A DNA stretch of 64,000 nucleotides. It comes from Sipunculus nudus (lineage: Eukaryota; Annelida; Sipuncula; Golfingiida; Sipunculidae). The translations under genes and the position numbers were made by a program. How positions within the stretch are numbered: position 1 is the stretch's first letter; each line of letters starts with the position of its first letter. Under the pieces are notes generated by a model, which saw only the letters and a program-made list of their open reading frames with translations, searched no databases and had not been told where the DNA came from. Shown one piece after another: positions 1 to 64,000 of this stretch. The stretch lies in contig CM049306.1 of the NCBI GenBank assembly GCA_026874595.1, forward strand, positions 83,790,142 to 83,854,141. The letters are read 5' to 3'.

Positions 1-330
1 TGTCTACAGTGTGTAAGTGAATGTAGGTGGCGCCACCTGTCATTTAATCAAGAAAGCAATGCGGGATGTGTACGCATGCTGAATTTCAAGTAATTTGGTC
101 AAACCACTGCAGAGATATGAGTGATTTTAAACTAAGGCAGGCAAACAGGTGGACGCTGTGCAAAAATGGCTGCAGGTGGCGCCACCATTTTTAGGTATGT
201 ACCATGTTTCATAACAATCCACCAAATGCTTCCTGAGAAATAAGCTCCCAAATTTTACTCTATTCTAAGCTTTGCAACCTTGAAAAGTAGGTCAAGGTCA
301 CCCATCCTTGAACATTACCAAGGTTTTGTA
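1..330. repeat. GGTGGCGCCACC repeat block, left copy
   Basis: Perfect 12-bp palindromes GGTGGCGCCACC at 26-37 and 175-186, set in conserved text (AGAAAGC, GATATGAGTGATTTTAA, AAGGCAGGC). The same units recur at 7,080-7,460 and 13,620-14,480. Confidence 0.8.
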
Positions 331-720
331 AATATGCATCAGCACTGAAGAAATAATGTTCCTGTGTTGAATACCTTTGGAGACAGCCCGCTCACAAGGC
401 CAAAGTTGAAAAATCTAAGCAAAATTCATTAAAAATCAGAAATTGTAAGTGGCGCCCCCTTACTTGTGCAGCAGGTACAGACCATCAGTCCTAATGATCA
501 TAGTAAATTTTGTAAAAAATCCACCCAATGGTTCCTGAGATATAAGCTTCTAAGTGTTTTTCTATTATCGGCTGTAAAACGTAGAAAAATAGGTCAAACT
601 AGACCGAGATTTTGTCAATATACATCTTCACCGAAAAAATAAAATTACTACGGTGAATCCTTTTAGAGTTATCCTACTCACAAGGCTAAAGACGAAAAAT
701 CCAAGAAAAATTCATTAACA
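300..720 (+). repeat. 300-bp module, copy 1
   Basis: Contains AAAATCAGAAATTGTAAGTG, ACCATCAGTCCTAATGATCA and a stretch with AAAACGTAGAAAAATAGGTC. The module recurs twice in tandem at 3405-4020. Confidence 0.7.
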
Positions 721-839
721 AGGCCTACAGGCCTAATGCGAACCTGTGCATTGGGAAATACACCAGGTATAATGCTTCAATGCTGGACCTTTACTTTTCA
801 TGTATATGAACAATGCAAGTACTAACTATTTTGAATATG

Positions 840-3420
840 AAACAATTACACAAAGATCACTGCTGAAATTCTGGCATGGGTGTACACAACACAAAAATGA
901 TTGTAGCTGGCACCACCAGTCTTGTATACAACAAAGCAATCAGAGATATATACATATGCCCACTTTCAGACTGATATATCAAACCCCTCCTGAGAAAACG
1001 CAGGGACACAAACTGTGCAAAAGTCATTGTAGGTGGCGACACCTGTCTTGTGAGCGAGAAAGCCATCAATGACACATAGACAGGTCATTATATTAGGCCA
1101 ATACATCAAACTTACCTTGAGTCTGATGCATGGGGCTGACCAGGCTTAGGTGAGAAAGGCAGTTGCCCCAAGTGAACTGTGACAAATTGCTTGCTCAGGC
1201 TACTGCACTGAGTGAACTCGTGACCTGCACCTGGCTAGACTGAGTAAACTTTTGACCTGTACCTGGCTGCACTGAGTGAACTCTTGACCTGTTGCATAAT
1301 CTGACACAGTTGGCAGTCTGCCAAAGCTATAAATAGATCCAGTCTGACTTTGGTGCCAAATCTGATGCAGTGGGCAGTCTACCACTGCTATAAATAGAAT
1401 GCAGCTACTGCACAGAGTGAACTCCTGACCTATACCTGGCTGCACTGAGTGAACTCTTGACCTGTTGCCTAATCTTAAATAGAAGCCACACCATTGCATA
1501 AGCTCTCAGATTGGCTCCACATGCAGCCCTGTGGGGCATGACACACATGAGGTGATCACATGATACTCATGAGTTGATCACATGCTACCTATGAGGTTAT
1601 TACATGGTGCCCATGAGGTGTTCACATGTCACCCATGAGGTGATCACATGCCTTGTGCTTGGCTGCACTGATTGAACTCTTGACCTTTATCTGGCTGCAC
1701 TGAATGAACTCTTGATCTGTTGCCAAATCTGAAACAGTTGGCAGTTTCTCAACCTATTTAAAATTACAGACACAATCTTGGCCTGTTGGTAAATCTGTTT
1801 ACAAATACTGAAAGGCTTTAGCTAAAATACTTTTTAATCTTTTATATCATACTTGAACCATTCAAACAAACTTGTAAGATATTTTAAAGGTTTTTAAATT
1901 TTTTTCTCATTAAAATCTAAGAAAATGCAAAGTTTTTCAGATGGCTAATTTTTTACATTACATTTCATGATGCTAGCTCCAGTCGTTTTCGAATAGTATG
2001 GGTTAACTTACAGAAGATGGACTATGGACGCCGCCACAACATCAAATTAGCTCACAGGCTCACTACAAATTACTGCAGATGCATATTGAATGCAAAATTA
2101 TAATACAGATACATCTCACTGATAGCAAAATCTTGAATTAAGTTGAGTATGGATACCGATTATTTATAATCTATGTATAGCCGTCTTTATATACCAACAG
2201 AGAGCTGTATACCTGTGATTGTTAACATTGCCTGGTATGAAGAATATCTAAAATCATAAATCTACATTTTTAAAAAGCTTTTAAAAAACATTCTTGTCAA
2301 TATTAACCATAGATAACCTGAAATCTGAAGGACTAGAGGCATGATGTAAGGGATGCTGATAAACTGGTGCTAGGCTAGATGAATCTGCTTTACACAGCTA
2401 CCATATATGGTAAAATGACTTAATTCAATCTTTTTAATTCAGCCATAATTCATTCTTTGGAACCATAAAAGATAATCATTATAAGAATTATTCAGGGGAC
2501 TATTATTGTAAAATATTAAACAAATTGGCCTCTGTGGCGTCAGTCTAAAAATGTTTTGCAGGTTTTTAACTGATTTGGGAAAATACAGCAAAATGGCTAA
2601 GTTAAGCTACCCATAACTCAGCCAAAAATCACTGAACCAAAACCATTTGAACAAACTTGAATTATCAACATCTAAGGATAATTAATGTATGAGACTTAAG
2701 ACTTTGGCCCAGTGGTTTTTGAGAAGAAGATTTTTGTAGCCACTTAGCTTAAATGGGCTGTTATGGTATATGACTAAATTCAGCTTCCCATAACTTAGCC
2801 AAAAGTCACTAAACTGAGACCATTTGAACAAACTTCAGAAAGCACTACCCTAGGATCATTTCTGTGTGATATTAAACAATTTGGCCATATCATTTCAGAG
2901 AAGAAGTTATTTGTTGCTGTCAGTATGATACGGGCACAAAAAAGGCCGATGCAGGTGGCGCCACCAATACCTCAATTTAAGATATGACTCATGTGACCAA
3001 CATTGGCATAAAATTTCGTGATTATAGCTCCAGCCGTTTCTAAGATTGTAATTTTAGTATGCTTTTTTGGACAGATGACTAAGTTCAACTAGCTGTAACT
3101 CAGCCAAAAAACACCGAACTTAAACCATTCGAACAAACTTGAGGAAGATTGTTCCAGGGATAATTTCTGTGAAATATTGGACAATTTGACTGAACAGTTT
3201 CGGAGAATAAGATTTTTAAAGCTTTTTTAGCTTTTCCCTATAAAATCTAAGAAAATGCAGTTAGCCAAAAAATAAGCAAAATCCGATAGAGTTTTCCAGA
3301 TGACTAATTTTATGCATAAAATTTCGTGATGCTAACTCTTGCCGTTTTCAAGTTAGTATGGGTTAACGTACAGACGACGGACGCCGCCACACCATCGCAT
3401 AAGCTCACAGGTTCGCTAAA
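840..3420 (+). repeat. Large duplicated segment, copy 1
   Basis: Closely matches 14,780-16,560 in the same orientation. Shared landmarks include ACTGCACTGAGTGAACTC units, TAACCTGAAATCT, GATGCTGATAAACTGGTGC and an end reading CATAAGCTCACAGGT. This copy is longer because it holds extra 22-bp repeats and more diverged duplicates of its own 3' half (1,980-2,070 and 3,300-3,420). Confidence 0.75.
1549..1650 (+). repeat. 22-bp tandem repeat, about 4.6 units
   Basis: Units read GAGGTGATCACATGATACTC plus AT, with a TGATCA or variant core, at 1549, 1571, 1593, 1615 and 1637. They lie inside duplicated segment copy 1 and are absent from copy 2. Confidence 0.8.
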
Positions 3421-4082
3421 AATCAGAAAATGTAGGTGGCATCCCCTTTAATAGTGCAGCAGGTACAGACCATCATTCCCTATAATTATTGTAAGTTTTG
3501 TGAAAATCAACCCCATGGTTCCTGAGAAATAAGCTTGTAAGTGTTTTTCTATAATCAGCCCTAAAACGTAGAAAAATATGTCAAGGTCACCTATCTTCGA
3601 ACTTGACCGAGATTTTGTCAATGTACATCTTCACCAAGGAAATAAAATTCCTACAGTGAATCCTTTTAGAGATATCCCGCTCACAAGGCCAAAGTGGAAA
3701 AATCCAAGAAAAATTCATTAAAAATCAGAAATTGTAAGCAGCACCCCCTTACTTGTGTCAGCAGGTTAAGACCATCAGTCCCAATGATCACAGTAAGTTT
3801 TGTGAAAATCCACTCAATGGTTCCTGAGAAAAAAGCTTCTAAGTGTTTTTCTATAATCTGCTCTAAAACGTAGAAAAATAGGTCAAGGTCACCCATCTTC
3901 GAACTTGACCGAGATTTTTCAAGACATCTTCACCGAAGAAATAAAATTACTACGGTGAATCCTTTTAGAGATATCCCGCTCACAAGGTAAAAGTTAACGG
4001 ATGCTGGACGGACAGCTAGACGGACGGACGGACAGCTTGGGTGACCACAATAGCCCATCAGCCTAAGGGCTGAGGGCTAAAA
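3405..4082 (+). repeat. Two tandem 300-bp modules with a hairpin 3' end
   Basis: Two units (about 3405-3700 and 3712-4020) match the module at 300-720. The second ends in repeated GGACGGAC and a hairpin (stem AGCCC-TCAGCC, 4052-4078) followed by TAAAAA. This is the same end architecture as the element ending at 13,287. Confidence 0.7.
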
Positions 4083-5100
4083 AGCTATCTAGGATGTTGA
4101 GCTACCTAATTTCAGGTGAATTAATTATTCAAAACACTGCAGAGATATGAATGATTTTAACCCAAGGCAGATGAACAGATGAACACTGTGCTAACATGGT
4201 TGCAGGTTGCGCCACCAATTTTTGTGTATGTTATAAAGCTATCCAAGGGCTACATTTTTGTAGAAAAAAATTTTCCTGATCGGTCAAATGGTTCCTGAGA
4301 TATGTGGGTTTATATGTGGAAACAGACGCACAAATGGACGCTGGGCAGAGAGGAAAGGTCAGATTCACATGTGACCCGATAATTGGTGTAAGTTTCAGAA
4401 AAAGCCGTCCAGTAGTCTCAGAGGAGTTCTCCGAAAATTAACGCTGCGGCGGCGGCAGTGGAACCCGGTCAAAAACATAGTATCAGAAGTGAATGCTTTT
4501 GAATTTAATTTTCAAACATGACAATGGCCTGAAGCTGTTGCTTTTGAATTTAAATAAAAAAATATAAGAAAATTACCAGAAGCTGAAGGTTTTGAATTTA
4601 AATGTTCAAGAAATAGGGTAAACCCCTGATGCTTATGCTTTTGAATTTACCTATGATTTTTCAATTCTTAGGACAATAATTTCCAACAAATGCTTTTGGG
4701 TTTACCTTTAAATAAATCTTTATGACTACTGCCATTGCTTGAATTTTAAAGCAATGGGAAAAAATGGTGTGTAGGTGATGATTAGGGGTTTATATTGTTT
4801 ATTCAATTAACACGGCAAAGGATAAGATGATGATACTGATGGCTTTGAAATTTTTAATAGTAGGACAATAGCCTATTACTTTATCAAATGAGTAACATTA
4901 AATATAAGATTTAATTATGTTATGGGCTTCATTGCTAATGAAGAGAAGCACAACTGAAGGTAATTAATTAAATGCAGCTCATTTAGGTTGAAATAAATGC
5001 TTGTAAAGCAATTACATTTAATGGATTATATGAAAGAGTAATAAAATATTGTAAGTTAAAAAAAAAACATTCTTGAAAGGCCATAAGTACTGAATTGAAA
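4083..5100. other. Repeat remnants and AT-rich intergenic DNA
   Basis: 4,090-4,440 holds another GGTTGCGCCACC-type unit and a stretch matching 14,460-14,620. From 4,480 the DNA is AT-rich with recurring CTTTTGAATTTA at roughly 60-bp spacing (4,497, 4,543, 4,589, 4,639). I see no gene. Confidence 0.6.
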
Positions 5101-5534
5101 GAAGTTTGCTCTTCATGGAGTTTCATCAATGTTTAAACATTTATAAAGGAAAAATATTTAAGATGTTTAAACAATCAGGAAGGATAACAAAAAAATTTTT
5201 TAATCATAATTTTATGTCTAATTTTGTTATACATATAAGCAAGACTGAAACCAGCTCCAGAAGAATCAAAGCTACATGGGCCATCAGATGGACCAATAGA
5301 TTTCTTTCCTTAGTAACAAGACCACTGTCCCAAGACTCTGATGAGCGCAATGGAGTAACCTTCACAATAACTTGTGTGACTGCCCATGTACTTGTGATGT
5401 ATAGGGTTTCATATAAATGGCAAAACAATGACAAGGAATGGCACTTTAGGGTACTTATCTTACTTGCTATGAGACTGGCTGACAGTATTCTAAATCACAG
5501 AATTAAACAGGCTAAAACAGCCCTGACATCGCTG

Positions 5535-5569
5535 TCACAAATTCAGGTCCAGCACCAGCAGACTGGATG
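5535..5569 (-). CDS. Possible terminal exon after X2
   Basis: Acceptor CTACCCCCTCAG is phase-compatible with X2 and gives ten codons (SSLLVLDLNL after the split codon) and a TGA. An alternative acceptor near 5390 would add a longer, leucine-rich end. Neither can be chosen from sequence alone. Confidence 0.2.
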
Positions 5570-5619
5570 CTGAGGGGGTAGCGTTTTGTGATTTATGTAA
5601 TGTAAAGTGATCTATGTAC

Positions 5620-5782
5620 CTTCTACATGGTGTGTAATTCCCGTGGATGTCATACTATTGATTTCTTCATAAACTCTTAACATAACACTGCCATCACTTT
5701 CAGATTTACCCAGGATGATACGCTGCAATGCCTCATCAGATTTTGCGGCTGGCTTTGAGAGTCTCATTTGTTGTATTTGTCT
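5620..5782 (-). CDS. Exon of an unrecognised minus-strand gene (exon X2)
   Basis: 163 nt after acceptor GGTCTTCAG, in frame with X1 and closed at donor GTACAT in phase 1. It encodes 54 residues, mainly helical and charged (RQIQQMRLSKPAAKSDEALQ, then RIILGKSESDGS and VMLRVYEEINSM). The other two frames contain early stops. Together X1 and X2 are the best coding evidence in the left third of the window. Confidence 0.45.
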
Positions 5783-5799
5783 CTGAAGACCTCCACTGT

Positions 5800-7080
5800 A
5801 CATGAGTCAGGTTTCCTTAATCTCAAATGGCTTCTCTTTTCCCCAGCAATGACAAAATGTAGAAAAACATATAAAAAATATTTCAAGGCAACATCCAGAT
5901 CATGAGTTGTAAAAAAGTCACTACACTGCATTTGACCTCTTGTACATATCCATCCTCAGAACCACACTTGATTAACAATTTAATTTAAACTAATCAGCAA
6001 ATATGAATACTAAATGTTCTGAATTTATATCTTACTGCAATCTTTCATAAATTGGAGATTCTGTTTTCTATGTATTCTGTGCAGTTTATGCTGTGCTAAT
6101 TAAAGTCTCATAGTTCCTAATAAATGATAAAAGTTAAAATGTACCAAATAATTTAAGGACTTTAAAATACTTTATATATACACGTATGCACACACATGTA
6201 TAATTTTGTACTTCCATCTGTTGATAATTTAAGAACTTACACATCATGTTCACAACAGTTCTTTTTCTAATTTCTGTTAGCACAAAGGCAATTCCTAGGC
6301 TGTGTCAAGATAAAAGCAGATGATAAATTTACCAGACTCCTCAAGCATTTTACTAAGGAGATTACAGCATAATATCAACTGAGAACTGATAACATCCAAG
6401 AACTATAACCTGTCAGAATAGTATTTACTGCAGTTTTGTTTTTAATGATACTTAAATTTAAGAATGACTGCTGAAAAGAGTTATGTTTACATATTTCAAT
6501 GTTAGAGAAGAAACAGAATTAACTTATTTAACTACAACTCACGGATTTGAAGCTCCTTTTGAGACTGTCTGCTGATTCATATTTTTATGATTAAACAATT
6601 TTCTTGTAATCATCTGAAGTAAGCCAAGTAACAACTATAAAAGAACTCTTTTACATAGTTTATATATAGTTTATACAGTCCTGTCAGTTTGCTGTAAAAG
6701 CTCTAGTATTATAAAATGTAGAAATTTCCCACATCCACCACAAGTATATGAGACAAGTGAACAAAAAGTGAGTAAAACTAGATATTACAGATGTCTGTTG
6801 AAAGCTGGTCGCCATGGCAACAGTCCGGACAAAAGCTAACCTGCAGTCACATTGAGATAAAATACAAATTCTGAATTTTCTTAAGAAGGACTAGAATACA
6901 GGTAGTCCAAAAGCAACTACATGTATCCGCCAAAATCAGAGTTGAACAGGTGAAGTGAGGCATGGATTGAGTGGCAAAAGGGAAACAGAGTGAGATGTGT
7001 TGCATATAATAGCATGGATGTTTGCCAAGTAAACATGACTGTAGTGGTGCAATCTGTTATTTGAAAGAGAAACTATGCAA
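5800..7080. other. Non-coding stretch (intron between X1 and X2 if that gene is real)
   Basis: AT-rich DNA with no exon-like open frame or repeat family that I recognise. Confidence 0.5.
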
Positions 7081-7460
7081 GATGTATACAATGCAAAATT
7101 TCAGGTGGATAAGTCAAACCACTGCTGAGATATGAGTGATTTTGTCCCACTGCAGACAAACAGATAGATGCTGTGCAAAAATGTTTGCAGCTGGCACCAC
7201 CAGTTTTGTGTATAATAAAGAGCTATGTGAGATCTAAACACATGCAAAATTTCAGGATGATACATCAAACGAGTCAGGGATATTAGCATGGATATCTGCA
7301 GCATGAATATGAATGTAGGTGGCGCCACATCATAAAATCAAGAAAGGTATCCAGGATGTATACGCATGCAAAATTTCAGGTGAATAAGTACAACCACTGC
7401 AGAGATATGAGTGATTTTAACCCAAGGCAGATGAACAGTTGAACACTGTGCAAATAAGCA
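7080..7460. repeat. GGTGGCGCCACC repeat block, middle copy
   Basis: Contains CTGGCACCACC near 7,190 and GGTGGCGCCACA at 7318-7329, with the conserved GATATGAGTGATTTT and GATGAACAG context. It lies inside the presumed X1-X2 intron. Confidence 0.75.
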
Positions 7461-7941
7461 TATAAACTTGTTTCATCCAGTGAGAAATTTGAAAGATGGA
7501 ATTCTGAAGTTTGTGAAATTTTGATATAAAGTATAGAGCTGAGTAGCTGCATGTACCTGAAATGAAATTATTAAGATTTTTCTTTCAGCAAGGAAAATAC
7601 TTTTTCTGAATTGAAACACTTTCACTAAACTATGTTTCCCTTTTGCTTGATCTGATACAGTTTTGCTACAAACAAATGTAGGGCAACCTGTGAAGAAATT
7701 ACAAAGCACTCAAATATATTAGCCCAAAAATGAAAACTGGAGGCAACATTTAAAACAGACCAACAGCAGGTGCATTGAAAGTCTATACTCCATATTAAAA
7801 AGACCTGCAATAAATGAAAGGCTGAACAGCTCTAGTTACCCAAATTCCTGGAACTGGGCAAGGAAAACGGCCCAAAAGAACCAATGGCCAGACTGATAAG
7901 ATCAGGTTACCAGAGTACATGAAAAGTTTCATTATTCTTAC

Positions 7942-8028
7942 TTTGTCAATCAATAGCGGTATTAATTTTTGCACCTCAGGTTTCTGGTTATCATACTGTC
8001 TGGCCGTGTAAGGGTTGGTCCACAACAT
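7942..8028 (-). CDS. Exon of an unrecognised minus-strand gene (exon X1)
   Basis: 29 open codons starting MLWTNPYTARQYDN and ending LIPLLIDK, closed by a strong donor GTAAGA. It begins either at this ATG (an in-frame TAG lies two codons upstream) or two codons... earlier at an acceptor TTCACTAG. Only this frame is open. It joins X2 in phase 0 across an intron of about 2.2 kb. No protein family is recognised. The surrounding DNA is repetitive, so a gene fragment is possible. Confidence 0.45.
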
Positions 8029-8159
8029 GTTCTAGTGAATTAGAGCAAAACTACCACAAAGAACTGTGGTCTGACCTTCAACCCTTCAAATATATTGAAT
8101 TTCAAACTGTTCCCTAAATATGTGTAATAATCTATATTTACAACAACAAAAACAAAACA

Positions 8160-10080
8160 ATTAAGGGACCTGTGGGTCACGTCACTCAGCTGAAATTGAT
8201 TCTGAGAATATTTGTGTAAAATCCTAGTGGTTGTGTTGATTGTGCACTTTTATGGACTACACTGAAAGATGCAGATGCCTCTCATGATCACAAACATGTA
8301 TTTATAAAAGTTCAGCATTTCAACTAAGTGACTGTAATATGTACTAGTTTATAAATATTTCCACTGGGAACATACAGAACCCTGCAAATTATCGAATAAT
8401 GGACATGAGATGAAGCATAATAATATACATTTGATTTATTAACTGAAATAAAATGCTGTAAAAAATTAAAATTTTCCATTATCAAATGAGCATATACTAA
8501 ATTTGATAAGCAAGTTAAAACAGTCCAATTAGGTATTCATTGCATCTTCACTGTGTAATATACAAAACCTGCAGCTTGAAACCATTGAATGATGCAACAA
8601 AGAAAAAAATAGAATTTTTTTAGCATATCAAGTTTCTGCAAGAACAGCTCTCACCATATGCATTTTTTATTTTACACATTTTATAAATTTGCATTTGAAA
8701 AAATTCTGAAAATATAAATTTAATCAAAATTGTAAGTTCCATCATTATATATCCTTAGTTTGGCTCTCATCAAGTCAAAATATGCAAACATACATTTGAT
8801 TTTTTAAAAAATTATAATTGTTTAAACTGAAGTTAAAGATTTTTTAAAACAAAATCAGGGGAGGGGGAGAGGGGAAGCATAGCTAAGCTTTGTCAAGGGA
8901 GATGCCTGGAGTGAAGCAGTTATATAACATAGGTGAGTCGGCATCCCTCACTGCAGACCACTGGATTTGGTTGGCTTGATTTAAACAATACTTGACAGGG
9001 GGTATGAAAACTTGAATAAAGGCTTCCTTTTTTTATCAATGCCTTTCAAATTTAAGATCTTATAAGCTTATCTGTCCATCATGTGAAAATAAAAGTGAAT
9101 GTATATACTGAAAAAAACTGGCCACAGTAAAAGTTGGGCAAAATTTAAGGTAATGTTTTTACATTAATGCTCATTACTTGAAAAAATGACAAAATTTTGA
9201 TCTAATTTCTGGTATACAACTAAACTAAGTTGAATTTAGATATTTGCTTTAAATAAGCTTTCTAGCTAAAAAAAATTATAATGCTGAGTGAGTAAATATA
9301 TTTCCTGATTTTTGAAGTGCATTATGTTTGCATATGGGTCCATAACTTCAAAGAGTTATGCCATAATGACTTTACTTCTGGCATGTACATTGGAAATATA
9401 TGCAAGAATGGTTATATTAACCCTTACTGTTTGTATTTGGTTGTCACAAAACACCCCCCTTACTGTTCAGATTAATTCTAGGTTTCCACACTTTGAATTT
9501 TGACACACTGTACATAAATGTTATGATTGATAATGTGGTCAGTTTTTTTGTGGATCCTTATGACATTTTTTACACATATTACAAAGATACCAAGCAAGAT
9601 GTAAATGACTTAACCAATCATAAATTTCACATATATCTATTAATAGAACCAGGTAAATCAGGTAAATTCATGTAAGTATAGTGTCTTTGTTGTTTTAGCA
9701 TATTTGTACATGAATGCCAGAAATAGGAAATAGCCAAAAGTCCACCAGAATGGTAAAATCTAACATTTTTATATGTATTTCAACCTATGCAATGTTACCT
9801 TAGACGTGTTTTGGTACTCCTGTTAAAGCATGCATTCCCCTTTTTGTCACCCGGTGGCAGTTTTTTCCGGGGAATCCTGTGGAATTGCATGATGGTTAAC
9901 AGTGTCAAAATGATGTCAGACAACTTTTTTTTTAAATTAAGACATAATAAACATTCTCAAATTTCAGTTAGTAAACTTTATTGAACATATTTTCATATTT
10001 ATTTTGTTCAAAACATATTCTGAGATTTGTCAAAGCACCAGGTCTATCAAGCTGCAAGTCCGACGGCGGCATCTTGAAAC
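8160..10080 (+). mobile_element. Dispersed element, truncated copy
   Basis: Begins with GGGACCTGTGGGTCACGTCA and CTCAGCTGA, then runs through a module (GTTGGGCAAAATTTAAGGTA, GAGTAAATATATTTCCTGAT) that is repeated twice more in the following element. No terminal hairpin is found before the next copy starts at 10,083, so it appears to lack its 3' end. Confidence 0.6.
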
Positions 10081-10082
10081 AA

Positions 10083-13000
10083 GGGACCCATGGGTCACGG
10101 CGCTCAGCTGATCGTGATTGGACTATAAATGTTTCTCCACTGTGATACTATATTGAATCGAGAAAGCTTATGAATATCATGGACATGTTGGGCTATTATA
10201 AAGCAATGTAATGTAATATGTGAGTAAATGATAAATGAAATTACCTGCCTGATGGATTAATAGAGTCAAATATAGTGGTTTATTTTTTATTTATTTAGGA
10301 GGGGTTGAAAATTGTGATATATTTGAGCAAATATGTATGCAATGACAGCAGTAATAAGCAGTAGTAGAATGATGATAAGGCTATTTGTTGAAGGATCTAA
10401 AGTGTATGGTAGTCTGCAAGCTTTCAATTTGACAGATATGATGTTATGATTAACTATGCTGATGAAGTGATTTATGAATTTGTGACTGTATGACACAATA
10501 TCTCTTTAGTCTTGACAAGGTACATTATTGTGATGCCCACTATGTCTACATATTACACAATATTGACATAATTTCTGGCATGTACATAGGTACCTATGGA
10601 TGAATAGTTATACAAAATATTAAAATATGAATATATCTGATTCATCTTGTTCTTGCTTACTGAGGCTGACTTTGGGATGGGGTTCGGAGAAGGGAAAAGT
10701 GAGGGCAGCACAAAGGTGGATGTAGAAATATTCTATTGTAATGTTTTTCATTTATATAAGAATATGGAAAGCTAAGAGGAAAGGGGCCCTCCTACTTGGT
10801 TATAGTAAAGTTCTAAATATATGATTGCAAACTAATACTCTGACAAGACTGTCATGAAGAAAAACAGTAAAAGTTTTGAGATACTGTGATGCATATGAAA
10901 ATTTACAGATGGACAGGCAAGTGGACAGAATGGACTAATACCTTTATTTCACTTTCAAGGGAATAATGCATTTAAGTTTATATATAATCCTATTTTTTTT
11001 AAGTATATCCACTTTTTCCATTAAGAAGTTTTTATCTGAATCTTTTTCTTATTTACAGGTTCTATAAATTTTTAATAAAAAAACCTGAAAATATAAGTTA
11101 AAATATTAGAATTGTTGCAAAAGTTGCAATCATTATATATACAGAGTAAAAAACTGAAACTATAAGTTAAAATATTAGAATTGTTGCAAAAGTTGCAATC
11201 ATCATATATCCAGAGTGTAGCTCATATTGGGTCACATTATGCATACACATACATTTTATTATTTTTTAATCATAAATGTTTAAACTGAATTTAAAAGAAA
11301 ATAATGCCACAACATGGCATCTACAAGAATATTCCTTGAATCACTATTAAAAAGTTTTTCACATTGGAGTTTTCAGTACATGCTTAATTTTATTCACCAG
11401 AATAAAATAAAAGTAAATTTGATAAAATAAAACATCTTTTCAAATAAAGTATACACACTCTTGGTTGAATTAGGGACAAACAATATCATTGTGCTAATTA
11501 CTATCCCAGTTTTAATTTATTACTGGAATTAATAGTCAATTTCACACCTGGTGAAGTTTTTACTCTTCTGAAGTAAGGAATTACTTATCTCATGAACATC
11601 CACACTTTCATAGCAATACACCACTTTGTGGACACAATTAAATGTACACTTTAATCATTGTAACTCTGGTGGTACAATACAAAATCTAAAATGTAGCATG
11701 TCCAAGAATAAAATAAAATACAGAAAATTATAACATTCATCTAGTTTATGCATTATCTGGGGGGGGGGGGGGGGGGTGAGTGCAGGGCAGAGGGGAATTA
11801 GCCTGCTAGTAATGGCCAAGCTGGGCCAAGGGAAGCTGCCTGGGGTGGGTTACATAATGCAAGTGAAGGCTGTACTACTAGGTGGATTAGATGTAAACAC
11901 TTGATATGGTGTATGAAAACATGAATAAAAGCTATTCTTTCCAATCAATTTCTTTGAAATTTCAGATTTAAAAAGATTAAATCCTTATGTATTTATGCTG
12001 TGAAAATTAAATCAACAGTGCCAAAGTTGGACAAAATTTAAGGTATTGATTTTTTATTTATGCTAATAACTTGAAAAATTTGCAAAATTCAGATCTAATT
12101 TTGGGTAAACAATTGAATCTTGATTAAATAAAGTTATATTCCTGAAAAAAAGTCTCTAGGTTCAGCAATTCTCATGTTAAGTGAGTAAATATATTTCCTG
12201 ATTTTTTTAAAAACTGCATTATGTTTTGGCCCATAACTTCAAAATAATACCCAATACTGACCTAATTTTTGGTATGTTCATAGAAAATGTATGAAACAAT
12301 GTGAATACTAAATACGATCAAAAACAGATCAGTGGTTTTGATATTAGGCAGCCTTGAAGTGTAACAATGGCTTTTTTTTATGGAAAACAGAGTTTTTTTT
12401 CCTTAATATCTCGAAGGAACAAAGTCCTAATGACCCAATTTTCGGTATGGTAGGAGATTTTGGGGACATCTAAAATTATGCCAACAGCCTGGGGAGCATA
12501 GAGAAGTGCACTGAATGACCTACAGTCATCAAAGTGGACTGCTTGACAATGTAAGGGAATACAACAAGAGCCTCCAAAAAAATTCAATAACTAGCCTAAT
12601 TTTGCAGCTTTTATTTTCAAATTTCAGATTTTAACAGATTAAATCCTTGTGTATACATGCTGTGAAAATTATATCCAAAGTACTAACAGGAAAAAAACGT
12701 GCCGTGACCAAAGTTGGGCAAAATTTAAGGTACCAATTTTATATTTTTGCCAATATTTTAAAAAAAATTTAACAGATTTTGATCTAATTTTTGGTATACA
12801 ATTAAATTTTGATTAATTAAAGTTGTATTACTGGAAAAAAGTCCCTACCTTTAACACTTTTGGTCTTAAGTGACCAAATATCTTCCTGATTTTTTTACAA
12901 AGTCCATTATGTTTGGGCCCATAACTTTTTTAAATTATATAATACTGACTTAATATCTGGCATGTACATAGGAACTATATGAGGAATATTTATGGTAAAT

Positions 13001-13287
13001 ATGAAGAAAACCAGATGAGTGGTTATATTAGGCAGTCCTGAAGTGTGAAAATAGATTTCTAATAAAAAATTGAGGTTTTTCCTTAATATCTCGAAGGAAC
13101 GAAGTCCTATTGACCCAATTTTTGGCATGGTAGGAGATTTTGGGGACATCTAACTGTATGCCGAATATCAGATTCGTAGGTCCAACGGTGTCGAAACGTG
13201 CCAGTCTTACAGACGGACGGACAGACGGACGACGGACAATGGACCACGACTATAGCTCAGATGACTTATAGTCAGCTGAGCTAAAAA
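10083..13287 (+). mobile_element. Dispersed non-coding element, about 3.2 kb, with internal duplication
   Basis: Starts GGGACCCATGGGTCACGGCG plus CTCAGCTGATC and ends with a hairpin (stems 13254-13265 and 13271-13282, 11 of 12 pairs, TTATA loop) followed by TAAAA. GACGGACGGACAGACGGACG precedes the hairpin. Its 3' half (CTCGAAGGAACAAAGTCCTA, GGTAGGAGATTTTGGGGAC) is present twice, at about 11,960-12,500 and 12,610-13,165. No transposase reading frame is visible. The ends resemble repeats common in bivalve genomes, from general knowledge. Confidence 0.65.
11085..11210 (+). repeat. Tandem duplication, about 70 bp x 2
   Basis: AACTATAAGTTAAAATATTA and the following TTGTTGCAAAAGTTGCAATC occur twice in a row with few differences. 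Confidence 0.8.
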
Positions 13288-13619
13288 TTGGAGACAGCTC
13301 GACCTTCAAAACAGGCATCGTAAACATAGAAAATGGCTTTGCAGACTCAATTCAGCTAATCGGCTTACCAACAGAGTCCTAATTAGAATTTAATTAATAT
13401 TCACAAGAAATTCCCATGTAAATAAATAACAAGGCCTACAGGCTTAATGCGAACCTGTGCAAAGTTTAGGAAAATAAATTGAGGTTTATTTTTTAAATTT
13501 AATGTTGATCCTCTTAATTAAGTCCTGCATATCTACCTTAGTCATTATGATTTCAGCAAAATTGACATTTCCAACCTGCAAGTTTCAGACTAGGACATTT
13601 TAAAACCAGAATATGCAGA

Positions 13620-14480
13620 GTAAACCTGAATGTAGGTGGCGCCACCTGTCATAAAATCAAGAAAGCTGTCCAGGATGAATAAACCTGCAAAATTTCAGGT
13701 CGATAAGTCAAACCACTTCTGAGATATGAGTGATTTTATTCCAAGGCATATATGGTTGCAGGTGGCGCCACCAGTTTTGCCTATGATGAAGAGCTATGTG
13801 CGATCTATACACAAGCAAAATTTAGGCCCAATTGGTTCCCGAGATACGAGCTTGGATGTCTGCAGAGTAAACCTGAATGCAGGTGGCGCCACCTGTCATA
13901 AAATTGAGAAAGCTGTCCAGGATGTATAAACCTGCAAAATGTCAGGTGGAAAAGGCAAACCACTGCCGAGATATGAGTGATTTTATCTCAAGGCAGATGA
14001 ACAGATGGACACTTTGCAAAAGTGGTTGCAGGTGGCTCCACCAGTTTTGCATATGATGAAGAGCTATGTGAGATCTATACACATGCAAAATTTTGCACAA
14101 TGTCAGGTGGATTAGTCAAACCATTTCTGAGATATGAGTGATTTTATCTCAAGGCAGATTAACAGATGGACGCTGTGCATAAATGGTTGCAGGAGGCTCC
14201 ACAAGTTTTGCCTATGATGAAGAGCTATGTGAGATCTATACACATGCGAAATTTTGGCCCAATCGGTCAGTCGGTTCCCGAGATATGAGCTTGGATATCT
14301 GCAGAGTAAACCTGAATGTAGGTGGCGCCACCTGTCATAAAATCGAGAAAACTGTCCCGGATGTATAAACCTGCAAAATTTCAGGTGGAAAAGTCAAACC
14401 AATGCTGAGTTATGTGATATTACCCCAAGGCAGATGAACATATGGACACTGTGCTAAAATGGTTGCAGGTGGCGCCACCA
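13620..14480 (+). repeat. GGTGGCGCCACC tandem array
   Basis: Palindrome or close variants at 13635, 13761, 13882, 14031 (GGTGGCTCCACC), 14192, 14321 and 14468, spaced 120-160 bp. Two alternating unit types are seen: one with CTGTCATAAAATC after the palindrome and one with AGTTTTGCCTATGATGAAGA. This is the longest run of the family in the window. Confidence 0.85.
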
Positions 14481-14779
14481 TTTTTTGTGTATGTTATAAA
14501 GCTATCAAAGGGCTACATTTGTGCAAAATTTTTAGCCTGATCGGTCAAACGGTTCCCGAGATATGTGGGTGTATGTGTGGAAACAGATGCACAAATGGAC
14601 GCTGGGCAGCGAGGAAAGGTCAGAGGTCAACCAAAAATGAGGGCGCAGCAGTTCACATGTGACCGATCATAATTCCGAATTTTAAAAAATTCTACCCAGT
14701 GGTTATGGAGGAGTTCTCTGGAAACCTATGCAGCGATAGTGTCCGACTGAAAACATAGTATCCGCAAAACTCTGTCTTG

Positions 14780-16560
14780 GCAGATACAATGATTTTAGCT
14801 GGCACCACCAGCCTTATAATGAGAATACCAAGAGATATATAAATATGCCCAAAGACTGATATGTCAAACCCCTCCTGTGAAATAAGCAGGGACATACACT
14901 GTGCAAAAATTATTGTAGGTGGTGCCACCAGTCTTGTACATTATAAAGCTACCCAATATGTATAAACATGCCCAATTTTAGGCTGATGTATTAAATTCCT
15001 CTGTAGAAATAAGCAGGCGCATACACTGCAAAAGTCAATGTAGGTGGCACCACTTGTCTTGTTAATGAGAATATACCATCAAAGACACATAGACAGGTCA
15101 AAATATTAGTCCAATACATCAAACTTCCCCAGAGTTTGATGCACTGGGCTGACAAGGCTTAGGTGAGTAAGACACTTGCCCCCGATTGACCTGTGACAAA
15201 TTGCTGCCTCAAGCTACTGCACTGAGTGAACTCTTGACCTGCACCTGGCTAGACTGAGTGAACTTTGGATCTGTACCTGGCTACACTGAGTGAACTCTTG
15301 ACCTGTTGCATAATCTGACACAGTTGGCAGTCTGCCAAAGCTATAAATAGATTCAGGCTGAACTTTGGTGCCAAATATGATGCAGTGAACAGTCTGCCAA
15401 AGCTATAAATAGAATGCAGTTACTGCACTGAGTAAAAACTCTTGACCTACACCTGGCTGCACTTCTTCCATGCACTCCTGGCACTGTGCCAAAACTATTT
15501 ATAGAGCTGATATCATCTTGGCTAATGGCATACATCAAGGCTGTGGCAATCTGCCATTAGTAAACCAAGTGCTGCCATCTGTACACAAAAGTGGTCCCTA
15601 CTAGAAATAACTTTGAAATTTATTTTCCCAATACAAAATGCTTTTCAGCTGACTTTTTATAAAAATGAAATCAGGAATATAGGTTAAATTATTACGGATG
15701 CATACTGAATGCAAAATTAAAATACAGATATATATCATTGATAGCAAATTCTTGAATTAAATTGTGTAGGGATACCACTAATTTATAATCCACGTGCAGT
15801 TGTCTTTATATAGCCACACTGCCACAGAGAGGTGAATATCCATGATTGTAACATTGCCTGGTATGATGAATAACTTAAATCATAAATCTAAATTTATTAA
15901 AAGCTTTTAAAAAAACTTTCTTGTCAATATTGACAAAAGTTAACCTGAAATCTAAATGTCTAGTGGCATGATGTAATAGATGCTGATAAACTGGTGCCAG
16001 GCTAGATGTAACAGCATAACACAGTTAACATATATGGTAAAATGACTCAATTCAATCTCAATAATTCAGCCAAAAATCATTCATGTGGATCCATTAATGA
16101 CAATTATTATAAGAATTATTGTAGGGATTATTCTTGTAAAATATTTAACAAACTGGCTTCAGTGGCATCAGTCGAAAAACGTTTCGCAGGTTTATAACTC
16201 ATATATATATAAATCTCCGAACTGGAACCATTCGAACAAACTTGAGAAAAATTGTTCCAGGAATCATTTCTGTGAAATATTGGACAATTTGGATGGACAA
16301 TTTCTGATCTGAGAAGAAGGTTTTTAAAACTTTTTTTGCATTTACCCTATAAAACCTATGAAAATGCAGTTAGAAAAAAAATAAACAAATTTTTTTGGAC
16401 GACTGATTATTTGCAAAAAATTTGGTGATGCTAGCTCCTGCCGTTTTTGAGATAGCTATGGTTAACGTACAAACGACGCACGACGCAGGACGTACGAAGC
16501 ACGACCGAGACACACAACGGAGGACGCCGCATCATCCCATAAGCTCACAGGTCCCTAAAA
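14780..16560 (+). repeat. Large duplicated segment, copy 2
   Basis: Direct-orientation counterpart of 840-3,420, shorter by internal deletions. Ends CATAAGCTCACAGGT after a run of ACGACGCACGACGCAGGACG, where copy 1 has a simple CGTACAGACGACGG. Confidence 0.75.
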
Positions 16561-16779
16561 ATTTATCAACTTTATGGTATGGGGTGTCCTTGAGCCATAT
16601 AGAAATGTGTTCAATGGCGAAGCATAGATATTTAATGCAAATAATTAGCATCACAAAATGGATGAGGATGGCGAGTCCATCGTGCGTTATCGTGGCACAT
16701 TAGTTTTGTTAACTCAGCGCATTAGTTTTGTGACAGGCTTCCAGGGGGCATCCCAAATAGCAACCGGTTAAATATGAAG

Positions 16780-17380
16780 AGATTAACCACAGCTGTTTTC
16801 ATAGGTGCAGTTCTGAAGTGTAACAATTGGGTTTTACTAGAAAATGAAGTTTATACCTTAAGTTCTCGAAGTAATGAAGTCACAGTGACCCAGTGTATGT
16901 TTGGTAGGATAACTTAGGGAGATCTTACTCTATTCTAATGGTTTCAAATCGTGCCCTGTTAACAGATGGATGACTGGACCCTTAAATGGATGGATGAAGG
17001 ACCATGACTTATAGTTATCTGAGCTAAAAAATGCTTAAAAATAGGAAAATATAGGTCTGATAACTGATGAAACTGTCCATGATCAATATGCATGGGCAAA
17101 ATCATGACAATCAATGTGTCCGTTATTGTTATACTGGAGCATTGTATCAAATTTTAATAATTCTGGGGTGCACAAACTGACCTCATAACTCAACAGGTCA
17201 GAGGTCTCAGTGATGTTATTTTTAGTGCACAACCAATTTTTTTTATGGACCTCTCTGGATATCAAGTTAGAAGATTTCTGGTCCTGTGGTTATGAATTGT
17301 GCCCAGGTAACGGATATACAGACGACGGACAGAGTGATTGCTATAGCTCAGATGACTTTCATTCAGCTGTACTAAAAGTG
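16780..17380 (+). repeat. Two decayed 3' ends of the hairpin/TAAAA element
   Basis: TCTGAGCTAAAAAAT at about 17,020 and ATAGCTCAGATGACTTTCA with CTAAAAG at 17,343-17,377 match the end of the element at 13,240-13,287. The upstream text (TCTCGAAGTAATGAAGTCAC) is a diverged copy of its interior. Confidence 0.6.
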
Positions 17381-17459
17381 GACTGGGCACCATCACTGGC
17401 ACCAACGTAAAAATAGCACGTGGGACTCTGTGCATCACCTGGTCCACAACATCTGTCAA

Positions 17460-17602
17460 TCAGGTGAAGCCCTGACTGACTTTGCCCAAAAAATGTAATA
17501 CATGTTCCCACTGGCTGAAACATTGCATGTTGTAGTGGCTCAGGGACGTAATACAAGGGGTTATACTGTGCGCGTTGTTGGCTTCTGGACTATTATATTC
17601 AT
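17460..17602 (-). CDS. Weak exon candidate, two competing frames
   Basis: After a good acceptor (TTATCTCTGCAG) one frame reads EYNSPEANNAHSITP to GKVSQGFT and a TGA. An overlapping frame on the same strand reads QYNPLYYVPEPLQHAMFQPV and reaches a donor-like CAG|GTGATG near 17438. Both look protein-like. It may belong to the same minus-strand gene as X1 and X2, since a phase-0 donor GTCAGT could feed X1. Confidence 0.22.
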
Positions 17603-17956
17603 CTGCAGAGATAATTCAGAGGACATATAGGTCCATGTATGGACTAGTTTGGACTTTTCCTTTATTGACCTGTTGGGCATGCATGTGTTAATTGAAACCT
17701 ATAGTCACACAGCTTGATATAGAAAATAGACACAAGTGGACTGTGTTAACTCCACTCAGAACCAAAACAAGGAATTAAGCAGCTGAATGGAAATAAACTG
17801 AGACTGTCTGCTGGGATGGTTTTGCTGGGAAACTTTTGTATAGAGCAAAACTGAACTAATTGGGTGAAAGAATAGGCACATATTTCTCCTGGTTATGTCC
17901 CTCTAAATTCTAATTTTCAAATCGTAACACAGGGATGATGGACAAAGAAATATATA

Positions 17957-19171
17957 CAGTGGAACCCCGCCTTGCGACCACCCCACAATTGCGACCACCC
18001 CACAATTACGACCATTTTGCTTGGTCCCGATTTTTTTTTAGTTTAATTATGTTTAAAAATGACTCAAAATTACGACCACCCCTGAATTCAGAATTACGAC
18101 CAGATTTCCTGGCCCCAGCGCTAATGCGACCCCGCTAATGCGACCACCGCCGAGAAGTACTGAAACAACATTTGTCATGAGTCAATTCCTGCGTCTTGTC
18201 ACAGGCGCCTTAACGAGAGATCAAAGCGGGTAACAAGGTTTATTAACCCAAGTGTTAATCTGGTCCCGCATGTCTTCGCTGAGACTCGTTGTGGTGTAGG
18301 TTATAGATCAACAAGGGTAACCAACTGCCTGATTACTTAATGGGCCGGTCTGACCTGGGGTCAGATGCTAATTGCCCCTCAGTGATCACCTGTATTACAG
18401 CTACCCTAAGTGTGGGGTTGCGGGCTTAATATTTCAACTCATCACATACTATTCGTCCTCATTGGTAAAATTAATGCGACCTAGTTAATCCTAAATGTGT
18501 TCATACCTTACTGACACTGAGTATTGAGTAGTCAGTAAAATGTATGAATAAAGCTTGCATGGGGGAGGGGGGGGGGAATCTCTCACATTAACTTGCCTTT
18601 TCTGATAGATCGTTGTCAGTTATTTCTCTACTGGTTAAGTTTGCATTTAAAGTGCTTGCTGTTAGGCAACCATGCCGCTGAAAGAGCTCTCCTTGAAGTA
18701 TAAAGTGGCGTTAATGAAGGCGGCAACACCGCGCGCAGTCAGCACCAAATGGCTCAGCAGTTAAGCGTCGGGAAAACTCAAGTGCACGCAATATATACTC
18801 AAGCGGAAGGCTAAATATATGACAGCCACGTATTATGTTCAACATGCATTCAGTAGGTTGTAATCGCATTGCCTAGTGTTATTATTTGTTAATCATGAGT
18901 CACTACGTATGTGTACATGTATATTAATTTTCATCATGAATAAATATGTTCAGCTACACACAAAAAAAAAATCATTCATAATAAGGGTCCTCCGCTAAGT
19001 AAAATATTTTGTTATAATTCACATTAAAGATATGCATAGATAAACTCTGATACACATTAAATATCAGCGTGTTATATGCGACCACGGTAAGTGTTTCACA
19101 AATACGACCACCCCCAAATTACGACCACTTTGCTCAGTCCCCAGGGTGGTCGTAATTGTGGGGTTCCACTG
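17957..19171. mobile_element. pogo/Tigger-like DNA transposon, decayed, 1.2 kb
   Basis: Ends are inverted: CAGTGGAACCCC at 17957 and GGGGTTCCACTG finishing at 19171, flanked by TA on both sides, the target site of the Tc1/mariner-pogo superfamily. Subterminal DNA holds many copies of TACGACCAC or GCGACCAC, in both end regions. The interior holds a broken transposase start (see 18672-18826) but no catalytic domain, so it cannot move by itself. Confidence 0.85.
18672..18826 (+). pseudogene. Fragment of a pogo/Tigger transposase N-terminus
   Basis: Three frames in series read MPLKELSLKYKVALMKA, then QMAQQLSVGKTQV, then ILKRKAKYM. This matches the pattern of CENP-B/Tigger helix-turn-helix DNA-binding domains. 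At least two frameshifts and a stop separate the parts. The catalytic DDE domain is absent. Confidence 0.65.
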
Positions 19172-19302
19172 TATACATATATAGTGATCTCTATACTTGT
19201 TAAATTTATCTCTGTTGGTTCACAAAGAATTAGTCACCCAACAATACTGACAGCAAGACACTTAGCAATGGGTGCAAATAAACAAGTATGTAAGTTAGGT
19301 TA

Positions 19303-19390
19303 CAGAAGCCGATCCAATGGGGTTAAAGAGCCCAAGGGATACATCTGGGTTGAACCCAACCCCTTTTCCTAAATCCTGGATCTGTCCCTG
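19303..19390. mobile_element. Short GGATCC-type G-tract MITE
   Basis: Starts CAGAAGCCGATCC and ends CCTGGATCTGTCCCTG, with CCCCTTTTCCTAAATCC before the end, as in the copies at 28,164 and 44,557. Confidence 0.5.
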
Positions 19391-19519
19391 GGTTAACTAT
19401 CTAATCCAAGGTGAATGTGTACATACCTATGTTTCCTGACTTGTTAGGACACCTCTGGGAGTCAGCATGCCTTGGTCGAGGTACCACTGACAGTTAAGAT
19501 GGATGAAAAAGGCTCTCAC

Positions 19520-19617
19520 TGGAACATTTGTAGCTTGGCTGGGTTTGGATTTCTTTCACTGTCAACATCCTGTAGCACTGACACGTAACTCCACCTGCAT
19601 GCATGAAGAACTGTTTC
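19520..19617 (-). CDS. Weak exon candidate
   Basis: Between acceptor GAGTTTGCAG and donor GTGAGA lie 98 nt open in one frame (ETVLHACRWSYVSVLQDVD onward). A second frame is open past the donor (KQFFMHAGGVTCQCYRML onward, to a TAA). Position and strand fit a gene that also contains the other minus-strand candidates, but phases do not link them directly. Confidence 0.25.
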
Positions 19618-19639
19618 CTGCAAACTCAGATTATTCTAT

Positions 19640-20700
19640 AAAACAATAAAACATAGAATAAATTGAAACTAAACACCATAGCCATTGGAATTTCTAGAAC
19701 TTTCAAAGATCTTTAGAAATAAAAAAGTTTTTAAAGAAGTGGCTTTTTGGGAGCTCAGTGAAAAAATACCCTGATTTGTCTTTCAGACTTAGATGCAACT
19801 CAAGAACCAATGAAAATATGAAATCACCATCAGTTTTAAAAATTCCTAAAAACACAAATTGTAAGTATAATGAAAAATATCACTTACAATACTTGGTGAA
19901 TGGAGTATTGAGCGAAAAAAAATAATACACCGTTTCACCAAAACTGCCCAGTGAGTCAGATCAAACACCCTTCGATAGTTTTAAAGTAAAAGTACAGATG
20001 CAGTTTTAAGTCTGTCACCTACAAGAAGACAAGTGTTTGGGGCCAGGTAATTTACCTGCACTTTGGTAGCCAACGTAGCTGTAGCTGAAACTAAGGAGAA
20101 AGTACCTAGTTTTGATAAGTGTACCTTTTACACTTGTATAATTTACTGCAGGTACAGGTATGGTATGTATACTACATGAAAGGGTAATGCTGATGAAATT
20201 TATGCAATGATAGGTAATTCAAATATCTTAGAACTGAACTAAATTGATCTGTACCTATACCCATATACTTCTCTAGTATACCTGTACTGAGGGAGTCCTG
20301 TACCTCTCTACAGACCTCTACCTGAACATCAATTACCTGTAACTACCAGTAGGTTAGGACACTTGTATCTGACCCCATCCTTCTGCACCAAAATTTAAGT
20401 TATGAAAAAAATCTGTTTATTACCATCTAAGATCTAAGTACTGTGAAAGAGGTACATCTATAAATCTTCCAGTATATAATACTTTTGCAATGACTGCTTA
20501 CATGGGGTCATAATTAATTTTAATACTACAACATTCGAGCATTATTTTATGTAAATATTGCCAAAAAAACCCATAAAAATGTGTGATTATCAAATAATCT
20601 ATTACCATGTGTATTTTTTAAAAGTATTCCCATATATTTTGCATTTTTTTAATTATGTATATATACAAGCCAACATTTTTTCACAATTGTTCCACTTTGT
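19640..20700. other. AT-rich non-coding DNA
   Basis: No gene seen. A pyrimidine/purine-poor patch at 20,100-20,350 repeats short GTACCT and AGGTAC words. Confidence 0.4.
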
Positions 20701-20842
20701 ATGCTCAAATGAAAATTTATATGAATAACTCCTTAAAATGCAAATGGAGTCTCTCACATTTAGATACATTGCTCATCCTAAGCACAGCTGATCCTAAGGA
20801 CAATTTATAAGCAAGTCTATGTACGCATGGTAAATAGCAGTA

Positions 20843-21011
20843 GCAGATCCAGAAGGGGGGGAAGGGGATTCCAAGCTTTTTTATGGGTTTGAAGGCAATG
20901 TGTTTCACCTGGACCCTTCCCTTTTCTTGAGGTGAGGACCCGTTTCCTAAGGTCCCCTTCCCCCCTCATTTTTTCTCATTTGGACTTGCCCTTTTGAAAA
21001 TCTGGATCTGC
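20843..21011. mobile_element. GGATCC-type G-tract MITE
   Basis: Begins GCAGATCCAGAAGGGGGGG and ends CTGGATCTGC, an inverted pair of about 10 bp, with internal C/T tracts. Member of the family described at 28,164-28,357. Confidence 0.6.
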
Positions 21012-21610
21012 TCCCCCTGAATGCCAGGTTTCTACAAATAACATTTAACTGAAGACTTAAAAAAACTCCAAACCTTGAGACACAAAATCCCTAGAAGCAA
21101 TACAACCCATTGTGACATATACATACAGCTTCTTTGTGTTTATGTCACAATGAGTTGTATCGCTTACTCCAGGGGGGTGAGTGTGGGAGACGTCTCAAAG
21201 TTAGGAGTTATTCTTTTTTTAGTCTTCAGTGAGAGACCCTGTGCTTGGGGTGGTCCCATGTTAGTGCAAATGTGAACTTGGATTACAAAATCACTTTCTT
21301 TCAAAGAAGCACTCAAGAAAAAGATCTAGTGAGTAGTACTACAAACAACTGAACTCATGGTTTATTAATAAAGACCTTTTTAGGACTTTTAGAACTTATG
21401 ATTTAATACACATCGTAAAGTGCTAACACCTGGAGTTTGGTGGGCTGCTGATCTCATTAAACAAGTGCATTTTGGGAATTGAACAACTGGTTGACAATTG
21501 CCCCTGCAGTTAACTGTGATTATAACACTCCATATACAACTGTGAGATTTAATCCATTGATTAATATTCAGTTCATCTTTGTGTATTGTATCTTTGACCA
21601 CTGAAAAACA

Positions 21611-21835
21611 TTAATGTACTATTCTCAGCAGTATTTTGAACAAGAAAGTGAAAATATGAATATAATAGTACAGAGGCCTAAAGCAATATACAGGACCGCC
21701 ACCAAATGCAAGATGTCTACCGGGCTGTAAATGCTTCAATTCTCTCTGGACAAATAAATCAGTTATTGATGTTACAGGTGCTTCATGCTTTCCAGAATGG
21801 TTATTTTTTAATACAGGCCTTTCGACATACAACAT
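21611..21835 (-). CDS. Weak exon candidate, 74 codons
   Basis: Open frame starting MLYVERPVLKNNHSGK, with a protein-like middle (HLQPGRHLAFGGGPVYC) and a hydrophobic AT-rich end that may be intron. Possible donors are GTCCTG or GTACTA inside the GGGPVYC region. No family recognised. Confidence 0.25.
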   Translation of the reverse strand: MLYVERPVLKNNHSGKHEAPVTSITDLFVQRELKHLQPGRHLAFGGGPVYCFRPLYYYIHIFTFLFKILLRIVH

Positions 21836-21941
21836 AATGTGAACATTGGTATGTTAAAACCACAGGAAATATTTTTATTTATTTTCCTTTCTAAGAGTAA
21901 CAGATCGTATCGTGCTATAACCCCAGTTAACCCTTTAGTGG

Positions 21942-21990
21942 GCCGGCGACGCAACAGAAACCAGAAAAAACCTGTTGCGTCGCCGTCGGC
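21942..21990. repeat. Strong GC-rich hairpin next to TTAACCCTTT
   Basis: GGCGACGCAACAG (21945-21957) pairs perfectly with CTGTTGCGTCGCC (21972-21984) across a 14-nt A-rich loop, and GCC/GGC extends the stem. TTAACCCTTT at 21928 just before it resembles the left end of piggyBac-type elements (TTAA target, CCC tip). I found no matching right end. Confidence 0.6.
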
Positions 21991-22626
21991 GGCTAGTTGA
22001 CAAGAAGTTGTTTGTCCCGTTCGTTTGCGCGGTTTTTGAACAGGGATTTCATACTCGTGTAAACGCTAGAACTACGATAAGTAAAGTGAAAAACATTGAT
22101 CATACAGTAAAATATAAATGCTGATAATGAAGGAAAATTGTGTATGCTGGTTAAAATGCCTTCTTACACTTGAAAAGACGACATTACAGTGTATTTCAGG
22201 AACGATAATGTGAAAGATTGGATATCGTTGAGAAACAACTAGTCTTGTTTTTAGTTTTCGGTTGAATCTGTTAAGTTTGATGTGAATCTTCCATTAAAAC
22301 CGGGAAAAAAACCGAAAGTTTTCGAGCATTAGGTCTGCTATCTAAATCTGAATGACCATCCGTACCTGAATATTCATTTTGAGCACTGAATTACCAGTTG
22401 GTGCCTCTTGAAAGCTCATTTCATTTTCCGCCGTTCAGAACATGACCGGAGGTAAGCAAGCATGACAAGTTACACTCATCTCCACCAGAGGTCTCTCCAA
22501 TACGATCAGCTTTACTGGGGCTTCTGTGACGACTCTGTTGAAAGCTCTTAACTTCTCTACTTAGTTATTAGATAGAATGCTTTATCAAAAGTAAATGTAC
22601 AGTTAACTCTTTATATCAGAATCCAT

Positions 22627-22887
22627 CAGGGGCGTCAATATGGGGGGGGGGGGGGGGATGGTGGGTATATATTACCCCCACTTTTTGGCAATGTAATCAC
22701 CCCCACCAACTTTTCAGAGAATAATATTATAATATTGCAAATGAACTATATTAATGAATAGAATTAAAGACTTTGGATCCATTTACTAAAATATGTTATA
22801 TCTAAACCTTGCTATGAATTACAAAATAACTTATTTTCTATTAAAATATTATAATTATTTGAAATATGATTAAGTATATATATATAA

Positions 22888-22935
<48 letters not shown>

Positions 22936-23031
22936 GAATATGTCACCCAGAGACGCTGAAAAAGGTATATGTGTGTGTATATAAATATACAAAGTCATCC
23001 CCCCACCCTGGAAGAAAAATTGACGCCACTC
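22627..23031 (+). mobile_element. hAT-type MITE, 405 bp, copy 1
   Basis: Starts CAGGGGCGTCAATATGGGG and ends TTGACGCCACTC, inverted to each other. It is flanked on both sides by the 8-bp direct repeat GAATCCAT (22619-22626 and 23032-23039), as expected of hAT transposition. It contains a long G tract and an (AT)n run, no coding capacity. Confidence 0.8.
22891..22932. repeat. (AT)n microsatellite
   Basis: About 42 bp of uninterrupted AT, inside the hAT-type MITE copy 1. Confidence 0.95.
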
Positions 23032-23039
23032 GAATCCAT

Positions 23040-24060
23040 CGATTCCAATAAAAAAAACCCCGGGTTTTCAGTAATGTATCAATAAGTCCACACATGACCT
23101 TCTCTCTTTTACCACCAGTAACCAACAAGATTTGATTAGAATGAGTTGTGAACTTTTAACCATTAACCACGTGCAGTATCTGGAAATCATGCATTAAATC
23201 AGTCCAGATCGTATATCCCTACAGAACGACAAACACTCGATTAGATGTGTCACGATTTAAGTTCGCTATACGCCCTTTTTGTGAGAAATAAAAAACTTTA
23301 AATTTCTGGAAAAAAACATAGCTCCCTTAAAATGAGTACAATAAGAATGTATATATAAATTTGATTCCCTGTCAGAGAAGTTTATTATAAATATCTAACA
23401 AACAATTAAGCAAAAAGGTTTTATATAATGTATAACACATTTGTCACAGCCTTTTTTAAGTTGCCCTTAAACATTTTTATTGCACCATTGAGCAATGTTA
23501 CAGCTACAAATCCTGCCCCCTCGTTTGCGTAATTAAGTGACCATCGTATATGTCGTATGTCCTATATGCAAGGTTTTGTAATGAATATGTTAGACCCAGA
23601 TATGCTAATTTCGGCAGCTGGGCAAAATAAAGAAGATTTTATTAAAAATACTAAAGGTGATTGCTTACCCATTTACGCGGGATTAAAAAAAAGTTGATTC
23701 GACTATCATTTGTAGTCATCATTTTCAATATTGGTTTTAACAGTTGATGCAAAGTTTTATCTTTGAAACGAGCATTAGTCGGCATAAATGTTACAAATGA
23801 CCATTGAAGAGAATAATCATAATCTGGGGCAAAAAGAATTAAAAACAACAACTGCAGTGAATTTTATCTCTGAAAGATAAATTCATTCAGAATTTCGAAG
23901 AAATGGACTTGCATCCTAGATTTTATACACATTTTTATACACATTTGACTATATATGATCTATAAATAAAAAAAAATAAACAAGCTTGGAGTTTCAATTT
24001 GGTTACTTACTTCTTTTGGGAGAATCTCAAACTAAACAGTAAATATGCTCTGGCTTTCGC
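23040..24060. other. Non-coding DNA
   Basis: AT-rich, with no open frame of note and no repeat recognised. Confidence 0.4.
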
Positions 24061-24353
24061 GCGGTTACCTTGGAAAACATATAGCCTGTTTGAGACACGC
24101 AGAAGATGTGTTTGTCTATATTTAGCTTTATTTGTGTAAAGTACAGGAATGAGTTAGAGCCTAACACGACAAATTCTCGTAGGACCGATTACAACGTCGT
24201 AACAACACCTGTAGTACTGGGCTCATCATCAAGTCCCCCGTCTCGTGTAAAACGCCACGGCTCGCCTCCCCGGAGGTGTGGTAGGAAGCGGTGATACTCA
24301 TGAACGGCGTCCACGGAAACAGCAGCTAAAGAGTGGTGACGCCACACGAGGGA

Positions 24354-24509
24354 ATGAAAACCTTGCTGTGGCGGCACAAGAAACAACTAGACACGATGAT
24401 AGAAAGCTTTATTTCACAGGACAGGCTAGCCTTTACAGCGACAGAAGAAGAAACTTCAATGGACTCTCATGTTCGGGTAAAGAAAATATGCCTTATTGAA
24501 AGAAAATAG
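24354..24509 (+). CDS. Small ORF, 51 aa, overlapping a second open frame
   Basis: ATG to TAG encodes 51 residues: MKTLLWRHKKQLDTMIESF, then an acidic TATEEETSMD patch, then a basic end. A second frame (24278-24499) is open across the same DNA for 73 codons. The 24,100-24,510 patch has higher GC than its surroundings. I cannot say which frame, if either, is used. No family recognised. Confidence 0.2.
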   Translation: MKTLLWRHKKQLDTMIESFISQDRLAFTATEEETSMDSHVRVKKICLIERK

Positions 24510-24889
24510 GTTTGAAGATTAAGTCAGTTGCCTGCTTGATTTTAAGTCTTGTATATTGCATGAAGCATTGACCTTGAAGAGTGAGATGTTTTTGGTTTGA
24601 TGTCGGATGCCGGTATTTCAGTGAGACAACCGAGATTAAAAATAATCCTTTGATCATGCAGACTCTTTTGGTACAAACCTTTTACAAACTTCTAAATCAA
24701 CATTTGCTTATCTTTGCATGTTGATTTTCCATACCAAAGTTGAAATAAAAGCTGTAAAAATGATAATCTATTGACATGTAAATATTCTTGATCAATTAAA
24801 TTGTTTATGTTGAGCCTTATTTGATTTTATCATTTCCACTAAATGAAGAATCTTCACATCTTATTGCTTCCTACGCTTTTGATAATTAG

Positions 24890-25100
24890 AAACCACTCAA
24901 AGAGCGCATACCTACAAAAAGGCCTATAGATCAGAATCCAGATTCGATCCGAGATTTTAAGTTAAATTCACCCCAAACTTTTATGAATTTTTGATTGGTC
25001 TTTGTGAACTTTAGGGATATTCCGTGGACAAACAAACCGACAAATATTGGCGTAAACGTGAACCTTGTCAACCTCCTTGGGGTGGGGGGGGGGGGGGTTC
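24890..25100 (+). repeat. SINE-like dispersed repeat (CACTCAAAGAGCGC type)
   Basis: Starts CACTCAAAGAGCGCATACCT and carries GGACAAACAAACCGACAAAT, ending in ACCTCCTTGGGGTGG and a G tract. A second copy of its start (CACTCACGGAGCGCAAACCT) lies at 45,157. This layout is common in lophotrochozoan genomes, from general knowledge. Confidence 0.55.
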
Positions 25101-26180
25101 AAACCATCCAAAGTGACAGAAAGCACCTCATTTTATCCCAAGGTCATTTATATTTTACAAGGTTATAATGTTCCCAAATTGAGAAAATGTTCACAGGAGG
25201 AAGTTTTACAATTAGTGTGAAAACGTTCCGCAGAGACGGTGTAACGTATCCAAAAATGCAACTTCTAAGCAGGGGTCTTAACCGCTGTCGGTTACCTCTC
25301 GTATTTAAAACGTTAAGAGAGTTCATTATCATTTGGTTACTTCCCAATCACATGGTCGGAAGGGATGCTTGAACGGGAGAGTGGAAAGAGTTGCCCATGC
25401 ACGACAGATACTAAATTACCTTTTTCTATATGAAACGACGCTTATATATATAAAGCCACAAGAAAAGAAGTAATAAACGGTTTAAACTCTGACCGTGATT
25501 ACACGACCTCGTGGACACACATATATATATTGTACCTCAATTTTCACTTTGCTTACACCACTTCGTTTTCACTTAATATCCTCTTACAGTATGATTTCAT
25601 TATATTTTATTGGACGTATTGGACATGGTATTTTTTTGTGATTTACTATGTATAACAAGGCCCTTCTGTAAGCAGAATATCATTCTGATGAAGGCCACCT
25701 TGGAAGATGTTGTTACACGTTGGTGATATGCTGGGGGAATTACTAATATGCTGAGTTATAACAGTTTTTTGTTTCGCACACGGTAGACCTTACCTGTGTT
25801 CTTGGAAAGTACCTTTGAAATTTCACAGACATATCAAACGGTTGGTCTTATTTTTTATGGGTTCTTTGTTGGTCGTAAGTTATAAACAATAAAAAATTGC
25901 ATTATCTTAGGGATCTCAAATGCACTTCTTGACATCAAACGGCTTGACACTTATATCTCGATACTCTCATATGCATGAGGGGCAAACTGTCATTATTAAT
26001 CTCTTGCAAATCTCACACAAGATAATACCTAATTTTGGTAAGTAGTTTAAGAAATCCTTAAATGTCTACAGGGCATGCAGGTTAGTAAATCTGAGAGAAT
26101 TTAATAGTTTTGAATTGAATACCTTGATTCAAATGTTCTGATGATCCATTCTCTAGTGTTATAAAACACATAGAGAAACA
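25100..26180. other. Non-coding DNA
   Basis: Short overlapping frames occur at 25,144-25,372 on both strands. Neither shows splice support. No repeat family recognised. Confidence 0.4.
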
Positions 26181-26199
26181 AAGCTTATAGTTTGATGGT

Positions 26200-26625
26200 T
26201 TCCGTACATGGCCTAATTTTCATAGACATTTCTTGGCGGGCATTTTCCGATATTTGATGTGTTAAATTAAGATAATCCCTTGAACCCTTTATAAAATTTA
26301 TCCAAATTTCCTTCGTTTTGTTTACATCCATTATTTTGATTACATGTGGGGGCCCGACATAATGACGGCGGATCATAATCAAAACATCTCCAACAAGGAC
26401 ATCTTGAGGCAAATCAAACGAATTAAAGTTTTGCAAATGACAAAATTCAAAACTAGCTACCTTTCAACTGTCGCACTTCCGCAGCCAGCCTCCTCCGTCC
26501 AAACAAATTTTTCAGCTTGTCAATATGGGCATGTTCACAGTTTTTTTACTAACAACTTGCTGATAAAAAGCTCATGCAGGCTCACAGCTTTTATAGAAAA
26601 AAAGGCTAGAAAACGTGGTTATCAC
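26200..26625 (+). repeat. Dispersed repeat family R, copy A (partial)
   Basis: Shares TTTATAAAATTTA, TGTTTACATCC, ACATGTGGGGGCCC and AACAAGGACATCT with copies B and C. It lies directly before copy B in the same orientation. Confidence 0.6.
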
Positions 26626-26639
26626 TGAACAGGTTGCTT

Positions 26640-27830
26640 GTTTTGTTTATATCAACGTGTTTATAATATGTGAGGGCCCACCAAAATAATTAAAACAAAT
26701 TCAGCAAGGGCACCAGGCAGTCAGATAAGCTAGAGCTTTGCAAATGGCCTTTTGGAACAAGTGGCCTTTCTACCTTCGCATATATGCAACCTACCACCTT
26801 AGGTTACATGTTTTTCTCGTTTGTCAACACTGCTGTGTTTACAAACACGTTGTTAAAAAAGTTTACACATCCTTCACGGAGGCTTTATAAGAACGTTTCA
26901 TAACCAGAATTATCCTTTGATCATCAATATATAAACAGAGCAAGCCAAAAATCACAGAAATTCTTTTTCAAAAGGTAGGTGAATCGGCAACTTTAAATCG
27001 GTGGAATTACAAGCTTTTCAAGAATATTTACTTCGAGTTGGCCATAAATTCTAATAAGGCAGGTGAATAGCGGGCTTAGGTATATGAAATGTTTCATCGC
27101 CAGTCATGTAACTTCAGTCAAGAAATCAGTCAAGTAATTTTATTCATACTTGCCACGTCGAACATTCACCATTTAAGGGTTATGATTCGGAGCTGTTTGA
27201 AATGATCATATTCATAAAGACGCTTAAATTTTAATCACAGACAGTTTTACAGACTGTTTGCTTATAATATTAACATGACAATGCTGACACATGCTTTTAT
27301 TTCTAAGAGTTTTGTGAATATCACTGGGCATCGTCTGTTTGGAGGATCCAGCCATGTGCTCACCCAAAAATATCATTATTGAACTTGAGAAAAAAAAAAC
27401 TCCATTGAAACGCATTGCTCCATCTCGTGACTAAATTGTAAACCATTACATCAACTCAAAAATTCAGTTTCCGCGATTACAAAAGTCAGCACCAGATGTC
27501 GCCTCATACGTGCTACCTATACCGGATTGAGGTTGTATTTCCCTTCAAAATTGCTTCAGTACAGTAATTTAAAATGCATTTACTTATTGTAAAGAAGAGC
27601 TCTTTGAGGTTTAAGAACGATGGTGATATTTTGCCATTTGCAGTAAGGAAGGAGTAATGGTTCAACAGCTATAATATAATGCAACACGTGGCTTTATTAC
27701 CGCAGTTATTATGTATAATGTACAAGGCAATTGAACCAATCAGATGACTTGTTCTACGCGACTGCAGGAGCTATTTTCAGACCAAAGTTTTAGATGCCAG
27801 AAAGGCTCGCTGAAACAAGGTCTGTGAAAG
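26640..27830 (+). repeat. Dispersed repeat family R, copy B
   Basis: Matches copy C (46,370-47,335) in blocks: GTTTATATCAACGTGTTTAT, TGTGAGGGCCC, ACCACCTTAGGTTACATG, CACAGAAATTC, and the end TTGAACCAATCAGATGACT with TGTTCTACGC. No coding capacity is visible. Confidence 0.65.
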
Positions 27831-27849
27831 CGTAGCGAGTTGTCACAGA

Positions 27850-28160
27850 CTTGATAGAATGAAGATGATGCTCTGCATAAAATAACTCTTTGTTTTAATG
27901 CAATGCTTATTTAATTTCTCTAGACGGTACCGCTTGGAGGGAATAATCATCAGGTGATTGGTTACCTAGGGATTTTTATTCAAATACTGTTTAGGCCAAT
28001 CATATTTCTTGTATCTAAATGCCATGCCATGTTACTTTGAATGCTCCACAAACAGTAAGCAAATCAGGCGTTCTTTGATAAAACCATCTTTGTTATCAAA
28101 ACTACAAGTGAATTGTAATTTGGCAGTAAATAACGAAAATAACATTGGCTAATTCACTTC
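27850..28160. other. Non-coding DNA
   Basis: No gene or repeat recognised. Confidence 0.35.
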
Positions 28161-28163
28161 CAG

Positions 28164-28357
28164 CAGGGGCGGATCCAGTTGAGGGGCAAAAATGGTCCGG
28201 ACCCCCTCCCCTTCAGCCGCCGACACGTTTTAAAGGGCTTCAGAACAAAATCCCTTGAATCTCACTTTTCCATATATATAACTGGATACATTCTTTAAGG
28301 TTTTGTATAAGTACTAGGTCGGACCCCTCCTTTTCTTAATTCCTGGATCCGACCCTG
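28164..28357. mobile_element. GGATCC-type G-tract MITE, best-preserved copy
   Basis: Ends CAGGGGCGGATCCAG and CTGGATCCGACCCTG are inverted repeats matching at 14 of 15 positions. The interior has AAATGGTCCGGACCCCCTCC and CAGCCGCCGACACG, shared with the copy at 44,557. No clear target duplication is seen. Confidence 0.75.
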
Positions 28358-28789
28358 TCTAGTTTCTCTTATAACCCCGGAGACTAAGAATTGAAACTCA
28401 CTGAAGTTAATTGTAACCAAGTAATGCAAATCTATAGTTCAGGATGACCACAAGCATCGAAAGAATCCAAGTCTTCTTGTGTAAAGATTAACAATGGTCA
28501 GATGAAGAAGTAAGTGGTAGATAATATATAATATTTTCATAAACAACAAAAGAATTGTATCTCTTCTAAGGCTTTGATCGTTATGTCCTTGTTACTGATA
28601 CCACGCACAAAGGAGATTGATCCATCGACCCTCGCATTAAGACACATCACTTTCCCAGTAGTTCCAACTTTCCACAACCGAAAAAAGAACAAGTGGCTAT
28701 TTCCTTCTGATCTTCATAGAAATATTATTCTTTTATTAAATAAAATATTTTCAGAATAAATGTAGGATTATTACTTAAGAATCATCACC

Positions 28790-28894
28790 ACGTGCTTCTC
28801 TCTGTCTTTCTCTGTTTCTCCGTTTGTCTGTCTCTGTCTGTCTCTCTCTCTCTATATATATATACATATACATGTACATATATCTTTCTCTCTG

Positions 28895-28970
<76 letters not shown>
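28790..28970. repeat. Compound (TC)n and (AT)n microsatellite
   Basis: Alternating TCTC and ATAT tracts about 180 bp long, just past the 3' side of the GH31 gene. An open frame here is only the translation of the repeat. Confidence 0.95.
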
Positions 28971-28972
<2 letters not shown>

Positions 28973-29067
28973 TACATCAGTATCAATAAAAATCATGTTT
29001 TAACAAAGATCAACAAAATGTCACAGTAAGCACCTTTTTAAATATAATACAGCGATCAATGACTTAG

Positions 29068-29073
29068 TTTATT
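29068..29073 (-). terminator. Candidate poly(A) signal of the GH31 gene
   Basis: AATAAA on the minus strand, about 155 nt past the GH31 stop codon. It is the nearest canonical hexamer I found. In an AT-rich genome this is only suggestive. Confidence 0.4.
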
Positions 29074-29228
29074 GATTAATCCGAGCTTATATGAACTAAT
29101 ACGTCATTAACATTAATATACACTAAAACCACTATCGCGTTATATTGATCCATTTGTAAACGCCGGTTAAGCAAACATCATTTTGATTAAAAGAGCTTTA
29201 TGCTACTATTAAGAAATACGTCAATTGT

Positions 29229-29764
29229 TTAAAGTTCACTTTTCATATTCTTTTCTTGTTCATGAGTTTCTGGTTCTGCTTCTTGATCTCTCTTGTCCAT
29301 TTCTGGAGTTCCCTCGTTTATTTTAATGGCTTTATTAAATTCAGCAGCGGCCGAAAGGAACGTGTCCACCCAGTCAGAGCTTTCTCGGTAAAACACTGGG
29401 GGTTTCCCCAGTGGCGCATCGATCTCCAATGTGACTGGACCATTATATTTTATTGTTTCATCAAAGAAATCAACCCAGGAATCTGAGGGAAAGAACACTT
29501 TCTTCTTTGTAGCTTTCTCCTCTGTCACAGGTGCCACAAGTATGTCCGGTCCAAACAAATACTGATACGCAGTTGTCCAACTCTCAGCGTCATTTGGATA
29601 ATGCATGAAAAGGGGGCGTTGTGCCGGAAGTCCAGTTTCACTCACTTCCTGTACGATTAATCTCCTGTAGGGTCGCAGAGCTCTGAAAGCGTTGACCATT
29701 CTAGCGAACTTCCTCATGCACTCAACAGATGAGTACACCTGCCAGTTATCTTTTGGCTTATTTC
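29229..29764 (-). CDS. GH31 gene, terminal exon 9 (aa 551-728)
   Basis: 536 nt including the TAA stop at 29229-29231. Covers the C-terminal beta domains (YLFGPDILVAPVTEEKATKK, PLGKPPVFYRESSDW). After the point where bacterial YihQ ends there is a further tail rich in Glu, Lys, Asp and Gln, finishing NMKSEL. The last four residues resemble, but do not match, the KDEL class of ER-retrieval signals. Confidence 0.94.
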
Positions 29765-32700
29765 CTGTAATTCAAAAGTTTTAGATGCCAGATTTATTAA
29801 CAAGGACAGTACATTATGTAAGAACAAAACCTAGATAAACAATCTACGAAAGGAAATGTACAAGATTAAGAACGAATACTCCTTATTGCCTCTAAATTTT
29901 AACTGCGGTGTATTATTTTTTGCTCATTTTAACTGTTAGAAGATCAACGTGGAATCAACAAGGTATATCCATTACACAAATTTAGCTATGCATTTATTCC
30001 GGTAACGAATATATTTAAAGTCAGGATAGTGTTTATTGGTTGGTGGAGAAAAAAAATATGATACCATAAAAATGTATACGGATATTTTATCGAAAATTTA
30101 CAGAGGCAATTAAAATCAATGATAACTACCTCACAACAGTAATAGTATGTAACTGTATAAAAATGAAACAAGTTTTCTCATCACATACCTTCGTGTGTCC
30201 GCATGACGGGCGTGAAGACCGCTACCTCGGCACCCCTGAGGAAGAGCTCCTCTGACCTGACCATGCCGAGCTCCGTGATAGTGGTGTAGCCCCCGATGTC
30301 GTAATGAGTCAGCCCCATCCCGCTCATACCCATAGACAACGCCGCCGGGATGGTCGAGGCCAGACCGTCAGAGACGCTAAAATCAACGTTCTGGTCACCG
30401 GCCCACATCATCGTGCTGTATTTAGAAGTCCCTATAACATTCACAACAGTATAACATATCTTTTATCAATCATTTTTATTAATTAGCAGAGATCGCACGT
30501 AAACGGTCTGTTCTTTATCCAGATTAATTTCAATCAGCTTAAAAAACTACATTGATGGAAAAATTACTCTTGATGCTATGAACAAGTTAAATGAAAAAGC
30601 CAAATTTAATCAATGATTGAACCGACACAATCCTTGATATTTGATAATATATTCAATCATAATATTTATATTTTCATCGTAAGTACCTGTTTGCTAACCA
30701 TGCTGATACATGAACATCTTTACATAAAATGCATGGATGCTAATTTAATAATATTTTATAAATATGTGCGGATTTGAATTTAAAAAATCTTTCCATGAAG
30801 TCGCCTCTAGAACATTCTATTGCATGAAATAAAAAAATTGACCAAATTAGCCAAAATCATATATTTAGCTTCACGGAGAAACGAATCATGGCAACTTTTC
30901 ATTTAAGAATGTCACATTTATAGATATCTGTATGGAGTTGCTTACCCGCTCCCCCAGCTCTCATAAAGAACATGGCGTCTCCGAGCATGCCCATTTCCTT
31001 TACGGCCTCATAGTTCATGCGCGCCCACAGGACAGGGTACTCATTGTGCATATCCTGTCCCGTACGACCGTCAGCGAAAATGGCGTCGGTGGGGAGGTAC
31101 TCGCCAAAGTCCGCCATCCAGCCGCTCAGCCCAAGTTTTAACATGTTCGTCTTCAAAATAGTCTCTAATAGTGAGAAAATATTGAAATTCATATATACTC
31201 GCATATGCGAAGATAAATTATTTTTAAATTTATTTTCTTTGTGAGTGGTTTAATTTAGTTATCATTTCCAACTTACTGTAGTACAATAAATAACTTCATT
31301 TAAATGCCTTAATGAAGTAATTTAATTAATTAGCGCAACCCTTAAAGCACTCTTGTCACCAAACGAAAAAGTACCTACCTAGGCATGTAGCAACTTCCAG
31401 CAAAAATATAACTGAATTTTAAAATAATTAAAAAAAAAATCATTGACTTAAAAAAATTCTGACCCTTATACCAGTCGTAAGCCTCCGGATTAGTAAAGTC
31501 GACGAAGCCACAGTCAAACTCCATGAAGTCTGTAGTCAAAGTGTTGCCGTTCTTGTCCTTGGCGAAGTAGCCCTTTTTATCGGCCTCCTTGAACAAGTCG
31601 CCCTTGGAATTAAGATTGGCGTTTGCATAACCGAGAACCCGAATGTTTTCTTCCTCTTTCAGCTGCTTGGCAACTTCTCTGAGACCTGGATATAGTAAAA
31701 ATGGTTTTTAGATAGCAGTGGGGAGCTCAAATGTATATTATGCAAACTACATTGAAAGGATATAATCTATGAAAACTAATTTTTGTGTGTTTATGTGCTT
31801 ATCATAATGTCTTTATAGAATGTAAATGGCCTAAGTACTTATTGTTAATCATTTTCGCCCAGCAGAGAACAGAAAGACCACGATTTCGAAAAAAGAAGGC
31901 CAGTCTTCCATATCTAAGTGTTACAAAGTAAAGTTACAAAGAAATATGGTGACAAAAAGATATACATCCCAATTCATAAAATAGTGAATGCTATTAGTTT
32001 CCGCAGTGAGCTGAAGTTTGATGAAGTCGGTTTTGGTTTCAAAGAGTTAAATTTGAGAAGAATTCGAGATAAGGAAACGCCTTTAAATATACAAAGTGGA
32101 GGTTTATTATATGCGTTCTGATTCAGTTTCTGTTGATTGGGTCATGGTGATACTAACGTGGGTATCTGTCCTCGTCCCATTTCCAGTCCCAGAACACCCG
32201 CTGACCAAACTGTGTGTTGATCTTGCCTGACCAGTCCTGTATCCACAAGGCTGTCACGTGGATGCCGTGTTTCTGTGCACTTCGTAAATGCTCCAGCATC
32301 TATAGAAATGGAGAAATAAAGTTTAGGAATATTCCAATGACGGAGAAAGAGAAACTTTGGATGTTAACCTTGGTCCATCGATGGACCCTCAGTGCTCCAT
32401 TTGTTAGACGGTTTGTCCAACAGATATAACATATAGGACGCAGGGTCCATTCATGGGAAAATGTATGCCTCAGTTAATTCTTTGACATTTACATGATTCG
32501 AGCAGGGAAAGGTATAATTTTATTTTGTTCTTCTCCCCTCCTTTTTCCGGAGTATGAGACACATACGGAAATTTAACAGTTGGGTCCCGTCTCTTTAACC
32601 CGTGAACATATTTATACTGTTAAAACATGATGTGCTAATTTTATCTGCGACATGTCGGTCAACGAATGGTGTAACGGTATATAGACTCTCAATGTTGGGT

Positions 32701-35211
32701 GTTTGGTATAGTATCTTAAAGATAAGAAAAAGATTAGAATGGGAGTAGTAAAGGGAATTTCACAAACATAAATGTACAGGATATGAAAAAAATATGTATA
32801 GAATGTGGTTAATAAAAAGTAAATGTTTGCCAAGATAATTCTTTGGATATTCAGAAGGACATACTCACTATGTCTGTGCCACCCTGAATGCCCAAAATGA
32901 CGCCATCCGACACCCAGCTGGCCAGAGGTGCGGGTCTGCCGATCAGATCGGTTAGTTTGGTGACCAACGAACTCGGAGTCCCTGTCTGAAAATAGATCCT
33001 GCTTGGCTGCCCGAGTTGGAAGATCTCATGGAAGTGCGCATGACGGAAGTCCAGCTCTATGTAATCGTAGTCAGCCACGTGACAGAAGAAGCCCCGGGAA
33101 CTGAGGAATGTCGACTGCGGGTAGTAGGTGGTGTGGTAGTCGCCTCCCGCGTCAGGTCCGTGCACGTCGGCCATGAAAGTTTGGAGGGTTCGTTTATCCC
33201 GCCCGACTCCTTTTTAATATAACAATGTAACATGAATTCCCTTGTGCACTATCTGATCAGGTCTACAGTATAAACTGAACATTACTGAGACAATTCATGA
33301 CCATATTGAGGCATTTTTTATGTAAAAAGTCACATAATCTGTAAACTGTGTGTTTTTCATTCTAGTTTTACAAAGTACCGATGTAGGTTTGGACTAAAAT
33401 TCAGTAAAAATAAGTTCGTATACTCGTCTAGTAGTTTAGAAGTTTTATAATTTGTTACTTTGTTAACAGAAAGGAAGTAAGATTTTAGTGTATGTAAGAT
33501 TTTGGCCTATTCTATTTGTTATTGAACATGTTTCTTCAAATGTTTTGATATTCTTAATTGCTTACAGGAAAGGGTTTCTTAGAATCAGCGGAAAATATAT
33601 TTTATTATGCGCTGATATCGAAACATTTTTTTCTTTTATATTTTCCAACCTTGTTCTCGTGTCCAAATAGGAAACACATGACCCTTGAGATCGAAGTATG
33701 TGAACTGTTCTCCCCCGCCGTAGACATGTTCGCCATCTGCCGCCAAAACCCGAAACCAAACCCGGTCGAATCCTGCAGGTAGCTTACCAAAGTCCACAAT
33801 CAGCGGGTTCTCATCGTCACAGCCAAATTTTAAGGATAACTGTACGAAAAATGTATTCTCTTGCGTATAGTTATTGAAATGTACTGAAACACTCTGTTTA
33901 TCTGTAGTATAATGCGATCAGAATCAACGAATCCCAGAAAAAAAATATATATATTTAAGTTTCATTCAACAGAAAAGGCTTCCAGGGGTCAATTATTTCG
34001 TTTCTTTCGATTTTTGTTGTCGAGATTATGTGTCTAGAAGTGCGTGTGTGTGTGTGTGTGGCGGGGGGGGGGGGGTTCTTAGGCGCTCCGGTAAACATTG
34101 TTTCTTTTTACGAATAAAAGATAAAATGAGAACCTGGTCTGACTTGATACTTATGTGAACTTGACCTAATTTTAGAAGGCTATTTAACCCAATATCGTTA
34201 TCTTGCGGGCGACGGAATGATTAATACCTTTGCAGACCTCTCGTAAGTTATATTTTAAAGGAAGCCTATAAAACACTTGCAACCATGTGTGTGCACACCA
34301 TGGTGTGAATAACTGATAATGCTGGGTAAATTATAATTTATCATCATCAGATACCAAATGCAATATAAATGTACATAGAATGTAAATGTTCGGTGAATAA
34401 ATTATATATATATTACACACGTGGATGGAGCCTTTGGAAAAGATTACGGAGCCGTCAGAGTGAATTATCAAATTTGACAATGCTATTCTCTCAATGACGT
34501 AATCCTTCACATCAAAGTTGCCATGGAATTCTGTAAAGCTTGTTTCTCCGTTACCTACAAATAATAACGGCTTCTCCAAATTGTGCTGGAGGATCTAAAA
34601 TGTAGCAAAAAATAATAAAATAAATAACTTATGTTAACAACACCTTTTGTCAAAGTTTAAAAGAAATAAAATTTGTAAATGGTTAGCATTTAGTACGGAA
34701 ATGTTAGCCTTGTAATATATTGTTAGTTCTTAATATCTTAAAGTAGACCAAACATAAATATGTGGTGATTATTTATTGATGTTCGGATTACACACTGGCA
34801 GAAAAAAAATGTTCAAACACACCCAGTGAAAATGGGTAAAATAAGGTATGACCAGCGCTGTTAACATCATGTATTTACCAATCATCATGTATTTACCAAT
34901 ATATGTTAGAATACCTGAAATAATTAAAGTCTCGTGCCTAAAATATGCCAGGGGAAATGAAACGCAAATAAATAAGTAGACAAGAGGTAAAAGTAGAGGT
35001 AAAGGAAAGTTCGTAAATATGGATATTTCCTTCAGATGAAAGATACTGGCTACGGATTAATGAAGAAGGTAATTCTTGTAAGTAACTATACCTTAACGCC
35101 ATCAAGCTCAATTTCAAATTTGTTGTAACCTGACCGGAAGCGGAAGGGACATTCTGATACTGCACACACTAGTGAGGTGCACAGTATGAACACCTTTGCC
35201 ACGGTTGCCAT
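29229..35211 (-). CDS. GH31 glycosidase, sulfoquinovosidase-like, 9 coding exons, 728 aa
   Basis: Joining nine minus-strand exons at GT-AG sites gives one open 728-residue protein. Exons: 35211-35092, 34594-34421, 33839-33650, 33209-32869, 32299-32158, 31685-31464, 31164-30946, 30431-30189, 29764-29229. It matches Escherichia coli YihQ (about 678 aa, EC 3.2.1.199, GH31) throughout, including GGGEQFTYFD, LGIQGGTDI, MADFGEYLPTD, WAGDQNVDFS, DIGGYTT and GKPPVFYRESSDW. By homology D415 is the nucleophile and D482 the acid/base. Q296, R309, W312 and Y518 match YihQ sulfonate-binding residues Q288, R301, W304 and Y508; the 13- and 3-residue gaps and the D-to-D gap of 67 are the same. The family releases sulfoquinovose from sulfoquinovosyl glycerides. 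Residues 1-19 form a signal peptide, so the protein enters the secretory pathway. The start is the first in-frame ATG after an in-frame stop about 100 nt upstream. Compared with YihQ the protein has an extra charged tail of about 33 residues. The fold and GH31 assignment are near certain; substrate is inferred. Confidence 0.95.
30189..30431 (-). CDS. GH31 gene, coding exon 8 (aa 470-550), acid/base residue
   Basis: 243 nt, phase 1 at both ends. KYSTMMWAGDQNVDF carries acid/base D482, and HYDIGGYTT carries Y518 (YihQ Y508), which contacts the sulfonate site. VFTPVMRTHEG is the conserved barrel end. Donor GTATGT. Confidence 0.95.
30946..31164 (-). CDS. GH31 gene, coding exon 7 (aa 397-469), catalytic nucleophile
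   Basis: 219 nt, phase 1 at both ends. GLSGWMADFGEYLPTD places the nucleophile at D415 (YihQ D405). It continues with DMHNEYPVLWARMNYEA and MFFMRAGGAG, all family landmarks. Donor GTAAGC. Confidence 0.95.
31464..31685 (-). CDS. GH31 gene, coding exon 6 (aa 323-396)
   Basis: 222 nt, phase 1 at both ends. Encodes barrel residues with VLGYANANLNSKGDLF (YihQ: FLAYINPYVASDKDL) and FVDFTNPEAYDWYK. The acceptor is TATATCCAG. Confidence 0.93.
32158..32299 (-). CDS. GH31 gene, coding exon 5 (aa 276-322), sulfonate-binding residues
   Basis: 142 nt. Contains ALWIQDWSGK and GQRVFWDWKWD, so Q296, R309 and W312 fall where YihQ has Q288, R301 and W304. These residues separate sulfoquinovosidases from ordinary alpha-glucosidases of GH31. 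Donor GTTAGT, phase 1. Confidence 0.94.
32869..33209 (-). CDS. GH31 gene, coding exon 4 (aa 162-275)
   Basis: 341 nt. Runs from GVGRDKRT through AGGDYHTTYYPQSTF to SDGVILGIQGGTDI, the entry to the catalytic barrel. Ends in phase 0 at a strong donor GTGAGT. GC is clearly higher than in the flanking introns. Confidence 0.94.
33650..33839 (-). CDS. GH31 gene, coding exon 3 (aa 99-161)
   Basis: 190 nt, ends in phase 1. Carries HVYGGGEQFTYFDLKG and FPIWTREQ, the strongly conserved end of the N-terminal domain in YihQ-type enzymes. The donor GTTGGA is weak, but the frame and homology continue exactly into exon 4 as GVGRDK. Confidence 0.92.
34421..34594 (-). CDS. GH31 gene, coding exon 2 (aa 41-98)
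   Basis: 174 nt, phase 0 at both ends. Encodes part of the N-terminal beta-sandwich domain, with FHGNFDVKDYVIERIAL matching the FRGNFSIKDKLQEKIAL region of YihQ. The acceptor is TTTTAG and the donor GTGTGT. Confidence 0.9.
35092..35211 (-). CDS. GH31 gene, coding exon 1 (aa 1-40)
   Basis: Starts MATVAKVFILCTSLVCAVSE: a lysine, then a hydrophobic core, then AVS before E20, as expected of a cleavable signal peptide. The exon ends in phase 0 at donor GTATAG. A three-codon upstream ORF (ATG TCT CAT TAA) ends just before the start codon and would be in the leader if transcription starts nearby. Confidence 0.88.
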
Positions 35212-35273
35212 TGCTGAAGATTTAATGAGACATTGGTACCTGCATGTGTTTTCCAAAACATAGATACAGGGAA

Positions 35274-35285
35274 TATATTTATATA
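35274..35285 (-). promoter_or_regulatory. TATA-like box upstream of the GH31 gene
   Basis: TATATAAATATA on the minus strand lies about 65-75 nt upstream of the GH31 start codon. That would fit a short leader. Such motifs are common by chance in AT-rich DNA, and an acceptor-like ACATGCAG just before the ATG leaves open a more distant leader exon. Confidence 0.25.
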
Positions 35286-35788
35286 CTTCTACAGTATTTT
35301 ATTATTTGTCTACTTGCAACAAAAGCTCACTGACGCTCTAAATTTGATATAAGTAAACCTTGATATATATCCCGATAATATGTTAGATATTAAAGATAAA
35401 TAGTGAATGAGATATATGGCATCTTATACTCAAAACACCCACACACACACACTTTGATCGTTTAGAAAAAGGTCATAGACATTTGTCCATTGTTATTTCG
35501 ATTGTAATATCCAAAGTCAGATGCCATTCAAACAGACAAACAATAGGCATGTATCGTTTGGCTCTTCTTATCAAACCCACGAGCTGTGGGAGACACGACT
35601 CTCTGACATACCGCGGCTTTCATGAGGTTGAGTTGACACTGATAGCAAAATATGCGTTCTACTCTTTGTAAATCACAGGACAACAACTATAGATGAGAGT
35701 CAAAAAGTCTACGCCCATATATATGCATAAATATATTATATAAATACATATTTATATATTTTACATACGTACATATAAGGGTAAACTT

Positions 35789-35830
35789 AATAATAATAAT
35801 AATAAAATTAATAATGATAATAATAATAAC
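35789..35830. repeat. (AAT)n microsatellite
   Basis: TAATAATAATAATAATAAAA and further ATAATAATAA, immediately before the palindrome at 35,836. Confidence 0.9.
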
Positions 35831-35835
35831 AACAA

Positions 35836-35865
35836 CGACTTTGCGTTTATATAAACGCCAAGTCG
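35836..35865. repeat. 30-bp near-perfect palindrome
   Basis: CGACTT-T-GCGTTTAT reads as the reverse complement of ATAAACGC-C-AAGTCG. Only one pair is mismatched. The centre is TATA. It lies upstream of the GH31 gene. Confidence 0.85.
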
Positions 35866-36117
35866 AATTGAATATGTATGACCTCACCTCAGCGGTAGGA
35901 GCATCACATAATCTCATTGACAAACATCACACCGTAGATAATAAACTCGCATTATCACAAATAATCACTTTATTCTTATCCCCGTTGATCGACATATACT
36001 ATGGAGTAGCCAGTGTATTTATGATAAACCAGTTGCAGTATTATATCACAACATGAGCAATTACATAACCGCAGATGCTAAGTATACATACACGTCATAA
36101 TAAGATTCAGTGGTTTC

Positions 36118-36245
36118 TTACTTGCAGTCAGCTGTGACCAGGGTCTCTTGCATGTAGAAAGGAGCGGGTCCCGAATCACTGCGGTCAGCAGGAGACGACA
36201 GTGTTATCATCAGTGGATTATCTTTAAAAGGTTCAATGTACCAAC
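36118..36245 (-). CDS. Possible upstream exon of the GH31 gene, or unrelated open frame
   Basis: About 42 open codons (GWYIEPFKDNPL to TLVTADCK) stand between an acceptor-like TTTCAAG and either a TAA stop or a strong donor GTAAGA at 36121. If spliced to the ACATGCAG acceptor just before GH31 exon 1, the frame continues into the GH31 start codon. That would bury the signal peptide, so a non-coding leader exon is the simpler reading. The plus strand is also open here. No family is recognised. Confidence 0.2.
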
Positions 36246-36725
36246 CTTGAAAGTTAAGTATCGAAGTACACGTTCACATGTGGTAGACCTAATTTTAATA
36301 TCTCACTGATAAATAAAGCCGTGTGCATGATGTAAACAAGCATACTTAACGTAAATGACTCCTGTGTGAATAATTAATGTTAAGGTTATTATTTTTTTAT
36401 AATAAGCCTACCAGTGTTGCCACAGCTGGAAATGTACTGCTACAGTACACACGGTCATTATTGCCAAGGTTACTAATGTTTTGGGTGCAATATGTTGCCA
36501 TGGTATACATTCTACTTTGGTTAAAAAACCTGAACTACTAATTTCATGCTTCCAATCGCACAGAAGCAAGATCAATAATATACAGCGAACATATAGTGAT
36601 AAAAGGCCACCTAAGTGAGTTTGTCTCATGTGGTGTAATATCTGGCCCCCAGATGGCAGGGCATACTACCACATTTGAGTAAGGCTCCTATTTTTAATTC
36701 CCATATAAATACTATCGGATGTGCA

Positions 36726-36730
<5 letters not shown>

Positions 36731-36782
<52 letters not shown>
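36731..36782. repeat. (AT)n microsatellite
   Basis: About 52 bp of uninterrupted AT. Confidence 0.95.
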
Positions 36783-36787
<5 letters not shown>

Positions 36788-36812
36788 GTGTGTATGTATA
36801 TAGTGTATAATG

Positions 36813-37035
36813 TATGGGTCGGTTGTACAAAGAGTGCTTGGTGACAACTAAATCGGGATTGACGCAGTTCGAATCTGAATTCCGGGAGTCAGGAAAAGCC
36901 GAACATGGGTCACACGGTTATACCCTTTGTAAAAATGTGGACCGACATACTTAGTTTGTAGGTTGCAGGATTTATGGGCCGGTTGTACAAACAGTGGTTG
37001 GTTACAACCTAATCGGGACTGACGTAGTTCCAATC
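36813..37035 (+). repeat. Direct repeat of about 60 bp, 160 bp apart
   Basis: GGGTCGGTTGTACAAAGAGT at 36,815 and GGGCCGGTTGTACAAACAGT at 36,974 start two copies that continue through ATCGGGATTGACGCAGTTC and ATCGGGACTGACGTAGTTC. Probably part of a dispersed element. Confidence 0.75.
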
Positions 37036-37059
37036 CCGACCAGCAGATATTCGGGCAAT

Positions 37060-37900
37060 GCTGCCGATTCCCCGATCACTGGATCTTAGAGATACTACGA
37101 CAAAATTAGGTCAAACGACCCAATAACAAACGGTAATAGCGTGTTATCACTTGTTATATGACAAGGTAGACAACTTGGTTAAAACTTTCGTGCGATAATG
37201 AAGGAAGTTACGTTCTCGACCCACCTAAACTGGCTTTATCTTCCTTTTTATGCGTAATCCATATAATCGTAAAATACAACGGGAGTACAGAATCAAATCC
37301 ATTCAATTTCAATTGTTTTCAACAATCAATACAAGCTACCTGGATAACCTTTTGTGGTGTTGTCTGAATTCCGACGTCGTCCTTTCCAAACGGTTGCAGA
37401 AGCGGCCTTCATTGAAAGTTAAGTGATGCACAGTGGCATTACCTTACGTGGCCTATCTGGAATGGCCACCGTCGAAAGGTTTTGGCCGAGTTGCCTACCT
37501 TGTCATATTTATCTTGTTTTATCTTACGTCAAATATGACGTATACTTATATAACACCAGCAAAATATTCTGTCTACATTCTTAAAGACAGTTTATAAGTA
37601 ATTTATCACTGCCAGTCCCTTGTTTACTTGTGGGTTCAATAATCACATATAATTCTTGCTCCACGATTACATCTATATACCTTTCATAAAAAAGTGTCAT
37701 AAACCAGCACCGGACATAAAATAAGATTTCTACCAGATGTTTGAAGGTGAATTAAATTAACAATCTCAGAGTACCTAAATTAATTCAGCCATTTATCTCT
37801 ATATGTATAGCGCGGTTTTACCCAGGGGCATCGATACAGATCTCACATTTTGCCAAATTATATATATGTATATGTATATGCATATACTTTATACGCTGGG
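37060..37900. other. Non-coding DNA upstream of the GH31 gene
   Basis: No gene seen. Short words such as TTAGGTCAAACGACC look unique. No repeat recognised. Confidence 0.35.
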
Positions 37901-37931
37901 CACCCTGCAGTAATTGTGACCAGCTGTTTCA

Positions 37932-38073
37932 TCATTTTAATAGCCAAGCTCTTGGACAGACATAACGCATGTATTCAGTGGCCCACATTTTCATCTGATC
38001 GGGAACTTCCCCGGGCACCAGGATCCGTGCTGCATCACCAGGGCACGGTATGACGGACACATCAATGTTAAAC
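37932..38073 (-). CDS. Weak exon candidate
   Basis: A minus-strand open frame follows a CTTCAG acceptor, with FNIDVSVIPCPGDAARILV and then PGEVPDQMKMWATEYM, ending in a stop. Local GC is higher than in neighbouring DNA. No homolog is recognised and I could not build a frame-consistent join to the candidate at 38215-38353, except through a weak donor GTCAGA. Confidence 0.15.
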
Positions 38074-38214
38074 CTGAAGGTTCATGCATAATAGGTGACA
38101 AGGGACATGCTTAAATGTCAGTATTGACACTGAAAGCACATCTAATACATCTTACATGAGCATAGTATATAAAGTATATATTGGCAATATTCTTAGAATA
38201 ACATATAGTCGTAC

Positions 38215-38353
38215 GTCACATTCTACTGTTTTCGGACTACTATCTGACTTGGGGTATTCACCACTGTTAAATGAGTAAAATACAGGGATGTCTGTGTGAT
38301 ATCTGATATGTACGTCGGGGACCTGCTCCGAGATGTAAAACCACATTTCTCCA
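38215..38353 (-). CDS. Weak exon candidate
   Basis: An open minus-strand stretch (GEMWFYISEQVPDVHIRY onward) lies between an acceptor-like CCATAG and a possible donor GTACGA. The composition looks protein-like but no family is recognised, and coding status rests on the open frame alone. Confidence 0.15.
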
Positions 38354-38439
38354 CTATGGAGTTTTGTTATCAATATGGCAAGCATTAATTAAGAACGTAA
38401 AATGAAACGCCAGAATTGTCTCCATGGTGCAGCATATAA

Positions 38440-39105
38440 ATCAGTGCAATTAAATTTAAGACCAATGTGGTAAAACTCTCATTATAAAGATTGTTAAACT
38501 CAAAATAAAACAAATACGAATTAAATTTGACACTTTTGTAAGTAATCCTCGTTATATAGAATGTAAAATATTCAATTAAATTCAACATCTTTGCGATAAA
38601 ATTCACAAAATATAGATTGTTAATTTTGAAATAAAGTTAATCTAAAGGGAGCCTTTTAATTTAAAGAATTTAATCTGATCCGGTTTGTGTGACCAGAGAC
38701 AGCCAGGAATATTGCAGGCTATATGGAATATAAAATAAATGCAGTTAAATTTGACACCTTTGTAAGTAATCCTCATTATATAGAATGTTAAAGTATATTC
38801 AATTAAATTCAACACCATTGTGATAAAATATCTGACACGGATCGTGTGACCAGAAACAGCCAGGAATATTGCAGGCTATATGGAATATAAAATAAATGCG
38901 AATTAAATTTGACACTTTTGTAAGTAATCCTCATTATATAGAATGTTAAAGTATATTCAATTAAACTCAACACCATTGTGATAAAATTCACAATATATAG
39001 ATTGTTAAACTTGAAATATAGTTAATCTAAAGGGAGCCTTATGATTTAAAGAATTTAATCTGACAAGGATCGTGTGACCAGAGACAGCCTTGAATATTGC
39101 AGAGT
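38440..39105 (+). repeat. Tandem repeat, three units
   Basis: TTTGTAAGTAATCCTCATTA and flanks occur at about 38,535, 38,759 and 38,916. GTGACCAGAGACAGCC occurs at 38,690, 38,846 and 39,074. Units 1 and 3 carry CTAAAGGGAGCCTT, which unit 2 has lost, explaining the shorter middle spacing. Confidence 0.85.
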
Positions 39106-39109
39106 ATTG

Positions 39110-40870
39110 ACATTTGAAACAGCGGCACCATTTGAACCGCATCCCATGTGCCCCGGCAACTCAATATTATATGAGCCCTGGTGAACTAAAACGCTAGGGC
39201 CATGTAATGAACAATGGCTGCTATGTATTGAACAAGAGCTTTTGTTTGCTGTTGTTTATATCAGAGCATACATGATAACTTCAGCAAACTCCTCTGTATG
39301 AGGAATGTTTAATCTGCATGTATTTTTGTCCGTTTTCATCGAAATTTAAAGCAGTTAATGTTGTATTCATATTGTGCATTACAATAAGTCATGAAAAGGT
39401 TGAAGCACTATAATATACATTCTATATATTCTATTGAGCCACAAATCTATATATTTCGCTATAAATAAAATTAGTAGCAAGTAACTCAGTTTATTCCTAT
39501 AGGCCTCTTTTGGTTAAATATTTAAAATATATCATCCATGCATATCAAATTTCTGAGAAACAATATAAATATTCAAATAATATAGTTTTTGCCAACATTG
39601 TCCATTTTCTGTATAAGAACTGAACATTTGCTCAAGACTGCATTTACCTCTGTCAAATATCTCATATTTCATTAATCAATGATAGGAACTTTTAGGTTAT
39701 TTTATCCTTTAGTCAAATAGAAGCCTCACTTTTTAATAGACACAATTCTTACAACATGTTACATTAACAGTATTTTGCTAATGTTTTTCAAATAAAAAAA
39801 CTTACACTAACTTCTTTACAGAGTCATCTAACAGATGTAAATATTCAAGATAAAATCACTTACATTAAAACGAAAGTAAAACTGAATAGTGTAAATAAAC
39901 ACAACCAGATATACGTTAGTTAATATACAGTGGCAGTTTTACACCAACATACAGTTTTCTTGATATCTGCATGTATACCGATATTTTTTTCTGTCTGAAA
40001 AGTTCTTACACTTCTTTCCGTACATCATTTTATATGGCTTACGTCATGCAATCAATTCATATAGGCATTTCAATTTATATTCTGAACTATAAAAATTACT
40101 GAAGAGTCGTCAAGAACAAAACTTTATCCCATCTTTTTCATACTTGCTAAAGAATATTTTTATATTTAACAGATATATGTGCTCTGTTCTAAAGTAAAAA
40201 CCGTCCGAAATCTTAACCATGCTAATCAACCTTTTATAAATCCCGCTATACCTTTATGTGGCACGGTTTGCACTTGCGTCCAGAAAATAAACGTAACTTT
40301 AATCTTCATTAATTGCATCCCTAACATTTAACATGATATTTAACTGAACAGTTTTCTTGTTTGCATATACCAGATTATAAAAACAATATTCTCCGAAGAT
40401 TTTTTTCAGCTGTCCTGCATTACATTATAATCTCCTACATTTCTTTTAGTTTTTAATTAATTCATATGTAAGCATATGTTTCCTCACCCGGTAGATCCTA
40501 TTTCCCTTTTCTTTAGTCAACTAAGTGCGATCGAGAATTCTGTCTTCTGCTTGGGCAGACAGTTTTCCATGATTCAGATATTTAAACAAAGAGAATTTCA
40601 AGACAAAAACAGACAGAGGGTTGCTGTGTTCATAATTCATACAAACTTATTTTGATAGCGTTCTGTATGCAAGATCAGTCTTTGTTTTTTGTCGACACTC
40701 AAGTCAACGTAACAATTATGCTTTGTCTTTTTCTTATTCTACACAGTTTTGTTTCTGTATTCGGTCTTATAACTGCAAACATCTGTTCAACAATCTCATA
40801 TTAGCACTGACATGTATACCATGATTTATTTTTGTTTAAGATATTACAGACGGACATTATCATTGCTTGC
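39110..40870. other. AT-rich gene-free stretch
   Basis: No open frame, splice pair or repeat family that I can support. Confidence 0.4.
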
Positions 40871-40871
40871 C

Positions 40872-41320
40872 GGAAATAGCTTATTTTCTGCCTCTGGAAC
40901 TTCTTCATAACCTGAGGAGATCATCTGGTCTCAATCTTGTGTAAATTTGTCAGTATGTCTGTCTGTTTGTCAATATTCCTTTATGTCCCCTGCTTGCTAT
41001 TTCTGGCATCTTACAATTAGCTATCTACAGGCCAATGTTTTGCAGGAATCCTTTTAAAACTGTTACATTATATGTCTTACACGAATATCTCGAAACGGAT
41101 TTTCATTTTCGGGATATGGCCGCTAGGGGAAGCTGCACTAGATCCTCAACAACATTTTATTTAGTGGCCATATCACCAAAACTATACACCTCATTTACAT
41201 AAATCATAGCTTATTTTCTTCCTCTGGAACTTCTTCGTAACATGGTGAGATCATCTGATCTTAATCTTGTGTCACTTGGTAAGTATGTTTGTCTGTTTGT
41301 CAGTTATCTTCAATTTCGCC
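40872..41320 (+). repeat. Diverged direct duplication, about 330 bp apart
   Basis: ATAGCTTATTTTCTGCCTCT, GGAACTTCTTC and GTCTGTCTGTTTGTCA at 40,878-40,972 recur at 41,207-41,303 with a few changes. A third start (AATAGCTTGTTTTCTC) lies at 41,660. Confidence 0.75.
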
Positions 41321-42019
41321 ATCTTGCTGGTTCTTGTGTAAGACATATAGCATTCTTAGTACTGGCCACAATTTAGCAGGATTAACTTTTTACACTTAAA
41401 CATATCGTATATCGGAACGATTTATGGAAGCAGTTTGTGTATTTGATATATAGGTCAAAGGTAAAGATCAAGGTCCTCAGAACACGTCAAATTCTTATTT
41501 CCTTCATAACTTTGTCAATAAAGGTCCTATCTTTAAAATATATGACTTATTTTCTCTCTCTCTTTGTCATTCGACTTTTTCCACGTCATTTCCGGCAAGC
41601 CCTCGACCTCTGGTCGTCTAGTTATCTGACGGGGGAGGGGTGTGGGGAAGTAAATGAATAATAGCTTGTTTTCTCTTTCCCTGAGATTCATATATCCATT
41701 TTTTTAGTGGCATCTAATGTTTACATAGGCGACAGACTTGCATCATTAATGTCAAGGCAGCAGAAATACGTTTGCTCATATATTATAATTTTAGTCCAAC
41801 GTAAACAGTAAGCTCGTAAATGTTTAATTTTCCTCATTTCATTCAAATTTGACTCTAATAACTAAATTTACTACAATATACTTGACTTTATATCAAGTTA
41901 ATTAGTAACATTAGAATATTATTGACAAAGTGCTGGTGGAAGTATTCGTGCTGTCCTTGACCTTTGATATTGCTTCCTGAAATCAGGGAGACAGATATTT
42001 TCAGGTCTATTGTCATGGT

Positions 42020-42190
42020 GATAAAAAATAGACACCACGAGCGGATGTTTTCCCTAAGGGATATTACTACAAGCGGATAAGGTCCTGTAATTAATCACCT
42101 CTGAATACGACGACATGGATTTCCTGTCAAATGATTTTCCAAAGCAATTAATTTCCTTTTCAGTACGCAGAGGTAAACATAATTTAATGT
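42020..42190. promoter_or_regulatory. Higher-GC island with homeodomain-like motifs
   Basis: Contains CTGTAATTAATCACC and AAAGCAATTAATTTCC. No open frame fits. It stands out from the AT-rich flanks and could be a conserved regulatory element. This is inference only. Confidence 0.2.
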
Positions 42191-43639
42191 CTGTAATCAA
42201 CGAAAAATGATTGTATGAAATTATATAAGAAAATTGTCAGTTATTGTTCCGTAGAAAAAGGGTATATTGCACTGTATGTGACTCTCCTCTAACAAGCTTG
42301 CTTCCTGTGGTCAGTACTCATTTCCTTCTCTTTCATAAGCATGGTCCTTTCCGGTTTCATCAAACGACCTGAAAACGCAGGGTATTACTGAAAAGGAAAA
42401 AATTCTAGTAAAAGGGAGGTGTAAGCAATATCGGGCATGATGGGAAACCTATAATGCATATTCATCAAAATATTTTAGTACCATTACGCATTATACGTAA
42501 GTCTTATTTTTGCTAGATTGTCTAACTTTAATAGTTGCAACAAATAAAGTTAAAAAAAGACATATCAAGCACTCAGATTACATTTCTTGGATCTCAGTTA
42601 TTTTATAGATTGCATGCACAGATCTGTGTATATATTAAATATATGTAAAAATAAAAAGTAGATTTAAATTTTGCAACAATAGTATATTGTATTTGTGAAC
42701 TATTTTACATGACTTCAAAGGTAAAATTTTAGGAAAACTCTCTTCAATAAGTACCCTTAAACACCTGCTTTAGAAACCAAAGTATATATCTTGTAGACAG
42801 ATTTTCGATCATGGATTCGAATCAATACAGAATAACTGTGCTAACAACTTCATGAATACTAGCCCTTCATGAATACTTACTAACAGGTTTCAATGGTGAT
42901 GCGGCCATGAACATTAGCGTACAGTATAATTTAGAAAGTGTTGAGCAGGTGCTTATTATAATTGATTAAAATTAGGATTTCTATTTATCATTCCCAACTT
43001 GATTATACAACAGACTAAAGAACAAGATCTTGAAGCGGTCGATTTTTGTAGACTTGTTTGTCTCTCGTAAAATATACAACCACAGAGAGTACGCCAAAAT
43101 AAAATATTTTTATTGGGGAAATATATTTTAGCATATTACTAATAAATACAGTGCGCGGAAAGAGATGGTATCCCTGAAGTAAAATAGAACAGCACTTTAA
43201 GGATTAATGTTGCTCCTTCCCGGTTGGTATAGCAGAACATAGGGCTATAGCAGGATAAATATATAAGTGAGGCTTTATTGCTGTTAAATTTACATACTGA
43301 TTTAAATACTGATTCATATACTGCAAGGAGAAGATAATTTCAAAATTTGGATCTAAACTTTCAAAGTCAGCATTATCGGCGCAATTCTTACGAAATGGTT
43401 GGAATATTCAATTAGTATTTTTTGTCCACATAAAATAATGACTTGAGCTTTAGAAAATTATGAGAAATAAACAAGCGAACACTAACTTTTAAATCATATA
43501 TCTTTTAAAAACAAAATACTGGTGGCAGCTTTATTCAAGCATTTTGCGAACGATGAAAAATACACACGGCGGAATTTTAAATAGCACCGGTGAGTTTCAG
43601 TAAAAAAAGCGTTGGCCACTTCTTATTGGCTTTTTAGCA

Positions 43640-43920
43640 TTGGTTACTGTAGAATTAAATCAAATATTCAAAAGCCGGGCGGCGTGGGACGGGTTGTAAA
43701 TAAAATCAATGACGTCCCAAGGGGAAAATAACCGTTAGCTCCTTGGAGAAATCTGAAGTAATCCATAAACGGCTTGTCTTCCAGGAGCACTTGCACACAC
43801 GTTTCTCCCTGAGCTAAATCAGTATTGCTCTAGATATTCACATCGAGAGGGACCAGAGAGCGCATAACTCGTGTGTTGATGTTCTCTTTCCTTGCATTTT
43901 CGCATGTTCATCGTGTTTGA
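43640..43920. promoter_or_regulatory. Higher-GC island, possible regulatory element
   Basis: Contains AATCAATGACGTCCCAAGG and GTAATCCATAAACGGC, with no exon-like frame. The mixed-composition, non-repetitive text contrasts with its neighbours. Confidence 0.18.
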
Positions 43921-44556
43921 AAACATGTCCCTCGATTTGTTCCCTGAATCAAAGTGGTTGCTTATCATCAATGTCATAACACTTATCCAAATAAACCAGG
44001 CTGGCCAAACTTTAAACGGTTTTGCAAGGCATGGCGTGTCATGCCAGTTTAACTGAAGGGGGGGGGGGGGGTGACTTTAATATGCGAAATACGGGCAGGG
44101 AATCCTTCGGATGCTTTTGGTGTGGGACACAGCAAGCGGCAGCCTACCACCAAAACAGCGATTTTAAATTATCTTGAGACGTTCGGCCCTATATAGGTTT
44201 ATTTTTTCAATGCCTGCGAGTCATGTTTTTCATGGCTACGGGAAGCTCGGTCGTAAGTAACACGAAGAAATTATCATTATTTGCCTATCTTCCTCCTGTA
44301 TGGAGAAAGACCATTGTAAATAAAAATGTCCAATATAATTCATATTCTGTTCTCCATTAGACAATTCTGATTTGCAGTGAATACTTTTCACGCATGTTTT
44401 TAATATTTATGAAATTGGCTGCGGAATTAAAAGAGAGTATAAGGTTCACTCAACGGAACATTTCCTACATAGAAATAAGACCAAAAAGGATGAGGAGTTC
44501 CTGTTACTGAGGTAGGTCTAACGTGAAATGTGGTTGAGAGTGGAGCCTCAGTACTG

Positions 44557-44781
44557 CAGAAGCGGATCCGGGGGGGGGGGGGGGGAAGGAGTACAGTGGG
44601 TCCGTAACCCCCCCCCCCCCTTTTTTTTTCAGCCGCCGCAACCTTTATTTAAGGGGTTTAGACCAACCTTTGCGGGCTGAACCCCCCTCCCTTTTCCGGA
44701 CCTGGTGACCTTTTCGTAGGTTTCGTCATTAGTCTTCCTGGTTTGGACCGATCTTTTTCCTAAATCCTTGATCCGGCCCTG
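44557..44781. mobile_element. GGATCC-type G-tract MITE
   Basis: Starts CAGAAGCGGATCCGG with a G tract of about 16 and ends CTTGATCCGGCCCTG. The interior has a C tract, TTTTTTTTTCAGCCGCCGCA, and TTCCTAAATCC near the end. Confidence 0.7.
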
Positions 44782-44859
44782 CACTGGTTACGATGATCTT
44801 GTAATGGGTATAACAGCATGTCTACACCTGGCTACATCATTCGTCATGTAGTCTTAGTT

Positions 44860-45300
44860 TGATTTCTTTTCAATGGTTCACTGTTTTGGGGATGGAGAAA
44901 GCACTGAAGACTGCTCAGTTAAAATGATCCAACTGAGAAAGCCCTGCATTCTTGATTTGGACTGCTCAGTTATAACATTTAACCGACTGAGAAATCCCTG
45001 TCATCTTTATATCTACCTCTGCATGCCTATAGAAGATCATTCCCTGCTTCGGGCAAAATGTGGTAACAGACTTCCTCTGATCATCAGGCTCTGTTCTTTA
45101 TGTGACCCTAATATCTTCAGCTGGTTAGCAGGTACAATTACTGATATAACTAAAAAGCACTCACGGAGCGCAAACCTCCACCAACGTGTGTATCCGCAGG
45201 CCATCGTTCTACATTAACCCTTTGAATCTCCATTGAAAATCTTGGATTATACTGATAACACAACTAATTAAAAAAAAACAGAGAAAAATCGATTGTCCCT
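44860..45300 (+). repeat. Short duplicated units followed by a SINE-like repeat
   Basis: GACTGCTCAGTTA with AACTGAGAAAGCCCTG occurs twice (44,909 and 44,960), giving a repeat-derived open frame of 114 codons that I do not believe. From 45,157 the CACTCACGGAGCGCAAACCT repeat matches 24,893. Confidence 0.6.
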
Positions 45301-46369
45301 TTGCAGTCAGTTGGGCTAAAAATAAAATATTTTTGATTCCTCAGGAAATGCTTGACCAGATTGATATACTCAAGACGGATGTGAACTAAATATGGAAGGT
45401 GCAACATGTAACCCTGGCAACACTTTCAGTTAAAAAATAATGCGAATACTTCCATATTTAATAGAGTGTAACAAATGATTATATTCCGTGCACAAAGTCT
45501 ATATTTTCCTCCAATTGTTTGCTTTACTTTTCTTCGTGGCCATGTTCATTTATTAGTGTATTCTGAGATATATTTTGAAAAAAAATTATCTGGAAATAAA
45601 ATGCCTATAAACCTTATTCTTCATTACCTCTTGCTTTATTTGCAAAGCGGTTGGAACGCTGGATTGATGTAAAAACCTCGTGCCTCCGAATCAATTAAGG
45701 TCTGTCAACGCGACACACACACACACATATATATATATTTATTTATCTTAAAAACTATGAATTGTTTTTGAATGGAAATAGATGTTAACGTCCGTTATAT
45801 CCATATAACATATATTTCAAACGTGAACACATTTTGTATTCAAAATTCCGGTTTGTCTGCTTCAATCATAGGCAGTTCAAATATATATTTTTAAAGATGA
45901 TGTTGATACAAATGCAATACAGTCGCAGCGTTTGATTTATTACTGACGAGTTGTAATATTATTCACTCGGACTTATGAGACCATGGTGACTGCGATGCTT
46001 TTTTGTCACGCGAGGGAAAACTATTGCTAAAAAACAGTTCATATATTTTTATAAACATCCTAATGGTGAGATAAATGCAGTTCAATCGATTGTTAGCTTA
46101 ACTTTGGTATTGATTAATGGACAAAGGTTTATTGCAGAACGTAATCGCTTTTAGGACTACACCATATTGTAAAAGCAGCCTTTTGACGCTGAACTCACTT
46201 GAAAGTGAGACCGAAGGATACATCAGCAAGTCATTCATGCGTGTCCGGTTAAGTGAAATCCCCTTGAAACCGAGCCTCCTCAAAATGGCGACCATGGTTG
46301 TCCCTGGTTGTCTGGAATAAACTGAACTCTGTATTCATTATATAGCATTTAAACTTGTAGATAAATCTG

Positions 46370-47335
46370 TAGACAGTAGCAAGAAGGATGTCTGTAATCT
46401 GCAATTGGCCTTGGAGGAGGAAATATCTTTTTCGCATAACGTATTGAAAAGCCAAAAACGCTTAAATTGGGCTTATTACGAGTTCTGACGTCGGTTAACT
46501 AAAGATAAATCCTAGAACCTTTTATAAAAATTAGGTCAACAAATGCAAATCCTATCAAACACAGGCTGTTCGTTTGTTTATATCAAAGTGTTTGTAACAT
46601 GTGGAGGGCCCGCAAAAATATTCCACACACATTTAACAAGGACATCTGGCGGCAAGTGAGACCAACCAGGGAAGTGACCTTTTAGCTTGTGCACACATGC
46701 AGCCAACCACCTCAGGTTACATGGTTCGTCAACCACAGCGCATGTGCCTATATGCAAGCTTATATACCGTCGGAGGTGTTACAAGAACTTTCCTTTACAG
46801 AAAATACCTACAGTTAATTAATATGTCTGCGTAGTATACGAGAAAACACATAAATTTTACAGAAATGATAGGTGAATAACATGCTTTAAGCGAGACCTTC
46901 ACTTTGTGCTTAAAATAAAGTAGTTACATTAAAATTAAACCATAGTAGAAGTAGGCATTTCTATATCATCTTATAATTTAGATAACCATCTGTAAATTAC
47001 TACAAGAGAGAAGTCATCATATAAAATTGAGAGTTCTTTAACAGAACAGAAATGATTTTATCACACGGACGTTATACAAACTGTCCCGGACTTGAAAATT
47101 ATTTCCATCTGTTATATTGATTTATTCTACGATCAAGGGGCGAATTTTAATTATCTTCATACTATCAAGACTTTGGCAGCTACGCTGTCAGACACCTTGA
47201 TTCATCGAATCGCTCTGGCATCTAGTTCATATATAATGAACAAGAGAGTTGAACCAATCAAATGACTGGTGTACACTTGTTCTACGCTGCTGCTGGAGCA
47301 ATTTTTACACCAAGCATTTACTATTGCCCGATCAT
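46370..47335 (+). repeat. Dispersed repeat family R, copy C
   Basis: Shares CCTTTTATAAAAATTAG, GTTTATATCAAAGTGTTTGT, TGTGGAGGGCCC, ACCACCTCAGGTTACATG and the end TTGAACCAATCAAATGACT with copies A and B near 26-28 kb, in the same orientation. Confidence 0.65.
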
Positions 47336-47339
47336 CGGG

Positions 47340-48380
47340 GCATCGGTTATCTAATATGTACCAGTTTTTCACATCAGCGGCTAAATATATGCTGACTGAA
47401 AGGGGTTTGAAATAGTCAATTTTTTAACATATAGGATTTATATCTGTAAAATGTAAGATTGTTTTAAATTTATAATATCATACGAACACAAATGAAAAAC
47501 AAAAATCATCAATACAAATACCATTCGAGGGATACATGTTATATGTACACTATAGGGAGTTTAATATTAATTTTATAACAACCTTTTGACTTAAGAAGAA
47601 GTTTTCTTTTGAAGTAATCTAAATCAAACATTTAAGCATTTACGTCTAAAAAAGCCAAGATAAAGAAAATAATTTTGTGTCAAGCAGGCTTAAAGGTGAG
47701 AACAAATATTATATGAGTTAAATGCGTCACAGGCTGTAGAGATTCTGGTGGAGTCAAAAGTTTAAATATAAATCTGAGTCATCTCTAAAGAGACGGATAT
47801 TATTTTTACAAAATATTTCTCATTATGTACAGACATTTGAACAAAAACTATAATTATTTCTAAAATGGATATGTAGTAACTTGGAACAATATTGATACTC
47901 TAAAGGTATTAACTTAATGTTCGTCATAAATACATGTTGCACTATGCTATGCACCGTGCCATGCAGGTACGGTGTGATATACTCTGTATTACATGACAGC
48001 ACATAACGTCAATTCCTTTTTGGCGATTAAACAAGAGATTTTGTAAAACACTTTTGTTCAAATTAAGTCATGTATGGATTTATATTATTTTCGTTCTTTA
48101 CTGTATATCATAAAATTACCATAATTTGTATTCAATACATCGTAAAAATTATTTAAAATGTTTAAAAAGATATTGATATTCATTACAGAGTTACTACAAA
48201 GGGTCTGGTCGAAATTCAAACTATATGTTGGTGCTGTCTCTCTTCCTCTCTCATTCTCTCTCTCCCTATCTCTCTCTCTCTCACGCACACACACTCCCTC
48301 TCCCGTATGCAAGAAATTGAAACAGTTGTCTCGACAGCAATACTCAACAGTACTACAGTAATAAGAAAAATATTTATCGG
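47340..48380. other. Non-coding DNA
   Basis: AT-rich. A (TC)n tract at 48,235-48,300 makes small artefactual frames on both strands. Confidence 0.45.
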
Positions 48381-48396
48381 ACCAATAGCAACTGAG

Positions 48397-48484
48397 GTAA
48401 ACCTGATGTGTTCATATACTTGTCAATATATGAATTCCATGTAAACCTGATGTGTTCATATACTTGTCAATATATGAATTCCAT
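48397..48484 (+). repeat. Perfect 44-bp tandem duplication
   Basis: Two identical units starting GTAAACCTGATGTGTTCATA, at 48397-48440 and 48441-48484. Identity suggests recent origin. Confidence 0.95.
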
Positions 48485-48779
48485 GTACCATCTTATTTTA
48501 GAATTTTCTACATCTATGCTTTTTTTTAATTATTTTGAAGACTCTCAATCATTGTGTATAATCATGTGATGGTAAAGTCACATTAAACTGTAAGAAATGT
48601 GTTCATTATCATGTAATAATAAATTGATAGTTAATCTTGACTTTTTTTCAGAACTTGGGAGGATCATTAAAATATCTGATTTAGCCTTGAAAATATAATG
48701 AACATTTACTCACGAATTTTGTATTAAATTTCTACTACACGTACTATAATCAATGTGGTTTTGATAAGTAGATGTGTTA

Positions 48780-49110
48780 TTAGACAATTAACGCGGTTGC
48801 ATAAGCTCCAAACCCTTTGGAATGGTGCAACGCTAACAATTATTCATGAAACAGGACATAGCCTTTTGATTTTGCAGATCTATGCCTAAACATATAATTG
48901 CCGGACCTAATAAATGCCACGCCCAATTAAGAGCAGGGTTGACAGGTCTACCTAATGTGTACCTGCATTGTTCAACTGATTTATCACAGGTCCCCGGGGC
49001 ATGGCCACACACCGGGCGCCGTCGCTAATGCAAGTCGGCAGTTTGCAGGATGTTGAAGTCGTGCCACCACCTCTATACCTATCATCAACAGTGTCACGAT
49101 TAAAGATACA
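48780..49110. promoter_or_regulatory. Possible regulatory element
   Basis: Non-repetitive, mixed-GC text with AACAATTATTCATGA, ACGCCCAATTAAGAG and ACTAATTAAGTGCGC. There is no good open frame. Homeodomain-type ATTA cores are dense. Inference only. Confidence 0.22.
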
Positions 49111-49139
49111 ATCTTACTAATTAAGTGCGCTTACAGATA

Positions 49140-51320
49140 CAGCGCCGAATATGGCTCATCTGTCTGCGTATAAAATGCGGAAACAATTACTGCTGATGAG
49201 AGTGGATCACATGTTCATGCAGTACGCTCTGCGTTGCAGGCCGGTCAGTGGTGTGAATTACCAGTGTATATATATGCTGCAAATTGTGGAAAATAAATTT
49301 GATCACACTGGCATGACGGTTTCAGTAATGCATAGAGTCCAAGCGCGGCGAGGAATGTATGGTCACCATTTTTTTCTGTCGATATAGAAGTCCAGGTTTA
49401 CCTCGTTGCCATGGTTTCATAGCAGACGATGTTTCACATCCTGGCGGTTTCCCGCCATTATAGTGAATTTGCCCTGGCGCCACACACGAGTGAACACATT
49501 CAGTCCGAATACACCGGCGTTCTTGAATTGGGAGAGACCATATAGCCTCCGGCGAATCACTCAAATATTGATAGCCAAAAGGAGCGCCAGACATGCAAAG
49601 CCCCAATTACCCGAAGTCACGGGGCCGGGGTTGACTTGCGGAGGGTGGGCCGATATCAGACAAAACCCACCGACCAGTGTTGAGGGTGACAGGACTAGAG
49701 GAAGGTTCGGTTTCAGATAAGTTTTAGTGGCTTTCCGGCTGATGACAAATTCACTCTGAGAAACAGTTTTCGCTACCGATGGCTGTAGGATACACGGGTT
49801 TTAAGCGGCATGTGTATAAAACGTTAAATTGAACGGATAAGGCAGTCGCTGTTTCGAGCATATATCGACAGCATCTGAGGACTTGTAACTAGTGTATCTC
49901 TTAACGATGCTTCGGATCTTAATAGATGTTGCTGGAACAAGTACTCCATGGCGGTATACCGTTAATATCGGCAGATATGACCACACCTTTCGGCACTGGA
50001 TCGGACATGGAATTTATTATTTAATTTCCACAAAGCACACGTTATATATGCGACGTATACCGTGAACGAATATCAATAAGCCCAGGCACGTGTGCTATTC
50101 ATTATCGAAATGACACAAGGTCGGTGCGCTTCAGTGACCACGGGTGTCCGGTTTATTATCTGATCATTTGACGATGCACCATAGATGGACGGGCTGTTTT
50201 GAATAGGCTTCAGCAAATCCTCTGGAACCCAGTTACGGTCCGAGTACTCAGAGATGACATGCAGAGATGACTTGGAGTCTCTTAGCAGAATAAATGCCAT
50301 TTTATGGTGAATTACGAGTTCGGGACCACAAGATGAGAAGCCCAATATCAGAGGAACACAGGACTTCGGGATATCAGGTAAGTTCATTTTCATGACACCA
50401 ATTTAACAAAAATGCATGGCCAGTCCTTTGGTATTTCTTAAGGAACATAGCTCATTGCTTGTTTTGATGAATCATTTTTATAACCAGCGTACGAGCACGG
50501 ATGCGCCTGTCTGTTTGAAAACAGCGAGACAAGCATAAAATTCGACCAGCCGGGAGAGAAGTGTTACCTTTACTATGAAGTTGATAACGGAATGGCTTTA
50601 TAGGGATGATTATGTGCTTTAAAGTCGACTCCTCCTCTTCAGTAGGCGCCACAGATCACGTGGGAGCTGTGGCTTACACAAACCCTGCCCTTCCACAGTC
50701 CACGTCGGACAGTTCCCGCCCAGTGGTTCTAAAAGGCTCAGAGTCCCATTACATTGATCCCTGTACCCGACAGTGGCAGGTGAACGGAGTGCCAAAGTTG
50801 CAGGCGCTGCTGTTTGATTTATCTGTGCACTAGATATGTATTTATTGCGTTTCCAGGGCAACCGCTATTACTGTGACTAGGGCACTGGCTATCATGACCG
50901 TATACTGCGGGCTTTCCAGCAAAGCCGTCTGTGATAGCATCTACCATCAGCTGATCTCCCAGACTGCACCGGGGTGCACCACCCAGAGGCCGTATGATTC
51001 CACTGGCCCATTTCGCGGAATGGTCCCCTTTCCGACATACCATGACCACTCCCGGCATCATCCCGTACGCATTAAAACCTACGTCATAAGATATAATACT
51101 AGACCCCCAGTGTACAGTAACGGATCTCCAAACGATAGCCAGGAAAATTATTGCACACTTTATTACCGATGTAATAAACTATGCATGCATGCTCCTATTT
51201 ATACACTATTGTTTTTTATGAACTATACTACACCCCTGCCCCTACTGGCCACGATAGAAACTAATCTGGAAGCTCTTTTTGCACGCAATGGACTGGCCAA
51301 TGCAATGCAAATCTAACCTT
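49140..51320. other. Higher-GC island with overlapping open frames on both strands
   Basis: Frames of 75-147 codons overlap on both strands, the longest on plus at 50873-51316. A strong plus-strand donor (CAG|GTAAGT) sits at 50,377 and a minus-strand one (GAG|GTAAAC) near 49,400, but I could not build a frame-consistent gene on either strand. Above-average GC alone lengthens frames. It may be coding, a conserved regulatory cluster, or both. Confidence 0.25.
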
Positions 51321-52750
51321 AAAGTGTAGGTAAAAATGATACATCCGACAATCTTAATCAATCTAAATACTAACAAGCATTCATTCAAAGGTATGTATTT
51401 GAAATTTCGATTTATAAACATGCACACGTAATTATTTTCATATATTTATTTGTTAGGAGTTTTGTTCATAAACGGTACTTCGCACTTTCATCAGCAGCAA
51501 TTAACATTTTTAATAACATATTAGTATAGCTAATCATATTTCATATAGGTTCATAATGGTTCGCCTGGGCGCAATAAAACTAAAATTTGTATACTCATGT
51601 CCCAAGACAGAACTGCTTTAAAAGAATGCACAAAGATTTTGGACCGAAAATATGTCAATAAAGCACCAACGTGTATTGTAAATCACCTGAGTTAGAAAAA
51701 GGTTCATTATTGAGAGAACACCGAGAATGAATGACGGTTTAGGTTTCTATATATGAAGATATATGAGGTTTTAGGTGACGCCATTGTCCCCCGAGCTGGT
51801 TATTAAGCCCCTCGTAGGACTCCAATATGGAAGAAATTAGGGCAAAATACTAGTGCTAGGTAACATATTTGCACCTGCTATTTATTTTTGACATTGACCA
51901 TATTTCCAAATTCTAACACTCCATAACCGATTTCCCATTATCGCTCAGGTGTGGACCCGAAGAGGGGCGGGGGAGGGGGACTTTCGGTGATGCATTGGCG
52001 ATTGTATACATTTATTTTAACCTTTGGGTCTCACGATTCGCAGGCCTGTGGTTAACAATTTTGTCTTGTTTTTATGATACACTGCCCGTACATGTTATTG
52101 CCAATGCAGGTAGTTTAATTAAGCCGCATGACAGTCATACAGCCTGGACATTATTGAGACCCCATTCGGAATGATGACCAGTATATCATTGTAAGCTAGA
52201 GGAGTAAAAGTGATGAATAGAAAAAATAAAGAAAATTAAACGTTAGGATACCAGGACGAGCGTTTGTGAAGAAAAGAACACACCTGAATAGCCTCCAATG
52301 AATCAATGTATTCCTGATCTAGTTTGATATGGTGTGGGTATCTTTAGGATATGTTTGACATGGCGTACGTATATATATGCGGTATGTGTTTTAAGATCAC
52401 CCTAGCTATAAAAGATAAAAACTATATCACAATCTCCATTCACAATCATCCCTTTAAAAACCAATACCACTCATAAGAAAATAAGATTAAGCGTATATAA
52501 CATGTGAGAACTAGAGTGGCACCCGCAGAGCGCATTCCTCCCCAAGACAAAACAATCCTTCTGGATCCGGCACTCTATCAGTATATGCACTGAAATTTAA
52601 TAATATAATTCCTGGCCCATGTCCCGTACCCTCCCCCCCCCCCCGAAGTTCGTAGAAGGCCGGTTCAATGGTTTATACGTCATTATTTTGTTATCGCCCT
52701 TTATTCAAGCTATATTATGCAGAGAGAACATTCCAGAGAAACCACAAAGT
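51320..52750. other. Gene-free stretch
   Basis: No gene seen. Short C or G tracts at 51,963 and 52,625 may be remnants of G-tract MITEs. Confidence 0.4.
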
Positions 52751-52779
52751 CATGTGTGGCAATTAAAAGATGTGAAAAT

Positions 52780-53580
52780 ATGATTTCGTACTGGCGTTTA
52801 GACCATACAAATCAGACATGCAGTCTAACCTGCAATTAGGCAATATTACACGAATTAAATGCATAGCCTTATGGAACCGGCAGTATTTTAAGCTATATTT
52901 CGGAAACCCCGTCAGGAAGAACAACAACGATTCCCGTGACACCGATAGGCGGAAACTCACGCTGTTACGAGGTTTCATGGGTGTTCCCAAAGTAACCGGA
53001 GTGCCCTGTATACATGCGCCTTCCCGCTGGTAAAGCAGGGCTAATTCGCTCTCACAGGAAAGCAGTATATCGATTAGACAATACCCAAGCGCCCTGTTTC
53101 ATTGCACAAAGATGTCCCAGGCATTAAAATGAAATAGGAAGAGGCATAGCATCGGATCAATGTGTCACCAATTAATAGCTATTCTGGGCTCGTTTTGGTC
53201 CACTTGAGTGGTGTACGCAAAAGAATACCAACTGGATGCTACATCTTGCTTTAAAAGGGGTTCTATTGGGATGGTGGAGTTGATTAATTGTTTCAGGGCG
53301 AGGTGAATTCAGGATTTTTAATTCTGGCTTTACGCACGGTCTCCTTTCTGTTCTTCTTAATTGTTTAGCCTTTTTAATTCGTTTATGTATAGCCTCATCG
53401 GCGGTAAAATCAGTATTTCCATTTATAGTTTGCCTCCCTGAAAGGTTTATTCTGCCACAATCGGCAACAACAAAACAAATATTAATTTGCCTGCACCACG
53501 GGACTTGTGCTTTAATCACGTATATCCTAGCGGGTTTTATTGTACTGCCTTTGTGTGGGGAAGGCAGACAACATAACAAT
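52780..53580. promoter_or_regulatory. Higher-GC island, possible regulatory element or exon cluster
   Basis: Contains ATATCGATTAGACAATACCC, CACCAATTAATAGC and ATTTCATTGCACAAAG-like text. A minus-strand frame of 135 codons (53172-53579) is open but lacks splice signals, repeats or recognisable motifs. Confidence 0.2.
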
Positions 53581-54669
53581 GTTTAAATGGTTTGTTGCAA
53601 CACTGATGGCAAATATTTTCTCCATTTAATTTTCTGTTCTGTTTTGTTTGATAAATTTGTTGTCTTGTGTCTAAACTGAGAATAATCTTCTAAGGTAAAA
53701 TATAACTTTTAAGTGTAAATTAATTATTATCTACTACAAAGTAAGATCCTATTTTACACAGCGAGTCAAGTATAAGAAGAATACACATCTATTCTATAAT
53801 CTTCTATAACTTTTCATATTCTTTACATTTCAGTGATTTACATAATCATATTAAGTTTCTGGTATGTGTAATCTTTGGACCGGTATTAAGTTTATAACCG
53901 TGTACCGTCAAATTCGATTTGGTCTACATTATCTGTAACCCTTTTGGATAAGAAAGATGGCCCGGAAATGGGCATTAACGGCAAATAAAGATTTACTCGT
54001 GGCCTTTACTTTGCAGATAAACTATAAAAAAGATACAGTGAAACATTATTTGTAGTTGCGATGTGTTGTTCCAAATCCTGTAATCTAAAGATAACAAATT
54101 TAAATGTTAGGGCAAAGAGAAATGTTACACGAGTGAAAAAAACCTGGGGTCGGCTTAGGACGCGATGTCGTGAGAAATACGTGAGGGGTTTTAATAATAA
54201 TAAATGTATCTTACTGTCATATTAGTGTGCTGGTAAGGGTTAATGATTAAAAACAGCGATGATTAAGAAGACGGGTTGAGAAATCACGAATGAAAGCCTT
54301 TCCGTAACAATAATATTGATTGCAAGGCTTCGGAAATAGTAACGTTTCTTTATATATTCTAACCACCAGCATATTCACCAACGACTTCACTGTAAAAAGT
54401 AACGTTTTATAGATGTTTCAAAAACACGAAACACGTTTCATCTACAAACAGAACATCGGTTTTTGGTTAATTTCTGGAGATTGAAACATCATTCTCATTT
54501 ATTTACATATGTCAAACATGTGTCAAAGATGTTTGATTCATGAACATGACGTCACATCCGCTTAACCGGCGTAAAACTTTCCCGTTTTCATATAACGGGC
54601 GCGAGTATCTTCAACTGTCACTGTTGGGATCAGCGGCAGATCGGTCAGTCTTATATGAAAAATTGAATC

Positions 54670-54759
54670 ATGGACTTTTGTGAATCAGCAAAATATCAAC
54701 CATGTCAACCATTTATGATGTCAAGGAATGGGCAGGACGACCATTTACAGGTGCAATGA
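54670..54759 (+). CDS. Overlapping upstream ORF, 29 aa
   Basis: ATG GAC TTT TGT opens a 29-codon frame that starts 32 nt before the 84-aa start codon and ends inside exon 1 in a different frame. If it is in the mature leader it would reduce initiation at the main ATG or encode a second small peptide. No known protein is recognised. Confidence 0.3.
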   Translation: MDFCESAKYQPCQPFMMSRNGQDDHLQVQ

Positions 54760-54786
54760 AAATGATATTTGGAAAAAGGCTGGATG
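54702..54786 (+). CDS. 84-aa gene, exon 1 (28 codons plus 1 nt)
   Basis: Encodes MSTIYDVKEWAGRPFTGAMK and eight more residues ending KRLD. Ends at the strong donor G|GTGAGT. A second ORF starts at 54670 in another frame and overlaps it. Confidence 0.62.
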
Positions 54787-56641
54787 GTGAGTCATATTGG
54801 CATTATTCCAAAGTTTTGTCTTGTTTTCTTAATACTACTTTATTCCAGTACTGGGCTGCTCGGGGCTTATTTTTAATCTGACTCCCATTTGAAGGGGCAA
54901 CAAAGAGGTCAGGTTATAAATCAACCCTGAGCAGTCCAGTATTGGACTACTATTAACCTAATACAATGATATGCAGGTTTAAACTCCAGGAGCTGATCTA
55001 GGATTTAGGAAAGGGGGGGGGGGGGGGGAGGGTTCCAACCCAGGGGGACTCTAAAAAACCCTAAAAACCAGGTCCTCAGGCCCGCAAAAGAAGGATCCAG
55101 GCCGCAAAATTTTGTCTGAAACCTTTTAAAATTAGGTTGCGATGGATTGGATGGAAAGGGGGGGGGGGGGGCGGACTGCCCCCCCCCCGCCCGGATCTCC
55201 TTCTGAACGCTGTTGTTTCTGGATATCCTTTTACTGTAAGTCTGTGCCAGTGAAATTCATACCAGCAAAAATGCCTTTCTATCAGTAAGGTTACCAGGTT
55301 ATTGCACCGGGGGGGGGGGGGGGGGGGGGTTGGTTTAGTTTTCCCTTGGTCAGCTTATTAATTAATAAGTCTCCCCCTCCCCCCTGGATTCTTTATAAAA
55401 AATCTTTAAGTTTCAAACTGAACCTGATGTGTTTTATATGGCAGTGTGTAAAACACGCACCCTGGACCCTGACAAATAATCAATTTTCTAACATATTTTT
55501 TGTTATTCATCAAGCCATTTATACACCAAACATATCCAAAGCCATAAAACTAAAAGTCTTTTAGACTAAATTTTTTTTTACAATGATAACATTTTTGTTA
55601 CATCTATCCTTCAATAATCTGTACATGCCACAGTTTAGTGGTTTAACTTTGATCACGTGTGACTTGCCACACTGTTTACACTTATCCATGTCATTTTCCA
55701 TCTTTGTTCAATTATTTCATATTGTGCATCAAATTATTTATATTGTATGCAAGTGCAAAAAGTTTCTAAGAAATATCATTAAAACAATCAATTTTCTGCA
55801 TTGCTGCATTATTTTATTAAAAGAAATATAGACTATCCCAATCTCTGATGGGGATGCAACTTTAAATTTGCTGCATTTTTATCATTAACAAGTCTGCCTT
55901 TCCATCTTATGTCCTTCTTGAAAATGTATTAATAGGTAAATTGTAGGTCTAAATGTTGTTTCAGTTAGTATGACTATGAAATTTGTTATTAAAGGTAACA
56001 GAGTAACCATATTGAAAATTAATGAAAATACTTTCTTTGTATAAACTGGTGACCAAGGGTACAAAGCAGAGAAAGGAAGAAAAACATGAAAATATCACTT
56101 TCAGGATCATTGGATCTGTAAGTTTTGACTTATACCTATCCACTGATAATTTAGTATTGAGGTTCTAACTGTCTGACTTTAAACATAAAAAAATTAAAAT
56201 ATACTGTTTAAACTTATTTTACCATGGCATAGTTATTTTTTTAACCACAGACTGGTATGTTCAAAATCCCACTTTATGATCTTTCTTTTGTGCTGATCTC
56301 GGGATTCGACTTATATTTGTGATGGTTTGTGTTCATAAAAGCAAAAATAAACGAAAAAAAATTAGCTCATTGAAACCGGCTTACAGCTTGATCTCAAAAT
56401 ATTAATTATGAAATTACAATAGGTAAACTGCATAATTCATGAAGTTTTTGAACACTGGTTTTGTTTTCCAGAAAGATGGGAAGGAGGATTTTTCAAAACA
56501 GCTGAAGGGACTGAGCCAACTGCATTGTTCATAATTGATGATGGAGAAGTTCGGTCAAGCTTGATTGTAGAACATCAGATGAAGATATGTCTTCTTGAGG
56601 ATGGAGGACCTGTGTATGGGGGACCTGTTATGTATCGTTAG
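54702..56641 (+). CDS. Two-exon gene for an 84-residue protein of unknown family
   Basis: Exon 1 (54702-54786) joins exon 2 (56472-56641) through donor GTGAGT and acceptor TTTTCCAG in phase 1, giving 84 residues and a TAG stop. The protein begins MSTIYDVKEWAGRPF and ends GGPVYGGPVMYR. It is rich in Gly and acidic residues, with no signal peptide or membrane segment, and has GG-aromatic patches near the end. The ATG is the first in-frame Met after a TGA in the leader and has ACC before it. An AATAAA lies about 300 nt after the stop. The gene sits inside a segment with transposon-like ends (54388-58455), so it may be a captured gene fragment, an element-encoded protein, or a host gene flanked by repeats. 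I recognise no family. Confidence 0.65.
54845..54945. repeat. 101-bp foldback repeat
   Basis: CCAGTACTGGGCTGCTCGGGG faces CCCTGAGCAGTCCAGTATTGG: inverted arms of about 21 bp with three mismatches, in the first intron of the 84-aa gene. Probably a small MITE. Confidence 0.7.
54987..55205. mobile_element. GGATCC-type G-tract MITE
   Basis: Starts CAGGAGCTGATCTAGG and a G tract, ends CGCCCGGATCTCCTTCTG. The interior AAAATTTTGTCTGAAACC matches the copy at 62,834. It lies in the intron of the 84-aa gene. Confidence 0.6.
56472..56641 (+). CDS. 84-aa gene, exon 2
   Basis: Follows a polypyrimidine acceptor (TTTGTTTTCCAG) and encodes 56 residues, RWEGGFFKTAEGTEPTALF onward, ending in TAG. Only this frame stays open for the whole exon. 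Confidence 0.65.
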
Positions 56642-56942
56642 GGTGGTATTACATTCTAAGTATGTCCTACCCTCCTAACTAAATGCAACTTAATTTCAGT
56701 GATTTGTTTTTAATTGCAGTTTTAAGTGGGTAATTTTTTTCACTTAGTGAAAAATTCATAATTTCAGTTAAGAAATAATTTCCTTAAACTGTATTTAATT
56801 GCAATTTTAATTGGGTTATTGAATCTTTTATCTTGTTATATATTTTTGCTATTTTCAAGTGATGTTTGTTCTTCGACTGTAATATTGTTTATAAAATAGG
56901 TTTATTATTTCATGAAAAAAAATCATGTAAATTATTATCTTG

Positions 56943-56948
56943 AATAAA
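56943..56948 (+). terminator. Candidate poly(A) signal of the 84-aa gene
   Basis: AATAAA about 300 nt past the TAG stop, inside otherwise AT-rich, stop-filled DNA. Consistent with an ordinary 3' UTR. Confidence 0.45.
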
Positions 56949-57959
56949 GAAAATAAGTTTAAATATAACATTAATTATGTTTACATAACACTCACTGTTA
57001 ATTAATAATAATTTTTCTTGTCTTTTCATTTAAAAGATACTTTTTTTCAATCAAAATGATCCAGAAAGGGGGAGAAGTCATATTTCCTATCACGTTCTAA
57101 TTGTTTTATTAGAGACAACTTTGTTATGGTAGTTTTTTTTAGTGTTTCTGAAGTGTGAATATTGCAGTTTTCATATACTTTGCTTGAACGACACCTAAAG
57201 AAAGAATGTATTTTTGATTTGTTTCATAATAAGTGTTAACTCTTTGAAAAACTACATTTTTAAATGTGGACAGTGGTTATATAAATTCGTCTACGTTTCG
57301 CAGGGTTCGTCTGTGAAAATCAGTAAAATATTAGAAATTTCCAATATCTTTTCTTCTACCAATGATTGATTAATCAATATATACGGTTTGGTAACTTAAA
57401 GACATATTGGATATATAAATTCGGATTCGGCGTTGGATGAAGATTACACAGGCTGTATTTAGTCAAGCACCATCAAACTTTAGGATCCTTCTGGTCATTG
57501 ATGGTAGTAAAAATATAACTTTGTCCAAAATCGGCATTGTAATTATGTTTCATGGAGCATACCAAATTCAAGGTCATGGATTAATCTATTACAGTTTGTA
57601 GTAGCATACAGAATTCAGGGTCGTTATTGTCATGTTTTAATTTTGATATCGGTAAAATCAATAGTAAAATCAGAAATATTAAATTGTGGGATCTATAAAA
57701 CAGAAACATGTACCATATGCTACAATAAAGCCAAATCTTAACTATTAAAACATATTTCCGAAGAGGGCGTTTCGTGTTTCAAATGATCTTGACAGCTTTT
57801 AAACTTAGACATTATTTCACTAATTAAGTAACATGCCTCCGGAGTATATCAGGTCCTATGACGCCTCCTGGTAGCATATTCAAGGATAATTTACCTTTTA
57901 AAAATGAAAAAAATTGACAGTTCAACCTGTTGTAGAGTACTTGTGTTTTAAATTGAAAT

Positions 57960-58450
57960 GTGTTTTTAATAACTGAAAACATGTTTCAAACACTTCTCGC
58001 CAAGTTCAACTGTTAATGATGTTTCATGAAACTGGATTGAACTAAATGTATCAACGTATTCCTCATGTTTTAAATAGTAGCATGTTTTAAGAAATTTGAA
58101 GCATGTTTCAAAACACGTCAAACAAATGTTTCAACTTATCAAAGATGCCTCAAATAGAAACATGTTGTAGATAATTGAAACATGTTTTAAAACACGTCTC
58201 ACCAAGGAGTTTCCTGTGAAACATGTTTCGTGTAAAAATGACGTTTCAAAAAGTGGACAAAATGATGTTTCAACTTATAACTGATGTTTCAAGAGAAAAA
58301 TGTTGCAGATATATGACACATGTTTCAAAACATGTCTCAACAAGGCTCTCTGTAAAACATGCTTCATGAAAAAGCATGTTTCAAAAAGTGGACAAAATGA
58401 TATTTCATATAGAAACATGAAACATATCATAAACATGTTCTCTCTTTTTA
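57960..58450. repeat. Cluster of GAAACATGTTTCA-type repeats
   Basis: At least fifteen copies of ATGTTTCA, ACATGTTT or close variants, some palindromic, with a larger unit of about 140 bp (TTTCAAAAAGTGGACAAAAT occurs twice). Forms the right subterminal region of the 54,388-58,455 element. Confidence 0.85.
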
Positions 58451-58499
58451 GAGTGTTTTTTCACCCGGTCGGGTTTTCCTTGGGCCGAGATGGATACAC

Positions 58500-59720
58500 T
58501 GGTGTAGTTTCTGACTGACAGCGCTGCGAGAGCTTCTCAAAATAATGTCAAATATCTCAGGATTTATGCAAATATATTGGAATTGACCCCATTAAAACAC
58601 CCTTTACTTCGATCCTCACGTGTCAGGTCGTAATAGAGGAGTTGCTTGACAACGATTGAGTGCCACCACCGTCAATTTTAGTATAAATTAATTTAATCGA
58701 GCACATCCCTGATATAAACAAGGTTTCCTCTGTAAGGTGTACGTCCAATATTTCCCCAACTTAAACAAAGATATTTTGTGTTGAGGGAACCTACAACTGA
58801 TGACACAGAGCAATAAAGAACGTCCTGTGTTAAATTTTGAAATGTACGTCTCAAAGTAATTCACATTACCCTATAGCCCATTTCAGTGTCCTAAAAGCGC
58901 TATCTCTAAAACCTATGACATACGAATATATATGATTAATGTATTAGTCAGCAAATTTACTGCATTCTGGAGGTAAGCTTGCCTATAGGTTTCAGACTTA
59001 CAAATCTGAAAAATATCCAGCTTTACTGCCTGTGCTTTCAGACTTTGATATTTTTGGATATATAAATTGTTCACATAGACTCTGGATATGTATAAGGAAT
59101 ATAGACAACCCTACTTTAGTACTGCCAAAATAAAATCTACAATACGCGATAAACATATATTCAATAAAACCAAGGTCATAGCGCAATAAATGTTCCTTTC
59201 TGTACATGGCGTAGAACTAAATACTTGATTTATAAGTCAATTTATTGATAATCTTCGATTGACCTTTAACACCCGTTACCTTGTCAGATATTATAATTCT
59301 GCGAGAAACATGCGCCTTATTATGACATGTCATAGACATTTTTCTGCAAGTTCATGAGTTGTTGATAGGAAACCCCTCATATTTCGTCTTGCATGTTTCT
59401 TTCAAATTGGCATTTCAGCGAAAGCATACTTTTTCATATTTACGATACTGTGTAATTGATACATTTTTTATGGATACTCCACATGCTGGTAGACAAAGAA
59501 GGTCTATGTTTAACCGTCAACAAGCTTTATGAATATTAAAAAAATATCGTGTATTTATAGTGGAAATATTGATGCTTAATGCGAAAGATTGAATATGCAC
59601 AATATATTTAAAGTTTCAAAGTTTCTAGTGAAAACCATTATTTTTTAGAATAAAGGCCTTGACATTACGATTACCGGTGGAAGGGTCTCGCCACTGAAAT
59701 ACCATTCCTTCTGGGCATTT
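58500..59720. other. Non-coding DNA
   Basis: No gene or repeat recognised. Confidence 0.4.
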
Positions 59721-59724
59721 TTAC

Positions 59725-60139
59725 CAATGGCATCATTTTATCTTCCTGGGTGGGGTGGGGGGGGGGGGGACTGGCAACACACACACACACACACACACAC
59801 ACACCTGTTTAATATCTGTATGACACATTTCAAATACATTTACTTAATCATATTTCAAATATTTTACAATTAAGTATAAAGTTTTAGAAAGTAAGGTATT
59901 ATGTTTCCAGCTCAAGTTAATATTGAATCAGGTTTATATATAATATTTCATAATAAACTTATAATTGGAACCAAAGTCTATTATTATATTTATATATATA
60001 TTTTTAATTTTCAATATATAAATATTATTCTCTGTTTAGTAGGGGAGGGGGGATGTTTCCATTGACCATCCCCACCCCCCCCCCATCCCAAATAGTGGAG
60101 GGGATAAATACCTACTTCCCCCCTATATTGACGCCCCTG
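59725..60139 (-). mobile_element. hAT-type MITE, copy 2, inverted
   Basis: Ends in TATTGACGCCCCTG at 60139 and starts CAATGGCATC at 59725. Read on the minus strand it follows copy 1 (22,627-23,031): CAGGGGCGTCAATATAGGGG, CAGAGAATAATATT, GACTTTGG, and a G/C-tract end. The flanks ATTTTTAC and ATCTTTAA look like a diverged 8-bp target duplication. Confidence 0.7.
59778..59803. repeat. (CA)n microsatellite
   Basis: About 13 CA units inside the hAT-type MITE copy 2. Confidence 0.95.
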
Positions 60140-62440
60140 ATCTTTAAACTTCGTTCTGATCCACAATATATATTCAAACGAAAAAGAAACTGGTCTCAAC
60201 GATCACTGCATGGTAGAAGTCTCTCACGAATGAGGTATAAAACCTTTAAGGCATTTTTACACTTATAGACGAGGAGTCATGAATCAGCCCCTCCTCAATG
60301 CCATTTTTGCTCCCATGAATATAAAATGGACCAGCTTGGTTATATTTATCTGATTATGCCGGCCCAACTTGTTACCCCAGAGGAAAGACCAGACGAAAAA
60401 AGGATCATAATATTGCTTAAGTAGGTAAATGACTGAATAGCATTAGTAGAATATAGATAAAGAATACAGTCCAATTAAACCATGAACATAAAGAATAAAA
60501 ATTTTCATTATAATAACAATACAAAACATAAAATACACATTTTTTATCTGATACATACATTTATTATAAGGACTTGATGCACTTGATGTAATTTTCTTTG
60601 ATCATATTTTTATATGAACGGGTGCTTCTTGTATTAAAACACAGATAATATAAATCTAATTATTATAAATAATATTTGAGTTGGATATGGACGAACTTTC
60701 CGGAATTCAAAAACAAATTCGAATTTTATAAAAGCAAATGGATTTTATATCATTGATGGGTAGATACCATTTTCCTATGTTCAGAAAAGGATAATGAATT
60801 AAGAAGTCCTCTCAGTCCACCCATTGAGACAACCTGTTTAATTATCTTAAGGTGTAACTTTATCAATAAAATGCCAAGGTGCAGGGAAACTAGTCAAGGG
60901 CAGACGCAAAATGATATAATAAATGGTTTTGGTATTTTGATCAAGGGAAATATAACTGATAACAATCCTCATGTGAAATGCTAAACACTCCGAGGTTCGC
61001 CTTTTGAAGAATTTTAATAAAACTGTGATTTGGACGCGAACCGTGGCAGCTGTGCACCGAACCAGAAACTTATTGAAGAACATCATGGGTATTATTACCT
61101 ACTATTCCAAAGTCATGGCAAATATGTCCCCATTCTCGCTACCTGGCATATGATAGGATTTTAAGTGAAGCCCTAAATCAAAGGTCATTTTCGGGAAGGA
61201 AATCCCTGTAATCTGTAATGGATAAACGCCATATTCTGTCAGTGTAAGCGCGACAGTGTAAATGACAAGGGGTACTGTTTTAAATGTGTAGACGTCTATG
61301 TCCTGCGTCTTGGTTTAGTGATATGGCTCCCTGTCGAAGAGTTGAGAACATGAATGCCGATGTATTAGGAGGAGAACACATATTTACAAACACCCGTGTC
61401 TTTGCGAGTAAACTCGAACCACAAATCTACATCCGGTACACCAGCTACCACTTGAACCTGTTCTCATTGTTTAAAAAGTTGTCTTGGCAATGAACCATTA
61501 TACACATTATTATTACTTTCGAATGAAATGTCGTTTTATGCAACTAAAATAAATCATTTGTCGTTTCTGTGCAATTGGAATCGTGATTTAGGTTTACAAC
61601 TTATTGACACATGCCAATATGGGATAGTTCAAAGCACATCTTTTGGACTGACCGCAGATAAATCGTATTTCCCTGATGTAGGTTTAATAGAAGAGCGATA
61701 ATAGAAGAGATAGAGCTGCTAGTTCTTTCATACATAGGAAACCCCCTTACAAAATGGACAGTTGATAGTTATATGAACAGTTTTACACAATCGGTTCATG
61801 TTTCTGTATCCTCTTTCTCAAACCTTATGGATATTATATGAGTTTCACAGATCATGCTGGAAAATATTATATTGTACTAAGACTGCCAGGAAACGTCGAG
61901 GAAATTCTGTGGCAGGCAAAACAAAGAGAATTCCCAAAGTTTACAATAAGGAAATATAGACCTGAAAAATTCTTTTTAAACTATTAATAAAATCCCTATT
62001 TCAGCTTGGATGGGTACATTAAACACCTTATTTTAAATGTATTATAGCGTGTCCGCCTTCGAACAACATACGTCGAAATTGCCTCTTCTATAAGTATTCT
62101 TTCGGTGCACGACATTATACTCGTTCTTTCTAAGTATATTCCGTACATCATGCCCTTTTTGCAAAGAGAGACGAACCTGAAGGTCATTTTCCTGCTATCA
62201 TTAGCTTTAGACAATAATGTACACGGGGATGGAATGTGTCGGGGACTGCTCATTGTGTGTTGGGGCTGGTATCGTTTGCTTCGTATCAGCAGATCAGATA
62301 ACGGCGCAGACGAAATAGGATGTGTCGGTCACTGAATAACTGAAACTCCTCATGTTATCAAACGGCCAAAGATATGGCAGAACCACTGGCCGTCTTGGGC
62401 TTCAAATTCAAGCAGGATAATAAAATTGTTACTTTTGTCT
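60140..62440. other. Gene-free stretch before the right-edge exons
   Basis: No supported gene. Patches at 60,880-61,090 and 61,980-62,340 have mixed GC and ATTA/ACAATAATG motifs that could be regulatory. Open frames of 60-80 codons there lack splice or homology support. Confidence 0.35.
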
Positions 62441-62444
62441 TTAG

Positions 62445-63423
62445 GGAGCGGGGCTGGAGCAGACAGACTGGCGCGCCACAGTATTGAACCTGTCCCTTAG
62501 CGGCCCCCAGCAGAGGGACTGGACCTATCCACTAGGGCTCCAACAGCACTGCCGAGGCCAAAGGTGTCTGCTGTCGAAGATTTCCCAAAGGACTAACTTG
62601 TTACTATACAGAACTGGACGCCATGGTGAGTGCGCAAATATCTGTTAAATATACCAACTCAAGCCCCCTTACCCATATGAAAATCCATTGAAGTAACAAC
62701 AGACACAAAACATTTATGGTTAAGATAAATAAACTTGGTATACATTATTTTAAAGCATGTATATATATTTAAAATAATATATATTTACAAGCTAAGCAAT
62801 TACATATGTTAGCTTGAAAAAATATAGTCATTTCAAGAGGCAGATCCAGGATTCCGGAAAAGGCGGGAGTATTGACCCAGTAATAATAAAACCAAAAAGA
62901 AGGTCCCCATGCCCGAAAGGTGGGGGGGGGGGGGGGTCAGGGCGAAAAATTGGTCTGAAACCCTTACAAAAGGTAACGGTGGCTGAAAAAGGGGGGTCCG
63001 GATACCCTTGAACCCCCTCTGGATCGATGTCTTTCTTCGATGTTTTAAAAAAAAGTATGGCTAAATTATTTTATGATACCTCATACTAACTACGAATATT
63101 TGCATTTCGCTCAATGTTCCCTATGTAAAACTTTTTTTCAGGTTTTATGCTGTGTAACATAAATATCTGTGGTGTTTTATAGTTCTTTAACAATAAAACC
63201 ATATACGTTTCTGGTCGAAATATAATGCGCCAGTTTTACATAATGACCAAGATGTTTCATTGTACTGTCATTTATTGTTACAGTTGTCGAGCGGTTAAAC
63301 TAATCGAAACTTTCTTTAACTGTTAAAATCTTTTAACATTGTAAAGAACACCTAATATTACAGGATCGACAGTGTCTCAGTCCAGAGGATGGTGGAATCG
63401 GCGGTACAGAACAGATCTGAAAG
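62445..63423 (+). CDS. Partial unrecognised gene near the right edge, two exons
   Basis: Exon 62445-62625 follows acceptor TTTGTCTTTAG and ends at donor GTGAGT. Exon 63364-63423 follows acceptor TATTACAG. One frame is open through both: GAGLEQTDWRATVLNLSLSG, then residues ending RTGRHG, then STVSQSRGWWNRRYRTDLK. After that it can end at donor GTATCA, or read on for 20 codons to a TGA at 63483. In the frame used there is a TAG just before the first exon, so the acceptor or an upstream exon is required. An alternative reading makes the first exon a leader: its last three bases are ATG in a good context (GCCATGG), and the next exon would then read MDRQCLSPEDGGIGG. GC is well above the surrounding DNA. 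No family is recognised. Confidence 0.4.
62834..63030. mobile_element. GGATCC-type G-tract MITE
   Basis: Starts CAAGAGGCAGATCCAGGATT, includes AATTGGTCTGAAACCCTTAC as in the copy at 54,987, and ends CCCCCTCTGGATCGA. It sits between the two right-edge exon candidates. Confidence 0.6.
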
Positions 63424-63489
63424 GTATCAATGATGAAAACCCCATGAGCATTTACTGTGACGTCATTAGAATGCGATATCTCTGATATA

Positions 63490-64000
63490 TGGAAATTCCA
63501 TTGTCTATATATTGTCTATGATATTAATATTCAACTTTCGTCCTTGTCTCGTAACCAGAACGCCTACATTCAACAATATCCTGTAATAACGTTCACCTTA
63601 TTGCATATTAGATTTTATAATATGGGCGGATTAAGAAAGGGTGCAAGGGGGCGGTGGGGGGGGGGGGAGGGGGGCTTCCTCTCTTTATCGACCCAAAAAA
63701 TGGAGAAATAGAACAAAACATTCACGCTTATAATCGAAAAAAAACCGCCGGATTTTGTGTCTCGAACGGTTACTTTGGTTGCCTTCTGGTTCTCGAGGAA
63801 AAACTGCGAATATGAAACCCTCGGGAATAAGATGCCTCATACACTTATATGAACAAGAGGGGATGATGCACCTGCACTGATGGATTATTTGTCACACCAC
63901 TGGAAATATGGTTCGTTAACCAGCAGCCTAATCTGTGCATGGTATCGTACCGGCCCATGCAAACACACTAATCATTATAATAATATAAAGACTGTATCAG
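63490..64000. other. Right-edge DNA
   Basis: Holds a G-rich patch at 63,624-63,680 (GGGCGGATTAAGAAAGGG then G tracts), which may be another partial G-tract MITE. No exon recognised. Confidence 0.35.

Follow-up and report, generated by a model that had tools for sequence, protein, structure and literature searches.

A gene of Sipunculus nudus is predicted to encode a working, animal-made alpha-sulfoquinovosidase of the YihQ type, which would pass through the secretory pathway and act on sulfoquinovosides of photosynthetic food. Judged from the sequence, we assign this reading a probability of about 0.85; the activity is predicted because the active site is complete. Digestion as the purpose of the enzyme and the compartment in which it acts are weakly inferred. 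The release of sulfoquinovose from plant and algal membrane lipids is best known from bacteria. About 10 billion tons of sulfoquinovose are produced per year, according to PMC10755693. A review of 2026 names no characterised eukaryotic pathway and a review of 2022 describes the eukaryotic degradation enzymes as still unknown (PMC9594981). A 2025 study (PMC12330013) states that the capacity of animals for sulfoquinovose degradation had been unclear; neither human cells nor germ-free mice broke the sugar down in that work. Among its references is a 1987 paper whose title concerns the degradation of sulfolipid in animal tissues. No report of an animal sulfoquinovosidase or of a YihQ-like animal protein was found in titles and abstract openings of mostly non-subscription literature. 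Proteins labelled 'sulfoquinovosidase-like' by automatic annotation exist in some molluscs. Since the enzyme chemistry is already known, the novelty lies in the ownership by an animal. With a complete sulfonate-binding site in an intact gene of an animal, the eukaryotic gap becomes directly testable; if the prediction is true, animals eating photosynthetic food would join the sulfolipid cycle.

The gene is located on the minus strand of the window (the whole analysed stretch of 64,000 nucleotides from contig CM049306.1) and runs from position 35211 to 29229. Its extent from start to stop codon (29229..35211) was derived from the re-determined exons, the match to YihQ, the family model and the active-site residues. 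All nine exons lie on the minus strand and were delimited by splicing. Exon 1 (35092..35211) comprises the start codon, an N-terminus that resembles a signal peptide upon inspection, and the beginning of the N-terminal domain, which continues in exon 2 (34421..34594) and exon 3 (33650..33839), both also covered by the YihQ match. According to the alignment, exon 4 (32869..33209) encodes the remaining N-terminal domain and the start of the TIM barrel including Q270, and exon 5 (32158..32299) the barrel section with the sulfonate-pocket residues Q296, R309, and W312. The barrel extends through exon 6 (31464..31685, assigned by Pfam domains), exon 7 (30946..31164), which contributes the aligned catalytic nucleophile D415, and exon 8 (30189..30431) with the acid/base D482 and the pocket residue Y518, likewise placed by alignment. 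Exon 9 (29229..29764) covers the end of the barrel, the C-terminal GH31 domain found by Pfam, a charged tail of 38 amino acids ending in KSEL, and the stop codon. The eight introns are long, and all of them have GT-AG borders (phases 0, 0, 1, 0, 1, 1, 1, and 1). The spliced frame of 728 codons is free of internal stops. The re-derivation thus reproduced the nine exons, the protein length of 728 amino acids, and the coordinates given by the sequence-only reading on every point. A chance match is excluded for the gene model, as the score of the spliced protein against YihQ is 685 bits.

The assignment of the gene product to the sulfoquinovosidase-type GH31 enzymes, an already known family, is supported by sequence comparison at several levels. 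The protein matched six solved YihQ-type sequences over nearly their full length, with E-values from 7e-206 (8r56) through 9e-205 (5aed, E. coli YihQ), 4e-204 (its variant 5aee), 5e-192 (6pnr), and 3e-177 (5ohy) to 1.5e-176 (5ohs). The best other GH31 sequence reached 1.5e-41, so that some 135 orders of magnitude separate it from the YihQ type. The identity with E. coli YihQ amounted to 46% over 673 columns, which counts against the predicted function. The NCBIfam model PRK10426, which is matched by E. coli YihQ and carries the description 'alpha-glucosidase' there, was passed with 841 bits (cut-off 553); for calibration, E. coli YihQ scored 1247 bits and YicI 241 bits. The protein remained below the cut-off of the NCBIfam model of YicI. 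Among the Pfam domains, PF01055 (158 bits, cut-off 23.5) and PF21365 (79.6 bits, cut-off 24.4) were clearly detected, while the N-terminal PF13802 exceeded its cut-off only narrowly (28.0 versus 27).

GH31 genes are numerous in animals, and the 54 exon-level matches of the GH31 domain in the S. nudus assembly would fit a mislabelled ordinary animal enzyme comparable to MYORG, glucosidase II, or lysosomal alpha-glucosidase. Among the solved sequences, however, E. coli YihQ (9e-205) was far ahead of MYORG (7QQF, E 2e-20). MYORG shares with the predicted enzyme the GH31 family and the location in an animal genome; it is an alpha-galactosidase according to PMC9491548. The host possesses a separate MYORG-type frame (L102), which displays the reverse pattern (1e-122 to MYORG, 4e-17 to YihQ) and lacks the pocket residues. 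Together with PRK10426 and the tree described below, these values led us to reject a mislabelled ordinary GH31 enzyme as extremely improbable.

E. coli YihQ (PDB 5AED, 5AEG, 5OHT) and the animal protein share the catalytic aspartates, five pocket residues, and the colinearity claimed by the sequence-only reading, which extends nearly end to end. The animal gene differs by its nine exons, the signal-like N-terminal extension, the KSEL tail, and the absence of an operon. In SftG of Eubacterium rectale (6PNR), the pocket residues Q, Q, R, W, and Y are aligned as well; PMC11968277 describes this enzyme as a sulfoquinovosidase by assay whose gene, unlike the animal one, lies within a sulfoglycolysis cluster, and gives a kcat/KM of about 1e5 per M per s on sulfoquinovoside for bacterial sulfoquinovosidases. 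The same five residues were found in 8R56 ('Glycosyl hydrolase, family 31'), which was compared by sequence alone. The sulfoquinovosidase of Agrobacterium tumefaciens (5OHY) matched over a similar span, but in the alignment carries K and E where the animal protein and YihQ have Q270 and Q296. NAD-dependent sulfoquinovosidases of GH188 catalyse the same net reaction by an oxidoreductive mechanism and belong to a different family; PMC10755693 reports them from plants and algae as well as from bacteria and a few archaea.

In the alignment, D415 and D482 occupy the positions of the catalytic residues D405 and D472 of YihQ, and Q270, Q296, R309, W312, and Y518 those of Q262, Q288, R301, W304, and Y508, which we take to bind the sulfonate in YihQ. 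This confirms the two aspartates and four pocket residues noted earlier and adds Q270. All seven positions were identical in 80/80 bacterial homologues (the best 80 of 106). A drift in specificity, in which fold and origin are shared and the present substrate is another anionic or neutral alpha-glycoside, e.g., a 6-sulfated or phosphorylated sugar, would be in accordance with two exchanges at positions that are nearly invariant among these homologues: K144 is replaced by H152 (K or R in 78/80), and N305 by D313 (N in 79/80). The long terminal branch of the animal protein (1.8–2.1 changes per column in two trees) points in the same direction. The unchanged catalytic and sulfonate-pocket positions argue against such a drift, which we regard as improbable; the three other GH31 frames compared in the S. 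nudus assembly (L102, L103, and L104) lack the pocket's R, W, and Y.

Relatives of the predicted sulfoquinovosidase were searched in genome contigs, plasmids, viral contigs, and the S. nudus assembly. A scan of genome contigs with six 8-residue patterns yielded 106 confirmed relatives, of which the best 80 were retained. The bacterial sample is biased to similar sequences, because the patterns were taken from the query and one of them included W312. The plasmid collection contributed 180 matching records, all below 60% identity and 39 of them spanning at least 80% of the protein; the viral contigs gave no match. In the SAR324 phylum, five of 52 genomes showed any match. The best of these was a relative already found (49%), the second had 36% identity and the pocket residues Q, Q, Q, W, and Y, and the remaining three were distant.

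The tree comprised E. coli YihQ, 21 sequences representing the 80 loci, six plasmid sulfoquinovosidase rows, Entomospira, and three outgroups (YicI, Haloarcula, and Gloeothece); a second tree was built without Entomospira and the outgroups. Placement with non-sulfo GH31 enzymes was checked for and not seen; the animal protein was located on the sulfoquinovosidase side with a support of 100/100 against the three other GH31 sequences. Thus, structure matches, PRK10426, active-site residues, and tree all back the proposed identity as a sulfoquinovosidase-like GH31 enzyme. The sulfoquinovosidase side of the tree also contained Entomospira on a very long branch (27% identical). The pairing of the animal protein with SAR324 was weak (57/88). 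AU tests with the animal row constrained to groups chosen post hoc from the finished tree gave p-values of 0.026 (Spirochaetes and one unclassified bin), 0.056 (Bacillota), 0.066 (Enterobacterales and Anaerobiospirillum), and 0.237 (Alphaproteobacteria).

The nearest sequences found were bacterial, with the S. nudus assembly as the only animal or protist source covered, and bacterial contigs are apparently present in this assembly; both would be expected if a bacterial gene had entered it as a contaminant or by misassembly. A COX1 search of the assembly gave 11 matches; both loci that were translated resemble bacterial ones upon inspection, and the match on contig C5 is short and contains a stop. 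The eight GT-AG introns argue against this origin, as does the position of the gene at 83.8 Mb of a 110.9-Mb contig that bears Wnt exons at 3.6, 99.8–99.9, and 102.0 Mb. A close bacterial copy was not found either: among the best 80 of the 106 relatives and in the further search, the closest one had 49–50% identity. Contamination was rejected on the basis of the introns, the chromosomal position, and the Wnt genes, and its probability is negligible. The search of the assembly resulted in 15 matches, i.e., the nine exons and six distant GH31 places with 24–34% identity, so that no second sulfoquinovosidase copy was present among the best candidates scored or in the window. As the only copy found, on a contig of this size with Wnt genes, the gene is taken to be a real animal gene, in agreement with the animal-type gene initially proposed.

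The N-terminus is hydrophobic and resembles a signal peptide by eye and by hydropathy values. In the proposed mechanism, it would direct the enzyme into the secretory pathway. Q270, Q296, R309, W312, and Y518 would hold the sulfonate of sulfoquinovose, D415 would attack C1, and D482 would serve as acid/base. Alpha-sulfoquinovose would be freed from sulfoquinovosyl glycerol, perhaps also from intact sulfolipid, of ingested photosynthetic food. The 38 C-terminal residues (11 acidic and 6 basic) are missing from the eight bacterial sequences compared, and their KSEL end could cause retention inside the cell instead of secretion. Of the earlier statement that the animal secretes or stores the enzyme, entry into the secretory pathway is thus partly supported, while the tail could mean intracellular retention. 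A retained enzyme that resides in the endoplasmic reticulum or lysosome instead of the gut, and acts on the headgroups of sulfolipids once these have been taken up or on some unknown sugar with a sulfonate group from the animal or its bacteria, appears rather unlikely. This variant does not contradict the main explanation but departs from it in place and purpose. Besides the tail, the absence of an N-glycosylation sequon in the 728 amino acids is consistent with it, as is the lack of a match to the sulfo-EMP aldolase YihT in the assembly (a search without positive control), a result that also counts against the main explanation. KSEL, however, is not the canonical KDEL signal. According to PMC10183570, AGR2 loses its function when its KTEL is exchanged for KSEL or KDEL, an observation that is not decisive on retention.

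For the predicted sulfoquinovosidase as a whole, we tentatively propose, with somewhat less than even confidence, that the animal acquired and domesticated the enzyme by adding the signal peptide and the retention-like tail, that the gene was kept intact, and that sulfoquinovose is freed from the sulfolipids of photosynthetic organisms by animals themselves and not by their bacteria alone. In its boldest version, this proposal places the enzyme inside digestive cells, where it would act on ingested chloroplast lipids, and the sulfoquinovose would be passed to the animal or to resident bacteria.

The surroundings of the gene were compared with eight E. coli Yih proteins (window plus 15-kb flanks). 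Only YihQ gave a convincing match, followed by YihV (E 0.039), and a bacterial-style sulfoglycolysis gene cluster was absent from this region. Flanking reading frames were scanned twice with Pfam, 10 per scan, and none gave a hit above a cut-off. The myotubularin domain had 25 matches in the assembly, none of them on contig C1, and a weak flanking match to 3-PAP (E 0.011) is therefore probably due to chance.

The gene for the YihQ-type GH31 protein was rebuilt from the raw sequence and comprises nine exons on the minus strand (35211 to 29229). The eight introns are all of the GT-AG type (phases 0,0,1,0,1,1,1,1), and the spliced reading frame encodes 728 residues without interruption. Coordinates, exon count, and protein length of the sequence-only reading were matched exactly, and no further copy of the gene was found within the window.

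In a search of PDB chains, residues 22–690 cover matches to six distinct sequences: 8r56 (E 7e-206), 5aed, which is Escherichia coli YihQ (E 9e-205), the YihQ variant 5aee (E 4e-204), 6pnr (E 5e-192), 5ohy (E 3e-177), and 5ohs (E 1.5e-176). The GH31 proteins ranking after these six reached E 1.5e-41 or weaker (MYORG, 2e-20). The protein scored 841 bits with the NCBIfam model PRK10426, described there as 'alpha-glucosidase', which is above the cut-off of 553 (reference scores: YihQ 1247, the GH31 protein YicI 241). With PRK10658 it remained below the cut-off (196 bits, cut-off 606; YicI 1433). Three Pfam GH31 domains were above the cut-off, the N-terminal one barely (28.0 vs. 27).

For the active site, the protein was aligned with 80 bacterial homologues as well as with YihQ and YicI. 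Its residues D415 and D482 correspond to the catalytic YihQ D405 and D472, and Q270, Q296, R309, W312, and Y518 to YihQ Q262, Q288, R301, W304, and Y508, five pocket residues that we take to be sulfonate binders. The aspartates and four of these residues (Q296, R309, W312, and Y518) had been proposed beforehand and fall into the same columns. All seven positions are invariant in the bacterial rows (80/80). YicI has both aspartates, with S, a gap, A, and F at Q262, Q288, R301, and Y508, respectively; at W304 it shows W in one alignment and C in another. In the PDB search alignment, the Agrobacterium enzyme has K and E instead of Q and Q at the first two pocket positions, so the Sipunculus protein follows the E. 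coli version. It departs from nearly all bacterial rows at two positions (K144 to H152 and N305 to D313).

In a tree whose outgroup consisted of three other GH31 proteins, the protein did not group with the non-sulfo enzymes but was placed on the sulfoquinovosidase side (support 100/100), which also includes Entomospira on one very long branch. Together with the PDB matches, the PRK10426 score, and the active-site residues, this strongly supports the predicted identity as a sulfoquinovosidase. Within this side, its branch is long (1.8–2.1), and no supported grouping inside any sampled bacterial group was found. A grouping with Spirochaetes was weakly rejected (p 0.026), while groupings with Enterobacterales plus Anaerobiospirillum, Bacillota, or Alphaproteobacteria were not. 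Because a supported bacterial placement is absent and the highest bacterial identity found was 49–50%, a recent transfer from a sampled lineage appears unlikely. The gene may have been transferred long ago, come from a donor outside the sample, or be shared by descent with other eukaryotes. One bacterial relative, on a Microvirga ossetica plasmid (4342–8787 of that locus), adjoins genes for an SDR oxidoreductase, an SMP-30 lactonase, and a TauE/SafE sulfite exporter, the kind of neighbourhood expected of a sulfo-Entner-Doudoroff pathway.

The window occupies 83.79–83.85 Mb of contig C1, which is 110.9 Mb long and one of 153 contigs in an assembly totalling 1.43 billion bases. This contig bears Wnt exons at 3.6, 99.8–99.9, and 102.0 Mb; to our knowledge, the Wnt family occurs only in animals, and the same search matched none of 14 control genomes. 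The gene is an animal gene, as the first reading had held. Among the matches listed, a protein search of the whole assembly returned the nine exons and only six distant GH31 places (24–34% identity). None of the three examined, L102, L103, and L104, has the pocket R, W, and Y; L104 has Q at the first pocket position and S aligned to D415, and L102 is of the MYORG type (E 1e-122 to MYORG, 4e-17 to YihQ). Ordinary animal GH31 genes are thus present, and the sulfoquinovosidase-type gene is separate from them. L102 and L103 are two long uninterrupted GH31 frames about 14 kb apart (C12:10216562-10232388).

The assembly also appears to contain bacterial contigs; among the matches listed, the same search reported no sulfoquinovosidase on them. 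Oxidase genes were detected on C60, C61, C62, C66, C72, C74, C75, C89 (two places), and C123, nine with near-equal scores and one cbb3-like. The translated oxidases of C60 (aa3-like) and C123 (cbb3-like) look bacterial by eye. Bacteria, possibly symbionts, seem to have been co-assembled with the animal.

By GH31 chemistry, the enzyme would hydrolyse alpha-glycosides of sulfoquinovose in two steps with retention of configuration, D415 acting as nucleophile and D482 as acid/base, and the sulfonate would be gripped by Q270, Q296, R309, W312, and Y518. A catalytic role of YihQ D405 is stated in PMC11968277, which also describes Eubacterium rectale SftG (6pnr) as an assayed sulfoquinovosidase. The likely substrate would be the sulfoquinovosyl glycerol remaining once lipases strip dietary sulfolipid, although digestion as the purpose is less certain. 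For YihT, which serves as aldolase in the E. coli pathway, a search of the assembly run without a positive control gave no match; the animal may accordingly hand sulfoquinovose on, excrete it, or make use of only the lipid and glycerol parts.

Entry into the secretory pathway, proposed earlier, is favoured by the N-terminus; whether the enzyme is secreted or retained is less certain. In the segment MATVAKVFILCTSLVCAVSEC, hydropathy over 11 residues rises to 2.6, a hydrophobic core judged by eye from these values, and the segment lies ahead of the start of YihQ similarity, as a signal peptide would. None of eight bacterial sequences compared by eye has a comparable core, and all eight stop shortly past the last domain. 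The Sipunculus protein continues in a 38-residue tail (11 acidic, 6 basic) ending in KSEL, which is similar but not identical to the KDEL retention signal. AGR2 is reported to lose function when its KTEL is swapped for KSEL or KDEL (PMC10183570). The protein contains no N-glycosylation sequon.

GH31 sulfoquinovosidases are described from bacteria in the open-access literature, in which we found no paper on an animal one. A 2026 review limits the known pathways to bacteria, and a 2022 review describes eukaryotic enzymes as unknown (PMC9594981). A 2025 study calls the ability of animals to degrade sulfoquinovose unclear and reports that neither human cells nor germ-free mice did so (PMC12330013). 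Sulfoquinovosidases of a separate family, GH188, are reported from plants and algae (PMC10755693). The enzyme family is already known and its animal owner unexpected; the gene offers a cheap way to test this stated gap.

Elsewhere in the window, the stretch 49388–51316, within its most GC-rich part (48–52 kb, 41%), holds several coding-like frames that overlap one another and lie on both strands; a Pfam scan of five of them gave no match. The regions 18–4363 and 13611–16486 share many repeated segments, most of them with about 77–87% identity and partly arranged in matching order, which likely reflect an old duplication or a repeat family.
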